Shown here in pieces: positions 1-64,000 of a stretch of DNA of 64,000 nucleotides; the stretch's first letter is position 1, and every line of letters begins with the position of its first letter. This DNA is from Pirellulales bacterium (GTDB lineage: Bacteria; Planctomycetota; Planctomycetia; Pirellulales; JACPPG01), in NCBI GenBank assembly GCA_035546535.1, contig DASZWQ010000107.1, positions 1 through 64,000 of the forward strand. The letters run 5' to 3'. Under the pieces are notes generated by a model that saw only the letters and a program-made list of their open reading frames with translations, was not told where the DNA came from and did no database searches. Both the position numbers and the translations under genes were made by a program.

Positions 1-88
1 CGTTGCCATTTCGGTCGGCGCGCAGTATACCAAAGCGCACGCATCAGCGTCTTTTGATGGGACGGCCTTTTGATCGGAGCACGATGCG

Positions 89-1444
89 ATGAGTACACAG
101 GGCATTCGTCACGAATCGACCTGCCGCGGGCTGGCCGGTTCGTCGATCAATCGTCGCGCGTTTCTTCATACCACGGTCGCCGCGGGCGGGGCGGGCGTGG
201 CACTGCCGCAATTGCTCGCCGCGCGCGCTTCGGCGCGCCAGGCCGGGCGACCGGCGCGCGACACGGCCGTGATCCAGATCTGGCTGGGCGGCGGACCGTC
301 GCAGTTCGAAACCTACGACCCCAAGCCGGACGCCCCGGTTGAATATCGAGGTTCATTCGGTCCGATTGCGACGCGGCTCTCGGGCGTGCAGATTTGCGAA
401 GTCTTGCCGCGTCACGCCCAAATCCTGGACCGCGTGGCGATCCTGCGCAGCGTCTATCACAACAGCGGCGATCACGACGCCGGCATGTACTTTTGCGTAA
501 CCGGCAAAGCAACCAAGTTTCAGCCGTCGACCGGGTCGATCACCGCACGTGTCCGCGGCGCGAACACCCCGGGCTTGCCGGCCTACGTCCACCTGGGCTT
601 TCAGCCGGTGACGAACCTGGTGTTCGTGCCGAACTTTCGCTCGGGATATCTAGGCGGCGGGTACGATCCGTTTTACCTGACCGATGACCCGGCCGACCGC
701 AAATTCCAGGTACCCAACTTGCAACTGGCCGATGGCATGACGATCGACCGGCTCGGCGATCGCCGTTCGCTGCTTGCGCATTTCGACCGGCTGCGCCGCC
801 AAAGCGATCGATCGGGGGCCATGCAAGCGCTCGATCAATTCGACCGCGCGGCGTACGAAATGGTGACCGGGGCGGCAGCCCGCGAGGCGTTTGATTTGTC
901 GCGCGAAGATACCGCGACGCGCGAGCGATACGGCCTGCACCGTTGGGGACAGAGTTGCTTGCTCGCCCGGCGACTGGTCGAGGCGGGCGTGACGTTCGTC
1001 ACCGTGAACTTCGATCCCCATTCGTTCAGCTACGATCAGCACGTGAACATCCGGAAAGGAATGCAGAGCGCCGGGCCGCGCATGGATTCGGCCATCTCCT
1101 CGCTGGTCGAAGACGTGTACCAGCGCGGGCTCGATCGCCAGGTGCTCGTCGTCGTGTGGGGCGAGTTCGGCCGCACGCCGATGGTCAACGCTTCGGCCGG
1201 CCGCGATCACTGGGGACAAGTGATGAGCGTGCTCGTTTCCGGTGGTGGCTTGCGCATGGGGCAGGTCATCGGTTCGTCAAACGACAAGGGGGAAGTGCCG
1301 AAGGACCGCCCCATCACGCCGTACGACGTCGTGGCCACGATGTACCGGCATCTCGGCATCGACCCGGCGACGACGTTCGCCGATCTTTCCGGGCGGCCGC
1401 AGGCGCTGTTGAACGAAGGGACGGTGATCGAGGAGTTGGTGTAG
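89..1444 (+). CDS. DUF1501 family exported protein (sulfatase-like fold)
   Basis: A 451-residue protein of the DUF1501 family, which is abundant in planctomycetes and related to the alkaline phosphatase/sulfatase fold. Its reaction is unknown. A twin-arginine-like motif NRRAFLHTT lies at residues 21-29, followed by an Ala/Gly-rich hydrophobic stretch, so Tat export is likely. Family motifs seen are WLGGGPSQFETYDPKP near residue 70, the EVLP...ILRSVYH block, and the C-terminal GEFGRTP...GRDHWG block. The ATG at 89 has CGGAG nine bases upstream. In this lineage such genes usually follow a DUF1549/DUF1553 gene, but the partner would lie left of the window. A second member occurs at 43314-44756. 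Confidence 0.93.
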   Translation: MSTQGIRHESTCRGLAGSSINRRAFLHTTVAAGGAGVALPQLLAARASARQAGRPARDTAVIQIWLGGGPSQFETYDPKPDAPVEYRGSFGPIATRLSGVQICEVLPRHAQILDRVAILRSVYHNSGDHDAGMYFCVTGKATKFQPSTGSITARVRGANTPGLPAYVHLGFQPVTNLVFVPNFRSGYLGGGYDPFYLTDDPADRKFQVPNLQLADGMTIDRLGDRRSLLAHFDRLRRQSDRSGAMQALDQFDRAAYEMVTGAAAREAFDLSREDTATRERYGLHRWGQSCLLARRLVEAGVTFVTVNFDPHSFSYDQHVNIRKGMQSAGPRMDSAISSLVEDVYQRGLDRQVLVVVWGEFGRTPMVNASAGRDHWGQVMSVLVSGGGLRMGQVIGSSNDKGEVPKDRPITPYDVVATMYRHLGIDPATTFADLSGRPQALLNEGTVIEELV

Positions 1445-1650
1445 AGCGATGGCACGAGTGGCATGCTTTTCGCCGTCGGCGATAAGCACGCCGCAACTTG
1501 CACCTGCGCGAGCAGCTACTTCTGCATCTGCTGCCGGGCCGCGCGTGCGTCGCACTTCGGCACTGGTGGACGAGCCACCAGTGGCACCCGATTCGGGTCG
1601 GCGCGGAGCATGCTTATTCGCCTGTGGCGAAAAAGCATGGCACGAATGCA
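1445..1650. repeat. Nest of short palindromic repeats between convergent genes
   Basis: The gap between two convergent genes holds three hairpins. One is at about 1461-1490 (arms GCATGCTTTTCGCC and GGCGATAAGCACGC). One at 1561-1583 has arms CACTGGTGG and CCACCAGTG around ACGAG. One at 1608-1640 has arms of the type GCATGCTTATTCGCC and GGCGAAAAAGCATGGC. The first and third are variants of one unit in opposite orientation. They look like dispersed REP-type repeats, and may also act as a bidirectional transcription end, although no long T-run follows. Confidence 0.7.
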
Positions 1651-2442
1651 TCACTTTGCGGGCGGCTTGCTCTTCGCTTTCTCGTCCAACCGCGGCGTCA
1701 GCACCACCGAGACCTTGGTCCCCAGCGGCGGGATGGCATCGGTCAGGGCCTCGAACAGCAATGCTTCGTTCGACTGGCTGCTCTCGACCGGCAGGTCGAG
1801 CATGGCGCTATTGAAATTCGAGATGCAGATGAAGTCGCCGTCCTCGGCCTTGTAGAACTCTTCGCCGCTGGTGTCGTCTTTCCAAAAGCCGCTGCCGCCG
1901 AACACCCAATAGTCGGTCATCGCGCGGCCGGTTTTTACGTTGCGAATCCAGTCCTGGGCGTTGGCCTGGCGACGCTTCCCTTGCTCGTCGGTCCAGTACA
2001 CCGTCACGTCGACGCGCGGCCCATGCGCCGGCTGGTACTTTGGCACGAATTGCGCCGCGGCGCCCGGCATGGCACCCAACCTGATGAGCGCCGCGTGTAC
2101 GACGTGGGCCTTGGTGGGCACCGCCACGATCGATTCGTGCTCTTTCGTTCCCTTGAGGCACGCGAACATCTCCATCTGCCCTTCGCGCTGACACACCTCG
2201 CCCACGACGATCACCCGCTTGTTCTTCAGGTCGAGCCAGACCTTGCCGTCGGGCATGAGCCGCCTGGTGCCGGGCGGATCCTTGGTGTCGTCACGATCCG
2301 CCTGGGGGTCAAGATTCGACGCGGCGCTGGACGCCGACGCGGTGGACTCTTTTTTTTGCGCCGCGGCCGGCGCGGCGTGCAAGAAAACGACCGCCGCCAC
2401 CGCAGTAATCGCCAGCATTCCTCGCTGCATGGAACGGCTCAT
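1651..2442 (-). CDS. YdjY domain-type exported protein
   Basis: A 263-residue protein starting at the ATG at 2442, preceded by GAGGA at a good distance; an upstream in-frame start at 2490 lacks this support. Residues 1-27 form a signal peptide ending in AAPAAAQ. The mature part (GKVWLDLKNKRVIVVGEVCQ, then HESIVAVPTKAHVVHAALI) matches the YdjY domain described in planctomycetal exported proteins. The function of the domain is not known. The C-terminal part keeps a conserved tryptophan-rich block (DYWVFGGSGFW) and ends in a Lys/Pro tail. It converges on the DUF1501 gene across a repeat-filled gap. Confidence 0.8.
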   Translation of the reverse strand: MSRSMQRGMLAITAVAAVVFLHAAPAAAQKKESTASASSAASNLDPQADRDDTKDPPGTRRLMPDGKVWLDLKNKRVIVVGEVCQREGQMEMFACLKGTKEHESIVAVPTKAHVVHAALIRLGAMPGAAAQFVPKYQPAHGPRVDVTVYWTDEQGKRRQANAQDWIRNVKTGRAMTDYWVFGGSGFWKDDTSGEEFYKAEDGDFICISNFNSAMLDLPVESSQSNEALLFEALTDAIPPLGTKVSVVLTPRLDEKAKSKPPAK

Positions 2443-2692
2443 AAATCCTCGGGCCAATGAACGGTGGTTTTCGCGAAAATCTCCCCGCACGACGGGTTTA
2501 AATCTCGCTTCACACTGTTAAGATACTGCCGTGCTGGCAGGGCGTCCAATTGGTTCGTCGCATGCGCGGCGAAAGAACCAGCGCGGTTTGCGCAGACGCG
2601 CTGCACCCGTCCCAGAAAGACGATTGCTCACTGCCGGGCCGCGCCCGTGGCGGCCGGGTGAGGGATCGAAGGAAGTAAGGATTTAGCCACTG

Positions 2693-4600
2693 ATGGCAAC
2701 CATGCCCAGCCGCGGCGCCGCCTCTCGCAGCGTTCTACCGCTCCGCAGTCGCGATCCCCATGTTCGCGACGTGATCGGCAGCCACGCCGCCTCCTTGGAT
2801 TCGACCGCGGGAGACGCCATCATGGGCGATGCCATCTGGCATCGTTCGACGCCGGGGCACATCGTCCGCGCCGAAAGTTGGGGCACCGACAGCAAAGGCT
2901 GGAATGAATGGCGCGCCTACCTGGCTCGTCGCGCGGCCAAGGTCAGCATCGCGACGCTATTCCCGGGCAAAGGACCGTCTCTGGCCTGGGGCATGCCTGC
3001 TTGTACAGCGACGACGCTCTCCGCGCGGCTACCGTCGACGCGCGATCTCGTGGTCGCGTTGGATCGAGTGGAGCGTGGTAAATCGTGGCCGCTCAGTGGA
3101 TCACCGCTCGAGCTGGCGCTCGCCTGGATGGCCGATGCGGCGCGACGCCAGGCGCCGCTCTTCGGTCTCGAGGGCCTGGCCTGGGCTCGGGCGCTGCCGG
3201 CCCTGGCTGCCGAGCTTCCGGGCGACGCCTGGTGGCAATTGCTCGATTCTCTGCTCCGCGTCGCTGATACGGCCGACGCCTTGCAGGACGGGCTCGCGCG
3301 GCAATGGCTGGGCGCCGAGCTTCCGTTTTCGCTCGCGTACGTCCTGCCCGAATTGAAGCCGGCCCGCAAGCTGGCGCGGCGCGGCGGTCAGGAGCTGGCA
3401 ACCGCGCTGCGGACACTCGTGGCGGCGGATGGGATGCCATCGGCCAAACAGTTGGACCTGGTGCCGGCGCTCTTGGCCACATGGGCTCGTTCGCGCGAGC
3501 TGTCGTGCCACTTGAAAAAAGCCGGCTGGAACGCTGAGGCCGAAGAACGATACACGCATTTCGTCCGCCAGATGCTCCGTCTGGCACGGCGTGATGGAAC
3601 AATGCCCTTTGCGACGGCGCCGGCCGATCGTACGCGCCGCGATCTTCTGGCCGCCGCATGCGCAGGGCTTGACCGATCGGAGCGTGCATTGGCCACGGCC
3701 CTCATCGGCGATCGTGACCTGCCGCGAAACCTGCCGGACAAATCATTGCCCGCCCCGGCCGCCAACAACGAAACGGCCGGCGTCACGGTGTTGCGTCCCA
3801 ACTGGTCGCGCGGGCGCGAACGGGTCGTGCTCGCGCGGTCAGGGGCTACGACGCGCATGGAGCTGAGCAGCGGCCGCGACGTACTATGGTCGGGAACGTG
3901 GACGTGCGAGGTCCGCCGCAATGGCGAGTTGCTCGTCCCGGAAACGGATGCCGAATGGGACGAAGTCTGCTGGACCAGCACCGACGATGCCGATTACCTC
4001 GAATTGGAAATCGCGCTGCCGCAGGGCATTCGCGTGCAGCGACAGATCGTGCTGGCGCGCGAGGATCGGTTTCTGTTCCTGGCCGATGCGGTGTTGGGTA
4101 CGGAACCGGCGGCGCTCGAATACCGCGGCGCGTTTCCGCTGGGAGCGGACATCAGCTTCGATCCCTCGACCGAAACGCGCGAAGGATATCTCGTCGGCGG
4201 CAAGCCGCGCGGGCTTGTCTTTCCGTTGGCGTTGCGTGAATGGCGGGCCGAGCCGAGCGCTGGCGCCTTGGAATCTCCCACCGAGCAATCGCTCGAGCTG
4301 CGCGCCGCCCGACAGGAAGCGCGCTGCCTGTATGCTCCCTTGTTTATCGATCTGCACCCGCGGCGGATGTTCCGCCCGGCCACCTGGCGGCAGTTGACCG
4401 TGGCCGAAAACCGGCAGACGCTGTCGCCCGACCTGGCGGTGGGCTACCGCGTACAGGTGCGCAACGAGCATTGGTTCGTTTACCGATCGCTGGGCCCGCG
4501 AGGGAATCGCACGCTGTTGGGACACAACCTGGTCTCGGAATTCCTGGTGGCGCGGTTCAAGACCGACGGCGAGATCGAACCGCTGGTGGAAATCGAGTAG
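2693..4600 (+). CDS. Heparinase II/III-like protein
   Basis: A 635-residue protein. The first half is helical and leucine/alanine-rich. The second half (from about residue 365, GVTVLRPNWSRGRERVVLAR) is beta-rich and resembles the C-terminal beta-sandwich of heparinase II/III-like polysaccharide lyases, which fits an (alpha/alpha) toroid followed by a beta domain. No clear signal peptide is visible at the chosen ATG, and no catalytic Tyr/His set could be placed with certainty, so lyase activity is only inferred. An AAGGA lies about 11 bases before the ATG at 2693; the ATG at 2702 is an alternative. It could be a planctomycete-specific relative without lyase activity. Confidence 0.6.
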   Translation: MATMPSRGAASRSVLPLRSRDPHVRDVIGSHAASLDSTAGDAIMGDAIWHRSTPGHIVRAESWGTDSKGWNEWRAYLARRAAKVSIATLFPGKGPSLAWGMPACTATTLSARLPSTRDLVVALDRVERGKSWPLSGSPLELALAWMADAARRQAPLFGLEGLAWARALPALAAELPGDAWWQLLDSLLRVADTADALQDGLARQWLGAELPFSLAYVLPELKPARKLARRGGQELATALRTLVAADGMPSAKQLDLVPALLATWARSRELSCHLKKAGWNAEAEERYTHFVRQMLRLARRDGTMPFATAPADRTRRDLLAAACAGLDRSERALATALIGDRDLPRNLPDKSLPAPAANNETAGVTVLRPNWSRGRERVVLARSGATTRMELSSGRDVLWSGTWTCEVRRNGELLVPETDAEWDEVCWTSTDDADYLELEIALPQGIRVQRQIVLAREDRFLFLADAVLGTEPAALEYRGAFPLGADISFDPSTETREGYLVGGKPRGLVFPLALREWRAEPSAGALESPTEQSLELRAARQEARCLYAPLFIDLHPRRMFRPATWRQLTVAENRQTLSPDLAVGYRVQVRNEHWFVYRSLGPRGNRTLLGHNLVSEFLVARFKTDGEIEPLVEIE

Positions 4601-4759
4601 TCCCCGCCGCGCCCCTCCGACCGCAGTCGGAATTGCCGCGGATCATCCGCGCGCGAGCGCGTGCATGGTTGCCGCTGTCGCTTGTTGGTAACCTTGTTCG
4701 ACGGCGTTGCGCTGCTCGCAGCGCACTGGCTTGCCGTGGCGAACCTCTTCCCTTGATCG

Positions 4760-5455
4760 ATGTCCGACGCTCGCCGCATTGCCGACAATCTGGCCCACGT
4801 CCGCGAGCGGATCGCGGCGGCCGCGGCGCGCGCTGGCCGAACGGCCGAAGGTATCACGCTCGTCGCGGTTACGAAATATGCCGAGGAAGCGTCGATCGAA
4901 ACTCTCATCGATGCCGGCTGCCACGATTTGGGAGAGAGCCGGCCGCAGCAACTCTGGCAGCGAGCTGAACGATTCGCCCATCGCGGTATCCGCTGGCACA
5001 TGATCGGCCATGTGCAGCGCAATAAGGTGGCGCGCACGTTGCCGCTCGTGTCACTCCTTCATTCCTGCGACAGCCTGCGGCTGGCCGAATCGATCGAGCA
5101 CACGGCCGCCGAGCAAAAGATCGAATGCGTGCCGGTGCTGGTCGAAGTCAACATCTCGGCCGATCCGGCCAAGCACGGTTTCGCTGCCGGCGAAATGGCT
5201 GCCTCGCTCCACCGCTTCGGAGAATTCCAGCGCGTGCAAGTACGCGGACTGATGGCGATGGCCGGTCGCGCCGATGATGCCGTCGCCGCGCGAGATGATT
5301 TCCGCCGGCTGCGACAGCTCCGCGACGACTTGCGCGCGGCGGCGCCGGTCAACGTGTCGCTCGATGAACTATCGATGGGCATGAGCGGCGATTACGAAGT
5401 GGCGATCGAAGAGGGGGCCACGATCGTCCGCGTCGGCTCGGCGTTGTTTGAATGA
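4760..5455 (+). CDS. yggS: YggS family PLP homeostasis protein
   Basis: A 231-residue PLP-binding protein of the YggS/PROSC family, a fold-type III protein that buffers pyridoxal phosphate and affects amino- and keto-acid pools. The PLP lysine sits in VAVTKYAEEASIE (about residue 39). The family signatures HMIGHVQRNKVART and SMGMSGDYEVAIEEGATIVR, with the final RVGSALF, are all present. Length is normal. The next gene (DUF167) begins 12 bases downstream, the yggS-yggU order seen in many bacteria, so the two are probably co-transcribed. Confidence 0.95.
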   Translation: MSDARRIADNLAHVRERIAAAAARAGRTAEGITLVAVTKYAEEASIETLIDAGCHDLGESRPQQLWQRAERFAHRGIRWHMIGHVQRNKVARTLPLVSLLHSCDSLRLAESIEHTAAEQKIECVPVLVEVNISADPAKHGFAAGEMAASLHRFGEFQRVQVRGLMAMAGRADDAVAARDDFRRLRQLRDDLRAAAPVNVSLDELSMGMSGDYEVAIEEGATIVRVGSALFE

Positions 5456-5467
5456 AGGAAGGGAACG

Positions 5468-5758
5468 ATGATCGCTCTGAAATCGCACGCCGATGGCGTC
5501 GTGTTGCCGGTGCGAGCCCAGCCCGGCGCCAGACGCAATTGCATCACCGGCGAACACGACGGCCATCTGAAGGTCAGCGTCACCGCCGCGCCGGACAAGG
5601 GCAAAGCCAACCAGGCGATCATCGACGTGCTCTGCGAGCATTTGTCGCTCGCCCGCAGCCAGGTGGAACTGCTCTCGGGAGCCACGTCGCGGATCAAACA
5701 GTTTCTGGTGCGCGGGGTGTCGATCGAGGAACTCGGGCGGCGGCTCATCCAGGATTAG
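5468..5758 (+). CDS. yggU: DUF167 (YggU) family protein
   Basis: A 96-residue protein with the DUF167 core VLPVRAQPGARRNCITG, the central APDKGKANQAIIDVL block and the LLSGATSRIKQFLV segment. The family is small, soluble and of unknown biochemical role. A strong ribosome binding site (AAGGAAGGG) precedes the ATG at 5468. It sits 12 bases after yggS. Confidence 0.93.
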   Translation: MIALKSHADGVVLPVRAQPGARRNCITGEHDGHLKVSVTAAPDKGKANQAIIDVLCEHLSLARSQVELLSGATSRIKQFLVRGVSIEELGRRLIQD

Positions 5759-5923
5759 GGACGTCCAGCACACGAAATGATCCTCGGTGGACGGGGGAGG
5801 GTCGCCCCGGGGGACGGAAAAAGTGGCCGATGCGGCCAGAAACCGGCCTGCGTGGTGACTATGCTTGATGGGTTCGCTGCTTGGCCGGCGCCAAGTAGAT
5901 TCGCCCATCCTTGATGTTCACCG

Positions 5924-6982
5924 ATGATCGAGACTCGCACCTACGAGGGAGACGCCGCGACGATTGCCCAGTTCGCCGCGCGCATCTGGCAGGGGACCTA
6001 TGCCGGCAAGATGATGCTGCCGCTGTGGGATGCCCGCTATTTCGATTGGCAGTTGCTCGCCCAGCGGCCGGGCGGACGCGACTTTCTGGTCGCCGCGTAC
6101 GACGGCACGAAACTGATCGGCAGCTTGCTGGGCGAGAAATTTCGCTTCCGTCTGCACGGCCAGGATTTCGACGCCACGATGGGAAGTTGGCTCACCGTTG
6201 ATCCGGACTATCGCCGGCAGGGAATCGGCATCAAGCTCTTCGAAGAGCAGCGCCGACGACATTTGGAACACGACGCGAAGTTCCATCTCGGTTACGGCTA
6301 CACCGGCGCTCGCATGAGCATGGGCCCGAAATTCTGGAAGAGCTTTCCGGACAACACGGTGCTGCTGGGGCACGTGGGCTTCTGGGCGCGGATGTTCGAT
6401 CCGCCGCTGGTCTCGCAGTGGGACCTGACGCTGCGCGATCGCATCGGATCGCGCATCCTGGGAGCGTTCCAAAGCCGGCATCCGAAGCCCAGGCGGCAAG
6501 GTGTCTATCGACGCTATCGGCCCGAGGATTTGGATGACTGCCTGAAGCTGGCTCACGGTCTGCTCGATCGAGTCGACCTGGGTTACGTCTGGAGCCGCGA
6601 GCGGCTGGCGCATCAGCTCGCGGGAAGCGACATGCCGCGCACGCTGGTGGCCGAAAAGGACGGGCGCGTCGCCGGTTTCGTGAACTGGTATCTGCTCGAT
6701 TTCCTCGGCCGCTACCCGCTGCCCGGCGCCATGGTCGACCTGATGGCTTTCGGTTCGATGACTTTATCGGAGAGCAAGGACCTGCTGCGGGCCGCCTTGG
6801 ATCAAATCGTCGGCGAAGGTGCCAAGTTCGCACTGGCGTTGCGGCTGCCCTGTTACCCGTTCATGCCGCTGGCCCAGACCGGCTGGATCACGATGCCGCG
6901 TGATTTCAGCTTGATATGCGTAAGAATGGACAGGTCGTTTCCGCTCGACGGAGCGCGCCGGCTGCACGTGCATTGGCGATAG
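5924..6982 (+). CDS. GNAT family N-acetyltransferase
   Basis: A 352-residue protein whose N-terminal half is a GNAT domain. After MGSWLTVDPDYRR comes RRQGIGIKLFEEQRRRH, the RxxGxG/A pyrophosphate-binding loop for acetyl-CoA (about residues 98-104). The C-terminal half (YRPEDLDDCLKLAHGLLDR onward) looks like a second GNAT-like lobe. The acceptor is unknown. It lies upstream of another acyltransferase-like gene on the same strand, separated by 138 bases, and may be functionally linked to it. Confidence 0.82.
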   Translation: MIETRTYEGDAATIAQFAARIWQGTYAGKMMLPLWDARYFDWQLLAQRPGGRDFLVAAYDGTKLIGSLLGEKFRFRLHGQDFDATMGSWLTVDPDYRRQGIGIKLFEEQRRRHLEHDAKFHLGYGYTGARMSMGPKFWKSFPDNTVLLGHVGFWARMFDPPLVSQWDLTLRDRIGSRILGAFQSRHPKPRRQGVYRRYRPEDLDDCLKLAHGLLDRVDLGYVWSRERLAHQLAGSDMPRTLVAEKDGRVAGFVNWYLLDFLGRYPLPGAMVDLMAFGSMTLSESKDLLRAALDQIVGEGAKFALALRLPCYPFMPLAQTGWITMPRDFSLICVRMDRSFPLDGARRLHVHWR

Positions 6983-7120
6983 GCGTGAGGCAATCCGGCA
7001 GTGAGGATACAGCGTATTTTTTAAGAGTATCTCTTGTGTTCCACCTCGGTTAGCATCGGCTTAATACGATTTTCGCTCGTCGGATTACCAGGATGCTAAA
7101 GGGCCTTTCGGGGCGCCCCG

Positions 7121-8350
7121 ATGCGATACGTCATCACCCCAGCACTGACCGGCGAGCTGCTGCACGACTGGCTGGTCGTCAGCGAACGATACGACGATCC
7201 GTACGTCGATCCGCGGATGATCGCGGCCGTGCAAGAGAGCATGGCGAATCAGGCCCGGTTCTCGAACGTGATCGTCTACGACGAAGACGATCATCCGGCG
7301 GCCATCTCCTGCTTCTTCGCCGAGCGCGCGGACACCCTCTTATTAGCGCCGCCGCGCGTGCGCCGCGTGGCCCAGGCCATACGTCGTCTGCGCCAGAAGT
7401 TCTTTCGCTTCCCGATGCTTTTTTGTGGCCTGCCCGCCTCGGCCGGTTGGAACCAATTGCGCTTTCGGCATGGTACGGACGTGCCCGCGGCATTGCAGGC
7501 GATTCATCGCGCTCAGGAAGAACTGCGTCGCCCGGCGCGCGCCTGGGCTACGGTTTTGATGGAATTCGACGACACCCAAGCAGCGGATTTACACGGCCTG
7601 GAAGATCTTGGTTACGCGCGGGCGGACAGCCCGCCCATGTATGTGCTGCCGGCGCAGGGGCGGACGTTCGAGGAATACGTGGCGGCGATGAAATCGCATT
7701 ACCGGCGGATGATTCCCCGTTCCGAACGCAAGTTCGCGAAATCGGGGATTCGCGTTGCTCACCTGAGCGGAGGTGACGCATTTCTGAACGCGTTCACGGA
7801 CGAAGTGTACGACTTGTATTTGCAGGTCGTTCGTCGCGCCGACATCGTCATGCACGTTTTGCCGGCCGCTTATTTTCGCGCACTCGCACAACAGTTTGGC
7901 GAACAGTTCCTTGCGACGATTCTCTATCAAAATGAGCGACCGGTGGGGTTCGCGATCGGTATCATCGCCCACAACTCGTACTATGGGCAGTTCATTGGGC
8001 TCGACTACGCCGGGAAAGAGGCGTCGGATCTGTATTTCAATTTGTTTTACGAGAATTTGCGTTTCGCCATGCAGCGGCGCGTGGAGCACGTCTTCATGGG
8101 GTCGGACTCCGATCGCTTCAAGCTGCGCCTTGGCTGTCGGCGCTCGCGCCGCCATGTCTACATCCACTTGCACGGCTGGCCCGATCGTCCGTTTCGCCGG
8201 ACGAAGCGATTGTGGCTGCCACCGATCGAGTACGTGGACCACGAGATGGATGTCTTCCTCGCGCCCGCTGCGTCGATGCCGACTTCCTCAGCGATCGTGC
8301 CGTCCGATGGTGGCGGCGCAATTGCCTCGCCGGTGTCGCCCAAAGCTTAA
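7121..8350 (+). CDS. FemAB/GNAT-like acyltransferase
   Basis: A 409-residue protein. The segment around residues 170-330, with MKSHYRRMIPRSERKF then a fold ending in FMGSDSDRFKLRLG, has the organisation of Acetyltransf_6/FemAB-like proteins (peptidoglycan- or EPS-modifying acyltransferases). The aromatic patch YGQFIGLDYAGKEASDLYF is typical of the second GNAT lobe. No signal peptide or membrane segment is seen, so it is probably cytoplasmic. The C-terminal 40 residues are Ala/Pro/Ser-rich. The substrate cannot be read from the sequence. It converges on the ferritin-like gene. Confidence 0.72.
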   Translation: MRYVITPALTGELLHDWLVVSERYDDPYVDPRMIAAVQESMANQARFSNVIVYDEDDHPAAISCFFAERADTLLLAPPRVRRVAQAIRRLRQKFFRFPMLFCGLPASAGWNQLRFRHGTDVPAALQAIHRAQEELRRPARAWATVLMEFDDTQAADLHGLEDLGYARADSPPMYVLPAQGRTFEEYVAAMKSHYRRMIPRSERKFAKSGIRVAHLSGGDAFLNAFTDEVYDLYLQVVRRADIVMHVLPAAYFRALAQQFGEQFLATILYQNERPVGFAIGIIAHNSYYGQFIGLDYAGKEASDLYFNLFYENLRFAMQRRVEHVFMGSDSDRFKLRLGCRRSRRHVYIHLHGWPDRPFRRTKRLWLPPIEYVDHEMDVFLAPAASMPTSSAIVPSDGGGAIASPVSPKA

Positions 8351-8368
8351 GACTGATCGGCGCCGTTT

Positions 8369-8827
8369 TCACAGCTTCGGAATCTCGGGCACATCAATCC
8401 CTAGCGCCGTGGCCAGGTCGACGGCATGCTCCTGCTCTTCGACCAGGATCTGACGCAGCGTTTCGCACAGCGCGTATTCTTCCAGCGCGTCCGCCTGGCG
8501 AATGCGCTGGCGGTAGTTGGCGATCGTCTGCAATTCGTTGTCCAGGTCGAATCGCAGCATCGCTTTGGCGTCTTCCGACGTTTTCACGGGCTTGGGTGTC
8601 ACGGTCGGCGCGCCTCCCAGATAGTCGATCTGATTAGCGATCTTCAGAGCGTGGGCCAATTCCTCGCCGGCGTGCTTTTCCAGTTCGCCGGCGATGTTCA
8701 TGTACTCCGCCCCTTTCAGCACCTGGCTGTAGTTCACGTAAGCGATGATCGCCTGGTACTCGCGCGCCAGATCTTCGTTCAGCGCGGCAATGAGCTTTTC
8801 GCGAGCGGCCGATTTGTCGTCTGCCAT
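8369..8827 (-). CDS. Ferritin-like domain protein (bacterioferritin/Dps type)
   Basis: A 152-residue four-helix ferritin-like protein. Metal-ligand patterns are visible: EYQAIIAYVNY (helix A), ELEKHAGEELAHA (helix B, ExxH), a Glu in DNELQTIANYR (helix C) and LVEEQEHAVDL (helix D, ExxH). This is the carboxylate-bridged di-iron layout of bacterioferritin-like proteins, with a probable role in iron storage or oxidative protection. A GGAG lies nine bases before the ATG. It is divergent from no gene and followed on the same strand by its neighbour's upstream gene at 8862-9260, with a gap of 34 bases, so co-transcription is possible. Confidence 0.88.
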   Translation of the reverse strand: MADDKSAAREKLIAALNEDLAREYQAIIAYVNYSQVLKGAEYMNIAGELEKHAGEELAHALKIANQIDYLGGAPTVTPKPVKTSEDAKAMLRFDLDNELQTIANYRQRIRQADALEEYALCETLRQILVEEQEHAVDLATALGIDVPEIPKL

Positions 8828-8861
8828 AACGGTAAATCTCCGAAGTTCAGAGGAAGGTTGT

Positions 8862-9260
8862 TCAAGACATGGTTGTTGGATGGCGAGCCGGTAGCGCCGC
8901 GGGCAGTCTGGTTCGCTTCAGTTCGAAATTCCCCTCGTAGCGATCGCCGCCGAAGTTCACGCGAAACAACTCTCCATTGATGCGGCCCCGCCACTGGTAC
9001 TCGGCGCCCTCAATCACGGCTGTTCCATGCAGGTGATCCGGTGAACCCTGGAACCTCACTCGATAGTCGAAGTCCACGCCTTGCCAGGTGCCGAAGAAGC
9101 GGCCTTGCCATTGCTGGTTCGCCTCGGGCGTGATGATGGCCGTCATCACCCCGTCGAGCTTGCGATTGGTCGTCTTCCACGGCCCTGCGAAGACATAGTC
9201 CTCGGCCTGGACGTGCTCACCCGCGGCCAGAAGCAGTAACGCGCAAAGCGCCAGTCGCAT
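8862..9260 (-). CDS. Small exported protein of unknown function
   Basis: I do not recognise the family. The reading frame is open further upstream to 9620, but that extension is Arg/Ser-rich and not protein-like, so I place the start at the ATG at 9260. This gives 132 residues with a clean signal peptide (MRLALCALLLLAAGEHVQAE). The mature part is beta-rich with repeated Gly/Trp/Arg patterns: WQGRFFGTWQGVDFDYRVRF, EYQWRGRINGELFRVNFGG, RYEGNFEL. It resembles small periplasmic lipid-binding or adhesin-like beta domains, but no specific match is claimed. Confidence 0.7.
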   Translation of the reverse strand: MRLALCALLLLAAGEHVQAEDYVFAGPWKTTNRKLDGVMTAIITPEANQQWQGRFFGTWQGVDFDYRVRFQGSPDHLHGTAVIEGAEYQWRGRINGELFRVNFGGDRYEGNFELKRTRLPAALPARHPTTMS

Positions 9261-9516
9261 GGATTGCCTCGACCATGTTCGGCGACGGATCGGTTGACAG
9301 GTCGGTTGATTCGCCGCCGACCAGCTTGGGCAAATCGCGCGCCAATCGAAGGGAGGACGCCCAAAAGACGGGGCGCCACGGCGGTCGCCGATCAGTCCGC
9401 CACTACCGCGGCGCCTGCGACGGGAATGTGAAGTATGCGGAGTTTTGGCGACCCAATGGCCGAAGTGCCGCCAGCGCGGCCGCCGCCCCACCGCTCTTGT
9501 CGTGCGCGCTGCGCAG

Positions 9517-10128
9517 TTAGTTGCGATCGCGCAGCAGGGCGACGTACATGCGCAGCTCGGCGACTTCCTCGCGCAGCTGCTCGAGCTCGAACCGGACGTT
9601 CGACAGGTCCGACTCGACACCCAAATGCTTGGCCTTCTGCAAATTGATCGTGGCCAACTCGACCCGCGCCTTGAGGAGCGCGATTTCCTCGGCGCTGATC
9701 GTGCCCGAGAACTGCACGTTCGCCGCCTCGGCCTTGCGCAGGGCTTCTTGTTCTTCGCGCAGCTCGGCCTCGGCGCCCGAGACGAAGATATCGCCGTCGT
9801 TGCTCGCGTCGTCGTCGACCAGCTTCACGCGTTCCTGAGCCTCGCGAAGCCCCTCTTGGATGGCCTGGATGACGGTCGGGCGAATCGTATTGGGCAAGCG
9901 GCGGTTGGTTTCTTGATACTTGGCCAGCGTGGCTTCCATCACGCGCACGTAGGCCTTGGCGTAGCGCAGATCGAGGTCTTTTTCGGTTGCCTTCTCCTTG
10001 GCATCATCCTTCGTGCCGCTTTCGCCGGCGCCTTGCTTTTGCTGCGCGGAGAGAGGAGCGGCCCATTGCAAAAACAGGCTGCTGCCAAGGACCAGACCGG
10101 CTACGAAGATCCCTCGTCGATTTCCCAT
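9517..10128 (-). CDS. Exported coiled-coil protein of unknown function
   Basis: A 203-residue protein with a signal peptide (GIFVAGLVLGSSLFLQWAAPLSAQ). After a charged linker comes a long helical region (about residues 50-200) with strong heptad-like Leu/Ala/Glu patterning (VRVMEATLAKYQETNRRL, then LARVELATINLQKAK and VRFELEQLREEVAELRM), so a periplasmic coiled coil is likely. No enzyme motif is present. A GAGG lies about seven bases before the ATG. The family is not recognised. Confidence 0.75.
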   Translation of the reverse strand: MGNRRGIFVAGLVLGSSLFLQWAAPLSAQQKQGAGESGTKDDAKEKATEKDLDLRYAKAYVRVMEATLAKYQETNRRLPNTIRPTVIQAIQEGLREAQERVKLVDDDASNDGDIFVSGAEAELREEQEALRKAEAANVQFSGTISAEEIALLKARVELATINLQKAKHLGVESDLSNVRFELEQLREEVAELRMYVALLRDRN

Positions 10129-10421
10129 GATATCAACCTCGATCCCTTAAAAGTGATGGCAAGTCGCGCGGGGAAACGCGCGCCCTCGGGGGGCACGGAC
10201 CACGCGGAAATATAGCTTCCGATTCAGCCGCCGGCATGGCAACGATTTTGACGCCTGCCCGGGCTGCGTGCGGCCAGTTGCAATCGTTACAGCGTGGGGG
10301 CCGATAAGGGTTTGCCGATCAAAAGCACGTCGGTGGCCCGTTCCCGCGCCAACCGATACAATTCCTCCGTTCTCTCTTTGGATTTCCAATCTGTTGCGTC
10401 GTTTCGCGAGGTTTAACTGCC

Positions 10422-11544
10422 GTGAACAAAGAGCTTGCCGATCGCGCCAAGGGTATTCGCCAGAGGGTCACCCAACTGCGGGACTCTCTTTGACTTTGAC
10501 GCGCGGCAACAGCGCGTCACCGCGATCGAAGCGCAGATGAGCGAGCCGGGCTTCTGGGATAAGCCCGAGGCCGCTCAAGCCACGGTGGCCGAGTTGAAAG
10601 CCGTATCGGCGATCGTGAAGCCGCTGCGCGAGCTGGTGAAAGCGGTCAGCGACCTGGACGTCATGCTGGAACTGGCCGACGAGGACGAAGGCCTGGCAGC
10701 CGAAATTCCGCCGCAGCTCGACCATCTCGAAGCCACGCTCGAAGACCTCGAGCTGAAGGCCCTGCTCAACGGCCCGCACGACCCCAACAACGCCATCCTC
10801 TCGATCAACGCCCGCGACGGCGGCACCGACGCCAACGATTGGGCCGAAATGCTGCTGCGGATGTATCTTCATTGGGCCGAGGACAACGGCTACGAAGTCG
10901 AGCTGCTCGACCGGCAGGATAACGAAGAGGCCGGCATCAACAACGCCTCGGTCATGATCCGCGGGCCGATGGCCTACGGCTATTTGAAGGGCGAGACCGG
11001 CATGCACCGCCTGGTACGGATCAGCCCCTTCAACGCGGAAGGCAAGCGGCAAACCAGCTTCGCGGCGGTCGACGTGTCGCCCGAGGTGGCCGATTCGGTC
11101 GAGATCGAAATTCGCGACGAGGACGTGCGCGAAGACGTCTTTCGCGCTAGCGGCGCCGGCGGCCAGCACGTCAATAAGACGTCGAGCGCGATCCGCCTGA
11201 CGCACATGCCCACCGGCGTGGTCGTGCAATGCCAGCAGGAGCGCAGCCAGCACAAGAATCGCGCGCTTGCGCAGAAAATGCTGCGGGCGAGACTCGCGCG
11301 ACTGGAAGAAGAAAAACGCGAGGCCGAGCAGGCCGCGAAATATCAGAGCCAGGCGAAGACCGGCTTCGGCTCGCAGATTCGCAACTACTTCTTGCACCCG
11401 GATCAGCGGGTGAAGGATTCGCGCACCGGTTACGCCATCGGCAATTTTCAGAGCGTGATGGACGGCAAGATCCAGCCGTTCCTCGATGCGTTTCTGCGCT
11501 GGCGCGCCGGCAAGCCGAGCGAGGACGATCGTGAAAGTTCCTGA
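10422..11544 (+). CDS. prfB: Peptide chain release factor 2 (programmed +1 frameshift)
   Basis: RF2 ends translation at UGA and UAA. The gene is in two frames: a GTG start at 10422 (GAGG ten bases upstream) reads 23 codons to CTT TGA at 10488-10493, then the main frame continues from GAC at 10492. The joined product is 373 residues, the usual RF2 length. The junction reads LRDSL-DFDARQQ, matching the known RF2 junction. The stop-codon recognition tripeptide SPF is at residues 201-203 and the catalytic GGQ at 246-248. Taken as a single frame starting at 10435, the first 20 residues would be nonsense. The next gene begins 14 bases before this one ends. Confidence 0.96.
10479..10494 (+). promoter_or_regulatory. 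prfB +1 recoding site
   Basis: The slippery CTT followed by in-frame TGA and C at 10488-10494 is the canonical RF2 autoregulatory frameshift. Low RF2 slows termination at this UGA and favours the shift. The stimulatory internal Shine-Dalgarno is weak: only GGGA at 10480-10483, five bases before CTT, compared with AGGGGG three bases away in Escherichia coli. Confidence 0.92.
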
Positions 11545-12208
11545 GCCGCTCGTTGCCGGGCCACTGCGCTGCGCGTGGTTTGCTCGCGGCGATCGGCTGG
11601 GGCACCGCATCGAGCTGGAGACGCACGATAGCGATGAGGCGCAGGTCGTATCACTTCTGGAATCGATCGACCAGTCGACGGGCGCCGAAGCCAACGACGC
11701 ATGGCCCCCCAGCCCACCGCTGACCGATTGGCAGCTTGAGGAGCGGCCAGGCGAACGAGTTTTGATGGCCGTCGGTCGTGCCGGCCACAGCCATTGGTCG
11801 GTGGTCGTATCGGTGAACGACGTGACTTCCGACGCTGGTGCTCCTCACGCACCGCCGGCGGGCGCGGAACGATTTACCCCTGGAGGCGGCCCGCCGCATT
11901 CGTTGCTGATGCCCGGGCCGGACGCACCTGCGCCGCGGTCGTTCGCCGCGCCACGCCTCGCCTTTGATATTGCGTGTCGTATGCGCGAAGCGCCGGGACG
12001 CTTAGGGAGCCAATATCGGTGCCTGGCTTCGCTCGGGTTGATCGACGCCGCGAAGGTGGAACTCGCGCCGGGCGTCACGCTCGCCGTTGATCCGGTAACG
12101 ACGTCGTTATCTGTCGACGCGGCAGCCGGGGCTCTGACCATTGCGCCGCTGCCGGCCACTGGGCGAACTCTGCCGCAAACGGTGCGCTGGCAGTTCTGGC
12201 TCTCGTAG
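11531..12208 (+). CDS. Conserved hypothetical protein coupled to prfB
   Basis: A 225-residue protein starting at the GTG at 11531, inside the last codons of prfB; the overlap suggests translational coupling. The N-terminal ~110 residues read like a compact alpha/beta domain (FARGDRLGHRIELE, HSWHWSVVVS-like stretch SHWSVVVSV), followed by a Pro/Ala-rich linker and a C-terminal beta-rich part. No signal peptide, membrane segment or catalytic motif is visible. I do not recognise the family. An ATG at 11486 is in the same frame but would extend deep into prfB. Confidence 0.62.
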   Translation: MKVPEPLVAGPLRCAWFARGDRLGHRIELETHDSDEAQVVSLLESIDQSTGAEANDAWPPSPPLTDWQLEERPGERVLMAVGRAGHSHWSVVVSVNDVTSDAGAPHAPPAGAERFTPGGGPPHSLLMPGPDAPAPRSFAAPRLAFDIACRMREAPGRLGSQYRCLASLGLIDAAKVELAPGVTLAVDPVTTSLSVDAAAGALTIAPLPATGRTLPQTVRWQFWLS

Positions 12209-12239
12209 GCGGCAGCTTAAGTCGCGTTAACGCTGCGCC

Positions 12240-12518
12240 TCACAAGACCACGCCGCCGAAGAACAGCAACACGAGAGCAATGCAGAGCGCCGCCACGATT
12301 AGTTGGCACGCGATCGAAAACGCTGCAGCCGTTAGTGCAAGGCGCCAACCGCCGAACGGCCAGCAGACACTGGAGATGATTAGACTCGTTCCGGCCATGG
12401 CTCGAAGTGCGCCCAACGACTCAATGCCCGGGCTATGGATGGACAAGGCCAGGACACAGGCGAAGCAGGTCAATCCCGCCAGTGCGTCGGCAAGGCGAAT
12501 CTGAAGGTGTGTTCCCAT
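12240..12518 (-). CDS. Small predicted membrane protein
   Basis: A 92-residue frame with three hydrophobic segments (about residues 13-28, 40-60 and 62-90), ending in VLLFFGGVVL. The continuous hydrophobicity argues for a real small inner-membrane protein and against a chance frame in GC-rich DNA, whose shadows are Arg/Ala-rich. No conserved motif is recognised and no strong ribosome binding site was found, so this is a moderate call. Confidence 0.45.
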   Translation of the reverse strand: MGTHLQIRLADALAGLTCFACVLALSIHSPGIESLGALRAMAGTSLIISSVCWPFGGWRLALTAAAFSIACQLIVAALCIALVLLFFGGVVL

Positions 12519-12674
12519 GCGGTCACCAACCGCAGGATTTTTGGTCCATTAACCGTCGGGCGCGAGAAGGTCATGCCCCGGGTGGTTCCGCGGCACGAAG
12601 GGGGTTCGTCAATCCGCCGATCGCCCTCTATGATGGGACGCAATCGACTTCGCTCCTCGGCCGGTTTCTGACTC

Positions 12675-13550
12675 ATGCTTCGCTGGCGGATCACGCTGGG
12701 TGTTATTTTTTCAGCGGCCATCGCCGCGCTGTGCTGGGCCGACGCGCAGGCCCAGACACCCGGCACGTGGTTATTGCCCCTGGTCGTGGGCATTGCCCTG
12801 CTGGCTACCGACGAATTGTCGCGCATGCTCGCCGCCCGCGCTGCGGCGCCGCTTGGCATCGTGACCTATGTCGGCAACGGGGCGATTGTCTTGGCGGCCG
12901 GCGCCTCGCACTGGTGGCCGCAGGCGACAGGTGACAGTTGGAGTTGGCCGGCGCTGGCGCTGGCTGGTGCGATGATCGCCGCGATCGCGGAAGAGGTCTA
13001 TCGCTATCGCGAGCCCGCGCGTCAGACCGAGCGACTGGCGGCCGCGGCACTCGCGCTTGTGTATATCGGCCTGCTCTTGAGCTTCGCCGTGCAGCTGCGC
13101 TTCGTCGAGCCGGTCGGCGCCGTGGGGCTGGGCGCGATCGCTTCGTTGATCCTGGTGGTGAAGATGTGCGACATCGGCGCTTATACCGTTGGTCGGCTCA
13201 TCGGCCGGCACAAGATGGCGCCGCACCTGAGCCCGGGAAAGACGATCGAAGGCGCGGTCGGCGGCCTCGCGTTCGCGGTCTTCGCGGCGTGGCTGTCGTT
13301 CGTCGTGATCTGTCCTCGCCTGGAAAGCGCGACAGCCCGGCAAATCGACGTATGGCAGTGGCTGGGGTTCGGCATTACCGTGGGGGCCGCCGGGATGCTC
13401 GGCGACCTGGCCGAGTCGTTGCTGAAGCGCGACCTGGGCCGCAAGGATTCGAGCACCTGGATGCCCGGCTTCGGGGGGGTGCTCGATTTGCTCGATTCCA
13501 TCCTGGTGGCGGCGCCGGTCGCTTACGTGTGGTGGGAGTACTTGCTGTGA
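12675..13550 (+). CDS. cdsA: Phosphatidate cytidylyltransferase
   Basis: A 291-residue integral membrane enzyme making CDP-diacylglycerol from phosphatidate and CTP, the branch point of phospholipid synthesis. About eight hydrophobic segments are visible. The C-terminal CDP-alcohol signature is present: KMCDIGAYTVGRLIGRHKM, LSPGKTIEGAVGG, then SLLKRDLGRKDSS with PGFGGVLDLLDS. The last motif is usually PGHGGxxDRxD, so His is Phe and Arg is Leu here. The position before phoH and the 7TM-HD gene fits an envelope/RNA housekeeping block. Confidence 0.9.
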   Translation: MLRWRITLGVIFSAAIAALCWADAQAQTPGTWLLPLVVGIALLATDELSRMLAARAAAPLGIVTYVGNGAIVLAAGASHWWPQATGDSWSWPALALAGAMIAAIAEEVYRYREPARQTERLAAAALALVYIGLLLSFAVQLRFVEPVGAVGLGAIASLILVVKMCDIGAYTVGRLIGRHKMAPHLSPGKTIEGAVGGLAFAVFAAWLSFVVICPRLESATARQIDVWQWLGFGITVGAAGMLGDLAESLLKRDLGRKDSSTWMPGFGGVLDLLDSILVAAPVAYVWWEYLL

Positions 13551-13793
13551 ACGCGCGCGACAGGCGCCGCACTGGGTAATGGAGACCAACAAATTCGGAC
13601 AAACGGTTGTAGCGGTTCTGCAGGGCGGTTGGCAGGAATCTGGTGCGATGCCGCAAGTAGCTTCGCCACAGCACGTTGTGACGGAAGTGCTGCCCGACTC
13701 TATTCGTCCCGGGCCGCCGTAAGTTATAAAATACCTGAGGGATATAAGTTCCATTCCGGTTGCCCCGGCCTGCAGCGGCTGCGGCATTCCTTG
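13551..13793 (+). promoter_or_regulatory. Leader region upstream of phoH
   Basis: A 243-base gap between cdsA and phoH. Around 13720-13750 it is unusually AT-rich for this window (TAAGTTATAAAATACC, then GGATATAAG), so a promoter for the phoH-to-recO run probably lies here. No exact -35/-10 pair is claimed. Confidence 0.35.
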
Positions 13794-14747
<954 letters not shown>

Positions 14748-14752
14748 TCGAT

Positions 14753-16408
14753 ATGTCCATTGGTTCCAAAAAGACGACGCGTTCGCGCGTAGTATCATTC
14801 CGACCCCCGCCCGGCCGGCTGGCACGTTTGTGGCAGCGGGCGCAGCGGATGGACGTGATCACACGCGCCGCCATGTGTCTGGCCACGGCCGTGCTGCTGT
14901 GGGCCGTCACCAAGGCCTGGGAACCGCCTTTTCCTTATCGCGTGGGGGACGTGCTGAGCGAGGACATTTCGCTCGTCATTCCCATCGATCCCACCGACGG
15001 AGATCCTCGCTCGACCGCCAACGAGCTGGTGCGCGCCAGCGAGCCGCTGACGCCCGAAATGATCCTGCTCTTGGAACAGGACCATAACCACGAGGTCAGC
15101 CTGGCCCCGCGCACGCATGGGCTGGTGCGATCGCTGGCCACGTTCGGCTTGATCTTCGCGCTGTATGCGCTGTGCGGCTATTTCATTTACTACCAGGACC
15201 GGCGCTTGCTCAAGGATGCGCGTCGCCTGGCGACCTTGCTGCTCTTGATCACGGTCTCGGCGGCAATGGCCTGTTGGGCGTGGCCCTACCCGTGGCGCGC
15301 GGAGATCGTGCCGGTCTTGATCTTCGGCATGACTTGCGGCATCGCCTACAAGCGCGAGCTGGCCTTGCTCATGTCCACGTCGCTCTTGATCTTCCTGGGT
15401 TTGGTCAGCGGCTATGGGCTGGGCGAATTCGTCGTGCTGGTCGGAGCTACGGCGACCGCCATCCTGCTTTTGGGTCGCATTCGCAGCCGCAGCAAACTGA
15501 TCAAAGTCGGCTTCTTCACCGGCCTGGCGACGTTCGCCCTGTACCTCATCACGGGGCTCTTGCAAGGACAGTCGCTGGCCAGGCCACTTTGCCAGTTGGC
15601 GCTGCAAGACGGGCTGTGGGCTTTTGCTGCCGGGTTCTTCGTCACGGGCTTGCTGCCGTTTATCGAGAGCGTATTCGGCGTGCTGACCGATATCAGCCTG
15701 TTGGAACTGGGGGACGCCTCGCATCCGCTGTTGCAGGAACTGGTCCGCCGCGCGCCGGGAACCTACAACCACTCGATCAACGTCGCCTCGATCGCCGAGG
15801 CCGCGGCCGAAGCGATCGGCGCCCGCCGCTTGCTGGTGCGCGTGGGCGCGTACTTCCATGACGTCGGTAAGATGCTCAAGCCCGACTACTTCGTCGAAAA
15901 CCAGGGCACCAACGGCAGCCGCCACGATTCGCTCGTGCCGGCGATGAGCACGCTGATCATTATCGCGCACGTGAAAGACGGTGCCGATCTGGCCCGGCAG
16001 CATCATCTACCCGAGCCCGTGATCGATTTCATCGAGCAACATCACGGCACGACGCTGGTCGAGTATTTCTACCGCCGCGCCAACCAGCAGAACGAAACGA
16101 ATCCCAACGGCGGATCGGTACACGAAGAAGCGTTTCGTTACCCAGGCCCGAAGCCGCAAACCCGCGAGGCGGCCGTATTGATGCTGGCCGACGCGGTGGA
16201 AAGCGCCGCGCGGGCGCTTGTCGAGCCCACGCCGGCACGCATCGAGGGCCTGGTCGAGGATATCGCCATGAAGCGGCTCTTGGACGGCCAGTTCGACGAA
16301 TGCGGCCTGACGCTCAAGCAACTCCGCATCGTTCGCGATAGTTTGATAAAATCACTCACCGCCGTGTACCACGGTCGCGTCAAATACCCCGACCAGCGGA
16401 CGGCGTGA
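14753..16408 (+). CDS. 7TM-HD family HD-domain phosphohydrolase (PgpH-like)
   Basis: A 551-residue membrane protein. It has an N-terminal extracytoplasmic region, about six or seven membrane segments between residues 125 and 310, and then a cytoplasmic HD domain. The HD motif sits in GAYFHDVGKMLKPDYF (H369-D370), with an upstream histidine in TYNHSINVASIAE and the C-terminal DAVESAARALVEP signature. PgpH-type members hydrolyse cyclic di-AMP; the present protein matches that architecture, but its substrate is inferred only. It directly follows phoH and overlaps the ybeY frame start region. Confidence 0.88.
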   Translation: MSIGSKKTTRSRVVSFRPPPGRLARLWQRAQRMDVITRAAMCLATAVLLWAVTKAWEPPFPYRVGDVLSEDISLVIPIDPTDGDPRSTANELVRASEPLTPEMILLLEQDHNHEVSLAPRTHGLVRSLATFGLIFALYALCGYFIYYQDRRLLKDARRLATLLLLITVSAAMACWAWPYPWRAEIVPVLIFGMTCGIAYKRELALLMSTSLLIFLGLVSGYGLGEFVVLVGATATAILLLGRIRSRSKLIKVGFFTGLATFALYLITGLLQGQSLARPLCQLALQDGLWAFAAGFFVTGLLPFIESVFGVLTDISLLELGDASHPLLQELVRRAPGTYNHSINVASIAEAAAEAIGARRLLVRVGAYFHDVGKMLKPDYFVENQGTNGSRHDSLVPAMSTLIIIAHVKDGADLARQHHLPEPVIDFIEQHHGTTLVEYFYRRANQQNETNPNGGSVHEEAFRYPGPKPQTREAAVLMLADAVESAARALVEPTPARIEGLVEDIAMKRLLDGQFDECGLTLKQLRIVRDSLIKSLTAVYHGRVKYPDQRTA

Positions 16409-16467
16409 GGCGTCGGGCCTCTCCGGGCCTCGAAACAGGGCAGCAGCCTCTGGAATCCGATATTTCG

Positions 16468-16986
16468 ATGCGCAGTCGGAACGTGATTCAAATCGATATC
16501 ACTAACGAGCAGTCGCGCCTGCCGATTGATGAGCAGCGCCTTCGTGCGGCCGTGGCCGCGGTGCTCGCCGGCGAAGGGCGCAGCGCGGCCACGATCAGCG
16601 TAGCCGTGGTCGACGACCCGACGATCCACGAGCTGAACCGACGTTTCCTGGCGCACGACTACCCGACGGACGTGCTGAGCTTTGTCCTGGAAGAATCAAC
16701 CGCCGGGTTGGAAGGCGAAATCATCGTCAGCGCCGATACCGCCGCGGCCAGCGCCCCGCGCTATGGATGGCCGGCGACCGACGAGCTGTTGCTGTACGTG
16801 ATTCACGGGACGTTGCACCTGGTGGGCTACAACGATCACGAGCCGGCCGACATCGCCCGCATGCGCGCCGCCGAGAAGCGGTATCTGGCGCAATGCGGGC
16901 TGCAGGCCCAAGACGATTCTGCGTCATCGCGGCCAGACCGGAGCGGACGCGAGCCGCAATTACTCGGGGAGGGGAACCAGCCGTGA
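16468..16986 (+). CDS. ybeY: Endoribonuclease YbeY
   Basis: A 172-residue metal-dependent RNase for 16S rRNA 3' end maturation and ribosome quality control. The zinc-binding signature VIHGTLHLVGYNDH provides H113, H117 and H123. The upstream block NRRFLAHDYPTDVLSFVL is the other family hallmark. The start is chosen at the ATG at 16468, which gives the usual family length; a GTG at 16405 overlapping the previous stop is a possible alternative that adds 21 residues. The C-terminal 20 residues are low-complexity. Confidence 0.93.
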   Translation: MRSRNVIQIDITNEQSRLPIDEQRLRAAVAAVLAGEGRSAATISVAVVDDPTIHELNRRFLAHDYPTDVLSFVLEESTAGLEGEIIVSADTAAASAPRYGWPATDELLLYVIHGTLHLVGYNDHEPADIARMRAAEKRYLAQCGLQAQDDSASSRPDRSGREPQLLGEGNQP

Positions 16987-18269
16987 TCGCCGGCAGCATG
17001 ATCCTCTGGACGATCGCCGCCATGTTGGCCGCCACGATCGCGGCCATTGCCGGGCGTGCGCTGCGCGGTTTGTCGCGCATGGATCTTGAAGAAGCCTGCC
17101 GCCGTCGTCGTATGGAGAGCCTGGCGCGCGAGATTCTGGCGGACCATCGGCATGTCGCGCTGGGCGCCGAAAGCCTGCAGACGATCGCCAGCGCCGTGGC
17201 CGTGGCCGCGCTCTCCGAGTTCTTGCTCGCTCAGCCGGCGATTGCCGCCTGGAGCATGCTGGCGCAGTTTACCTTGATCGCGGCCGCAGGCACGCTTTTG
17301 CTGTTGGCGATGAACGTCTGGATTCCCGCACCCTTGGCACGAATTTTCGGCACGCGATTCATCACGGCGACCTGGCCTATTTGGCGCGCGGTCAGCCGCT
17401 GCCTTACTCCGTTCGTCTTCGCGGCGCAGCGGTTCGACGTCATGGCGCAAAAGGCAACCGGTCAATCGTCGACCAGCGGCGCCGAACAGGCGCTCGACGG
17501 CGACACGCGCGGCATGCGGGGCGACGGCCACCGCGACGGTTCGCTCGTCGAGGACGCGCGGGAAATGATCGAGGGGGTGATCGAGCTGGGCAATGCCGAA
17601 GTGGCGCAGGTGATGACTCCTCGCACCTACATGCTGTCGATGCGCGCCGGCTTGTCGCTCGACGAGGTCGTCAGGTTCGTGATCAGCTCCGGCCACACGC
17701 GGATTCCGGTGTACGACAAGAACCGCGACGACGTCATCGGCATCCTGCACATGAAGGACCTGCTGCCCGAGCTACTCAAGCCATCGGCCGAACGCGTGCC
17801 GAATGTCCGCGGCTTGCTGCGGCCGGCGCTCTTCGTGCCCGAGACGAAGCGGCTGGACGAGCTGTTGCAGGAGTTCCAGCAGAACCGCAATCACATGGCC
17901 GTCGTGCTGGATGAATTCGGCGGGGTGTCGGGCCTGGTCACGATCGAGGATTTGTTGGAAGAGATCGTGGGCGAAATCGTCGACGAATACGACGACGACC
18001 TGGTCGAGGGTATCAAGAGCATCGACGATCATACGGCCGAAGTGCAAGCCCGGGTGCGCGTCGATGAGGTGAACGAGCGGCTGAACACTCATCTGCCGGA
18101 AGATGGCGATTTTGACACGATCGGCGGGTTCGTCTTCAGCCACCTCGGACATATCCCCACGGTGGGCGAATCGATCACGGTCGACGAAGTGCGCCTGACG
18201 GTCATTGATGTCACCCGCCGGCGCATCGAACGCGTGCGGATCGAGGTGCTCGATCCGACGCGCGCGTGA
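16983..18269 (+). CDS. CNNM/CorC-HlyC family CBS-domain membrane protein
   Basis: A 428-residue protein. Its GTG start at 16983 overlaps the ybeY stop by four bases (GTGA), a coupling signal; an open frame further upstream to 16767 lies inside ybeY. The N-terminal ~140 residues have three to four hydrophobic segments (DUF21/CNNM-like). Two CBS domains follow at about residues 200-320 (MTPRTYMLSMRAGLSLDEV, then SGHTRIPVYDKNRDDVIGIL), and a CorC_HlyC transporter-associated domain ends the protein (FDTIGGFVFSHLGHIPTVGE). These proteins are implicated in Mg2+/Co2+ transport or its regulation. Confidence 0.88.
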   Translation: MIAGSMILWTIAAMLAATIAAIAGRALRGLSRMDLEEACRRRRMESLAREILADHRHVALGAESLQTIASAVAVAALSEFLLAQPAIAAWSMLAQFTLIAAAGTLLLLAMNVWIPAPLARIFGTRFITATWPIWRAVSRCLTPFVFAAQRFDVMAQKATGQSSTSGAEQALDGDTRGMRGDGHRDGSLVEDAREMIEGVIELGNAEVAQVMTPRTYMLSMRAGLSLDEVVRFVISSGHTRIPVYDKNRDDVIGILHMKDLLPELLKPSAERVPNVRGLLRPALFVPETKRLDELLQEFQQNRNHMAVVLDEFGGVSGLVTIEDLLEEIVGEIVDEYDDDLVEGIKSIDDHTAEVQARVRVDEVNERLNTHLPEDGDFDTIGGFVFSHLGHIPTVGESITVDEVRLTVIDVTRRRIERVRIEVLDPTRA

Positions 18270-18285
18270 AAACGCGTAAGACACT

Positions 18286-19044
18286 ATGGCGGCCGAAAAG
18301 ACACTGGCCCTGGTCCTGCGGGCCGTTGAGTTCAGCGAGACAAGCAGCGTGGTCACGCTGTTTACCCGCGATTTCGGCAAAATACGCGGATTGGCCAAGG
18401 GAGCGCGACGGCCGAAGGGGCCCTTCGAGTCTGCCCTTGACCTGCTGTCGTTGTGTCGGCTAGTCTTCCTCCGCAAATCGTCCGAAGCCCTCGATTTGCT
18501 GACCGAAGCGAAGCTCGAGCGGCGCTTTCGGCCGGCGAACCGCGACCTATCAAGTCTTTACGCGGGCTACTACGTCGCTGAGTTGTTGAACGAGCTCACT
18601 GACGACGCCGATCCACATCCCGAACTTTTCGATGCCGCGATTCACACGCTGTCGCGGCTGATGGAAGGACATGCGCCTGTGGACGTCGTCTTGTTGCGCT
18701 GGGAGTTAACGGCGTTGCGATTGCTCGGGCATCAGCCCGCGCTCTCCCACTGTGCCGAATGCGGCAAGGAAATCAGCTTGCGAGGTCGGGTGGCGTTCGG
18801 GCAATTGTCCGGCGGCGTGCTGTGCGAAGCGTGCCGGCCCGGCAAGCGACAGATCGTATCGGTCAGCGAGCCAGGGATCACGGCATTGCGACAACTAGCG
18901 GACGAATCGGCGGAGGCGGGGGACCCGGTCGCGTTAGCGCGATCGATCAGCGGAGAGCTGCGCGGATTGATGAATCAGTACCTGTGCAACTTGTTGGGGC
19001 GCAAACTGCGCATGCACGGGTACTTGGGTACAAAGGCCAGTTAG
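18286..19044 (+). CDS. recO: DNA repair protein RecO
   Basis: A 252-residue RecF-pathway mediator that anneals single strands and loads RecA with RecR. The N-terminal OB-fold segment reads ALVLRAVEFSETSSVVTLFT, followed by GLAKGARRPKGPF. A zinc-binding set is seen in CAECGKE and CEACRP (about residues 157-186). The gene begins 16 bases after the CBS-protein gene, in an order (ybeY, corC, recO) common in bacteria. Confidence 0.93.
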   Translation: MAAEKTLALVLRAVEFSETSSVVTLFTRDFGKIRGLAKGARRPKGPFESALDLLSLCRLVFLRKSSEALDLLTEAKLERRFRPANRDLSSLYAGYYVAELLNELTDDADPHPELFDAAIHTLSRLMEGHAPVDVVLLRWELTALRLLGHQPALSHCAECGKEISLRGRVAFGQLSGGVLCEACRPGKRQIVSVSEPGITALRQLADESAEAGDPVALARSISGELRGLMNQYLCNLLGRKLRMHGYLGTKAS

Positions 19045-19064
19045 CAGCGAACACGGAAGTCGGC

Positions 19065-20525
19065 ATGCGCGTGGTTCTCGGCAAGCACCTGATGGGACTG
19101 CTCGTGGCGGTGCTCTGCGCCGCGGCTGGGTGCAGCAGCTCGAAGCAGATCACCTCGGTCGAGGGACCGCTCACCCCCTACTCCCCGAGCGCCGTGCAAG
19201 CATCGAATGCGGCGTTGCAGCCCGAGGTGGCAGGTGCCCCGCGTGCCGCGGCGCCGCAAGTGAACGCTACGCCGACCTCGACCGCCGGTACCGGCGGACC
19301 GATCAATTTCAGTCCCGGAATCGTCGACCCCGACCTTTTGGACCCCGAAGAGAAGAAGCCCACCACCTTCGAGCGCGTGCAGGATTACATGTCGCCGAAG
19401 CGCATCAGCGAGCGGTGGAGGAAGCTGGTCGGGCGCGAACCGGATGAGGATTTTGCCCGACACAACTACAACCTGGCCGATCTTGCTTTCCGCGAAGGGG
19501 ACTTCGAGGAAGCCGCCGAGCATTTCAAAGTCGCCGCCGACCGCTGGCCCGACTCCAACCTGCAGGAAGATGCGCTCTTCATGCTGGGCGAATCGTATTT
19601 CCAGATGAATTACTACCCGAAAGCGAGCAATTCCTGGCGCAAGCTGGTCAAGAAGTATGAGAACTCTCGCCATTTAGACCTGGTGATCAAGCGCCGCTTC
19701 GCGATCGGCCGGTATTGGGAACAGCGCAGCAAAGACGATCCGGTCCACGGGCTGAACTTCAAAGACAAGTCGATGCCCGTCTGGGACACGATCTCGAACA
19801 CGGTGGCCATCTACGAAAGCATCCGCATGGATGACCCGACCGGCCCGTTGGCCGACGATGCGACGATGGCCACGGCCAACACGTTGTTCATCAATGGGCG
19901 CTGGGAGGACGCGGCGTACCATTATGACCTGATGCGGACCGAGTTTCCGCAAAGCGAATTCCAGGCCCAGGCGCATTTGCTGGGTATGCAGGCCAAGCTG
20001 CGCTCGTATCAAGGGCCGCATTACGACCCGCGCCCGCTCCTGGAAGCCAAGAAGCTGGGGCAGACCCTGCAAACGCAGTTTGCCGCGCAACTGCCCGGCG
20101 AGCGCGAGAACATCGCGCAGGCGCTGAAGACCATCGAGGCGCAGCTCGCCGAGCGCGATTACTCGCTCGGCCAGTTCTATCAGAACTCGCGGCACTACTA
20201 CGCCGCGCGCTACTACTACACCGAAGTCGTGAAGCAATATCCGCAAAGCCGGTTTGCCGACCTGGCCAAGGCGGAAATGGACAAGATCAAGGACAAGCCG
20301 CCCGATTCGAAGAACGAAATCGAATGGCTCGCCAGCAAGTTCAAACGGGCGCCACAATTGCCCGCTGCTGCGCAACCGCCGGGCAATCAGGCTCCGGGCG
20401 GCGCACCAGGAGTACCGGGGCAACCGCAAGATCAGCCGTTTTTGGCGGGCCCCGGCCAACCGGCGCCGGGCGCCGTGCCGCAAATGCCCCCCACCGTGGC
20501 GCGGCAACCGGGGGATCAGCGATGA
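19065..20525 (+). CDS. BamD-like TPR outer-membrane lipoprotein
   Basis: A 486-residue lipoprotein. The start is the ATG at 19065; a longer open frame to 18759 runs antisense-like inside recO. The lipobox AAGC has its lipidated cysteine at residue 23. TPR-like repeats follow: DLAFREGDFEEAAEHFKVAA, DALFMLGESYFQMNYYPKA, then a C-terminal set (YARYYYTEVVKQYPQSRFADLAKAE). The layout matches the BamD/YfiO family of beta-barrel assembly machinery components. The C-terminal 60 residues are Pro/Gly/Gln-rich. The gene overlaps the next by four bases (ATGA). Its role in the Bam complex is inferred. Confidence 0.82.
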   Translation: MRVVLGKHLMGLLVAVLCAAAGCSSSKQITSVEGPLTPYSPSAVQASNAALQPEVAGAPRAAAPQVNATPTSTAGTGGPINFSPGIVDPDLLDPEEKKPTTFERVQDYMSPKRISERWRKLVGREPDEDFARHNYNLADLAFREGDFEEAAEHFKVAADRWPDSNLQEDALFMLGESYFQMNYYPKASNSWRKLVKKYENSRHLDLVIKRRFAIGRYWEQRSKDDPVHGLNFKDKSMPVWDTISNTVAIYESIRMDDPTGPLADDATMATANTLFINGRWEDAAYHYDLMRTEFPQSEFQAQAHLLGMQAKLRSYQGPHYDPRPLLEAKKLGQTLQTQFAAQLPGERENIAQALKTIEAQLAERDYSLGQFYQNSRHYYAARYYYTEVVKQYPQSRFADLAKAEMDKIKDKPPDSKNEIEWLASKFKRAPQLPAAAQPPGNQAPGGAPGVPGQPQDQPFLAGPGQPAPGAVPQMPPTVARQPGDQR

Positions 20526-21091
20526 CAAAGCCCGCCAACTTAGCTTGCGAGCCTCGCATTCGCCGCCGGCTGTTCGGCGCGGCGGCGATCGCCGCCTGCT
20601 GCTGCGCGAGCGTCGCCGGCTGTGCCGGCTATCGCTTCGGCGCCGACTCGATGTTCGCCTCCGATATTCAGACCGTGTATGTACCGACGTTCCAGTCGGA
20701 CAGCTATCGCCGTGGACTGGCCGAGCAATTGACCGAAGCGGTGTGCAAGGAAGTCGAAAAACGGACGAACTACAAAGTCGTTAACAATCCCAACGCCGAC
20801 AGCGTGCTCTCGGGCCGTATCTTGAACGAAGTGAAACGGATCATCGTCGAGTCGCCGACCGACGAGCCGCGCGAATCGCAGGTCGAATACTTCATCGAGG
20901 TCACCTGGCTCGATCGCCAGGGAGCGCTGCTCGCGCAATCGCAAAAGACGCCGCTGCCAGGCACCGTAGCCAACATCAATCAGACGGCCGACGTCGTGCC
21001 GGAAGTCGGTCAATCGATCGCCACCGCGCAGCAAGACGTCTGCAATCGGCTGGCGTATCAGATCGTTTCCATGATGGAAACGCCGTGGTAA
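20522..21091 (+). CDS. lptE: LptE-like LPS-assembly lipoprotein
   Basis: A 189-residue lipoprotein with the lipobox VAGC at residue 34, starting at the ATG overlapping the previous stop codon. The motif GYRFG directly after the lipidated cysteine, followed by IQTVYVPTFQSDSYRRGLAEQLTEAV, is typical of the LptE family in bacteria outside Proteobacteria, which plugs the LptD translocon during lipopolysaccharide delivery. Its coupling to a BamD-like gene supports an outer-membrane assembly function. Confidence 0.85.
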   Translation: MTKPANLACEPRIRRRLFGAAAIAACCCASVAGCAGYRFGADSMFASDIQTVYVPTFQSDSYRRGLAEQLTEAVCKEVEKRTNYKVVNNPNADSVLSGRILNEVKRIIVESPTDEPRESQVEYFIEVTWLDRQGALLAQSQKTPLPGTVANINQTADVVPEVGQSIATAQQDVCNRLAYQIVSMMETPW

Positions 21092-21101
21092 GCTCGGGCG
21101 G

Positions 21102-22013
21102 ATGAACGCCGACGAACGACTTCTCTATCCTGGCCAGATCTCGCATCGCGCCCGCCGGTGGCGGCTGAAAACGCGCTCGCTCGAGCTGCCGGTTCGGCCG
21201 CTGTTGATGGGAATCGTCAACGTCACGCCGGACAGCTTTTCGGACGGCGGAAAGTTCGCCGACACGAATGCGGCCGTCGATCAAGCGCTGCGCCTGGCGG
21301 CCGAGGGGGCCGACCTGTTGGATATCGGCGGCGAAAGCGCGCGCCCGTTCGCGGACGTGATCGACGCCCGCGAAGAGTTGCGCCGCGTGCTGCCCGTGGT
21401 CGAACAGGTGGCCGCGGCGACGCGCGTGCCGATATCGATCGACACCTGGAAAGCCTCGGTGGCACGCGAGGCGCTGGCTGCCGGCGCCGAGATCATCAAC
21501 GACATTACTGCGCTCGCCGGCGATCCGGAAATGATTCCCCTGGCGCTTGAGACCGGGGCCGGCCTGTGTGCGATGCACATGCGCGGCACGCCACAAACCA
21601 TGCAACTCGACCCGCGCTACGACGATGTCGTCGCCGAGGTGTACGACTACTTGCGCGCCCGGCGCGACGTGCTCGTCGCCGCCGGGATCGACCGGGCGCG
21701 CATCGCCTTGGACCCGGGCATCGGCTTCGGCAAAACACACCAGCACAGCCTGACGCTCCTGGCCGCCTGCCGTGGCTTGCACGAGCTGGGGCAGCCCGTC
21801 CTGGTCGGGCATTCGCGCAAGGGGTTCATCGGCAAGGTAATTCGCGACAAAGAGGCCGATCGCACGCCCGGCACGATCGGCGTGGCGCTCGCGCTTGCAC
21901 AACAAGGCGTTCAGATCATCCGCGTGCACGACGTGGCCCCGGTGCGGCAGGCGCTATGGCTGTTCGAGGCCGCCGGCGGCCTGGACGGCCGGCCGGGGAC
22001 GATCGAGGACTGA
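21102..22013 (+). CDS. folP: Dihydropteroate synthase
   Basis: A 303-residue TIM-barrel enzyme joining para-aminobenzoate to dihydropterin pyrophosphate in folate synthesis. Signature 1 is LMGIVNVTPDSFSDGG, signature 2 GADLLDIGGESARP, with further conserved IDTWKASVA, NDITAL, LDPGIGFGKT and GHSRKGFIGKV. Length is slightly above the usual 270-285 residues because of a short N-terminal extension. It begins ten bases after the lptE-like gene. Confidence 0.97.
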   Translation: MNADERLLYPGQISHRARRWRLKTRSLELPVRPLLMGIVNVTPDSFSDGGKFADTNAAVDQALRLAAEGADLLDIGGESARPFADVIDAREELRRVLPVVEQVAAATRVPISIDTWKASVAREALAAGAEIINDITALAGDPEMIPLALETGAGLCAMHMRGTPQTMQLDPRYDDVVAEVYDYLRARRDVLVAAGIDRARIALDPGIGFGKTHQHSLTLLAACRGLHELGQPVLVGHSRKGFIGKVIRDKEADRTPGTIGVALALAQQGVQIIRVHDVAPVRQALWLFEAAGGLDGRPGTIED

Positions 22014-22392
22014 GCGCGACGCCGACGCCGTGCATCTTCCCTTAGAAATGCATCCGGCGAACCGGCCGATTCTTTGATTTAGCCGGCGGGCTCGCCCGCC
22101 GCTCCTCGACATAGCCGCTCCTGCTCCTTCAGCGGCGCACGGACAAGCGAGTGGTCCGTGCCACCCGGGTGTGTCCACTGCCACCCAGGTTTTGTGTGTG
22201 CAACCCACAGTGGTCCGTGCCCACGATTGTCGAGAGGGCGTGCTAGCGTTCGTTTCGCCTAACTCCCGTGGTTACGCTAGTCGATCGGGGCTGAATCGGT
22301 TATTATGGCATTCGGCGCCCTGTTTCCCCCTCGGCGGTGGGGAATTGCCGGGGTGGATGGTTCCGGGGAATCGTCGCGGGAAGAAAAAGGCC
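22014..22392 (+). other. Gene-free stretch with palindromes and direct repeats
   Basis: A 379-base gap after folP. It contains the palindrome GGCGGG-CTCG-CCCGCC near 22084-22100 (a possible terminator stem without a T-run) and a 12-base direct repeat GTGGTCCGTGCC at 22151-22162 and 22210-22221. A frame runs through the second half into the next gene, but its residues before 22393 do not look protein-like. Confidence 0.5.
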
Positions 22393-22680
22393 ATGGCAAA
22401 GATCGTCAGTCGCAAGGACAAGCGTAAAGAGGCCGAGGCGGCCGAAGCCGCGGATGCCAAGCCCGCCAAGAAGGCCCCCGCGAAGCGCAAGAGCCGCGCC
22501 AAGGCTGCCAAGGACGTCCGCCTTAAGGCGTTCTGGGGTGTTTTCAACCAGTCGATGAAGCGGGTGGCCCTGTTCGATTACAGCGAGCGCAAAGCGGCCG
22601 ACAAGAAGGCCGCCGAACTCACCGCCTCGGCCAAGACCCCGCACTTCGTCCAACCGGTCAAGGAAGCGATTGCGGAGTAG
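22393..22680 (+). CDS. Small basic protein of unknown function
   Basis: A 95-residue protein starting at the ATG at 22393 (GGGAAGA upstream). The first half is Lys/Ala-rich and disordered-looking (KDKRKEAEAAEAADAKPAKK), the second half is ordered (RLKAFWGVFNQSMKRVALF, then YSERKAADKKAAEL). It resembles short histone-like or nucleic-acid binding tails by composition, but no family match is claimed. The upstream extension to 22171 is not supported. Confidence 0.68.
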   Translation: MAKIVSRKDKRKEAEAAEAADAKPAKKAPAKRKSRAKAAKDVRLKAFWGVFNQSMKRVALFDYSERKAADKKAAELTASAKTPHFVQPVKEAIAE

Positions 22681-22785
22681 GACAGCTGCCCGGGATCGCG
22701 ATGACTTGACCGCTCTGTTCCTCGCCCTCTTCTAATCGGAGCGACCTGTTCCCCCCCGTGGGTGCGTTTTTCTGCGCGCGAGGCG

Positions 22786-23739
22786 CTATTCGGAACGTAT
22801 CGGGGGCTGATAGCCGAACCCCATCATCCCGCCCGGATGTCCGAGCCGTCCTAACTCACTGAGAACTTCCTGCACCTTTTCTTGGTTGCTCGCTTTTTGA
22901 CGGACGACTAAAGCATCCCAAGAGCGGTCCTCATCGCCACGTGGCCCCTTCATTTTCACCACGGCAATGCCACCGGTCTGCAACGAGTCCGGATCCAAAA
23001 TCGTCGCGAGGGCTACCGCCATGTCTTGCCCACCCGCACTATCGAGCCGGTAGACCATCGTGGTTACTTCATCCGGATTGGGATGGGCCGCAGCATTTTC
23101 GGCGCGCTTCGGTAGTTCGGCGCGCAACATGGCAAGCAACTCCTTGATTTCCTTGTGCACGTCGTACTTCTGCGAGATTACGAGCGTCGACGCCACGCGC
23201 GTAATCGATCCCGGCCCGCCGTTGTCGTCCCAAGTGTCTGGCTGAACAATGCTGGTGATCGTGTTGATCAAGTTATCAATGACACTACGCCGCGGCCCGC
23301 GATCCAAGAGATCGCCGACGGAATAAACTTTTGTCGTCAGTATCTCGTCCGCCTTCTCCTTGCTCGTGATTTTCAGAATTTCGTCTTGAACGGTGAAATC
23401 TAGATCGAATTCTTCCAGAACGAGCCGCAACGCCGCTTCGAGCGAAACCGGTTTGCGTAGCGACAGCGTGACCATCGCCGAAGGATCAACGGCTGCGTCG
23501 GTCATCCCCTTAGGATCGACTCTGATGTTGATCTCGAACTTTTTGCCGAAGTAATCGATCACGTCCGCGAGGGGCGTGTCGGCGAACTCGACCTGCACTG
23601 GCCGCCGCAAGAGGGCCTCGAAGTCGACGGGGTCGGCTACGGAAGCGTCCTGCGGCGCCTTCGATTCGTCCCCCTGGGCGTTGAGCCCGCGCAGCGAGCA
23701 GAACGTGACGACGATTACCAACAAGGTTTTGCGTGACAT
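22786..23739 (-). CDS. Exported STN-module protein, paralogue C
   Basis: A 317-residue protein with a short signal peptide and a good ribosome binding site (GGAAGGGA). The core (about residues 50-145) is an STN domain (secretin/TonB short N-terminal): FADTPLADVIDYFGKKFEIN, RVDPKGMTDAAVDPSAMVTL, KPVSLEAALRLVLEEFDLDF, then a helix-strand ending in KVYSVGDLL. A second part has the family block PDTWDDNGGPGSI and VHKEIKELLAMLR. It shares both parts with the two genes upstream in the same minus-strand run, so it is the terminal and shortest member of a tandem family. No catalytic motif is seen. Confidence 0.72.
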   Translation of the reverse strand: MSRKTLLVIVVTFCSLRGLNAQGDESKAPQDASVADPVDFEALLRRPVQVEFADTPLADVIDYFGKKFEINIRVDPKGMTDAAVDPSAMVTLSLRKPVSLEAALRLVLEEFDLDFTVQDEILKITSKEKADEILTTKVYSVGDLLDRGPRRSVIDNLINTITSIVQPDTWDDNGGPGSITRVASTLVISQKYDVHKEIKELLAMLRAELPKRAENAAAHPNPDEVTTMVYRLDSAGGQDMAVALATILDPDSLQTGGIAVVKMKGPRGDEDRSWDALVVRQKASNQEKVQEVLSELGRLGHPGGMMGFGYQPPIRSE

Positions 23740-23785
23740 GCCGATTGTCCCTTCCCTATCTCGACGCCAAGTGCGAAGCCAAGAC

Positions 23786-24844
23786 TTATTGCTGTCCCGG
23801 CACCAGTATCATGCCGCCTCCGCCGCCCCAGCCGCCGAATGCCGTCATCCCACCCGTGCGACTTGGCCGCATCCCCGTAAGCAAATCAGCAATCGCGTCG
23901 TGAACTTCGCCGGTTTGGCGGACAAAAAGCATATCCGACGATAGAGTCTCGGTCTGGCCGGGTTTGGACAGCCGCTGGCTAACAACGCAGATCTCTCCTT
24001 CGCCCCCCTTGCCTTGCCAGGTCGAAGGGGCGATCAGCTTGCGAATCGCGTCGGCGGCCTGTTCACCTGAAATCGTGCCGACGTTGTAGGTCTTGAGAAA
24101 GAGTTCATCCTTTCGCGCGTTGGCCGGGGCGCCGTGCTCCTTTTGCTGCTGCCGCAATTTCGTGAGTAACTCGGCGACCTCGATGTGGACGTCTTGCTTC
24201 TGACTGAACACCAACGACCCCGTCGCCAGAAACGGCTGGATGCTGCCCGGGCCGCCATTGTCGTCCCAGGTGTTGGGCTGAATCGTCGAAGTGATCAGAT
24301 TCATCAGCGGCCCATAATTCGGTCGCTTCGAGCCACCGACAACGACCAGGTCGCCCACGTAGTAGATCTTGGTCGTGAGAACCGAATTGGCTCTTTCGCG
24401 GCTTGTGATACTGAGCACCTCGTCCTGAACAACGAACGCCAGGTCGAACTCCCGAAGAATGAGGCGCAGCGCTGACTCAAATGTGATCGGCTTGTGCGTG
24501 GCGAAGGTGACGGGCGCCGACGGGTCGACCGCGGCGTCGGTCAGGCCTTTACCGTCGATGAGGATGTTGATCTCCAGGCGGTTCGAGCAATAGTCGACAA
24601 CATCGGAAAGAGGAGTGTCGACGAATTGGAGGTCGACAAGATCCTTGAGCGCGCGCTCGATTCTCTCCGTTTGCTCCTTGGCACTACCGGATGTTGCCGA
24701 GGTAACGATGGCCGCCTTGTCGCAAACTGCGCCCGCGCCACCACTGCCGGTCGATCCCGTTCCCGGCGTGTCGTCGGCCATGCACGTTGAACCAACTCCC
24801 CAACACACCAGAAGCGCAGCAACGAACATCTTCGTGGGTAACAT
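23786..24844 (-). CDS. Exported STN-module protein, paralogue B
   Basis: A 352-residue protein starting at the ATG at 24844 (GGGAGG six bases upstream; the frame is open to 24892). A signal peptide (MFVAALLVCWGVGSTCMAD) is followed by the STN module: FVDTPLSDVVDYCSNRLEIN, DGKGLTDAAVDPSAPVTF, KPITFESALRLILREFDLAF. Then comes NTWDDNGGPGSI, a VHIEVAELLTKLR segment, and a second repeat of the same type (APSTWQGKGGEGEICVVS, then EVHDAIADLLTGM). The C terminus is a short Gly-rich tail. The two repeated halves suggest internal duplication. It lies 46 bases from paralogue C. Confidence 0.72.
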   Translation of the reverse strand: MLPTKMFVAALLVCWGVGSTCMADDTPGTGSTGSGGAGAVCDKAAIVTSATSGSAKEQTERIERALKDLVDLQFVDTPLSDVVDYCSNRLEINILIDGKGLTDAAVDPSAPVTFATHKPITFESALRLILREFDLAFVVQDEVLSITSRERANSVLTTKIYYVGDLVVVGGSKRPNYGPLMNLITSTIQPNTWDDNGGPGSIQPFLATGSLVFSQKQDVHIEVAELLTKLRQQQKEHGAPANARKDELFLKTYNVGTISGEQAADAIRKLIAPSTWQGKGGEGEICVVSQRLSKPGQTETLSSDMLFVRQTGEVHDAIADLLTGMRPSRTGGMTAFGGWGGGGGMILVPGQQ

Positions 24845-25003
24845 GCGTGCCTCCCTTGTGAATGGCCAGAAATGCTGAATTGTCGTGAGCACGGCGGTTC
24901 CGATCGCCCCTCTCAGGATCGTTTAGCGAGTTGAATGTATCAACCAGCGCGATCAATGTGGACATTCGTCAATTGAGTTACTTTCTGAGATTCGGCACTC
25001 CAC

Positions 25004-27835
25004 CTACGGCGAGATGGCCCGGACTTTCTTCACCAAATCGGTGAATTCCAGGCGGTAGCCGTCGCGGTCGGCGCCTTGGCTTGCTTCGGCCAGTTGCAGG
25101 ACCAGGTCGATGTTGGCACTCCCCTTGTGCGCCGATTGGCGCAGGATCATGCCGAAGGCGGCGACGGCCGCGGCGAACTCGAAATCGTCTCCCGCCGCGG
25201 CGATCGGCTGGCTGCGATCCGCGACAGGGAACTTCAGCAGCTTGCTCTCGTTGCCATCCGGCTCTTTGTAGCGGAGCTTGAGCATCAAGAGATCGTTCGA
25301 CCGTTCGGCGGCCGGAGTCGACGGGGTGCTTTGATACTCCAGCTTGTCGACCGTACCTGGTGCGCCCGGGGCGCCCGTGGGAACGACTTCGTAGAGCGCC
25401 GTGACAGTGTGCCCGGCCCCGATCTCGCCGGCGTCTTTCTTGTCGTCGTTGAAATCTTCCTTGGCCAGGATGCGATTCTCGTAGCCGATCAGTCGGTACG
25501 ATTGCACACGTGCCGGATTGAACTCGATCTGAATTTTGACGTCTTTGGCGATCGTCACCAGCGTGCCCGAGAGTTGTTCGACGAGCACCTTGCGGGCTTC
25601 GGCGAGCGAGTCGATATACGCGTAGTTGCCGTTGCCTTTGTCGGCCAGTTGCTCGAGCGTGGCGTCTTTCAGGTTGCCCATGCCAAAACCGAGCACGCTG
25701 AGAAAAATGCCGCTGGCGGCCTTTTCCTTGACCAGCGCGACGAGTTGCTCGCGATCGGTAATGCCGACGTTGAAGTCGCCGTCGGTCGCCAGGATCACTC
25801 GATTCGCGCCGCCGCGGACGAAGTTTGCCACGGCGGTGTCGTAAGCCAGTTGAATGCCCGAGGCGCCATTGGTCGAGCCACCGGCTTGCAAGGCGTCGAT
25901 GGCCTGCATGATCTTCTGCTTGTCGCTCCCCAGGGTCGACGGGAGCGCTACGCCTGACGCGCCGGCATAGACCACGATCGCCACGCGGTCGTTCTCGTCG
26001 AGCTTGCCGAGCAGGAGGCGCAGTCCCTCCTTGACGAGGGGGAGTTTGTTCGGGTCGCGCATCGAGCCCGAGACATCGAGCAGGAATACCAGGTTGCTGG
26101 GGGGACGCTTGTCGACGGCAATCTCGCGCCCCTTCAGTGCCACTCGCACCAGGCGATGCGCGGGCGCCCAAGGGCAATCGGCCACCGCCGTGTGTGCGGC
26201 AAAGGGGACGTTGTCTTGCGGCGGAGCGTAATCGTAGCGGAAGTAGTTCACCATCTCCTCGATGCGCACGGCATCTGCCGGAGGCATGGTGTTCTGATTC
26301 AGATAACGCCGCACATTGGCGTAGGCGGCCGTATCGACATCGATCGAGAAGGTCGAAAGGGGCTGTTGCCAGACGGATTCGAAGTTGTTTTCGACGATCG
26401 ATGCGTAGGCCTCGCCGCTTTTCGCATCGGCCGAGGGAACGTGGTGGCCGTCGTCGCCCCAAGGTCGACGTGGGAGCACGCGGGCGAAGGCATCGTCCGC
26501 GACGCGTTCTTGTTTTTGCGGCTGTTGGCCTCCGCCAGCCAGCGTTCCGCCGGCCATTCCTCCCCCCATGCCGCCCGCCATGCCACCCATTCCACCAACC
26601 CCGCCGCCAGCCATTCCTCCGAACGGTCCTCCACGTGTTGCGCCGCCGCGGCCGCCGCCCATCCCTCCGCCCATTGCGCCACCGCGGCCTCCGAACGTTC
26701 CTCCACCCGTGCCGCCCGGCATGCCACCCATCATTCCACCGCCCATTCCACCACCCATCATCCCGCCAGTCATGGGACCTGTGGGATTTGAGCCTGACAA
26801 CATTTCGGCGATCTGATCGTGGACGTCGCCGGCTTGGCGAATGAGTAGCGCGTCTCCCGTCGTCGCGGCGTTGGGCTGTCCCTGGGTTGACGCGCTGCGC
26901 TCGACAACGCAAATCTCGCCTTTGCCCCCCTGATCCTTCCAGGAGGATGGCGCGACGAGCTTCTTGATCGCCTCGGCCATCTGCTCGCCTGACGCCGTGC
27001 CGGTGGAGTAGAGCTTTGTAACCAGTTCGTCCTTCCAGGTGTTCTTGTCGCCGCCGCGATTTTTCAATCCTTCGCGTAGTTTCTCGAAGAGCTGTGCGAT
27101 CTCGTCGTGAACGTCCTGCTTTTGGCTGAATACCAAAAATTCTCGGGCGAAGGGTTGGATGCTGCCCGGTCCGCCGTTGTCGTCCCAGGTGTCGGGCTGG
27201 ATCGTGGACGTGATGAGATTCATCAGGGGCCCGAACTGAGGTGCTCTCTGAGAGCCTGTCCTTATCAAATCGCCAACGAAGTAAACCTTCGTCACCAGGA
27301 TTTCATCCGCCTTTTCTTTGCTGGTGATCGTCAATGCCTCGTTTTGGACGACGAAGGTCAGATCGAATTCTTCGAGCATCATTCGCAGTGCCGATTCGAA
27401 GGTAATCGGCTTACGCGTGGCAAAGGTGACCGGCGCCGAGGGATCGACGGCGGCGTCGGTCAGTCCTTTGGGATCCAACCGGATGTTGATATCCAACTTC
27501 TTGCTGCAATATTCCATCACGTCCGCCAGGGGCGTATCGGTGAAGTCCAGATCAACAGGCTGCCGCAGAATGCTTGCGTAGTCGACCTCGCGAGGTTCGT
27601 TCGGCCGAGCCAGACCGCGGGTGCCCTGATCTGTCGACCCGGCGGCAGGCGCACCTGCGCGCAGGCCGCTTAACCCCCCGCCAACGCCTCGAGGTTTTTC
27701 CTTTGCTTGGGAGGGTGCGTTATTCGGAGTGTCGGATCCGAACGGATCGACTTCCTCGACCGCCTGAGCAGAAACGACGTTCGTCGTCATCAGGCACACC
27801 ACGAGCGCAGCCGCCAACGTCCACTTGCGTGACAT
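25004..27835 (-). CDS. STN-module plus YfbK-like VWA domain protein, paralogue A
   Basis: A 943-residue protein; ATG at 27835 with GAGGAGG upstream is preferred over the GTG at 27841. Architecture: signal peptide; STN module (about 85-165: FTDTPLADVMEYCSKKLDIN, KPITFESALRMMLEEFDLTF) and two ~90-residue repeats as in paralogue B (PDTWDDNGGPGSI, then APSSWKDQGGKGEICVV); a Gly/Met-rich hinge (about 345-430); a YfbK-type N-terminal region (PLSTFSIDVDTAAYANVRRY); a von Willebrand A domain with the MIDAS motif FLLDVSGSM (about 580); and a C-terminal DUF3520-like part. Exported VWA proteins of this type are of unknown function. The first gene of the run, with B and C downstream. Confidence 0.85.
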   Translation of the reverse strand: MSRKWTLAAALVVCLMTTNVVSAQAVEEVDPFGSDTPNNAPSQAKEKPRGVGGGLSGLRAGAPAAGSTDQGTRGLARPNEPREVDYASILRQPVDLDFTDTPLADVMEYCSKKLDINIRLDPKGLTDAAVDPSAPVTFATRKPITFESALRMMLEEFDLTFVVQNEALTITSKEKADEILVTKVYFVGDLIRTGSQRAPQFGPLMNLITSTIQPDTWDDNGGPGSIQPFAREFLVFSQKQDVHDEIAQLFEKLREGLKNRGGDKNTWKDELVTKLYSTGTASGEQMAEAIKKLVAPSSWKDQGGKGEICVVERSASTQGQPNAATTGDALLIRQAGDVHDQIAEMLSGSNPTGPMTGGMMGGGMGGGMMGGMPGGTGGGTFGGRGGAMGGGMGGGRGGATRGGPFGGMAGGGVGGMGGMAGGMGGGMAGGTLAGGGQQPQKQERVADDAFARVLPRRPWGDDGHHVPSADAKSGEAYASIVENNFESVWQQPLSTFSIDVDTAAYANVRRYLNQNTMPPADAVRIEEMVNYFRYDYAPPQDNVPFAAHTAVADCPWAPAHRLVRVALKGREIAVDKRPPSNLVFLLDVSGSMRDPNKLPLVKEGLRLLLGKLDENDRVAIVVYAGASGVALPSTLGSDKQKIMQAIDALQAGGSTNGASGIQLAYDTAVANFVRGGANRVILATDGDFNVGITDREQLVALVKEKAASGIFLSVLGFGMGNLKDATLEQLADKGNGNYAYIDSLAEARKVLVEQLSGTLVTIAKDVKIQIEFNPARVQSYRLIGYENRILAKEDFNDDKKDAGEIGAGHTVTALYEVVPTGAPGAPGTVDKLEYQSTPSTPAAERSNDLLMLKLRYKEPDGNESKLLKFPVADRSQPIAAAGDDFEFAAAVAAFGMILRQSAHKGSANIDLVLQLAEASQGADRDGYRLEFTDLVKKVRAISP
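26530..26800 (-). repeat. Gly/Met-rich low-complexity coding repeat
   Basis: Inside the VWA gene, the DNA encodes about 80 residues of GGMxGGM-type repeats (such as MMGGGMGGGMMGGMPGG), reading as tandem imperfect CCxCCxCCCAT units on the plus strand. It forms a flexible hinge between the STN half and the VWA half. High repeat content makes replication slippage and length variation between strains likely. Confidence 0.85.
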
Positions 27836-28380
27836 AGACACCTCCTCTTCTGGCGCGATTTATTCACGGAACCGTGAATGCAGAAATATCGCGAGCCGCA
27901 GGCGGTTCCGGCGCCTGCACTCCTCTATGCACGAATGCTACCCGAGTGCGATAGCCAATCGCAAGAAAATTCCACAGGCTTTCCCGTTGCCGTGCCGTTC
28001 CGAAAAATCGGCCTCACGGCACCGCCCCTTCCCCGTCCCACGCGCCGGGCATACAGTCAAATTAAGGGGAGATGCCTGCTGTCTTCCGAAGCTGGTCTCG
28101 GCGAGGCCCCGGGGCGTAGGGTGCGCTCTTGCGCACCAGGAACGAAGCTCCCGCGCCACGGTGCCCACAGGGCACCCTACGGGCTCCAGCGGTCAGATTG
28201 CGCCGTCACCTCGCACTTTCACTTCGTTGACTCTCGTCGAGGGGCAGCCCACAATCGCATTTCCGATTCATCGCCGGGCCTGTCCGGGTTGCTGTGACGG
28301 CACAGCGGTCGCGGCGTCGCGCCGGCGGCGAGAGCGACTTGTCAATCAGTTCCACCGATTCACGCGGAAGTTCGTCGCCC
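27836..28380. other. 545-base intergenic region with a GTAGGGTGC palindromic repeat
   Basis: Divergent intergenic region between the VWA gene (minus) and the Hsp70 gene (plus). It probably contains promoters for both, but none was placed. A palindromic unit at 28116-28180 has arms GTAGGGTGC and GCACCCTAC, with an inner GCGCTCTTGCGCACC part. A related half-unit (GTAGGGTGC at 29988) occurs on the other side of the Hsp70 gene. A reading frame open from 28294 (GTG) into Hsp70 adds 29 residues of doubtful value. Confidence 0.55.
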
Positions 28381-29958
28381 ATGGAGTTCCAACCCGGTCT
28401 GACCGTCGGTATTGATCTTGGCACCACGTTTTCGGCCATTGCCCATCTGGATGAGCAAGGCAACCCGGTCGCGCTCCCGAACGAAGACGAAGAGATCGAA
28501 ACGCCCAGCCTGATCCTTTTGGCCGAAAGCGGCCACGTGATCGTCGGCCCCAGCCGCATGCGGGCCGCGATGGAGGATCCCGAGCACGTTGTCGAGCGCG
28601 TCAAGCGGCACATGGGCAATGCCGAATTCAAGCGCACCTTCGACGGTCACGAGATCACGCCCGAGTTCTTGTCGGCGCTGATTCTGAAAAAGTTGCGGCA
28701 GGACGCGGAAAAGCAAATCGGCAAGATCGGCAACGCCGTGATCACGGTGCCGGCGTATTTCAACGATTCGCGCCGCAAGGCAACGCAGGACGCCGGCAAG
28801 ATCGCCGGGCTGAACGTCATCGACATCATCAACGAGCCGACGGCCGCGACGCTCACCTACGCCTGGCATCGCAACGAGCTGGGCGCCTCGAAGCAGGCCT
28901 TTGACAGGCCACACCAGGCGCTGGTGTACGACCTGGGGGGCGGCACGTTCGATGTGACGCTGGTGCGCTATACACCCACGCACTTCCAGGTGCTGGCCAC
29001 CGACGGCGACGTGCAGTTGGGGGGCGTCGACTGGAACGATCGCATCCTGGAGCACGTGGCCAAGGAGTTTCAGGCGCGCCACAACCTCGACGTGCGCAGC
29101 TCGCCGGCCACCATGCAAATGCTGCGGCACGACTGCGACCAGGCCAAGATCATGCTCTCCGAAGATCAGCAGGCCTCGATCATCTGCCGGCATGGCGGCA
29201 AAAGCTTGTCGGTCACGATCACGCGCGAACAATTCGAGGATATGACTGCCGACCTCTTGCAGCGCACGATCGACACCACCGAACAGGTGCTGGAACAGGC
29301 CAAGATCGAGCCGGGCCAGCTCGACGCCATCGTGCTGGTGGGCGGGTCGACCTTGATGCCCAAGGTGCCCCAACTGCTCGAGCAAGTGACCGGCATCAAG
29401 CCGTACCAGGGGATTTCACCGCACACGTCGGTGGCGCAAGGCGCGGCGATTCACGCCGCGATTCTGGAGGCGAAGTATCGCGGTGAAAAAAGCGAGCTCG
29501 GCGAGAAAGTACGCCGTTACCTCAAGCAGATCAAGCAAGAGGACGTCAACTCGCACGGGCTGGGCGTGGCCGTCAAGCATCCGCGCACCGGCAAGATGAT
29601 CAATCACCTGATGATCCGCCGCAACACGCGGCTGCCGGCGGAAACCAAGCAGACTTTCCACACCAACGCTCCCGCGCAGCAGCGCGTGACGGTGAAGGTG
29701 ATCGAGGGCGATGCGCCGGATCCCGAAGCCTGCTCGTTGATCGGCAATTGCAGCATCACGAACTTGCCCGACAATCTGCCCAAGGGCGCGCCGATCGAAG
29801 TGACTTACGCCTTCGACAGCTCGGGCCGGGTGCGCGTGCGGGCCAAGGACGTGACCGGCGGGCAGGAAGCCACGATCGACATCCAGCGTAAAAGCGGCTT
29901 GGACGACAAGCAGGTCGACGCCTATACGAGTCTGGCGAAGGATTACGTCGTGGAATAG
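28381..29958 (+). CDS. Hsp70/DnaK-like chaperone lacking the C-terminal lid
   Basis: A 525-residue Hsp70 family protein. The nucleotide-binding domain is complete: GIDLGTTFSAIAHL, AVITVPAYFNDSRR, VYDLGGGTFDVTLVR, and VLVGGSTLMPKV. A substrate-binding beta domain follows (ETKQTFHTNAPAQQRVTVKV), but the protein ends at DAYTSLAKDYVVE, so the helical lid of about 90 residues and the EEVD-type tail are missing. DnaK is normally ~610-640 residues; this is a divergent class. The start is set at the ATG at 28381. The next gene (30127) carries a J-like domain, so the two may work together. Confidence 0.9.
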   Translation: MEFQPGLTVGIDLGTTFSAIAHLDEQGNPVALPNEDEEIETPSLILLAESGHVIVGPSRMRAAMEDPEHVVERVKRHMGNAEFKRTFDGHEITPEFLSALILKKLRQDAEKQIGKIGNAVITVPAYFNDSRRKATQDAGKIAGLNVIDIINEPTAATLTYAWHRNELGASKQAFDRPHQALVYDLGGGTFDVTLVRYTPTHFQVLATDGDVQLGGVDWNDRILEHVAKEFQARHNLDVRSSPATMQMLRHDCDQAKIMLSEDQQASIICRHGGKSLSVTITREQFEDMTADLLQRTIDTTEQVLEQAKIEPGQLDAIVLVGGSTLMPKVPQLLEQVTGIKPYQGISPHTSVAQGAAIHAAILEAKYRGEKSELGEKVRRYLKQIKQEDVNSHGLGVAVKHPRTGKMINHLMIRRNTRLPAETKQTFHTNAPAQQRVTVKVIEGDAPDPEACSLIGNCSITNLPDNLPKGAPIEVTYAFDSSGRVRVRAKDVTGGQEATIDIQRKSGLDDKQVDAYTSLAKDYVVE

Positions 29959-30126
29959 ACTCGTGAGGGCCCGCGATCGCTGTGCCTGTAGGGTGCACTG
30001 TGTGCACCAGGAACCGCGCGGGCGCGTGACCGACCCAGCTCGCACGCGCTAATCATCCGGCCGAGCCGAGCGCGTGGCGTGCCAAGATACTCTTAGCCGG
30101 CGAAATCACTCATCCACCGATAGCAC

Positions 30127-31179
30127 ATGGCGAAACAGTTAGAAGTCTACCGCGATTGGCTGGGCATCACCGAGACAGCCCGGCCGCTGACGCATTATCA
30201 GCTTCTGCGGTTGAACAAGTTCGAGGACGACCCGGCCAAGATTCGCTTGCACTATCGCAAGATGAACGCCCACGTCCGGAAGTTCGCCAGTGGCGATTTC
30301 GCGCAGCAATCGCAAGATCTCCTCAACGAGCTGGCCAAGGCGATGCTGTGCCTGACGGACACGCGCCGCAAGGGAGAATACGACGCCTCGCTGGGCCGCG
30401 CTGAAACGAGCAAGCGCCGCAAGCACACGTTGGAAGAAATCCTCGTGGGTCGCAAGATCATCGACGCGACAGGACTCGAGAAAGCGCGCAACCTGGCCAA
30501 GGCCATCAACCTGGAAATTCGCGACGCGGTGATCCAGCAAAAAGTGCCGGCCGACGTGGTGATGATGGCGTATGCCGAATCCCTAGGTTTGCCGTATATC
30601 GATCTGGCGGACGTTGGCGTCAGCGAAGAGCTGGCGCCGAAGGTGCCGGCCGTGCTCGCAAGGCAACATTCCTGCGTGCCGGTGATGGCCGACCATGGCG
30701 AATTGTTGATGGCTTCACCCAATCCGCTCGTGCCTGACGTCGAGGAAGAGTTGCGGCTGCGATTTGGCATGCCGGTACGTACGATTCTTTGCACGCCGGC
30801 GGACGTCAACGAGGCGGTGGGCAAGTATTACCCGAAGGAAGCCGCCGCCGCGCAAATGGCCGCCGGCGTCGCCACGGGGACGGCGCTGGCCGACGTGGCC
30901 GCGCCGGCCGCCAAGGGGAAAGCGAAAGCGGACGCGGACGCCGCCGAAGCGGCCCCGACCGCCGACAAGGCCACGATGAAGAAGCGCCAGCAGATGGGAG
31001 CCGGGCTGGGCCTGATGTGGGGCCTGATCGGCATGACCCTGTTCGGCAACCTGGCCCCGCGAATGGCCAAGAATTGGGGCCTGGGCACGAATCTAAAGCT
31101 CTACGGCGCCGCCCTGGCTGTCGGTCTCGTACTGGCCGGCATCGGCTTCGTCGTCGGCAGCATGTTCAAGCGGGCGTAA
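30127..31179 (+). CDS. Membrane protein with HPD-less J-like and MshEN-like domains
   Basis: A 350-residue protein. Residues 1-95 resemble a J-domain in helix pattern and ends (HYQLLRLNKFEDDPAKIRLH, then TDTRRKGEYDASLG), but the HPD tripeptide between helices II and III is absent (YRKMNAHVRKF). Residues 100-235 fit MshEN-type repeats found at the N-terminus of GspE/MshE ATPases, some of which bind cyclic di-GMP (SLGLPYIDLADVGVSEELA). After an Ala/Lys linker, two hydrophobic segments (about 290-310 and 325-345) anchor the C-terminus. Located 168 bases after the Hsp70 gene on the same strand. Biochemical role is unknown. Confidence 0.72.
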   Translation: MAKQLEVYRDWLGITETARPLTHYQLLRLNKFEDDPAKIRLHYRKMNAHVRKFASGDFAQQSQDLLNELAKAMLCLTDTRRKGEYDASLGRAETSKRRKHTLEEILVGRKIIDATGLEKARNLAKAINLEIRDAVIQQKVPADVVMMAYAESLGLPYIDLADVGVSEELAPKVPAVLARQHSCVPVMADHGELLMASPNPLVPDVEEELRLRFGMPVRTILCTPADVNEAVGKYYPKEAAAAQMAAGVATGTALADVAAPAAKGKAKADADAAEAAPTADKATMKKRQQMGAGLGLMWGLIGMTLFGNLAPRMAKNWGLGTNLKLYGAALAVGLVLAGIGFVVGSMFKRA

Positions 31180-31193
31180 TAGGCGGATTAATC

Positions 31194-31380
31194 CATCCGC
31201 AGATTACACAGATTTCGCAGATAGATGTGGGCGATATGAGCACGCCCTCAACTACTAGCCCGAAGCGCGAGCGAGGGAATGATTCGCAACGACTCCCTCG
31301 CTCGCGCTTCGGGCTAGTGTCATTGCAGCCGTCAAATGACTCTCATCCCGCATTCTTCCCATCTGTGGAATCTGCGGATG
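31194..31380. repeat. Palindromic dispersed repeat, copy A
   Basis: A 187-base element. The ends are imperfect inverted repeats of the type CATCCGCAGATTACACAGAT and ATCTGTGGAATCTGCGGATG. The centre is a hairpin at 31254-31318 with a perfect 25-base stem beginning ACTAGCCCGAAGCGCGAG. Copy B lies at 31807-31979. No coding content. A REP/MITE-type element is likely. Confidence 0.85.
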
Positions 31381-31405
31381 GACTTCTTCGCAGCGCTAGG
31401 GGCGA

Positions 31406-31777
31406 TCACCCTAGAACGGCGCGCAGCTTTGCGGCGGTTTCCGGGCGCGAGAGTTCCGCTTTGCCAAAACCGGGCAGGGCGCCAGCGGCCACGGCCGCGG
31501 CTTGCGCATCGGCATAGTTGCTGACCAACATCACGGGAACGCCAGCCAGCGCGGCGTCGGCCTTGATCGCCGCCAGGATTTCCATGCCGTCAGAGTAGTC
31601 GGCGTCCAGCTTGCGATTGATGAGCACGAGATCCACCGGCTCGCGCCGCAGCTCGGCGAGCGCGTCGGTCAGGCCGTGCGCCTGCACCACCGTGGCCGCG
31701 AAGCGCGATTCGAGCAACCGGCGAATCGAGAAATGATCCGGCGAACACTGGCCGACGTCGAGCACGCGCTTGCTCAT
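31406..31777 (-). CDS. Degenerate CheY-like receiver protein
   Basis: A 123-residue single receiver domain of the right length and secondary structure, with the ending RPETAAKLRAVLG. However the phosphoacceptor aspartate position is asparagine (N54 in DLVLINRKLD, codon at 31616-31618), and the acidic pair after strand 1 is replaced (VLDVGQC, with G9-Q10 at the DD position). Ser86 (MLVSNY) and Lys106 (GFGKAE) of the switch remain. So it is probably a phosphorylation-independent pseudo-receiver. The gene lies alone between two copies of a palindromic repeat and has no linked kinase. Confidence 0.82.
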   Translation of the reverse strand: MSKRVLDVGQCSPDHFSIRRLLESRFAATVVQAHGLTDALAELRREPVDLVLINRKLDADYSDGMEILAAIKADAALAGVPVMLVSNYADAQAAAVAAGALPGFGKAELSRPETAAKLRAVLG

Positions 31778-31806
31778 GTGACAAGCCTACAAGGAAAAGA
31801 CAAATG

Positions 31807-31980
31807 CATCCGCAGATGACACAGATTCCGCAGATACGTGGGCGAACAATGCCCGCATTCAATTACTAGCCCGAAGCGCCAGCGAGGGAACAAGAGCGCC
31901 TCGCTGGCGCTTCGGGCAAGTGTGATTGCGACCGTCAATAGACGCGTAGCGGGTTTTTCGAATCTGTGCAATCTGTGGAC
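31807..31980. repeat. Palindromic dispersed repeat, copy B
   Basis: A second copy of the element at 31194-31380, with ends CATCCGCAGATGACACAGAT and AATCTGTGCAATCTGTGGA. The hairpin at 31865-31921 has arms ACTAGCCCGAAGCGCCAGCG and CGCTGGCGCTTCGGGCAAGT. Compared with copy A the stem carries matched changes on both arms (GCGAGC in A, GCCAGC in B), which preserves pairing. Confidence 0.85.
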
Positions 31981-32012
31981 GTATTCGTCGCAGCGCTGCA
32001 AACCAAGGACAT

Positions 32013-33803
32013 CTACTTGTCTTCCATGTTCTCGATGGCGAACAGGTGCGTCTTGTTGGCGATGTACAGGATGTCGTTGGCCACGACCGGGGTGCTGTAG
32101 ACCGAATTGCCCATGTTGTTCTCGGCCAGGATTTCTTTTTCGGTGCCGAGCTTGAACACGGTGACCTTGCCCTCTTCGTCGCCGACAAACACCTTGCCGT
32201 CGACGATCAAGGCCGAGCCCCAGGTGGCCGCGAACAAGTCGTGCGTCCAGTAGGGTTTGCCGGTCTTGGCGTTGAGGCAGTGGAACAGCCCGCTGAAGTC
32301 GGAAAGATAGAGGATGTCGTCCTTGATCACCACGGTGCCGCAGGTGCGGTGCATGGTTTCTTCGAATTCGACTTTGCCGTCGCCGTTCTGGTCGAAGTCG
32401 GCGTAGTGCCAGACCACGGCCGAGTTCGGATTCGGCCGGGCGACTTCGCCCGCCGTCGGGTCAACGGCCTGCAACCGCTTGTGCGGGATGGGCTGCTTGA
32501 GGTTGTTGACGTTGAAGGCCAACTCCGAGCTCACGTCGCCGCGCTTCGTGGGATCGATGCACCACAGGTGCCCCTGCCCTTCGCCGTGCTCGGGATCCTG
32601 ACCGACGGCCAGGTAGACCAGCCCTTCGTACACGACCGGCGTGGCGATGATCTCGTTGCGTGTGCCGCGTCCGCCGAGGATGTATTTCGACTCCTTGGGA
32701 TTAGCGTCGAACTTCCACAACATTTCGGCCTTGCCGCCGGGCGTGGCTTCGCCCAGGAAGCTGTACAGGTAGCCGTCGCCGCCGGCGAACATCACTTGCG
32801 GCACGCCGCCGAGCACGGCGTACGTCGGACTCGACCACTGACCGTGCAGGATGTTCATGCCGGGCGAGCTGTCGGACCACAGCACCTTGCCCGTGTTCTT
32901 GTCGACGGCCAGAAAGCTGGGCGCTTGCGGCGCCGGCAGGTTGACGTGAGATTCGTCGACGCCGTTCGAGGTGCAAACCCACAGGATGTCGCCGGTGGCC
33001 GTGATCGAGCAACTGCACATATTGTGCTGCGACACGCCCAACTGCTTCATCATATCCAAGTCCCAGATGACGTCGGCTTCGTCCTTTTCCGTACTCTTCT
33101 CCGACGTGAAGGGGCCGTTGTTCTTGCCGTCGAGGAAGCCCTCGGTATCGAGGCAGAGAACTTCGCCGCGGCTGGTGACGAACCACAGCCGCTTTCCTTC
33201 GACGTACGGGGCGCAGCAGATGCCTTGCAGCGGCCAATCGTGCACGCGGCCGGTCGGCAGCTTTTCGCTCGAGTGCTGCCACAGGAACTTGCCGTCTTCC
33301 TCGTTGAAGCACAACAGGCAGCCAAGATCGGTCTCGGCCGGGTACCGCTTCAGCCAGCCGGCGCCGTTGTTGGTGCCGACCCAGATCTTGCCGTCGGCCA
33401 CCACCGGGTTGCCGTAGCTTTGCGAGCCGAGCTTGGCGACCCACTTGATGTTCTTGCTGGTTTCCTTCTTCCACTCGCCCGTCTTGGCGTCGAAATCGCC
33501 CGTCTCCCACTCGGCGGGAATGTTCTTGCCCACCGGCGTGTTATTGCGCAGCGACGAGCCGGCCCACTGGTTCCACCAGCGATTGCTGACCTCGGGGCCG
33601 GCATCCTTCTTCGCATCGGCCGCCTTGGCGTCGGCTTTATCCGCCGGCTTGGCGGCGGTCTTGGGGACCGTTTTCGCGGGCGTGGTAGCGGCAGGCGCTT
33701 TGGGAGCCGCCTTCCTGGCCTGCTGAGCTGAGACGAAACTGAATCCGCCAAGGCCGACCGCGCCGACCAGGAGCAACATCGCCCCGAAACGCAAAGATTT
33801 CAT
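32013..33803 (-). CDS. PQQ-like beta-propeller exported protein 1
   Basis: A 596-residue protein starting at the ATG at 33803; the open frame to 33983 adds 60 unlikely residues. A signal peptide (LLLVGAVGLGGFSFVSAQ) and an Ala/Lys-rich linker precede a beta-propeller of PQQ-like repeats: SYGNPVVADGKIWVGTNNG, ICCAPYVEGKRLWFVTSRG, TGKVLWSDSSPG, KTGKPYWTHDL, GSALIVDGKVFVGDEEG. These blades occur in PQQ dehydrogenases and BamB, but the catalytic residues of dehydrogenases were not found, so a binding or scaffold role is likelier. A similar gene lies immediately upstream on the same strand, with a gap of 118 bases. Confidence 0.85.
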   Translation of the reverse strand: MKSLRFGAMLLLVGAVGLGGFSFVSAQQARKAAPKAPAATTPAKTVPKTAAKPADKADAKAADAKKDAGPEVSNRWWNQWAGSSLRNNTPVGKNIPAEWETGDFDAKTGEWKKETSKNIKWVAKLGSQSYGNPVVADGKIWVGTNNGAGWLKRYPAETDLGCLLCFNEEDGKFLWQHSSEKLPTGRVHDWPLQGICCAPYVEGKRLWFVTSRGEVLCLDTEGFLDGKNNGPFTSEKSTEKDEADVIWDLDMMKQLGVSQHNMCSCSITATGDILWVCTSNGVDESHVNLPAPQAPSFLAVDKNTGKVLWSDSSPGMNILHGQWSSPTYAVLGGVPQVMFAGGDGYLYSFLGEATPGGKAEMLWKFDANPKESKYILGGRGTRNEIIATPVVYEGLVYLAVGQDPEHGEGQGHLWCIDPTKRGDVSSELAFNVNNLKQPIPHKRLQAVDPTAGEVARPNPNSAVVWHYADFDQNGDGKVEFEETMHRTCGTVVIKDDILYLSDFSGLFHCLNAKTGKPYWTHDLFAATWGSALIVDGKVFVGDEEGKVTVFKLGTEKEILAENNMGNSVYSTPVVANDILYIANKTHLFAIENMEDK

Positions 33804-33921
33804 GATCGTGGTTTCTCGCTGAGAATTGCTCGTGCCTTCGGCTTTTCCGAAGACATCGAAAAGCAGACCAAAAAGCCTAGGTTTTTCTTTTCCCTGCCAA
33901 GCGGTACGACCGCCGCGCCGG

Positions 33922-36390
33922 TTATTTCGCCGGGGTCGGCGTGACCAGAATGTTATCGTAGTACAGCTCGGCGTTGCTGGCATTGCCGAACAGGCCGGGG
34001 CTCCCTTCGGTGTTGGGAGTCGCGTCCTCGGCTTCGATGGTCCAGGCCGAGGGCTCGGACTCGCCTCGCGGCCAGACCTTTCCCTTGAGTACGGCCTTGC
34101 CGTCCACCACGTTCGCCTGGAACTTCATCGTGTACCAGACGTCGGGCTTCCACTCGAAGGGAACCGACTTCGAGAAGCGATCGAGCACGCTGGTCCAACT
34201 GCGGATTTGCACTTGCTGGCTGGCCCCCATCAGGTCGAGCGTATAGCGCTGGGCAATCAGTCCGATGTCGGGCATCTTGCCGTCTTTTTGGCCGTTCGCC
34301 GCGCCCTCGGCCGGCTTGGCGCTATCCGGCTTGGCATCGTCGGCGGCGGTGCCCGCCTCGTCCTTTTCCTTTTCATCTCCTGCCGCGGCTACCCCGGCGG
34401 CCGGAGCATTATTGAACGCCATGCTGCCGCGCACGTCGGCCTGAATCGTGTAATTGCTCAAGTTCGTTGGGCCCATCCAGCTTTGGCTGCGGGTTCCCTT
34501 GGGGATGGTCGTGATTTTGGCAATCACGTGTTCGCCATCCAGATCGCGCGGCACGTGACGGACGCGGGCGCCGACCCAAGTGACCGGCACCTGGCCGTCC
34601 TCGAAGGTGAACTTCCAAGGCAGCGGCGGCTCGATGCGCACGCGCGCCGTGCCGGCCAACCCACCCACCTTGGCCGTGATGATCGCGGCGGCATGCCCGT
34701 CGACGGTGCCAGCGGTGAAATTGCCCTTGGCGTCGATCTCGGCCGGACCTTCGACCGAATACGTGGCGTCGCTCTCTTTGATCAATTGTCCCAGCTTGTT
34801 GAAGAGCCGCGTCTTGAACGCGATCTTCTCCCCCGGCTTGACCAGGGCTTCGGCCGGAACGACTTGCACTTGGGCGGGCGTCTTGTCCGTCAGCGCGGCC
34901 TCGGCCGGCGGGGCGGGCGGAGCGTCAGCCATCGGCTTGGCGTCTTCCTTGCCGATGCAGTACATGGCAACCGTCGTCGGCAAATAAATACGTCCGTGCG
35001 ATACCACCGTCGAGCCGTAGATTTCCTCGCCGTCGGGGAAGCGCAGACGCTGGGAGATCTTCACGCCGTTTTCGGTCGGTTCCAAGACGTGCCAGGCGCT
35101 CGTGGTGCAGGCAAAGATCTTGCCGTCGGCATAAACCGGGCTCGCCCTGGTGATCGTACCCAGCAAGTGCGGCTGCTTCTTGCCGACGTCGGCGCCTGTG
35201 GCAGCGTCGAGAACGTAGACAACGTTCGAATCGTCAAAAGCGTAAATGCGGCCGTTCCAGAGCAGCGGCGAGCTTCGGCCGACCATGATCTCCTTGCGAC
35301 GCCATTTCTCGTTCGTGGCGGTGATGTCTCCCATGCCGACCGCGTTGTAAGCGCCGAAGGCGCCCATCGTGCTGTCTTCGCGGTTCTCTTCGCTCTGCCC
35401 CATGTAGACCGTATTGCCGTCGACAAGGGGCGATACGTTCAGCCCGCGCAGCGAAAAGCGGAACGACCACACCGGCTTGCCGGTACGAGGCTGAAAAGCC
35501 CACACCGAACCGTCGCCCGAGCCGAAGATCATGAGCGGCTGACCTTCGACCACGGCCAGAAAGGGCGTGCTGTACGTGGTGTCATCGGGCAGCGGGCGGG
35601 TGCCGTTGATCCACACCAGCTCGCCCGTCCCCTTGTTGAAGGCCATGAAGCGGTGCATGGGCTTGGCTAACTCGCCCCAGCCGGTCGTCACGGCGCTGAT
35701 GATCACCAGGTCGTCGAATACGACCGGCACGTTCGTGCGTCCGCCGTAGGTGCTGAGCAAGCCGAATTCCTCGCTCAGCGAGCGCGACCAGAGGGTCTTG
35801 CCCGTGTCGCCATCGAGGCATTGCAGGTAGCCGCAGACTCCCATGGCGTAGACACGCCCGGTCGTGGGATCGCCCACGCAACAGCTCCAAGCGACGCGCG
35901 TGTCGGGCACGTCGGAGAGAAACACGTTGAACTTGTTTTCCCACAGCACTTTGCCCGTTGCGGCGTCGGCACAAATCACCTTTTCGCCTTCGGCGTGGGT
36001 GCCGGGCTCGCTGCTGGCCAGCGTGTAGAGCTTGCCGTGCATGACGATCGGCGTACTGCGGGTGCGCAGATCTTCGCTCTTCCAGAGCAAGTTCTTGCCG
36101 GACTTGGGATCCCACGAATCCGGTAACCCCGTCTCGCGCGAAATGCCGTTCTGCTCGGGGCCGCGCCAGTTAGGCCAATCGAGCGGATCGATTTTCTTCA
36201 GAGCCGAGGCGGGTTTGGCTGGGGTGTTTTTCGCCACAGCCGTCGGAGCGGCGCCCTTGGCCTTGGCGGAGGCGGCCGGAGCTTTCGCTTTCGTCTTCGG
36301 CGCTTGGGCCGCAACGCTGGTCGCGCTGAGCGACAACAAACTGACGGCCGCGAGGAAGGTCAATAGTCTGGCAAAGGCACTCGGTTGCAT
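33922..36390 (-). CDS. PQQ-like beta-propeller exported protein 2 with C-terminal sandwich
   Basis: An 822-residue protein from the ATG at 36390 (26 residues shorter than the open frame). A signal peptide (LLTFLAAVSLLSLSATSVAAQ) and Ala/Lys linker precede PQQ-like blades (LDWPNWRGPEQNGIS, TGKVLWENKFN, LWSRSLSEEFGLLSTYGG, ASPVYADGKIFACTTS). Residues about 500-820 hold an Ig-like piece and a lectin/concanavalin-like fold (FTFEDGQVPVTW, LYYDNILVTPTPAK). The WxNWRGPxxNG motif is shared by many planctomycetal propeller proteins. No enzyme signature is complete. Confidence 0.85.
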   Translation of the reverse strand: MQPSAFARLLTFLAAVSLLSLSATSVAAQAPKTKAKAPAASAKAKGAAPTAVAKNTPAKPASALKKIDPLDWPNWRGPEQNGISRETGLPDSWDPKSGKNLLWKSEDLRTRSTPIVMHGKLYTLASSEPGTHAEGEKVICADAATGKVLWENKFNVFLSDVPDTRVAWSCCVGDPTTGRVYAMGVCGYLQCLDGDTGKTLWSRSLSEEFGLLSTYGGRTNVPVVFDDLVIISAVTTGWGELAKPMHRFMAFNKGTGELVWINGTRPLPDDTTYSTPFLAVVEGQPLMIFGSGDGSVWAFQPRTGKPVWSFRFSLRGLNVSPLVDGNTVYMGQSEENREDSTMGAFGAYNAVGMGDITATNEKWRRKEIMVGRSSPLLWNGRIYAFDDSNVVYVLDAATGADVGKKQPHLLGTITRASPVYADGKIFACTTSAWHVLEPTENGVKISQRLRFPDGEEIYGSTVVSHGRIYLPTTVAMYCIGKEDAKPMADAPPAPPAEAALTDKTPAQVQVVPAEALVKPGEKIAFKTRLFNKLGQLIKESDATYSVEGPAEIDAKGNFTAGTVDGHAAAIITAKVGGLAGTARVRIEPPLPWKFTFEDGQVPVTWVGARVRHVPRDLDGEHVIAKITTIPKGTRSQSWMGPTNLSNYTIQADVRGSMAFNNAPAAGVAAAGDEKEKDEAGTAADDAKPDSAKPAEGAANGQKDGKMPDIGLIAQRYTLDLMGASQQVQIRSWTSVLDRFSKSVPFEWKPDVWYTMKFQANVVDGKAVLKGKVWPRGESEPSAWTIEAEDATPNTEGSPGLFGNASNAELYYDNILVTPTPAK

Positions 36391-36626
36391 GGGAGGGCTC
36401 TCAAGAGACCGGGTTGTCCGGATTGGGCAAGGCGGGACTGCAACGCAGGAAACGCAGAACGGGGTCACTTAAAGGATAAGGCACCGCCCTACCCCCGGCA
36501 AGGCTGCTCGCGCGGCGCGCAAAGCCACGCCGGACCATGCTTTCGGACAACAACGCAAGCGCCTATGCCAGATGGCTTAATTACCGCGCCTGCGCACGGA
36601 CGCTTGTGCCGCGGCACGCGACAATA

Positions 36627-36929
36627 TTACGCATCCACTTCGTCGATCGGTGTCGCACCGGGCGGCGGCGTGCCGCCCCCTTGGCGAATGTAGCCGGCGC
36701 GTGCGCGCGCATAGTCCGCCGGACTTGGGTCATTCTCGACCGTTACACCACCAGCGGCCGCCGCTTTGAACATGCGCTCGAGATAAGTGCGGCACCACCC
36801 ACAGCCGGTGCCGGCGCCGAAACATTCGCTCATCTGACCGGCGCGGCGCGGCTTTTCGACGCGCAAGAAGTTGACGAGCTTGCGCTTCGTGACGTGAAAA
36901 CAGAGGCAAACTTCGTCGTCGAGTTCCAT
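36627..36929 (-). CDS. BFD-like [2Fe-2S] binding protein
   Basis: A 100-residue protein from the ATG at 36929 (a TTG at 36935 is in the same frame). Four cysteines fit the bacterioferritin-associated ferredoxin (BFD) pattern: CLC near residue 9, then C in MSECFGAGTGCGWC with the final CxxC. BFD-type domains exchange electrons to release iron from bacterioferritin, or act as electron-transfer modules. The 40-residue Pro/Gly C-terminal tail is not part of the domain. The gene begins just after the M20 peptidase stop codon, so it is probably co-transcribed with it. The link to the ferritin-like gene at 8369 is only a possibility. Confidence 0.8.
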   Translation of the reverse strand: MELDDEVCLCFHVTKRKLVNFLRVEKPRRAGQMSECFGAGTGCGWCRTYLERMFKAAAAGGVTVENDPSPADYARARAGYIRQGGGTPPPGATPIDEVDA

Positions 36930-36936
36930 ACTCAAA

Positions 36937-38181
36937 TCATTCGCTGGCGGTAGCTAATCGCAAAGCGACCCGGCATGCACGGCGAAACTCGATCAGGTCC
37001 AATTGCTCGGTCACCATGTGAGCGTTCAGTTGCCCGCAGCCCAGAGTGACCGTGGGAATGCCGCGGGCGGTGAGCCAGTTGGCGTCGAGTCCGCCATTGG
37101 AAACAAAGTGAAACGGCTTGCCCCCCGTCGCTGCCACGGCCGCGCCGGCGGCCGCGATCGAAGCATCATCCTCAGGCAGCCGAAACGATTCGTAGTCCTG
37201 CCGGTACTCGCAGGAAACTTTCCCGACGGCTCCGGTAATGCTGCGAACTTCGCCGGCCGCCTTCTTGAACGCCTCGATGATCGCGTCGCGAATCGCGCGG
37301 CGAAAGACGGGATCGTGGCTGCGAGCTTCGGCCTTCAGGTCGACGCGGTCGGTAACGACATTCGTGGCCGCGCCGCCCTGAATGACGCCGATGTTGCTCG
37401 TGCCGCGGCTCGCGCCTTTGCGCACGTCGCCCAGCCAGCCGGCCTGTTGCAGTTCGGCGATCGCCAGGCCGGCAATCGCTATGGCACTGACGCCTTGCTC
37501 GGGCGCCCCGCCCGCGTGACTGGCGATGCCGTGGACCGTGATTTCCAAACGATAGGCGCCGGTGGCGCCGACGGTGAGCTTTTCGGCCGAGCCACCGTCC
37601 CAGTTGAACGCCAGCTTGGGCTGCCCCAAGAGTGCCAGGTTGGCGTGCCGCGCGCCGAAGAGGCCGACCTCTTCTTGCACGGCCCACAGGAATGCGAGCG
37701 GCGGATGCGGTAACTTGCGTTTCAAGATCTCGCATGCCGCGGTGAGCGTGACGGCGCAACCGGCGCGATCGTCGGCTCCCAATCCCGTCGGTGCGGACGA
37801 GCTGACGCGATCTCCTTTGACCACCGGCTTCGAACCGGCGCACAGGGGGACGGTATCCATGTGCGCCATCAACAACCGCCGCGCTCCACGCATCGTGCCG
37901 GGCAATCGCAGCACGAGATTTCCGACCGCCCCTTTCAGTGGTGTGTGGCGATGAGCCTGGTCTCCGCGAATCGCCGACGTTGGCGCACCGGCGGCACGCA
38001 ACTGATCGATGATAAACTCGCGCACTTCCCCTTCCTCGCCGCTCTTTCCAGGAATTGCCATCAAGGCGAGCACCCGCTTTTGCGCGGCGCGCAGATCGGG
38101 TTCCGGAGCCGGCAGCGCCGGTTGCTGGGCAGGCATTTTCCCCGCTCGCGGTTTGGACGTTTTGTTTCGCGCGATGCTCAT
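36937..38181 (-). CDS. M20 family metallopeptidase (PepT-like)
   Basis: A 414-residue dinuclear zinc aminopeptidase. Ligands are readable in order: H and D in LLMAHMDTVPL, the bridging D in LGADDRAGCA, the catalytic EE in VQEEVGLFGARH, D in FNWDGGSAEK, and the last H in LNAHMVTEQLDLIEF. The dimerisation/lid region with HGIASHAGGAPEQGVSAI is present. This is the M20B tripeptidase-like layout; the substrate is not determined. The first 25 residues are basic and do not match the family, so a shorter start is possible. It precedes the BFD-like gene on the same strand. Confidence 0.88.
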   Translation of the reverse strand: MSIARNKTSKPRAGKMPAQQPALPAPEPDLRAAQKRVLALMAIPGKSGEEGEVREFIIDQLRAAGAPTSAIRGDQAHRHTPLKGAVGNLVLRLPGTMRGARRLLMAHMDTVPLCAGSKPVVKGDRVSSSAPTGLGADDRAGCAVTLTAACEILKRKLPHPPLAFLWAVQEEVGLFGARHANLALLGQPKLAFNWDGGSAEKLTVGATGAYRLEITVHGIASHAGGAPEQGVSAIAIAGLAIAELQQAGWLGDVRKGASRGTSNIGVIQGGAATNVVTDRVDLKAEARSHDPVFRRAIRDAIIEAFKKAAGEVRSITGAVGKVSCEYRQDYESFRLPEDDASIAAAGAAVAATGGKPFHFVSNGGLDANWLTARGIPTVTLGCGQLNAHMVTEQLDLIEFRRACRVALRLATASE

Positions 38182-38326
38182 TGGTTGCTCTTGAAATGCG
38201 GATGCGAGCCGTGCCCTGACTTGCCGGAACGGTTCTGCGCCTTATCCTAGCCGGCAACGTGTCGTCGTGGCAGTCGCCCCGACGGGAGGCTGCATTTCAG
38301 GCCTGCAATCGCTCGCGATACCCCCT

Positions 38327-38803
38327 ATGCGCATCTTTCTGGCCGGCATCATGCAAGGTTCGCACCTGGCGTCGGCGATCCATAACCAGGATTATCGCGC
38401 CCGCATCAAACAGTTGCTCACCGAGCATCTCACGGGCGCGGCGGTGTACGACCCGCTGGCCGATCATGCGAACTCGCTCGATTACGACGACACGCGCGGC
38501 CGCGAGGTGTTTTTTCGCCATAATCAAATGTCGGCCGAGGTCGACGTGCTGGTGGCGTTCGTGCCCGAAGCCTCGATGGGCACGGCAATCGAGATGTGGC
38601 AAGCGTACCGCAGCGGCAACGTGGTGATTACGATCAGCCCGCTTGTACTGAATTGGACGGTGCGATTCCTGAGCCATGAAATCTACGCGACCGTCGAGGA
38701 TTTCGCGGCGGCGCTTCAGTGCGGGGCGCTGGCACGGCGTCTCTCGGAACTGATCGCCGAGCGCCGCCAGGCCATCCCGTCGCGCGGTGAGCAGGCTTCG
38801 TAA
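38327..38803 (+). CDS. Nucleoside 2-deoxyribosyltransferase-like protein
   Basis: A 158-residue Rossmann-like protein starting at the ATG at 38327. It opens with MRIFLAGIMQGSHLASAIHN and continues VYDPLADHANSLDY and VDVLVAFVPEASMGTAIEMW. The FLAG/ADVLVA/EASMGTAIE layout matches the nucleoside deoxyribosyltransferase fold, in which a Glu in an ExxxGT... motif acts as nucleophile (E in PEASMGTA or TAIE is the candidate). A role in nucleotide or nucleoside salvage or second-messenger turnover is possible. Divergent from the M20 peptidase. A longer frame starts at 38267. Confidence 0.7.
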   Translation: MRIFLAGIMQGSHLASAIHNQDYRARIKQLLTEHLTGAAVYDPLADHANSLDYDDTRGREVFFRHNQMSAEVDVLVAFVPEASMGTAIEMWQAYRSGNVVITISPLVLNWTVRFLSHEIYATVEDFAAALQCGALARRLSELIAERRQAIPSRGEQAS

Positions 38804-39140
38804 AGCCCGTGGTGTTTCTACCGGATATACGCCTCGCGACCCCGTCGTAATGTCGCATATGCCGAATGGCGTTTTGGGGGCCGTTTGGCTTCCATCGCCT
38901 GACGCAAGTTCATGTGACAACGGTGGCTGCGAAAGACGGCTTTCGGGGTCGCGGCACAAAGGTTCGTAGGCGATCGATCTTTTGTCGCGCCACTTGACTG
39001 CGATCCGAACTAGACTTCGCGCTAGTCGGACACGTATTCCCGCATTGCGTTGCGCTCGACACGCACAGAAACGCACTTTCCTTGCGGACGCGTCCGATGT
39101 TCGGGGGGCATTAACAATGCCGTTATGCGCTGAAGCTGTC
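38804..39140 (+). other. Gene-free stretch, 337 bases
   Basis: Between the nucleoside deoxyribosyltransferase-like gene and the acetyltransferase gene. It is comparatively rich in Arg-like codon runs in all frames and shows no clear gene, hairpin or ribosome binding site. An open frame from 38982 joins the next gene but the residues before 39117 look non-coding. Confidence 0.5.
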
Positions 39141-40217
39141 ATGCCTGCGAAGATTCGTTCGATTCCCGCGCGCGATCTCAACGTGGATCACGTGGCAGCG
39201 TGGTCAAGCATTCTTGACCAGTGCGATCTGCTGGAAAGCCCTTATCTGCGCCCGGAGTTCGCTCGTGCCGTCGGTTCAGTTCGCAACGACGTCGAAGTGG
39301 CCGTCGTGGAATGCGACGACGAACCGATGGCGTTTTTGCCGTTTCGGCGAATGGCATGGGGCGCCGGACGACCGGCGGGCGGATGGTTGGCGAATTTTCA
39401 GGCCATCATTTCCCGGCCCGACTTTCATGTCGACCCCGTGGCGCTCGTCCGCGCGTGCGGCTTGCGCACCTGGCGATTCGATCAATTGCTCTTGCCGCAG
39501 AAAAGCCTGGCGCCGTTCATCTGGCGCTCGTGGGATGCTCCGTACGTCGACCTCTCGAATGGCTTCGAAGGATATTGCCGCCGTTTGCGCATCGGCCGTA
39601 ACAGGCTCACCGAGTTGCAACGGCAGCAACGCAAGATGTCGAAAGACCTGGGCGAAGTCCGTTTCGAAGCCCACGTCGGCAGTCGCGACATTCTCAAGAC
39701 TCTGTTCGACTGGAAGGGATCGCAATACGAACGCAGCGGCCAGCGCAATATCTTCGCCTCGAGCTGGGTCTGCGAACTGTTGGACCTGCTGCTCGAGTAT
39801 CAGTGCGAAGAACTGTCGTCGATGCTGTCGGTGCTTTACACCGGCGATCGCGTCGCGGCGGTTGCCTACACGCTGCGATCGGGACCTAACCTGCACGGTT
39901 GGTTCACCACGTTCGATCGCGAGTTGTCGACCTACTCGCCGGGCATGCTGCTTTTAATGGAGATCTTCCGCGCCGCGGAGTCGCTGGGCATCCGCCGGGT
40001 CGACCTCGGCAAAGGGCCCGAAGCTTACAAGCAGCGCTTCATGACCGATGCTTCGCGCGTTTACGAAGGGACGATCGACGCGAGCACCATGGTTTCGAGC
40101 ATGCGCCACGGCTGGTGGCGCACCAAGGATTGGGTTCGCGCGTCGCGCCTGGCCAACACCGCCCGCGCTTCGTTGAAGCTGGTCCGCGGCGTACACGGCT
40201 GGCTGGAGATGGGGTGA
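39141..40217 (+). CDS. CelD/BcsL-type GNAT acetyltransferase
   Basis: A 358-residue protein of the double-GNAT (CelD/FemAB) type. The family run is RLTELQRQQRKMSKDLGEVRFE, FDWKGSQYERSGQ, SVLYTGDRVAAVAYTLRS, and the conserved ending DLGKGPEAYKQRFM. These proteins are implicated in exopolysaccharide acylation. Two ATGs (39117 and 39141) are possible; the second matches the paralogue better. It is clearly paralogous to the gene at 59166 in the EPS cluster, which has the same closing motif DLGKGPEQFKRRFM. No signal peptide; cytoplasmic. Confidence 0.82.
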   Translation: MPAKIRSIPARDLNVDHVAAWSSILDQCDLLESPYLRPEFARAVGSVRNDVEVAVVECDDEPMAFLPFRRMAWGAGRPAGGWLANFQAIISRPDFHVDPVALVRACGLRTWRFDQLLLPQKSLAPFIWRSWDAPYVDLSNGFEGYCRRLRIGRNRLTELQRQQRKMSKDLGEVRFEAHVGSRDILKTLFDWKGSQYERSGQRNIFASSWVCELLDLLLEYQCEELSSMLSVLYTGDRVAAVAYTLRSGPNLHGWFTTFDRELSTYSPGMLLLMEIFRAAESLGIRRVDLGKGPEAYKQRFMTDASRVYEGTIDASTMVSSMRHGWWRTKDWVRASRLANTARASLKLVRGVHGWLEMG

Positions 40218-40528
40218 CCGCTTCTCTAAGCGCCGTCCGCTGCGCGTGGCCTTCGAAAATGTGTGCCGTCGGACCCTCCGCTGCTTTCGCCCAACACGGC
40301 CCCGGTTCCCGTTGTAGGGCTTTTGGCGGTTAACGGCCTGCGCGAGCGGAATGTGGCACCGGCTCGGCGGGCGTTATTTGCCGGCCTATCGGAAAAGGCC
40401 TATATACCCTACGAGCGGCCGCGCGCAGGCGGAAAGTCCATTCCGCGCGCGGCCGCGATCGACTGACTTTCGTGATTCAGGCCGCGCCCCAGGCGCGCAC
40501 AAAACTTCTTAGCCAACGAGGTGTCGCC
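40218..40528 (+). other. Intergenic region with a strong GC hairpin before the HdeD-type gene
   Basis: A 311-base gap. A perfect 12-base inverted repeat GCGGCCGCGCGC at 40415-40426 and GCGCGCGGCCGC at 40445-40456 sits about 70 bases before the next start codon. It could be a terminator without a T-run, or a regulatory hairpin. Just upstream is an AT-rich TATATACC within GGCCTATATACCC, a possible promoter. Confidence 0.55.
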
Positions 40529-41116
40529 ATGTCCACGCCTGGTCCCAAGATCGTACCGAGCCTGGCTCGCCACGAACTCGAAGCGCTGCGCCACGAATGG
40601 TACTGGTTCCTGCTCCTGGGCGTCCTCTTGATCGTCGCCGGTACCCTGGCGATCGGCTACGACGTCTTCGCCACCGAGCTGTTCGTGACGTTCTTCGGCA
40701 TCTTGTTGGTCGTCGGCGGCGCCGCGCAGATCGTGAGCTCGTTCTGGGCCGGACGCTGGACCGGTTTCCTGTTGTCGCTGCTGGCGGGCATTCTGTATGT
40801 GGTCGTCGGTGGTGAGCTCGTGGCGCGCCCCTTCATCGGCGCCGAAGCGCTGACCCTCCTGCTCGGGTCGTTCTTCCTCGTCGGCGGCATCTTCCGCGTC
40901 GTGGCCTCGATGACGCTACGTCTGCACCATTGGGGATGGCTCATGCTCAACGGCGTGATCACGTCGCTGTTGGGCTTGCTGGTGCTGGCCGAATGGCCGA
41001 AGTCCGGCCTGTTCGTGATTGGCCTCTTCGTCGGCATCGACATGCTGTTCAACGGCTGGACGTGGGTGATGCTCAGCCTGGGGCTGCGCAGCCTGCCTGC
41101 CGCCGAGCAACACTAG
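40529..41116 (+). CDS. HdeD family (DUF308) membrane protein
   Basis: A 195-residue protein with six hydrophobic segments spread along the length (WFLLLGVLLIVAGTLAIGY, FVTFFGILLVVGGAAQIV, TGFLLSLLAGILYVVVGG, LLLGSFFLVGGIFRVVASM, LMLNGVITSLLGLLVLAEW, LFVIGLFVGIDMLFNGW). This is the DUF308/HdeD layout, named from an acid-resistance protein of enterobacteria; the role here is unknown. The start is the ATG at 40529; the frame is open to 40472 but the added residues are polar and not conserved. Confidence 0.88.
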   Translation: MSTPGPKIVPSLARHELEALRHEWYWFLLLGVLLIVAGTLAIGYDVFATELFVTFFGILLVVGGAAQIVSSFWAGRWTGFLLSLLAGILYVVVGGELVARPFIGAEALTLLLGSFFLVGGIFRVVASMTLRLHHWGWLMLNGVITSLLGLLVLAEWPKSGLFVIGLFVGIDMLFNGWTWVMLSLGLRSLPAAEQH

Positions 41117-41190
41117 TCGGCGGAAGGTTAAAACGTTCGTCGCGACACGCCTCGGGCGTTGGATTAATCGGTTGCCGCCGAGGCCACGAG

Positions 41191-41784
41191 CTATTCGACG
41201 TCGACGTCGACTTTCAATTCGACGGCTGCCGGCTGCAAGCATATTTGCTCGTTGCAGACCTGGTACGAAACTCGGCATGCGATCGCGTATTTGCCCGCCG
41301 GCATGTCGCTGGCAATAACGAGTGCGCGCGAAAACGTGATGCTCGCAGCGTAGGCCGCATGGCCGTCCGGAGCGAGGGAGCGCGCCGCTGGCGGTGCTTC
41401 CCATTCGTTCGCCACCGAAATGCCCGTCGGTAGCTCCAGTTCGAGCCGTGTGGCTGTTGACTCGGGCTGGGCATCGAGCGTCCGAATCTCCCAGCCTGGC
41501 CCGATTTCGAAGAGCACGGACGCCGCCACCTCGCTGCCAGCGTGTACCCGACCGCTCGCCACTCGTAGCGAAACCGTCACCGGCTTACCGGCGTGACGAT
41601 CTTCGACAGCCTCGGCCGCGCGATTGCTTGCGGGAGCGACGCTCGTCGCCTGATTCAACGCCGGGGCAACGTGTCCGACGCTCGTCGCATCCCCACGCTG
41701 CCCACGTTCACAGCCGGGCGCGGCAATCACAACGGCCAGCAAGACGCCGCACGTCATTGGCGCGTAGTCAGCATAACGCCCCAT
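41191..41784 (-). CDS. DsbD N-terminal domain-like exported protein
   Basis: A 197-residue protein from the ATG at 41784 (a GTG at 41802 is an alternative). A hydrophobic segment (CGVLLAVVIAAPGC) may be a lipoprotein signal with the lipidated Cys in PGC. The C-terminal domain is immunoglobulin-like, with HAGSEVAASVLFEIGPGW and the diagnostic paired cysteines CRVSYQVCNEQICLQP, as in the DsbD alpha domain which passes reducing power in the periplasm. Only the alpha domain is present; the membrane and thioredoxin domains of DsbD are missing. It ends a minus-strand run after the VCBS protein. Confidence 0.72.
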   Translation of the reverse strand: MGRYADYAPMTCGVLLAVVIAAPGCERGQRGDATSVGHVAPALNQATSVAPASNRAAEAVEDRHAGKPVTVSLRVASGRVHAGSEVAASVLFEIGPGWEIRTLDAQPESTATRLELELPTGISVANEWEAPPAARSLAPDGHAAYAASITFSRALVIASDMPAGKYAIACRVSYQVCNEQICLQPAAVELKVDVDVE

Positions 41785-41867
41785 TGTGTCGTCGACATTC
41801 ACGGCAGTGGAGTCTTTGAGGAGGTGTGCGCGGCAACGCCATCGGGCAACGACGGTCGATCGCCACG

Positions 41868-43190
41868 CTACTTACGCGTGAAAAGCCAGACGTAGCCGTG
41901 TGACTTCGCCAAGTCAAAGCTGCGATCACCTCGCCCACGCGTGCTTCCCAGCAGGGGGCGCATGGCGCGCGCAAAGGCGGCTTCCTGCCCTTCCATGGCT
42001 TTGGCCTCGGGGCTCTCTCTCAGCTCCTTGTACTCCTTTTGCCACGCCGCATCGGCCTCTTCGCTGTAGATCGCATCGCCGGGATACCGTGTGGCAAAGT
42101 CCTTTCGCAGAGCCTCCATTTTTGCGACAAAAGGATTACTGCGCGATTCCTCGTCGGCCACGAGCTGCTTGAGCTGCTGCGTCTCGTCGGCCGAGAGGTT
42201 CGCGCGCGGTTCGTAAGCAGTACAGAAATCGCCTAGCAGAAGATCGAGCTTGCCGTCGCCGTTGAGATCGGCGACTTCGATCTGCGAGCGGATTCCCGGC
42301 ACGATTTCCTCCTCGGTGAAGCGCAGCAGGTTGTAGCCGTTCCCAGCGAATTTGGAGACGAGCACCACGCCCGCGGCCAGTTGCGGTGTTTCCTTGCTGC
42401 CTTGATTGCGGAACCAGGTGACGCTGCCATCGTCGCATCCCGCCAGCACGTCCCACAGTCCGTCGCCATCCCAGTCGACCACCAGTGGGCAGCAGTGGTG
42501 ATTAACTTTCAACGGCTCGCTGCCGGCGTAGATCGTCTGGTTATCGACCGCAAAACTCGCGTGCTGGGCGTTGCCTTCGTTGACGCGTAGCTTCAACTCG
42601 CCGTTGAAGCAGCCGATCAATAGATCGACGTCACCGTCGGCATCCCAATCGACAGGCGCATAGAAGCTGCCGAAGGACTGGTAGGTCTGCTTTTGCACCG
42701 GCGATGTGCGCACCGGCACGCCCGACTTATCGAGCACTTCGCTGCTGGCCGCGAACTTATGCTCCGGAAGTCCGCGGAAGAAATAGCAGCTTCCCGGATC
42801 GTACGAACTGCTGATGAAATCGCGGATGCCGTCACCGTCTAAATCTACGAATCGTGGCTGTCCGCCCACGCAACAGTAAATGCGCACCGTGGCGTCCGCA
42901 TCGCCGGCGCGCAGATTTCCGGCATCCGTGTACTTTGGTTGCTCATTAGATCCGCTGTTCTTGTACACGCGAAACTTGCCGCTGAAATCGCCCAACAGCA
43001 GATCGCGGAGTCCGTCGCCATCGACATCTTCGATGCACGGGCTGCTATGTCCCCACTGAGGGCCGGTATCGATAATCTCTTCGTCCGCTCGCAAGCGAAC
43101 GGGCTTCTCGAAGACGTCGTCCGCGATGACTGTCAGGTAACCAACAAGGACGATCGTCAGCGCCGCGCAGCAATTGCGTATCGAAGACAT
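41868..43190 (-). CDS. FG-GAP/VCBS repeat exported protein
   Basis: A 440-residue protein from the ATG at 43190 (AGGAG five bases upstream; a GTG at 43196 is also in frame). After a signal peptide (LTIVLVGYLTVIAD) it has at least five Ca2+-binding-type FG-GAP motifs: DVDGDGLRDLLLGDF, DLDGDGIRDFISS, DWDADGDVDLLIGC, DWDGDGLWDVLAGC and DLNGDGKLDLLLGDF. They build a beta-propeller for surface or protein binding. The C-terminal third is helical (ESRSNPFVAKMEAL). Lies between the DUF1501 and DsbD-like genes on the same strand. Confidence 0.88.
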   Translation of the reverse strand: MSSIRNCCAALTIVLVGYLTVIADDVFEKPVRLRADEEIIDTGPQWGHSSPCIEDVDGDGLRDLLLGDFSGKFRVYKNSGSNEQPKYTDAGNLRAGDADATVRIYCCVGGQPRFVDLDGDGIRDFISSSYDPGSCYFFRGLPEHKFAASSEVLDKSGVPVRTSPVQKQTYQSFGSFYAPVDWDADGDVDLLIGCFNGELKLRVNEGNAQHASFAVDNQTIYAGSEPLKVNHHCCPLVVDWDGDGLWDVLAGCDDGSVTWFRNQGSKETPQLAAGVVLVSKFAGNGYNLLRFTEEEIVPGIRSQIEVADLNGDGKLDLLLGDFCTAYEPRANLSADETQQLKQLVADEESRSNPFVAKMEALRKDFATRYPGDAIYSEEADAAWQKEYKELRESPEAKAMEGQEAAFARAMRPLLGSTRGRGDRSFDLAKSHGYVWLFTRK

Positions 43191-43313
43191 GGTCACTCCT
43201 TTGCGAGCAGAAGCGTACCGGTCGTAGCTAAGAACGACTACACAAGAGAGGCAACTGGATGTTACCGCGGCGCTTGTAACGCGACAAGCAAATGCTTTGC
43301 GATCACGGCGACG

Positions 43314-44756
43314 TCACGACAGGATTTCATAAATCGGCTGTCCGCCGTGGGCCACGGCGATGGGCCGGTTCGCGCGATCGTAGACGAGCATCGCCGGATC
43401 GATGCCCAGCAGATGATAAATGGTCGCGCAAATGTCGCGAATGTGGACCGGCTTGTCCTTGATGAACGCGGCCTGCGCGTCCGAGGCTCCGTGAACGGTG
43501 CCTCCGCGAATGCCCGCGCCGGCAAACAACACCGAGTAGCAATAGGTCCAATGGTCGCGGCCGCCCTTGGCGTTGATCTTCGGCGTACGCCCCATTTCGC
43601 CCATGGTTACGACCAAGGTCTCGTCGAGCAGTCCACGGCTGTCGAGATCCTCGATGAACGCGGAATAGGTCTCGTCGAAGTTGGGAAGCAGCGTCTCGCG
43701 CAGCATGGGAAAATTGCGCTCGTGAGTGTCCCAGCCGGCTTTGCTGACTTCGAAGCGCTTCGAGAAATTGTCCCAACTGACGTTGACGAACTGTACGCCG
43801 CGTTCGACCAGCCGCCGCGCCAGCAATGTCGAGGAGCCGAACAGCGTCCGGCCGTAGCGATCGCGCGTGTGCGGGTCTTCTTGGCCCAGGTCGAACGCTT
43901 CGCGGACCTTGGCCGAAGTGAGCATCTCGAAAGCCAGTCGCTGCTCGCGCGGAAAAGTGCCAAAGTCGCGGCTCGATTCCCGTCCGCGAAATTCGTCGTC
44001 CAGCACGTCCACCAGGCGGCGCCGATCGCGCAAGCGGTCGAGCGTAATACCCTCCGGCAACTCGGCCCGCGCGAGCTTCGGCTCGCCGCGCACGACTTGC
44101 GGACTCCAGATATCGTCCGGCGGATGATCGACGTAGGCCGTACACTCGGTCGAAAACGCGTCGTAGCGCTGCCCCAGGAATCCACCATGCGGGCCGGCTT
44201 TCTTGCGCACCTCGCCCCAGCCGAGCGGGCAAGGCAGATACGCATAGGTGGGCAGCTCGCCTTGCCGATCACGCGCCAGATACGAGCACACCGAGCCCAT
44301 GCTCGGCGGATCGCTATCGCGAAATTCTTCATCCGGCAGGTTCACGTCGAAGCCGGTGTACATCGGCAGGTTCTTATGGCAACCGCCGTTGTGATACACG
44401 CTGCGAACGATGGCCGACTTGTGCATCATCCGCGCCGTGCGTGGCAGCAACTCGCAAATCTCGATGCCGCTGGCGCTCGTGGCGATGGGCTTGAATTCGC
44501 CGCCAACGCCCCCCGTGGCTGCAGGCTTCATGTCGAACATGTCCTGCGTGGGCGGGCCACCTTGCAGGTACAAAAGGACGACGCTCTTGGCGCGCGCCGG
44601 GCGGAGGGCCGTTGGTTCGGCCCGCTCGAGGGCCAACAACGACTGGCTGCTGAATAGCCCGCCCAACAGCGAAAGCGCGCCCGCCTTGAGCGTTTCGCGG
44701 CGCGTCGGGCCGCTGCACAATCGCCGTCGATTACCGAAAACCGTGATGGCGCTCAC
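43314..44756 (-). CDS. DUF1501 family exported protein 2
   Basis: A 480-residue DUF1501 protein starting at the GTG at 44756. Tat-like signal TRRETLKAGALSLLGG (residues 18-33). Family blocks: LYLQGGPPTQDMFDMKP, EICELLPRTARMMHKSAIVR, GEMGRTPKINAKGGRDHW and the final YHLLGIDPAML. The catalytic residues of sulfatases are not identifiable, so function is unknown. It appears to be followed by the VCBS-protein and DsbD-N-like genes on the same strand (gaps of 123 and 83 bases), perhaps one transcription unit. Confidence 0.93.
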   Translation of the reverse strand: MSAITVFGNRRRLCSGPTRRETLKAGALSLLGGLFSSQSLLALERAEPTALRPARAKSVVLLYLQGGPPTQDMFDMKPAATGGVGGEFKPIATSASGIEICELLPRTARMMHKSAIVRSVYHNGGCHKNLPMYTGFDVNLPDEEFRDSDPPSMGSVCSYLARDRQGELPTYAYLPCPLGWGEVRKKAGPHGGFLGQRYDAFSTECTAYVDHPPDDIWSPQVVRGEPKLARAELPEGITLDRLRDRRRLVDVLDDEFRGRESSRDFGTFPREQRLAFEMLTSAKVREAFDLGQEDPHTRDRYGRTLFGSSTLLARRLVERGVQFVNVSWDNFSKRFEVSKAGWDTHERNFPMLRETLLPNFDETYSAFIEDLDSRGLLDETLVVTMGEMGRTPKINAKGGRDHWTYCYSVLFAGAGIRGGTVHGASDAQAAFIKDKPVHIRDICATIYHLLGIDPAMLVYDRANRPIAVAHGGQPIYEILS

Positions 44757-45162
44757 GTGTTCGTGCTCCCTGGCCCGTCCGCTGTCAGGGTAACTGGGAT
44801 CAGTTTGCGCCTTATCCTAAGAGGCCAGCCGGCCGCCGGCAACATTGGCAAGCACTGCTACCGGCCCTTTGCCGGCGCCGACGGCACGCGCCGGCCACGG
44901 CTTAAGCTGGATGATTCAGTCAAACCACCGTCGCGGGCATGGATTTCCAAGACTTTGCCGACGCGGAAAACTTTGGCGAGCGGCATGCATCCTGACGCCC
45001 CCCCGCCGGGGATCGACTTTGACGATTGTAACGATTGTTCGGCAACGACCGGTCGTGCCGTGCGATGAATGCATCCAGATGCCTCATGGGGCCAGTGAGC
45101 GGGGTCGATTCATAGATAGGTCCATTACTATCCGCGCTTACCCTACGGACTGACCGTCTCGC
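44757..45162. promoter_or_regulatory. Divergent control region between DUF1501 and the EPS locus
   Basis: A 406-base region separating a minus-strand and a plus-strand gene, therefore expected to hold promoters for both, including the start of the exopolysaccharide transcription unit. The sequence shows several short GC palindromes (for example CCGGC...GCCGG around 44870-44900) but no convincing sigma-factor box or operator. Confidence 0.4.
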
Positions 45163-47631
45163 ATGGCATCGAACTCCGATTTACCTGACTCGGTCTGGCG
45201 ACTGCTACGACCGACGGGCCTCGCCGGGCTCGGGGTATTCGTCAGCGCGCTGGCGGGCTGCAGCCACCGGACAGCCGATGTGAATTCGGCCGGTTCGAAG
45301 AATGCCGCTCCCGCGGTCGCGCGGGTGGAAGTCATCCCCGCACAGACATCGGCGACCAATCCGGACCTTGCGACGCGCTGCGTTGCTCTGGATGAGGCCA
45401 CATCGCCCCAAGCCGCAAGACTGGGAATCGTCAGCTCGCCCGATGAGAAGCCGCCCGCAACGAAGGCGCCCGCGAGCAAGCCGGTCGTGAGCGCCGCTCG
45501 AAAGCCTGCCGCGCCTGCGAAAAAGAGCGTGGCGGCGCCAAAGGAAAGTCCTCCAGTGGCCGCTCGGCAGAACCGGCCAACAGTGCGTCTCGCGGACAAT
45601 GCGCCCGCCGAAGAGGCGCCTCCGCCGGTCGAGGCGGTTGATCTCTCCAAGCGTGTCGAGACCACGGTCGTGCCTCAGCAAGTCGCGCAACCCGAGCCGG
45701 CCCCCCAGGCAGAGCCTGTTGCTCCGGCGCCGCCGCCGTTGAGCCCGCCGCCGGCATTGAGCATTGCGCTTTCGAACGGTCCGGCGCCGGCCAAGACCTC
45801 GACGGCTCCTGTTCTGCGCGTGGCGAAGGGTCGGCAAGCGCCGGCACCGGTCACGCCAATGCCGACCGATACCGTACCGGCCTCCACCTCACCCGCCTCG
45901 GACGCAGCAAGCGGTCCGTCGGTAGCTGCGGCGTCAAAGCCAGCCACGGCGGTCAAAGATTCGTCCGAAGAAGAGGCGTCGGCGGCAAGCGCGGTGGCGC
46001 TCTCCGAGGCGAAATCGGACAGCGAGCAAGACACAGCGCCGACGACGGACGTTAATGTCCCGCCACGCGAAACTCCGGCCGTGGCTAGAACCCCCGATGT
46101 CGCGCCGCGGCGGCCGCTTCCTCAACATTGGCCGCAGCCGATGTCCCCTTCAGCCCGGGCGCGCGATGCGGCTGGTGATCTTGCGGCGGATCAGGAAACT
46201 GACGCCCGTCCGCCCGCTGCTACGTCCTCGAAGGGCGCTGCGTCGTCGAATGTTGCCGGCCTCACGCCACCAGCTCCTAGAAAACCGTCGGCGGCAAGCG
46301 CGGGACGTGAACAAGCTTCTGCGCCGGTTCCGGCGGTCGTGAGCGCCCCGCAACGGCCGACGGTGGCCGCGGTCGCCAGGCCTAAGGAAGAGTTAACCGC
46401 GGAAGCGGCGCCTGCCGCGGAAACGACCGCTAAGCAGCCGGCGCCGGTGGTGCCGTCGACGGTCGCGCAGAAGCAGGCGGCGGGCCAAAATCCGCCTCCC
46501 GCGGCTGCTGCAGCGATGGCGCCCGTGCCACGGCCCACGCAGCCGGTTGTGCAGTCGCGCGCAGCCGCCGGGCAGATGCCTCCGGTACGTGCCGTGGCGT
46601 CTCCTCCGCCGAGCTCGCCTTCGACGACCACGGCGGCCGAGGCTTCGCAGCAACTGGCGATGATCTCGAACCGTGCCGGCGAGCACATTGAATATGCGTT
46701 CAACCTGGCCGAGCGCGGTGCCCTGTTCTCGGCCGAAGCGGAATTTACGCAGGGGCTGGTGCTGATTGCCCAGGCGCTTGACGCCCAACACCGTACTCAG
46801 GCGCATAGCATGGCGGTCACCGCAGGCTTGCGTGCCTTGCGCGAGGCCGACGACTTCATGCCGCGGGGTGGTCAGACCTTGGTGCACGTCGAGGACGTTA
46901 TTGGTTCGCACAAGACACCGGTGTGGCAGAACGTGCGACCGGAACAAGTTCCACCGCTCGTGGCCATGCAGCGCTATTACGCGTACGCCCAGCAGCAGTT
47001 CACGATCTCGGGCATGAACGTCCCGGCGGCGGCCATGGCGCTGTACGGCCTGGGACGGTTGCAATCGACGTTGGCCGCCGAGGACAGCGTGAAGAAGATG
47101 ACCGCCGGCCCCAAGGCAATGGCGCTGTACCGGGCCACGCTCGACATCGATCCGAACAACTACCTGGCCGCCAACGAGCTCGGCGTGCTCTATGGTCGCT
47201 ATGGCCAGTGGCCCGAGGCCGAGGCATCGTTGCGGCGGAGCATAGCCATCGCGCCGCGCACGGAAAACTGGCACAACCTGGCGGACGTGCTGGAGAGGAT
47301 GGGCAACACGGCGGGCGCCGCGCAGGCTCGCCAGCAGGAGCAACTGGCGAAGAACTCGGGCAACCGACCGGGTTGGCAGACGTCGGCCGATCGTGTTCCG
47401 CTGCGATACGTCGATCCGGAGACGTTCATCAAGGCGTCAGCCGGCGCGGATCCCGATCAATTGGCGACGGTCGAAGCACCCAAGGCCAGCGAGGCCACCG
47501 GCGCGGCAGCCGCTCCCGCGGCGGATGCGAAGACCGCGAAGAAATCGTACGGATGGTTTGGAGACAAGCTGGCCGAAGGAGCGGCGCGCGTATCGCGACC
47601 GGCAAAGCCCGATCCGGAAATGGTGCGCTGA
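45163..47631 (+). CDS. Large TPR lipoprotein of the EPS locus
   Basis: An 822-residue protein. A hydrophobic N-terminus ends in the lipobox LAGC with Cys33, so it is a lipoprotein. Residues 40-490 are Ala/Pro/Val-rich, low complexity, typical of a disordered periplasmic spacer. The C-terminal ~300 residues hold TPR-like helices (AFNLAERGALFSAEAEFTQG, GLGRLQSTLAAEDSVKK, ANELGVLYGRYGQWPEAEASL). In planctomycetal EPS clusters such proteins precede the Wza-like exporter, and a role in assembling or regulating the secretion complex is inferred. It ends 36 bases before the Wza-type gene. Confidence 0.75.
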   Translation: MASNSDLPDSVWRLLRPTGLAGLGVFVSALAGCSHRTADVNSAGSKNAAPAVARVEVIPAQTSATNPDLATRCVALDEATSPQAARLGIVSSPDEKPPATKAPASKPVVSAARKPAAPAKKSVAAPKESPPVAARQNRPTVRLADNAPAEEAPPPVEAVDLSKRVETTVVPQQVAQPEPAPQAEPVAPAPPPLSPPPALSIALSNGPAPAKTSTAPVLRVAKGRQAPAPVTPMPTDTVPASTSPASDAASGPSVAAASKPATAVKDSSEEEASAASAVALSEAKSDSEQDTAPTTDVNVPPRETPAVARTPDVAPRRPLPQHWPQPMSPSARARDAAGDLAADQETDARPPAATSSKGAASSNVAGLTPPAPRKPSAASAGREQASAPVPAVVSAPQRPTVAAVARPKEELTAEAAPAAETTAKQPAPVVPSTVAQKQAAGQNPPPAAAAAMAPVPRPTQPVVQSRAAAGQMPPVRAVASPPPSSPSTTTAAEASQQLAMISNRAGEHIEYAFNLAERGALFSAEAEFTQGLVLIAQALDAQHRTQAHSMAVTAGLRALREADDFMPRGGQTLVHVEDVIGSHKTPVWQNVRPEQVPPLVAMQRYYAYAQQQFTISGMNVPAAAMALYGLGRLQSTLAAEDSVKKMTAGPKAMALYRATLDIDPNNYLAANELGVLYGRYGQWPEAEASLRRSIAIAPRTENWHNLADVLERMGNTAGAAQARQQEQLAKNSGNRPGWQTSADRVPLRYVDPETFIKASAGADPDQLATVEAPKASEATGAAAAPAADAKTAKKSYGWFGDKLAEGAARVSRPAKPDPEMVR

Positions 47632-47667
47632 CGCGAATCCACGGAGGGTTCCAAGAAAGCGGAAAGG

Positions 47668-49038
47668 ATGCTCGAAGTGGTCGACGGGAACGGAGTCGAA
47701 GCGCCTGCCGGCAGGAGGTCGCTGCCCACGATGCTGGGCATGGCGATGATCTTGCTGCTTTGCACCGCAACGGCGGCGCACGCGCAGGCGCCGGCCACCG
47801 TGCCTCCCGGGCCGAACACGGTCTCGCCCGATGTGCTTGGCACCCCGTCGTCGCGTCCGCTCCCGAATGGTCCGCCGGCCGACGCCCTGACGGGGCCGGT
47901 CTACGAAGGCAACTCGCCGTCGGAATTTGCGAACTTGCCGGTTGGCCCAGGCGTGGTCGAGGGGATGTGTCCCATGCCCTCGCCGTGGCGCTGCGGCGTG
48001 TACTGTGGAACGAACCAGGGCGCGTGCAGCGCCCAGACTTGGGAGAACTCGCGTCCGATACCCTGGCAAGTCTTTGCGCAGGGCGAGTACATCGGCCCGG
48101 CGCGTATGCGCCACGTGCCCGAATACCGTTTGCGAGTCGCGGATCGGCTGGGCCTGGTCTTTCGGCTGACGACGATACCCAGTGCCGAGCCTTATGAATT
48201 GTCCGTCGGCGACGAGGTGACGATCGAATCGCTCACCAGCGACGACGTGCAGCGCTCGGTGATCATTCAGCCCGACGGCACCGTGACCTTGCGATTGCTG
48301 GGGCAGGTGCAGTTAGCCGGCCGCACGATCGAGGAAGTGCGCCAGGACCTGGACCAGCGCTACAAGAAGTTCCTTCGGGATCCGTCGATCACCGTTACGC
48401 CGATCAAGCTCAATTCCAGGTTGCAGGAGTTGCGGGCCACGGTCGACGCCCGGCAGGGCATCGGCGGTCAACAGCGCGAAGCCCGCGTCACGCCCGAAGG
48501 GACCATCCAGTTGCCCGGTCTTGGTTCGGTGCCGGCGCAAGGTCTGACCATGAACGAGTTGAAGCGCGAAATCGATGTGCGCTATACGCAATTGGTGTCA
48601 GGATTCGAGGTCACGCCAGTCCTGATCGAACGTGCCCCGCGCTACATTTTCGTCGTTGGCGAAGTGAGGCAGCCGGGGCGTTTCGAGCTGACCGGGCCGA
48701 CGACGTTGATGCAGTCGATCGCGATGGCCGGCGGTTGGAACGTGGGCGGTAACGTGAACCACATCGTGGTCTTCCGCCGCGACGAGTGCTGGAACTTGAT
48801 GGCCACGCAACTGACGGTGTGCAAAGCCCTGTTCGGCCACGCTCCCTGCCCGGCCGACGAAATCTGGCTGCGCGATTCGGACGTGGTCGTGGTGCCGAAG
48901 CGGGCGATCCTGGTCGTGGACGACGCGATCAGCCTGATTTTCACCCGCGGCTTGTACGGCGTGGTTCCCTTCAACTTCACGCTGTTCCAGGGGATGACCA
49001 ACGCTGGGCTGCTCAGCCCTGCGAATCCGTCGCACTAA
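47668..49038 (+). CDS. Polysaccharide export protein (Wza/GfcE type)
   Basis: A 456-residue outer-membrane export protein. A signal peptide (MLGMAMILLLCTATAAHAQ) precedes the polysaccharide export (PES) domain (about 170-250: YELSVGDEVTIESL, IIQPDGTVTLRLLGQVQL, RYKKFLRDPSITVTP). One or two SLBB-type beta-grasp units follow (PEGTIQLPGLGSVPAQGLTM, IFVVGEVRQPGRFELTGP). It has no clear lipobox, unlike E. coli Wza. Partner genes for chain length and kinase-like functions lie downstream at 52012 and 53564. Confidence 0.9.
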   Translation: MLEVVDGNGVEAPAGRRSLPTMLGMAMILLLCTATAAHAQAPATVPPGPNTVSPDVLGTPSSRPLPNGPPADALTGPVYEGNSPSEFANLPVGPGVVEGMCPMPSPWRCGVYCGTNQGACSAQTWENSRPIPWQVFAQGEYIGPARMRHVPEYRLRVADRLGLVFRLTTIPSAEPYELSVGDEVTIESLTSDDVQRSVIIQPDGTVTLRLLGQVQLAGRTIEEVRQDLDQRYKKFLRDPSITVTPIKLNSRLQELRATVDARQGIGGQQREARVTPEGTIQLPGLGSVPAQGLTMNELKREIDVRYTQLVSGFEVTPVLIERAPRYIFVVGEVRQPGRFELTGPTTLMQSIAMAGGWNVGGNVNHIVVFRRDECWNLMATQLTVCKALFGHAPCPADEIWLRDSDVVVVPKRAILVVDDAISLIFTRGLYGVVPFNFTLFQGMTNAGLLSPANPSH

Positions 49039-49123
49039 GCTGCCGGCGCAAAGTGGTTGGCGCCGACAGGTGGTTCCGAATTCGTCAAGAATCTTGCGCA
49101 ACCACTGGCGGGACTTTCGCCCT

Positions 49124-49279
49124 TAGCAGCCTGTTGAAGAACTCAACGGGCTGCGACATCGCAGGGATGCGATGGCAAAATATCGACGTAAGTCGTTATT
49201 TTGCGAGCCGTGCGAAGCTTTGCTTCGCACTTGGCGAGGTTGAAAAAAGCCACGACGGCTTTTTTTCAACAGGCTGCTA
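49124..49279. mobile_element. MITE-like element with 15-base terminal inverted repeats
   Basis: A 156-base element bounded by the perfect inverted repeat TAGCAGCCTGTTGAA (49124-49138) and TTCAACAGGCTGCTA (49265-49279). The outer TA on each side may be a target-site duplication, as for IS630/Tc1-type insertions. The inside has two further hairpins: GTGCGAAG...CTTCGCAC (49210-49230) and AAAAAAGCC-ACGAC-GGCTTTTTT (49243-49265). It has no coding capacity. Located 86 bases after the exporter gene. Confidence 0.85.
49243..49266 (+). terminator. Terminator-like hairpin inside the MITE
   Basis: AAAAAAGCC, loop ACGAC, then GGCTTTTTTT: a stem with a U-tract on both strands. It is a typical intrinsic terminator shape on the plus strand and may end transcription from the exporter gene, so the mobile element could have separated the two halves of the EPS locus. 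Confidence 0.6.
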
Positions 49280-49589
49280 GTCGGGGGGCAGACCTCTTAA
49301 TTCTTTTCTAACGGTGACCAATCTCGTGTCACTGCTTCGACATACGTGACTTGGACCCGCTGGGGGAAAGTTACGTGCACGGATAAGCACATCTGATTGC
49401 GAGATTTTCTCGTATTTGCCTATCGACATGGACGCATCGAGGGATAGGATGGCAGTCTCAGTTGGCGAGAGATTGAACGCCGATCCTGCAAGACGTGGCC
49501 GATCGACGGTACGTCACATCCACTTGCAGGGCCCGCCCACGGCGATTGCATCTCCGCATAGGACGAATTGGCATTGGGCAAGCTCGACG

Positions 49590-50366
49590 ATGTCGACGGA
49601 TGCCAGCAGTATGAGACCGGAGCCATATACTCAACCGCGCACTTGGACCGCGCGCCGGCTGGACGTCAATCGCCGTCCCGAGGTGCGCGAGCATTTGCGC
49701 GATGCGCTGAGCTTGCTGCTGCGCGCCTACGATTACGCCAGCGAATTGAACCAAGACGTATGGTCATTCGCCGTGGAAATGCCCGTGCTTTCCTCGGCAC
49801 ATCTGACGACGAGCGACCTGCGCTGGCTGGCGTGCAAGGGATACGTCGATCACGCCTCGGAAATTACCAAGGCCGAAGATCACGAGCGGCATTTCCGCCA
49901 CAACGGCGCGGCGCGGTTTTCGTCCGATACGTGCGTCGTTTTGACCCAATCGGGCGCCGCCCTGGCGCGCGAGGTCTGCGGCGAAAGTCGCGTGCTGACC
50001 GCCACGGAACCGCGCGTAGCGATCTGCCGCGTACCGGCGAGCGAAGATCTGTCGGGCTTACCGAAATGGGACCGCGATCGACGGCAGTTGCGGTTCGACG
50101 GTCAGGTGGTGAAGGAGTTCAAGCTTCCGTCGCCGAATCAAGAGGCGGTGCTGATGGCCTTGGAAGAGGAAGGCTGGCCGGCACGCATCGACGATCCGCT
50201 CAGCCCTTCGCCAAATCTCGATCCGCGGCGCAGGCTGCACGACACGATCAAGGCTTTGAACCGAAATCAGAAGCGCACTTTGCTGCGTTTCATGGGAGAT
50301 GGCAGCGGTGAGGGGATTCGCTGGGAACCGGCGACTTTCAGCGACGACGACGCTGCATCAGACTGA
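49590..50366 (+). CDS. Winged-helix-like hypothetical protein of the EPS locus
   Basis: A 258-residue protein if translated from the ATG at 49590 (a longer frame starts with TTG at 49416, but the added part looks non-coding). Residues 30-130 are helical with a possible helix-turn-helix (SAHLTTSDLRWLACKGYVDH). The C-terminal third, LPSPNQEAVLMALEEEGWPARIDDPL then RLHDTIKALNRNQKRTLLRF, resembles a winged helix. No DNA-binding family is named with confidence. The position between exporter and chain-length genes makes a regulator of the cluster plausible. Confidence 0.6.
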   Translation: MSTDASSMRPEPYTQPRTWTARRLDVNRRPEVREHLRDALSLLLRAYDYASELNQDVWSFAVEMPVLSSAHLTTSDLRWLACKGYVDHASEITKAEDHERHFRHNGAARFSSDTCVVLTQSGAALAREVCGESRVLTATEPRVAICRVPASEDLSGLPKWDRDRRQLRFDGQVVKEFKLPSPNQEAVLMALEEEGWPARIDDPLSPSPNLDPRRRLHDTIKALNRNQKRTLLRFMGDGSGEGIRWEPATFSDDDAASD

Positions 50367-50885
50367 TGCGCGTGCCCCTCGATTTTGCCGCTTAAACCCT
50401 TCACGTCGGTGGGCCGCCTGCCGCGTGTTTTCCATCGCGGCTCGAAGTTTCATCGCTCCGCTTGTTGATGGTTGAGCGATGGCTCTGGCGGGGTGCTGGA
50501 AATAGCCGGCTCGCTGGTCGGAGCACTCTCTTCGCGCCATGTTTTGCCTTCTCATCGCGCGCGATCGCTTTGCACGGCGCGAGCCGCCGAAAAACGTCGC
50601 GCCGCCCAGCGCTTCCCCAGAGCTTCCCCTTACCTCACCTTGGCTGCCGCAGTGCGCGATTTATCTTGGCCCGTAGAGTTAGCAGCAGGGGAAGCTCGCC
50701 TTGGTTGTCGCAAGAAAACCGAGCGGCTCGCGCGTGGCGAGCGACGCTCGCACGCACGAATTCCAGATTTCGCGCCGATCGTCGATCGTTGCCGGTAGCG
50801 TCGGGCAAGCTACCGCGGCGATTTCGTCGAGACGAGTGCGCAGAGCCGGCCCTCTGGTCGATCCCACCGAGTGGAGGCCAGGTTG
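50367..50885 (+). other. 519-base stretch without a convincing gene
   Basis: A long open frame from 50462 runs through this stretch and into the next gene in another frame, but its product is Arg/Ala/Ser-rich and matches the shadow pattern, so it is not annotated. A weak ribosome binding site lies before the GTG at 50871 and the ATG at 50886. Nothing else was seen. Confidence 0.5.
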
Positions 50886-51752
50886 ATGTCGCAATTCGAA
50901 CCGCAAGGGACCGGCTGGCAGCCCAGCCTGCCGGACTTTCGCGATTTCACGCCCGAATCGCCGCCCGTGCAGCAGTTGCTCCAACAGCTTTTCGACGCCG
51001 GCGCGACCGTACCGCCGACCGAACCACGCGTCGATCTCACCGAGTATTTCGTCGATCCCTGGGATCAACTCGGACTGCAATCGTCGTCGGCGCACGCCTG
51101 TTTGGGCTTGCTCGAGTACTTCGAGCGGCGCGCGCATGGCCGGGCCGTGCGACCTTCGCGCATGTTCTTGTATTACAACGCCCGGCGTCTGGCGGGCAGC
51201 ACCGGAGATTCCGGCGGGGACTTGCGCAGCGCGCTGAAGGCGCTTGCGCGCTGCGGCGTTCCTCCCGAGCACCAGTGGCCCTACGACCCGGGGCGCCTGG
51301 ACGTCATGCCCGAGCCGTACCTGTACCACCATGGTGCAGGCTATCGCGGCATGCATTACCTGCGCGTCGATCGGCGGAATCAGCCGGGGAGCGTGACGCT
51401 CACGCGGATCAAGGCGTTCTTGGCGGCGGGGTTTCCGCTGGCCTTTGGCGTGGCTCTGCCCGGTGGCCTGTCACGCAATGGCGTGCTGCCGTATCGCCCG
51501 ACCTTCGAGGTGGTTCGTGGCGGCCAGGCCCTGGTGGCCGTGGGTTACGACGACGTCTGGTTGGACGGATCGCGCGGGGCATTACGGGTGCGAAATTCGT
51601 GGGGCACCGGTTGGGGCGAAAATGGTTACGGCTGGCTCCCTTACGCTTACGTCGAGGAGCAATTGGCCCTGGAATTCTGGACCCTCATCAGCCGTGAATG
51701 GCTCTCCGCCGGCGACTTCGGAATTCCCGAGCTAAGTTTGTGGCGGAATTGA
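50886..51752 (+). CDS. Papain-like (C1) fold protein with lost catalytic Cys and His
   Basis: A 288-residue protein with the C1 peptidase plan. N-terminal DFRDFTPESP and VDLTEYFVDPWDQLGLQSSSAHACLGLLEY align with the usual DQGxLGSCTAHA active-site region, where Gln61 is kept but the nucleophile position is Ser67 (TCG at 51084). C-terminal GGQALVAVGYDD aligns with GGHAxxAVGYDD, so the catalytic His is Gln214 (CAG at 51525). RVRNSWGTGWGENGYGWLPY keeps the Asn (237). It is therefore predicted to be a proteolytically inactive scaffold. The start is the ATG at 50886; a GTG at 50871 is possible. Confidence 0.85.
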   Translation: MSQFEPQGTGWQPSLPDFRDFTPESPPVQQLLQQLFDAGATVPPTEPRVDLTEYFVDPWDQLGLQSSSAHACLGLLEYFERRAHGRAVRPSRMFLYYNARRLAGSTGDSGGDLRSALKALARCGVPPEHQWPYDPGRLDVMPEPYLYHHGAGYRGMHYLRVDRRNQPGSVTLTRIKAFLAAGFPLAFGVALPGGLSRNGVLPYRPTFEVVRGGQALVAVGYDDVWLDGSRGALRVRNSWGTGWGENGYGWLPYAYVEEQLALEFWTLISREWLSAGDFGIPELSLWRN

Positions 51753-52011
51753 GACGCGTGCGTTGCCGACGGGTAAGGCCCGCCGCAGGGACGCACCCTG
51801 TGCGCACTGACGAGCCGCCTGCGGGTGCAGGCCGGCAAATCCCACGCGCATTTGAGGCGCTGAAAAAAGAAATCACGAAAGCGAAAAGATTCCCCCTACC
51901 GTCCACCTAGCTCCCACACATTAGCCGTTGCTTGTGAGGACGAGCGCTCCTTAAATCGCGACTGAGAAGATTGTGTGCTTTGGCGAATTTGCCAACGACA
52001 GAGGATTAACC
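51753..52011. other. Intergenic region before the chain-length gene
   Basis: A 259-base gap between the papain-like gene and the Wzz-like gene. AT content is higher after 51850 (GGCGCTGAAAAAAGAAATC), which could hold a promoter for the downstream half of the EPS locus. A short palindrome TTGGCGAATTTGCCAA lies at 51979-51994, close to the start codon at 52012, and may be an operator. No regulator was linked to it. Confidence 0.4.
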
Positions 52012-53553
52012 ATGCATACTCGTAAAGCGAAACGTTCGACGGCGCGCGACCTGGTCCGCGTCCTCTTCCGCCACAAGCGGCAGATGCTGTGGTTCTTCGC
52101 GACCACCATGGGATTGGTGATCGTGGGACTGATCGTGATGCCGCGCACGTACATGTCGGAAGCGCGACTGTTCGTACGCATGGGTAAAGAAAGCGTCGGG
52201 CTTGATCCCACGGCGGCGATGGGGCAGACCGTGCCCGTCGAACCGTCGCGCGAGAACGAAATCAATTCCGAGCTGGACATCCTGCGCAGCCGCGTGCTGA
52301 TGCAGGACGTGGTCGAGAAGCTGGGCTCGGACGTGATCCTCCGCAGCACGGCCGACGGCAAGCGCACCTGGGCGCAAACGCTGCTGTTGCCGATCAGCAC
52401 CGTGATCTCGTTCGCGACGGAATCCGGCGAAGGGTCCCCCGAAGAGCGGGCCATCCGCAAGTTGGAGAAGTCGATCACGTGCTCGACGGCCCGCAAGTCG
52501 AACGTGATCGTCGTCAAGTGCAAGGCGCGCGATCCGCGGCTGGCGCAGACGATTGCCGACACCTTCGTCAACTCGTACCTGCTGCGGCACGCCAAGGCGA
52601 ACCGCACGTCGGGTTCGCACGATTTCTTCGTGCAGCAATCGACGATCCTGCAGGATCAGCTCGATAAGGCCAACGAAGAACTGCGGGCGGCCAAGAACAA
52701 GGTGGGCCTGCTCTCGATCGACGGTCAGCGCGAAAACATCCAGCAGCAAATCAACACGCTGGAAAGCCGCATGCTGGAGAATAATCGGAACCGCGCCGCC
52801 AGCCACGCCAAGATCAAGGCGCTGAACGAAACCCTGGCCAAGATTCCCGCCCAATTGACCGCCGAAGAGGTGAGCGGGTTGCCGAACGTGGCGGGCGATT
52901 CGATGCGGAACGAGTTGTACAAGCTGCAAATGGAAGAAAACTCGGCCGCCTCGCGTCACACCGACGAGCATCCCGGCCTGAAGGCCATTCGCCGGCAGGT
53001 CGACGAGATGAAGACCATTCTCGCCGAGCAGGAAGCACGGCGCAGCCAGACCACCAAGAAGCTGAACCCGGTCTATCAGGACGCTCAGAAAGACCTGCTC
53101 TTGACCGAGGCGCAACTGGCTTCGGAGGACGCCGAGGCCAAGTCGCTGGAAACGCAAATGGCGGATATCCGCACCCGCTTGACGGAGATGAACGACACCC
53201 AGGAGCGGGTCAACGAACTGGTGCGGAAAACGGAGCTGATCGAAGCGAGCTATCGGCAATACGCTCAGAATCGCGAGCAAGCGCGCATCGACGAAGCTCT
53301 GGAAAGCGATCGGATTTCGAACGTCAACGTCGTTCAACCGCCGAGCTTCGTCGCCAAGCCCGTCAGCCCGAAGAAGGGGTTGACCCTGGCGTGCGGCCTG
53401 ATTCTGGCAACGCTTGGTTCGTTGACCCTGGCTTTCGCGTCGGAACATTTCGATCGGTCGGTGAAGACCGCCGAAGAGGTGGAGCGCGAGTTGGGTGTGC
53501 CCGTCCTGTTGTCCGTCCCGCGTCATTTGCGCAACGAATTCCAACTTAACTGA
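52012..53553 (+). CDS. Wzz/GumC-like polysaccharide chain-length protein
   Basis: A 513-residue protein starting at the ATG at 52012. Two membrane segments, near residues 24-43 (LWFFATTMGLVIVGLIVM) and about 470-490 (LTLACGLILATLGSLTLAF), bracket a periplasmic region with PRTYMSEARLFVR and long coiled coils (LQDQLDKANEELRAAKNKVG, then KSLETQMADIRTRLTEM). The proline-rich VVQPPSFVAKPVSPKKG before TM2 is the family signature. It has no C-terminal kinase, which is encoded by the next gene 10 bases downstream. It controls polymer length or builds the secretion channel with the Wza-type protein. Confidence 0.9.
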   Translation: MHTRKAKRSTARDLVRVLFRHKRQMLWFFATTMGLVIVGLIVMPRTYMSEARLFVRMGKESVGLDPTAAMGQTVPVEPSRENEINSELDILRSRVLMQDVVEKLGSDVILRSTADGKRTWAQTLLLPISTVISFATESGEGSPEERAIRKLEKSITCSTARKSNVIVVKCKARDPRLAQTIADTFVNSYLLRHAKANRTSGSHDFFVQQSTILQDQLDKANEELRAAKNKVGLLSIDGQRENIQQQINTLESRMLENNRNRAASHAKIKALNETLAKIPAQLTAEEVSGLPNVAGDSMRNELYKLQMEENSAASRHTDEHPGLKAIRRQVDEMKTILAEQEARRSQTTKKLNPVYQDAQKDLLLTEAQLASEDAEAKSLETQMADIRTRLTEMNDTQERVNELVRKTELIEASYRQYAQNREQARIDEALESDRISNVNVVQPPSFVAKPVSPKKGLTLACGLILATLGSLTLAFASEHFDRSVKTAEEVERELGVPVLLSVPRHLRNEFQLN

Positions 53554-53563
53554 GAGCCGCGTC

Positions 53564-54250
53564 ATGATTACCGTAACTGAACAATTCGTGCCGCCGCGCC
53601 TGGCCGATCCGCGCATCGCTCCGATCGCCGATCACTACCAGGCGCTCGTCAACCGCCTGTTGCCGCTGGACGCGACCAAGGGAGCGGAACTGCGTTCGAT
53701 CGGCATCACCAGCAGCGGGGTCGCCGAAGGTGTCAGCACGGTGGCCGCCGAATTGGCGCTCACCGCGGCCAGCCTGTCGACGCAGCCCGTGCTACTGTTG
53801 GACATGAACACGACCGACGCCGGCCGTGCGGGTACCTTGCGTGCCTGGCGCCAGCTCGGCATCTTCGACGCCGGCACGGCGACCGATGCCGATACCTCGG
53901 GCATCATTCATTCGCGCTACGAGAACCTGTCTTTGTTGTCGTGCCGCGACGCCGAGCAACTGAAGCCGCTGCCGTTCGATCGGCCGCGCATGGTGCAGTT
54001 GCTGCGCGAGCTGAACGAGGAGTACGGGCTCGTGATCGTCGACCTGCCGCCGGCTACCGACTCGAGCGTGGCCTTGGCCATGGCGGGTTTGCTGGCGGGC
54101 GTGGTGCTGGTCGTCGAGGCCGAGCAGACGCGCTTCGAGTCGGCCCAGCGCGCGACCCGAAGTTTGCAGCAGGCCCAGGCGAACCTGCTGGGAGTGATTC
54201 TCAACAAGCGGCCGCAACACATTCCCGAATGGCTGTACGAACGGCTGTAA
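53564..54250 (+). CDS. BY-kinase-like ATPase with a degenerate Walker A
   Basis: A 228-residue cytoplasmic protein of the CpsD/Wzc-kinase (MinD-like) fold, translated from the ATG at 53564. Walker A should read SxxxGxGKST; here it is SSGVAEGVST, with Val57 (GTC at 53732) in place of the catalytic Lys. Walker A' is VLLLDMNTTDA, Walker B VIVDLPPATD. The C-terminal Tyr cluster of BY-kinases is absent (only one Tyr in PEWLYERL). So ATP use and autophosphorylation are doubtful; it may be a structural partner of the chain-length protein just upstream. Confidence 0.82.
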   Translation: MITVTEQFVPPRLADPRIAPIADHYQALVNRLLPLDATKGAELRSIGITSSGVAEGVSTVAAELALTAASLSTQPVLLLDMNTTDAGRAGTLRAWRQLGIFDAGTATDADTSGIIHSRYENLSLLSCRDAEQLKPLPFDRPRMVQLLRELNEEYGLVIVDLPPATDSSVALAMAGLLAGVVLVVEAEQTRFESAQRATRSLQQAQANLLGVILNKRPQHIPEWLYERL

Positions 54251-54284
54251 ACCCTCTATCGCCCTCTTTGCGGAACAGCAGGAT

Positions 54285-55418
54285 ATGATCCGTTTATTCA
54301 AGAAAGTGAAGACGTTTCTGCGCGGGGACGCCGGCTCGTCGTCGCTGGAGTTTCTCAACTCCGTCGAACGGATGCGTGGCATTCTCGATCGCGAGCGCAT
54401 GCGCGCCGATCGCGGCAATACGATGTTCACACTGGTGACGTTCACATTTCCCGAGAACGTCGCGGTGGAGGGTCTTGTCGCGCTCGGACGGATCGCGCTG
54501 GAGAGGATTCGCACGACCGATGACGTGGGACTGTTAGGGCCGCACTGCATCGGCGTGGTGCTGCCGGAAACGTCGGCCGGCGGCGCGTGGCGCGTGGCCG
54601 ACGATATTTGCTCGAAGCTGCCGACCATTTGGCCACGGCCGCAATGCGACGTCTACGTTCACCCGGCCGGCCGCAAGCCTTCGTCCGAGGACGACCATGG
54701 GCAACGCGACCAGCGTGGCAACGGTCGCGCCGCGCGCGACGACGGCGAACTGGCCCCTGTGGGTGCCGACGAAGACGACCCGCGGGCGGCGCAAGCCATC
54801 CAGTTCTTCTTCGTGCAACCGATGCCGCGCTGGAAACGCGCGATCGACCTTTTCGGATCGGTGACGGCGCTTGTGATCTTGTCGCCGCTTTTGCTGGTCG
54901 CTGCGGTGGCCATCAAGCTGACGTCGCCCGGCCCGGTGTTCTTCACGCAGATGCGTGGCGGCCTGGGCGGCCGGCCATTCAAGATCTACAAGTTTCGCAC
55001 GATGTGCGTCGACGCCGAGCAGAAGAAGCAATCGCTGCGCAAGTTCAGCGAGCAGAGCGGCCCTGCGTTCAAGATGAAGAACGATCCGCGGATCACGCGG
55101 TTGGGCAGCTTCTTGCGGAAGACGAGCATCGATGAACTGCCGCAGTTGATCAACGTGGTGCTGGGTGACATGTCGCTGGTGGGGCCCAGGCCCTTGCCCT
55201 GCGACGAGTCGGACCGTTGCTTGCCGTGGCAACAGCGCCGGCTGGACGTCACGCCGGGATTGACGTGCATTTGGCAAGTCGAGGGGCGCTCGCGGGTTTC
55301 GTTTGACGATTGGGCTCGCATGGACGTGCGATACATCCAATCGCGGTCGCTAGTCAAGGACGCCAAACTGATCGCCCAGACGCTCCCTGCAGTGGTGCTG
55401 CGCAAGGGGGCCTGCTGA
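54285..55418 (+). CDS. Sugar phosphotransferase with an extra N-terminal domain
   Basis: A 377-residue protein. The C-terminal ~200 residues are a polyprenyl-phosphate sugar-1-phosphate transferase (WbaP/WcaJ, initiating EPS repeat synthesis): membrane helix FGSVTALVILSPLLLVAAVAIKL, FKIYKFRTM, the catalytic RKTSIDELPQLINVVLGDMSLVGPRP, and TPGLTCIWQVEGRS. The N-terminal ~115 residues instead resemble a divergent GGDEF-like alpha/beta domain (FTLVTFTFPENVAVEGLVAL, GPHCIGVVLPETSAGGAWRV), lacking the GGDEF signature. The function of this part is not known. Confidence 0.87.
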   Translation: MIRLFKKVKTFLRGDAGSSSLEFLNSVERMRGILDRERMRADRGNTMFTLVTFTFPENVAVEGLVALGRIALERIRTTDDVGLLGPHCIGVVLPETSAGGAWRVADDICSKLPTIWPRPQCDVYVHPAGRKPSSEDDHGQRDQRGNGRAARDDGELAPVGADEDDPRAAQAIQFFFVQPMPRWKRAIDLFGSVTALVILSPLLLVAAVAIKLTSPGPVFFTQMRGGLGGRPFKIYKFRTMCVDAEQKKQSLRKFSEQSGPAFKMKNDPRITRLGSFLRKTSIDELPQLINVVLGDMSLVGPRPLPCDESDRCLPWQQRRLDVTPGLTCIWQVEGRSRVSFDDWARMDVRYIQSRSLVKDAKLIAQTLPAVVLRKGAC

Positions 55419-55454
55419 TTGGCATCCGCGCCGCGGCCTGATGTGGAGCTGGTA

Positions 55455-57713
55455 ATGAGCGAGAACTCGAAGACCGCGCAGCCGCGGCTCCTCTTGGTTG
55501 CCTTTGAGTGCAGTCCCAAGCATGGCTCGGAATGGGCCAACGGTTGGAATCGTGCGCTGCAAGCCGCTCGCCGCTATGAAACCTGCGTAGTGACCCGCGG
55601 CGACGACCAGGAGCGCGAAATTCGCGAATACCTGGCCAGGCACGGCGCCATCCCGAATCTACGCTTCGAATTCCTCTCCTGTCCCGGCTTCGGCGGCCAC
55701 CCGGTCCACGTGGGCGGGCGGCGCTGGATGGCCTACAGCAAATGGCAGCGCGCCGTTTTCGCGCGGGTTCAGGAACTTCACGCGATCCAACGCTTCGATC
55801 TCTTTCACCAGGTGACCAACACCGGCTTTCGCGAGCCCGGTCACCTGTGGCAGCTCGACGCGCCGTTTGTGTGGGGGCCGATCGGCGGATTGCACAACTA
55901 TCCGTGGCGGTTTCTCGGCGAAGCGGGCTTGCGCGGAGCGGCCACCGAGGGGCTGCGGAACGTGGCCAACACGTTTCAGTTGTATGGCAGCCGCCGCGGT
56001 CGGAAAGCGGCGCGACGCGCCAAGGCCGTGCTGGCGGCGAATTCGACAGGCTGTGAACAGTTTTATCGCGCCCGCGGCGTTCTGCCGCTTGAACTGTTGG
56101 ACGTCGGCATCGCCTCGGTCTCGGACGAGCCGCGACCGATTCGCCCGGCGGGCGAGCCCCTGCACATTCTCTGGTCGGGACAATTTGTTTCCCGCAAGGC
56201 GCTCTCGCTCTTGCTGAAAGCAGTTGCCCAGTTGCCTGGCGACGTCGATTACAAATTGCGTATCGTCGGTGGCGGCCCGCTCGAAGCGCGCTGGAAGCAT
56301 CTGGCCGAACGGCTGGGAGTCGCCCCGAAGATCGATTGGGTCGGCTGGCTGCCCCACGACCAGGCGCGCCGGCAATACGACTGGGCCGACGTCTTCGTCT
56401 TCACCAGCCTGCGCGATAATTCCGGCACCGTGATGTTGGAAGCGATGGCGGCCGGTTTGCCGGTCGTCTGTCTCGATCATCAAGGCGCCCGCGACATCGT
56501 CACAGCCGCGTCCGGCATCAAGATTCCGCCGCACCATCCGCGCCAAGTTGTCGCCGAACTGGCGGCGGCTTTGGTCGAGCTGGCGACCAACGTCCCACGG
56601 CGCGAGCAGCTCGGCGCGGGCGCGCACGAGCGCGCCAAAGATTATTTGTGGGACAACCTGGGCCGACAGACCGCGGTTGCCTATCGAGAAGTCCTGGCCG
56701 ATGCCGCGCACGCACCGCGCAGCGTGAAGCGGCAATCTGCGCCGCCGCGTTCGCAGCGCGTGAAGCTCGCCGCCCGTGAGGCCGCGGTGTGGGCGATTTG
56801 TCGCGCCGCCGCCTGCCAGCAGGCGTTCCACGGACGCCGCCCGGGCAACGACTTCGGTATCCTCACTTATCATCGCGTGACCGATCGCGTGCCCGGTTTT
56901 GCGGCGCCCACGTGGAACATTTCGCCCGCGCGCTTGCGGGAACAACTGGCCGGACTGCTGCGCCGTGGATTCAAGCCTCGGGCGTTGTCCGAGGTGCTCG
57001 AAGCGCGCACAAGCGGCGTCAAACTCCCCGAGGGTGTGTTCGTCGTCACCTTCGACGACGGCTACGAAAACAACTTCACCGATGCGCTGCCGGTGCTGGA
57101 AGAGCTGGGCGTGCCGGCCACGATTTTCCTGGCGACGTCGTTTCTCAATTCCACCTCGCCGTTTCCCTTTGACGACTGGTCGGGGCGCGGTCAGTGGGGC
57201 GTGCCGGTCAGCTCGTGGCGTCCGCTTGAATCCGGGCAATGCCGCAAGCTGCTCGATTCGGGCCTGATCGAATTAGGGACGCACACGCACACCCATCAAC
57301 GATTCTTGCAGCGGATCGATGATTTTCGCGCCGACATGCAAGCCAGCATCGAGCTACTGCACGATGCATTCGGCGTGCGCCGGCCGACGTTCGCGTTTCC
57401 CCATGGGATTCACGATTCGTCGATGCTCGACGTGGTGCGTGACTTAGGTATTCGCGCCGCATTGACGACAGTGCCTGGCTTAATCGACATTTCCTCCGAC
57501 CCGCTCGGCTGGGGGCGTTTCAGCGTGGAGAGCCACGACACGGCTGCCACGCTGGCCGGAAAGTTGGGTGGCTGGTACACCCCGCTCACGCACAGGCTGC
57601 GCAGCCTGGGCCGCTCGCCGGCTCGGAAAACCACCCGATCCTCGATCATCGCCACGGTGCCTGCACCGGAAGTCGAAGCTCCGGTCGAGGAAGCGCTCGT
57701 GGCGTGCGATTGA
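55455..57713 (+). CDS. Fused GT4 glycosyltransferase and polysaccharide deacetylase
   Basis: A 752-residue protein (ATG at 55455; a TTG at 55419 is in the same frame). Residues 1-425 form a GT-B fold glycosyltransferase of family 4: LLLVAFECSPKHGSEWANG, ILWSGQFVSRKALSLLLKAV, and the C-terminal donor motif NSGTVMLEAMAAGLPVVCLDHQG. After a linker of about 50 residues, a NodB-type deacetylase follows: GILTYHRVTD, the metal motif TFDDGYENN (residues 532-540), HTHTHQRF (610-617) and the FAFPHG block. The fusion joins sugar addition and deacetylation. The two halves are usually separate genes. Confidence 0.9.
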   Translation: MSENSKTAQPRLLLVAFECSPKHGSEWANGWNRALQAARRYETCVVTRGDDQEREIREYLARHGAIPNLRFEFLSCPGFGGHPVHVGGRRWMAYSKWQRAVFARVQELHAIQRFDLFHQVTNTGFREPGHLWQLDAPFVWGPIGGLHNYPWRFLGEAGLRGAATEGLRNVANTFQLYGSRRGRKAARRAKAVLAANSTGCEQFYRARGVLPLELLDVGIASVSDEPRPIRPAGEPLHILWSGQFVSRKALSLLLKAVAQLPGDVDYKLRIVGGGPLEARWKHLAERLGVAPKIDWVGWLPHDQARRQYDWADVFVFTSLRDNSGTVMLEAMAAGLPVVCLDHQGARDIVTAASGIKIPPHHPRQVVAELAAALVELATNVPRREQLGAGAHERAKDYLWDNLGRQTAVAYREVLADAAHAPRSVKRQSAPPRSQRVKLAAREAAVWAICRAAACQQAFHGRRPGNDFGILTYHRVTDRVPGFAAPTWNISPARLREQLAGLLRRGFKPRALSEVLEARTSGVKLPEGVFVVTFDDGYENNFTDALPVLEELGVPATIFLATSFLNSTSPFPFDDWSGRGQWGVPVSSWRPLESGQCRKLLDSGLIELGTHTHTHQRFLQRIDDFRADMQASIELLHDAFGVRRPTFAFPHGIHDSSMLDVVRDLGIRAALTTVPGLIDISSDPLGWGRFSVESHDTAATLAGKLGGWYTPLTHRLRSLGRSPARKTTRSSIIATVPAPEVEAPVEEALVACD

Positions 57714-57774
57714 GCGTCGCGGCGCGCAAGTTCAGAAAACCTTCGATGACTCGCAAAGAAGCAGTTGCCTCACT

Positions 57775-59130
57775 ATGCAGGTGAATGCGGTCGAAACGCC
57801 GAACGTCATGAGCGCCGTGGATTCGTCCGAAACGGCCGCGATCGGTTCGCGCGCGCGACAGCTGCTCGCCACGCATGCGGATACGATCAAGGGGCTCTTG
57901 TCGATCATCGACCAGGCCATCTTCAGCGGCACCAGCTTCGTCACGGCCGTCATCGTCGGCCGCGCGACGACACCCGACGTACTCGGTTTGTATTACCTGA
58001 CGTTGACGATCGCCTACGTCGCGATAGGCATCCAGGAATGCATGATCGCGGTTCCGTACGCCATTCTGTCCCCACGGCGGCGCGGGCGTGAGCTGGCCGA
58101 ATACACGGCCAGCACCTGGATCCACTATTTCTCCTGGAGCGCGCTGTGTCTTGGCGGGCTGCTTGTGGCCCTGTTGACGGTCTCGTTGACGGGCGGCGCC
58201 ACGATCACGCCGGGCTTGCAAGTGTTGACCTTCACGCTGCCGGTCCTTTTGTTGCGCGAAAGTATTCGCCGCTTTGCTTTCGCGCGATTGCGCTTGACCG
58301 TAGCCATCATGCTCGATGCCACGGTCGCGTTCGTGCAATTGGCCGGCCTGCTGTCGCTGTGGTATCTCGGCGATATTTCGCTGTTCGCCATATTCGGCAC
58401 GATGACGATTGCCTGCGCCGTGGCCATTTTCGGCTGGTTGAGCGTCAACCGCCCCCGGAAGATCCTGGTATCACGCCGGGCGTTGGTCGACTGGCGCCAT
58501 AACTGGTCGATCGCGCAATGGTCGCTGGCCAGCTTCATGCTCAGCAACACCATTCCCTTCATCATGCCCTGGATCGTGGCCGTGGTGTCGGGGAATGCGG
58601 CGGCCGGAATCTTCGGAGCGTCGGCGACGCTGATCGGCATGACGAACGTGCTCGTGCTGGGGGCCAGCAATTTTCTCATGCCCAAGGCGGCTTCGTCGTT
58701 CGCCTCGCGCGGTGCGGCGGGGCTCAGCCGTGTGTTGATCGCGATGGCGCTGTTGTTCGTCGTCGTTATCGGATCGTTCTTCGCCGCGATATTCGTCAGT
58801 GGTGACTGGCTGGCGGTCTTCGTCTACGGCGCCGAATTCCACGGCACAGGGGGCGTCCAAGCGACTTTGGCGGCCAACATGCTGGCAGGCAGCTTGGGAA
58901 TGATCGCCGCGCAGGGGCTGTTGGTGATCGGGCGGCAGAGAGTCAATTTCCTGATCGATATCGGTCTGTTTTCCATCACCATGATCAGCGCCGCGCTGCT
59001 CGTGCCGGAATGGGGACCTTTAGGGGCGGCGTTGGCTTCGCTCGCCGGCGGTACGGCCAGCACCTCGGTGCGAGCGATCCTGTTGGGCCGAGCTTTGCAC
59101 GGAATGAGAGGGACGGTCGAGACGCGTTGA
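57775..59130 (+). CDS. Wzx-like polysaccharide flippase
   Basis: A 451-residue integral membrane protein with about 12 to 14 hydrophobic segments, starting at the ATG at 57775. An open frame to 57568 lies within the previous gene and is not used. The MATE/Wzx topology is visible from IIDQAIFSGTSFVTAVIVGR through FGASATLIGMTNVLVLGASN to LGAALASLAGGTASTSVRAIL. It probably flips the lipid-linked repeat across the inner membrane. The gene is 62 bases after the fused transferase gene and overlaps no other. Confidence 0.88.
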   Translation: MQVNAVETPNVMSAVDSSETAAIGSRARQLLATHADTIKGLLSIIDQAIFSGTSFVTAVIVGRATTPDVLGLYYLTLTIAYVAIGIQECMIAVPYAILSPRRRGRELAEYTASTWIHYFSWSALCLGGLLVALLTVSLTGGATITPGLQVLTFTLPVLLLRESIRRFAFARLRLTVAIMLDATVAFVQLAGLLSLWYLGDISLFAIFGTMTIACAVAIFGWLSVNRPRKILVSRRALVDWRHNWSIAQWSLASFMLSNTIPFIMPWIVAVVSGNAAAGIFGASATLIGMTNVLVLGASNFLMPKAASSFASRGAAGLSRVLIAMALLFVVVIGSFFAAIFVSGDWLAVFVYGAEFHGTGGVQATLAANMLAGSLGMIAAQGLLVIGRQRVNFLIDIGLFSITMISAALLVPEWGPLGAALASLAGGTASTSVRAILLGRALHGMRGTVETR

Positions 59131-59165
59131 TCACAGTTCGGGGCGATACAACGCAGAGACAAGTC

Positions 59166-60269
59166 ATGCAGATTCGTACCACGACACCACTACAGTTGAC
59201 GTCCGACGAGATCGGAGCGTGGACCACGATGCAGCGCGCCAATCCAATGCTCGCCAGTCCGTATTTCTGCGCTGAGTTCACGCAAGCCACGGCGCTTGCG
59301 CGCCATGACGTGGAAGTGGCGGTGCTCGAGATCGGCGGGCGTCCCGTCGGGTTTTTTCCCTACCAGCGTTCGCGCTGGAACGTCGGCCGTTCGGTCGCCG
59401 GCCGGCTGTCGGATTTTCAGGCCATGATCTGCTACCCGGGGCTGCAATACGATCCCGCGGCGGTGCTGCGCGGATGCGGCTTATCGGCCTGGCATTTCGA
59501 TCATCTGCTCGATCCGCAGCGGAATTTCCAGGACTTCGTGTGGCGCGATGCCGACTCACCGCACATCGTTCTCGGCACTGGCATCGAGGACTATTTCGAA
59601 GGGCAGAAGAACGGCAAGAGCCTGCGGTCGGAGTACGGACAGCGCAAACGCAAGATCGAGCGCGAGGTAGGACCGTTGCGCCTGGAAACCGACGTGACGG
59701 ACCGGTCCATCATCGCCACCTGTTTTCGCTGGAAAGTAGAACAGTATCTGCGGACGGGTACGCCGAATGTGTTTGCCTATCGTTGGGTCCTGGATCTGTT
59801 CGACGCGATTTTGTCGCTCCGCAACGACAATTTCTCGTCGATGGTGTCGGTGCTGTATGCCGGCAGCACGATCGCGGCGGTGAATTTCTGCCTCCGCTCG
59901 CGCGACATCCTGCATGCCTGGTTTCCAGCTTACAACATGGACCTGGCCAGGTACTCGCCGGGCACCTTGCAATGGTTCGAGATGATCGATGCGCTCCCCA
60001 AGCTCGGTTTCCGCCGCATCGACTTGGGCAAGGGCCCCGAACAGTTCAAGCGGCGTTTCATGAACGGCGCCGTCCGGGTGGCCGAAGGCACGGTCGACCT
60101 CCGACCGATGCAGCTGCTCTTCCGCCGTGTCTGGCAGCGGGCGCGCGATCGGATTCGAGATTCTCGCCTGTACGGCCCGGCGCGGACGCCGGCCGCATTC
60201 CTCTACCGACTCAATCACTGGCTGGAGCACCGCTACGTGCGGTCAAGCCGTGGCACTTTAACCAAGTGA
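59166..60269 (+). CDS. CelD/BcsL-type GNAT acetyltransferase of the EPS locus
   Basis: A 367-residue paralogue of the protein at 39141. Motifs are SEYGQRKRKIEREVGPLRLE, FRWKVEQYLRTGTPNVFA, VSVLYAGSTIAAVNFCLRSR and RIDLGKGPEQFKRRFM. The double-GNAT fold suggests acylation of a sugar or precursor lipid in exopolysaccharide synthesis. The ATG at 59166 is chosen; the frame is open to 59010 within the flippase gene. The following gene begins seven bases after the stop. Confidence 0.85.
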   Translation: MQIRTTTPLQLTSDEIGAWTTMQRANPMLASPYFCAEFTQATALARHDVEVAVLEIGGRPVGFFPYQRSRWNVGRSVAGRLSDFQAMICYPGLQYDPAAVLRGCGLSAWHFDHLLDPQRNFQDFVWRDADSPHIVLGTGIEDYFEGQKNGKSLRSEYGQRKRKIEREVGPLRLETDVTDRSIIATCFRWKVEQYLRTGTPNVFAYRWVLDLFDAILSLRNDNFSSMVSVLYAGSTIAAVNFCLRSRDILHAWFPAYNMDLARYSPGTLQWFEMIDALPKLGFRRIDLGKGPEQFKRRFMNGAVRVAEGTVDLRPMQLLFRRVWQRARDRIRDSRLYGPARTPAAFLYRLNHWLEHRYVRSSRGTLTK

Positions 60270-60276
60270 ACGTGCG

Positions 60277-61512
60277 ATGAACGTCTTCAAGAAAATCGGC
60301 CTCTGGTACGTCCTGGCAACGCCCATCCTGGCAGGCTTTTCGACATTCGAGTTCAAGGCCGACGAAGGTTTTACCGTCACCGGTCTGATCTGGGTGTTGC
60401 AGTTCGCCACCGGCGTGCTGTTGTTGCCGTTCGTCTGGTCGTCAGACGATCATCGCGGCGATTTGCGCGCCTGGTGGCCGTGGCTGGGCTGGGCGGCCAT
60501 CCTTTTCATGTCGATCGCCTGGTGCGGCAATCTCGGCCGGCGGAATATTCAAGAGGCGATGCAGTTGTGCATGCCCGTCGTCGTGGGAATGGTCGCCGCG
60601 TCGGTGATCCGCAGCCGTAACGATCTGCGCTGGTTCCTGGGAACCTTCAACGTCGCGATGGTGTTTCTCGCTCTCTTCACGTTGTTGTTCATTTCCGGCC
60701 GATTCGACGAGGAATGGATCTCGACCCGCGTTCGACCAGCGGCCTTGACCATGACGCTCATCGGCTGCGTGTACTTGTCTTACTATCCCCGCTACAAGAT
60801 CTTGCCGGTCTTGGGATGGGGAACCTGCATCCTGCTGACGCTGCTGACGCAAAGCCGCATGGCGACCATGACCTTGCTGGTCGCGCCGATCGTATTTCCG
60901 GTTTATCACCGCCGGTGGATCAACCTCGCCGCGGTGGTGGCTTTGGGATTCGTCGGGGTCGGTCTGTTCTACACGCCGATCATTCAAAAGAAATTCTTCG
61001 AGTCCGGGAGCGGCGGCATTACCGAAGCATTCTCGGGAGATTTCGCCGGCGCAGGCCGTTTCGAGGCGTGGCCCGAGATTTGGAAGGAGGCGTGGACCCA
61101 TCCGCTGCTCGGCGCCGGCGTAGGTTCGGCCTACGACTTCGTGCCGCAGGTCTGGGAGGACATTTTCCACGTACACAACGACTATTTGCGCGTGTTCTTC
61201 GAATTGGGGATCGTCGGCGAGGTGATCTTCGTCTTTGCCATGCTCTGGCAACTGGTCTTCCTCTATCGCCATACGCAAATCGCTCGTGGACTGACGCGCA
61301 GTACGTTCGTGGCGGCCTTCATGGGCTGGTGCGCCCTAATGATCAGCAGCGGCTCGGACAACACGATCATCTACAACATTTATTTCACCAATTTGCTGTT
61401 TGCCCTGATTGGAGCCGCCAACGGCGTCTTCCAGGCCAGCACGGCCGACGCCCACCTACCACAACCCGCGACCAGCGCGGACTTGACCAATATGCATTAC
61501 CGCCCCATTTGA
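60277..61512 (+). CDS. O-antigen ligase/Wzy polymerase family protein
   Basis: A 411-residue membrane protein with around ten transmembrane segments. The conserved periplasmic loop appears in the Wzy_C pattern PLLGAGVGSAYDFVPQV, with HNDYLRVFFELGIVGEVIFVF after it. A long loop in the middle carries QSRMATMTLLVAPIVF. Members either polymerise repeat units or ligate polysaccharide; with Wzx, Wzz and Wza nearby, a polymerase is favoured. It starts seven bases after the acetyltransferase gene. Confidence 0.88.
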   Translation: MNVFKKIGLWYVLATPILAGFSTFEFKADEGFTVTGLIWVLQFATGVLLLPFVWSSDDHRGDLRAWWPWLGWAAILFMSIAWCGNLGRRNIQEAMQLCMPVVVGMVAASVIRSRNDLRWFLGTFNVAMVFLALFTLLFISGRFDEEWISTRVRPAALTMTLIGCVYLSYYPRYKILPVLGWGTCILLTLLTQSRMATMTLLVAPIVFPVYHRRWINLAAVVALGFVGVGLFYTPIIQKKFFESGSGGITEAFSGDFAGAGRFEAWPEIWKEAWTHPLLGAGVGSAYDFVPQVWEDIFHVHNDYLRVFFELGIVGEVIFVFAMLWQLVFLYRHTQIARGLTRSTFVAAFMGWCALMISSGSDNTIIYNIYFTNLLFALIGAANGVFQASTADAHLPQPATSADLTNMHYRPI

Positions 61513-61541
61513 TCGACGCCCACCACAAGGAAATGCGGACA

Positions 61542-62585
61542 ATGTCTCGACACCAAACTTTGCCCATGACCGTAAGTCTGATCATTCCGACGTACAATCG
61601 CGCGCACATGATCACGGCGGCGATTCGCAGTGCCCTGGCGCAGACGCGCGTGCCGGACGAGATCGTCGTGGTCGACGACGGATCGACCGACAATACGGTC
61701 GAGGTGCTGGAGCAATTCGCTCCGCTGGTGCGCATCGTGCGGCAGCCGAACCGCGGTCGATCGTCCGCGCGCAACAACGGTATTCGCAATGCCAAGGGCG
61801 ACGCCGTGTTGTTTCTCGATTCGGACGACATGCTGATGCCTCGCGCCGTGGACGCTTGCGTCGCGGTCCTCGAGCGGCGCCCGGAAATCGACGTGGTATA
61901 CGGCGACGCGGAACTGGTCGACGTGCACGGAAACTTCCTGTGCAAGTACAGCGATCGCATGACCGGCGAACGACCCGTCGGCAACATCCTGGGCGAACTG
62001 GGACGGCGCTGCTGCCTGACCATGGTCACCATGGTGCGGAAGACCGCGCTCGTGGGTGTGGCTTTCGAAGAGGGAATGGAATTCGGCGAGGATTACGATT
62101 TCTGGCGGCAGTTGGCCGCGCGATCGCAATTCGCATACGTCGACGAGCCCTTGATGCGCTATCGTATCCATCCGGGCATGACCGTGACTTCGAACCCGAT
62201 CAAAACGCTCGACTCGGAGCTGGAAGTTCAGCGTCGGGTACACGCCATGCCGGAGTTCGCCTGTCTGCCGCGGCGCGTGCGTGCCATGGCCTATTCCTCG
62301 CACGGTGCGAAGCAAGCGATGCGCGATCGCGGGCGATTGGCGCGGGCGATGTTCTGGAAGGCGATCGTCACGGACCCGACTAGTTTGACGCCGTATGCGC
62401 TGTTGGGGCTGTCGCTGTTCGGCTTGCGACCGCTGCAGTACGCGATTCTCAAGCGCCGCAAGATGATGGGAGACAATATCGCCATCGAGGCCGGAACCAA
62501 GGCCATTGCACAACAGCGTGCCGTGCCGGCCGAGGACGCGTCCGATCACGATATGGCGGAGGTCGAGGAGCACATTTATGGTTAA
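61542..62585 (+). CDS. GT2 family glycosyltransferase
   Basis: A 347-residue GT-A enzyme. Start at the ATG at 61542, with AAGGAA about ten bases upstream; the ATG at 61533 is less well placed. VSLIIPTYNRAHMITAAIRS, IVVVDDGSTDNTVEVLEQF, GNRGRSSARNNGI-like NRGRSSARNNGIRNAKGD and the DxD in VLFLDSDDMLMPRA are diagnostic. A later Trp-containing segment GEDYDFWRQLA is also typical. The C-terminal 60 residues are an extension. It overlaps the next gene by eight bases (ATTTATGGTTAA), indicating translational coupling. Confidence 0.92.
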   Translation: MSRHQTLPMTVSLIIPTYNRAHMITAAIRSALAQTRVPDEIVVVDDGSTDNTVEVLEQFAPLVRIVRQPNRGRSSARNNGIRNAKGDAVLFLDSDDMLMPRAVDACVAVLERRPEIDVVYGDAELVDVHGNFLCKYSDRMTGERPVGNILGELGRRCCLTMVTMVRKTALVGVAFEEGMEFGEDYDFWRQLAARSQFAYVDEPLMRYRIHPGMTVTSNPIKTLDSELEVQRRVHAMPEFACLPRRVRAMAYSSHGAKQAMRDRGRLARAMFWKAIVTDPTSLTPYALLGLSLFGLRPLQYAILKRRKMMGDNIAIEAGTKAIAQQRAVPAEDASDHDMAEVEEHIYG

Positions 62586-63774
62586 GGTCCTTGTCGTCGG
62601 GCAGACCCCGCCGCCATACCTCGGCCAGCCGATCATGTTGCAGCGTTTGCTGGAGAGCAACATGGCGGACGTCGAGTTCCTTCACGTCGGCACGCGGCTG
62701 TCCACCGACTCGAACGAAGTGGGACGATTTCGCGTGGCCAAGGTGCTGACCTTGCTGCCGATCATCGCGCGCATCTGGTGGGCGCGGCTGGTTCATGGCG
62801 TGAAAGTGCTTTACTACCCGCCGGCAGGGCCGATTCGCGTCACGATGTTTCGCGACTTTGCCATCCTGCTTCCCACGCGGTGGTTGTTCTCGAAAACGAT
62901 CTTCCACTTTCATGCCAGCGGCATTTCCGAGATCTACGAACGCCTGCCGGCCTGGCAACGGTGGCTGTTTCGGTGCGCCTACTATCATCCCGCGGCTGGC
63001 GTGCGCTTATCGGAAACGACTCCCGACGATGCGCGCCGTTTGCGGGCCAAGTGCGAATACGTGATTCCCTACGGTATCGACGATCCTTGTCCCGCCGGCC
63101 CTCGCACCGACTTATCTCCGGTTACCGCCGAGCGCCCGCTGCGCATCCTCTTCGTGGCGATGCTGCGCGAATCGAAGGGCTTGCTGGTACTGATCGAGGC
63201 GGCCGCCCACCTGGCGGCGCGCGGCGTGCCCTTTCAGTTCGAAGTGATGGGGCAGTTCATCACGCCCGAATTCGGCGAACGCGTGCAGAAGCGTGTCGAG
63301 GAGTTAGGGTTGCAGGAAAAGGTGAAGTTCCTGGGAATGCTCACGGGGGATGAGAAGTTCGCGGCCTACGCGCGTGCGGACGTGTTTTCGCTGCCCACTT
63401 TCTACGAGTCGGAAGCGTTTCCCGTTGTGCTGCTCGAAGCGCTGGCCAATGGACTGCCGATCGTCTCGACGCGGTGGCGCGGAATTCCTTCGCTGGTCGA
63501 CGATGGCGAGACCGGATTCCTGGTGGAAACGCACGACCCGGAAGCCGTCGCCGCTCGACTGTCTCAACTGGCCGGCGATACGTCTCTGCGCGTGTCGATG
63601 GCGCGCGCCGCGCGTCGGCGATTCCTCGAAGACTACACGTTGTCGACGCACATCGCGCGCATGCGGGAAATGTTTCTGGAAGTCTCCGGCGAGACTCGGC
63701 GGGCGAGCGACGAGCCGCAAACATGCCCACAAGAAGTGCGTGAAACCGAAGCCGAGGTCGAGGCCCTTACCTAG
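62578..63774 (+). CDS. GT4 family glycosyltransferase
   Basis: A 398-residue GT-B enzyme starting at the ATG at 62578 inside the previous stop region. N-terminal VLVVGQTPPPYLGQPIML and IFHFHASGISEIYERLP, then the nucleotide-sugar half RILFVAMLRESKGLLVLIEA, SLPTFYESEAFPVVLLEALANGLPIVS and the GIPSLVDDGETGFLV block. The sequence FYESEAFPVVLLEA carries the EX7E acid/base pair typical of retaining GT4 enzymes. It ends the visible EPS unit. Confidence 0.92.
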   Translation: MVKVLVVGQTPPPYLGQPIMLQRLLESNMADVEFLHVGTRLSTDSNEVGRFRVAKVLTLLPIIARIWWARLVHGVKVLYYPPAGPIRVTMFRDFAILLPTRWLFSKTIFHFHASGISEIYERLPAWQRWLFRCAYYHPAAGVRLSETTPDDARRLRAKCEYVIPYGIDDPCPAGPRTDLSPVTAERPLRILFVAMLRESKGLLVLIEAAAHLAARGVPFQFEVMGQFITPEFGERVQKRVEELGLQEKVKFLGMLTGDEKFAAYARADVFSLPTFYESEAFPVVLLEALANGLPIVSTRWRGIPSLVDDGETGFLVETHDPEAVAARLSQLAGDTSLRVSMARAARRRFLEDYTLSTHIARMREMFLEVSGETRRASDEPQTCPQEVRETEAEVEALT

Positions 63775-63868
63775 CAAACCCAGCGAGCAACAGCACCGTG
63801 GGCCGCCGCGGCACATCGCGTCGACGTGAATCGACAGCTTGATCCTCCCCTACGAAGCGCGAAAAGTC

Positions 63869-64000
63869 ATGAGCTATAGTGGATCGAAGTTGGGCCAGCG
63901 CCGTCCCTCCGGCGCAGCGCCCCAGAGCCGGACGGAACCGTCTGGCAAGGAAGTCGCCGCACGCGCCGAAAGCAGCGTGCCGCCCCCCTTGGGCAAAGCT
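63869..64000 (+). CDS. Start of an unknown gene cut by the window edge
   Basis: From the ATG at 63869 the frame stays open for 44 codons to the window edge (MSYSGSKLGQRRPSGAAP, then Ser/Pro/Ala-rich). The product is not recognisable. It could be the next EPS gene with a disordered N-terminus, or not a gene. There is no clear ribosome binding site. Confidence 0.3.
   Translation, partial: MSYSGSKLGQRRPSGAAPQSRTEPSGKEVAARAESSVPPPLGKA

Follow-up and report, generated by a model that had tools for sequence, protein, structure and literature searches.

C1A pseudoproteases are known from eukaryotes. In the scabies mite, the SMIPP-C proteins combine the C1A fold with a change of the catalytic Cys to Ser in all members and of His to Gln in two of them (PMC5956821). 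In a different fold, iRhom rhomboid pseudoproteases are described as proteins that have a protease fold without catalytic residues and are kept as regulators (PMC3149277). On the bacterial side, the nearest described system is xylellain from Xylella fastidiosa, a short C1A peptidase of solved structure (3OIS). An ancient, class-wide bacterial C1A pseudoprotease was not reported in the literature searched, which covered few subscription journals and is weak evidence of absence, and the matching passages of two surveys of papain-like proteins hold no description of the clade treated here.

In this study, we analysed a gene for a pseudo-papain (PAP) within the exopolysaccharide (EPS) locus of a Pirellulales bacterium. 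The window is the whole stretch of DNA under analysis, 64,000 nucleotides of contig DASZWQ010000107.1. We propose with moderate confidence that PAP is an ancient cytoplasmic pseudoprotease, serving as non-catalytic partner or sensor of the predicted double winged-helix protein encoded upstream (HTH, Table 1).

Table 1 Features of the EPS locus around the pseudo-papain gene, in positions of the window
Feature	Position	Strand	Description
TPR protein	45163..47631	+	Upstream of Wza; conserved in same EPS locus type
Wza-type polysaccharide export protein	47668..49038	+	Poly_export, SLBB
HTH, conserved partner gene	49587..50366	+	Predicted double winged-helix protein; no Pfam/NCBIfam match
GGAGG, ribosome-binding-like site of PAP	50873..50877	+	8 nt upstream of ATG (sequence)
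PAP (pseudo-papain)	50886..51752	+	288 aa, xylellain-type C1A fold; Ser67/Gln214 in place of Cys/His; Gln61 and Asn237 kept
Wzz/GNVR chain-length protein	51973..53553	+	Directly downstream of PAP; same order in L069-L076, L193
ParA/AAA-like ATPase (BY-kinase type) of EPS locus	53495..54250	+	Domain search
Bacterial sugar transferase (initiating glycosyltransferase)	54285..55418	+	Domain search

Results

The reading frame of PAP is intact from its ATG to the stop at 51752, and the gene is single copy, with only one match in its own genome. In a profile search, the protein scores above the curated cut-off of Pfam PF00112 (Peptidase_C1; 24.4 bits, cut-off 20.7), and its best solved relative is xylellain 3OIS (phmmer against the PDB, E 1.7e-31). 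From the phmmer alignment with 3OIS and from a MAFFT alignment that took in PAP, members of its order and relatives from other phyla, Ser67 could be placed in the column of the catalytic Cys and Gln214 in that of the catalytic His, while the oxyanion Gln61 and the orienting Asn237 are both in place in the window protein, confirming what the sequence-only reading had claimed. That reading had also considered Cys72 as the real Cys; it lies five columns past the Cys column, in which 26 of 26 compared relatives from other phyla carry Cys, and it varies within the family (V in L073), so that it was rejected as the nucleophile. Since the same codons (TCG for Ser67, CAG or CAA for Gln214) occur in the window and in seven close relatives, sequencing error is excluded at both positions. 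With the fold and the sequence match present and both catalytic residues missing, PAP is, on alignment evidence, a predicted non-peptidase homologue of xylellain-type C1A peptidases.

The structure model, which had been suggested as a check, agrees with this assignment. The AlphaFold2 model of PAP (pLDDT 94) displays a papain fold, and the top Foldseek match is again 3OIS (E 3.9e-19), ahead of further C1 peptidases, e.g. Lpg2622 and procathepsins; cathepsins are matched besides 3OIS. Hydropathy analysis revealed no strongly hydrophobic N-terminal stretch in window PAP or its relatives and, since such a signal stretch is missing, the protein is probably cytoplasmic, as judged by hydropathy only.

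Within the genus, the gene is present in 5/5 genomes, all of which encode Ser/Gln, and the four orthologs are 57–85% identical to window PAP. At the level of the order, 43 of 397 genomes, partly drafts, have a match, and a class-wide sample contributed seven proteins with Ser/Gln that database labels place outside the order. Most dyad-lost relatives carry Ser/Gln, and the others display Ser/Ala, Ser/Thr, Ala/Ala, Thr/Ala, Ala/Met and further pairs; half-retained dyads are found twice, with His accompanied once by Ser and once by Gly. Relatives with Cys/His occur in other phyla (L007–L034) and in other planctomycetes (L137–L146, L199, L201–L204) and are rare in the same order (L085, L100, L101). 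In an unrooted maximum-likelihood tree, built with the catalytic columns removed, a single branch splits 40 dyad-lost from 33 Cys/His proteins (support 96/86, 97% of bootstrap trees), and an earlier tree with 33 lost proteins is concordant (support 94/91). The simplest and most likely reading of this topology would be one loss of the dyad, ahead of the order split or of transfer between orders. Planctomycetes of at least two orders appear to have kept a dyad-lost papain-fold protein, the inactivity and antiquity of which are well supported by these comparisons.

Between window PAP and its counterpart in G003, dN/dS amounts to 0.10, and values of 0.14–0.38 were obtained for wider PAP pairs, in which synonymous sites are near saturation (Nei-Gojobori). 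Conserved inactivation thus coincides with purifying selection, as in a pseudoprotease with a selected function. The earlier suggestion that an inactive protein has been retained as a non-peptidase is strongly supported by this combination of clade-wide loss and purifying selection. Ser67, Gln214 and Gln61 are invariant in 9/9 EPS-locus PAP proteins, and Asn237 is replaced by Ser in four of them; cleft residues drift in dyad-lost lineages other than the EPS subclade. This pattern suggests that the EPS subclade probably uses the cleft and that use of the fold extends to the whole family, with the retained cleft as the likeliest peptide or ligand site.

The conserved partner of PAP is the gene directly upstream, not the EPS machinery, which is the new observation of this study. 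The order has 31 dyad-lost loci with enough flank, and 20 of them (19 from a neighbourhood scan and G393 from coordinates) show a relative of HTH immediately upstream of PAP, either co-directional or divergent; outside the order, one lies beside PAP in 6/7 dyad-lost loci. Since flank lengths differ between loci, these counts are lower bounds. About a third of the dyad-lost loci are without an adjacent HTH gene, and the gene is never adjacent in the Cys/His relatives from other phyla. Given that a multi-megabase genome has one to five copies, we estimate chance adjacency at roughly one in a thousand per locus. The HTH gene is present in 32 of 34 genomes with the dyad-lost form compared with 49 of 360 others (Fisher p ~1e-22, uncorrected for phylogeny), and the family is also found without PAP. 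Over 19 genomes, PAP and HTH distances correlate with 0.81, with a partial r of 0.69 remaining at constant RpoB distance (p 0.0005), so the two proteins diverge together to a degree that species relatedness does not explain. Outside EPS loci the partial correlation is 0.87, four genomes with unlinked genes included, and the groupings in the HTH tree are similar to those of PAP. It should be noted that joint transfer without interaction could also yield such co-inheritance.

For the HTH gene itself, the mechanical reading frame begins with TTG at 49416, and homologs favour a start near 49587. The AlphaFold2 model predicts two winged-helix-like domains with a low-confidence linker between them; neither a Pfam nor an NCBIfam family was found for the protein, nor an NCBIfam name for PAP. 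The best Foldseek matches of the model are MarR proteins with an E value of 0.04, below significance, so that the likeness is suggestive only. A word search revealed no operator-like word common to the intergenic regions. HTH duplicates, in tandem or flanking PAP, were observed in L071 (10595–12615) and L079 (8401–11441). In L085 (9621–10873), a Cys/His relative of the same order has a short HTH-like reading frame upstream; because both frames look disrupted, this locus argues only weakly for the HTH–PAP pair having had an active ancestor.

The gene order in the window is TPR, Wza, HTH, PAP, Wzz, BY-kinase-like ATPase, sugar transferase, glycosyltransferase-deacetylase, flippase-like and GNAT. 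Nine loci from four families (f1, f2, f3, f14), together with L193 outside the order, have PAP immediately before Wzz. In every PAP–Wzz locus the HTH gene comes before PAP, the one exception being G004, in which the contig breaks off. Where EPS loci of this type are without PAP (L148, L154), the HTH gene is still present, and in L148 a PAS-GGDEF gene (9936–10979, minus strand) occupies the slot between HTH and Wzz. Further downstream in the window, a GT4 glycosyltransferase is fused with a polysaccharide deacetylase in one reading frame (55419–57713); the counterpart in L073 is far shorter (~329 aa), and the fusion is thus lineage-specific. Ahead of the sugar transferase domain, a stretch of ~180 residues (54285–54850) without a Pfam match resembles by eye a degenerate GGDEF-type domain.

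The proposed tie to polysaccharide secretion is therefore real for the subclade of the window, but it does not extend to the family, since most dyad-lost relatives sit outside EPS loci. In L086 their neighbours include genes for haem peroxidase, ferritin-like/GSDH and LodA proteins, whereas L097 has tyrosinase, trypsin, nuclease and subtilase genes, L087 those for M28/M36 and PLP decarboxylase, and L088 those for RTX and DUF4394 proteins. In family f13 (L089, L091, L093, L094) an LRR gene follows the dyad-lost gene. Poly_export, Wzz or Wzy_C is found near L077, L080 and L096. With many loci being non-EPS, an EPS-specific role for the whole PAP family could be ruled out. As side observations, M36 peptidase and PLP-decarboxylase genes are common to L097 (144–15788) and L087 (10679–17703), which belong to two families, L097 additionally carrying tyrosinase, nuclease-trypsin fusion and subtilase genes, and the HTH relative of family f13 is located elsewhere, mostly near glycosyltransferase-like genes. 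Among active relatives in other phyla no common theme of neighbours was found; one of them (L009), with a UDP-sugar dehydrogenase gene on either side, resides in a locus that carries Wza/Wzz.

Discussion

We favour a model in which the dyad would have been lost once, before the family spread over at least two planctomycete orders, with the protein subsequently kept by selection. PAP would stay in the cytoplasm, work without catalysis and bind or sense for the adjacent winged-helix protein, so that HTH and PAP would constitute a two-gene control module set before different secreted-product gene sets, which in the lineage of the window would be the EPS locus. PAP is probably an enzyme fold reused for binding or regulation and not a decayed gene. 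From adjacency and co-divergence, we infer physical contact of PAP with HTH, DNA binding of the partner and control of EPS expression. The presence of PAS-GGDEF, another regulatory protein, in the slot between HTH and Wzz of L148 was counted in favour of a regulatory role.

An alternative that we consider a real but minor possibility, and the foremost among the rivals, goes back to the sequence-only reading and assigns PAP to the EPS machinery as a scaffold or adapter, in which the dead cleft would hold on to a peptide tail, from Wzz, from the kinase or from a glycosyltransferase, and so organise EPS assembly. The position directly before Wzz, recurring across four families and once outside the order, the Poly_export, Wzz or Wzy_C genes near L077, L080 and L096 and the three residues fixed in the nine EPS-locus proteins are in line with this idea. 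However, loci of the same EPS type exist without PAP, and most dyad-lost relatives have neighbours of the peroxidase/LodA, tyrosinase/trypsin/subtilase, M36, RTX or LRR kind. Because the conserved neighbour is the upstream winged-helix-like gene and most relatives lie outside EPS loci, a regulatory partnership is preferred, and a scaffold or glycan-binding role inside the EPS machinery is the less likely of the two.

The regulatory partnership can be put more specifically, in a form that we regard as quite unlikely. PAP would be a ligand sensor that kept the small-molecule site of the xylellain family and reports the level of a nucleotide or nucleotide-sugar, or a bound peptide, to the winged-helix regulator; genes for EPS and other secreted products would then be under a switch derived from a peptidase. 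Leite et al. (2013) reportedly observed that xylellain binds a ribonucleotide away from its active site.

It is possible, if distinctly improbable, that PAP is a decoy or regulator of proteases, binding substrates or inhibitors of active peptidases uncut, as proposed for other pseudoproteases. Some lineages have peptidase neighbours (M36, M28, trypsin, subtilase), and scabies-mite SMIPP-C pseudoproteases underwent the same Cys-to-Ser and His-to-Gln change (PMC5956821), but the EPS locus of the window is without a peptidase neighbour, its genome holds a single match of PAP, and the N-terminus is not signal-like. Next in rank, and very improbable in our view, is a retained non-proteolytic chemistry via Ser67 or via His70 and Cys72 as residues that moved to the helix. 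In its favour, the EPS subclade does not vary at Ser67 and Gln214 and commonly has His70, three residues past Ser67, and a relocated His is known from one papain-like transglutaminase (PMC10318531). Against this, neither His70 nor Cys72 is constant within the EPS subclade itself, L074 having Q and L073 V, the orienting Asn is exchanged in four of its nine proteins, and sister lineages carry A/A, T/A and A/M pairs. Recent local inactivation, a pseudogene or an assembly artefact, which nothing favours beyond the substitutions themselves, is refuted by the Ser/Gln orthologs of 57–85% identity, a dyad loss that is clade-wide and on one branch, intact frames and dN/dS of ~0.1, and retains a negligible probability.

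For the preferred model of a regulatory partnership, the pairing with a winged-helix-like family provides PAP with a concrete, testable partner. If it is true, a bacterial peptidase fold would have been turned into a regulator, offering a handle on the control of EPS in planctomycetes.

Comparison with known systems

The HTH model has its top fold matches among MarR-type winged-helix regulators, from which it differs in that the match is not significant, Pfam/NCBIfam assignment is lacking and a second winged-helix domain is predicted. To iRhoms, PAP displays a functional analogy, whereas fold and membrane location of iRhom differ. The closest likeness is to xylellain, which is matched over PAP residues 7–267 and features a similar N-terminal G-[WY]-x-P-D-x-x-D-x-R-D segment ahead of the catalytic domain; this segment and the overall similarity characterise PAP as a xylellain-type short bacterial C1A protein. 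Xylellain has Cys, His and Asn, whereas the PAP clade lost Cys and His and many members also Asn. With SMIPP-C, PAP shares the identical Ser/Gln pair, although SMIPP-C is eukaryotic, multicopy and close to mite group-1 allergens. Most simply, the two would represent the same end state, reached independently.
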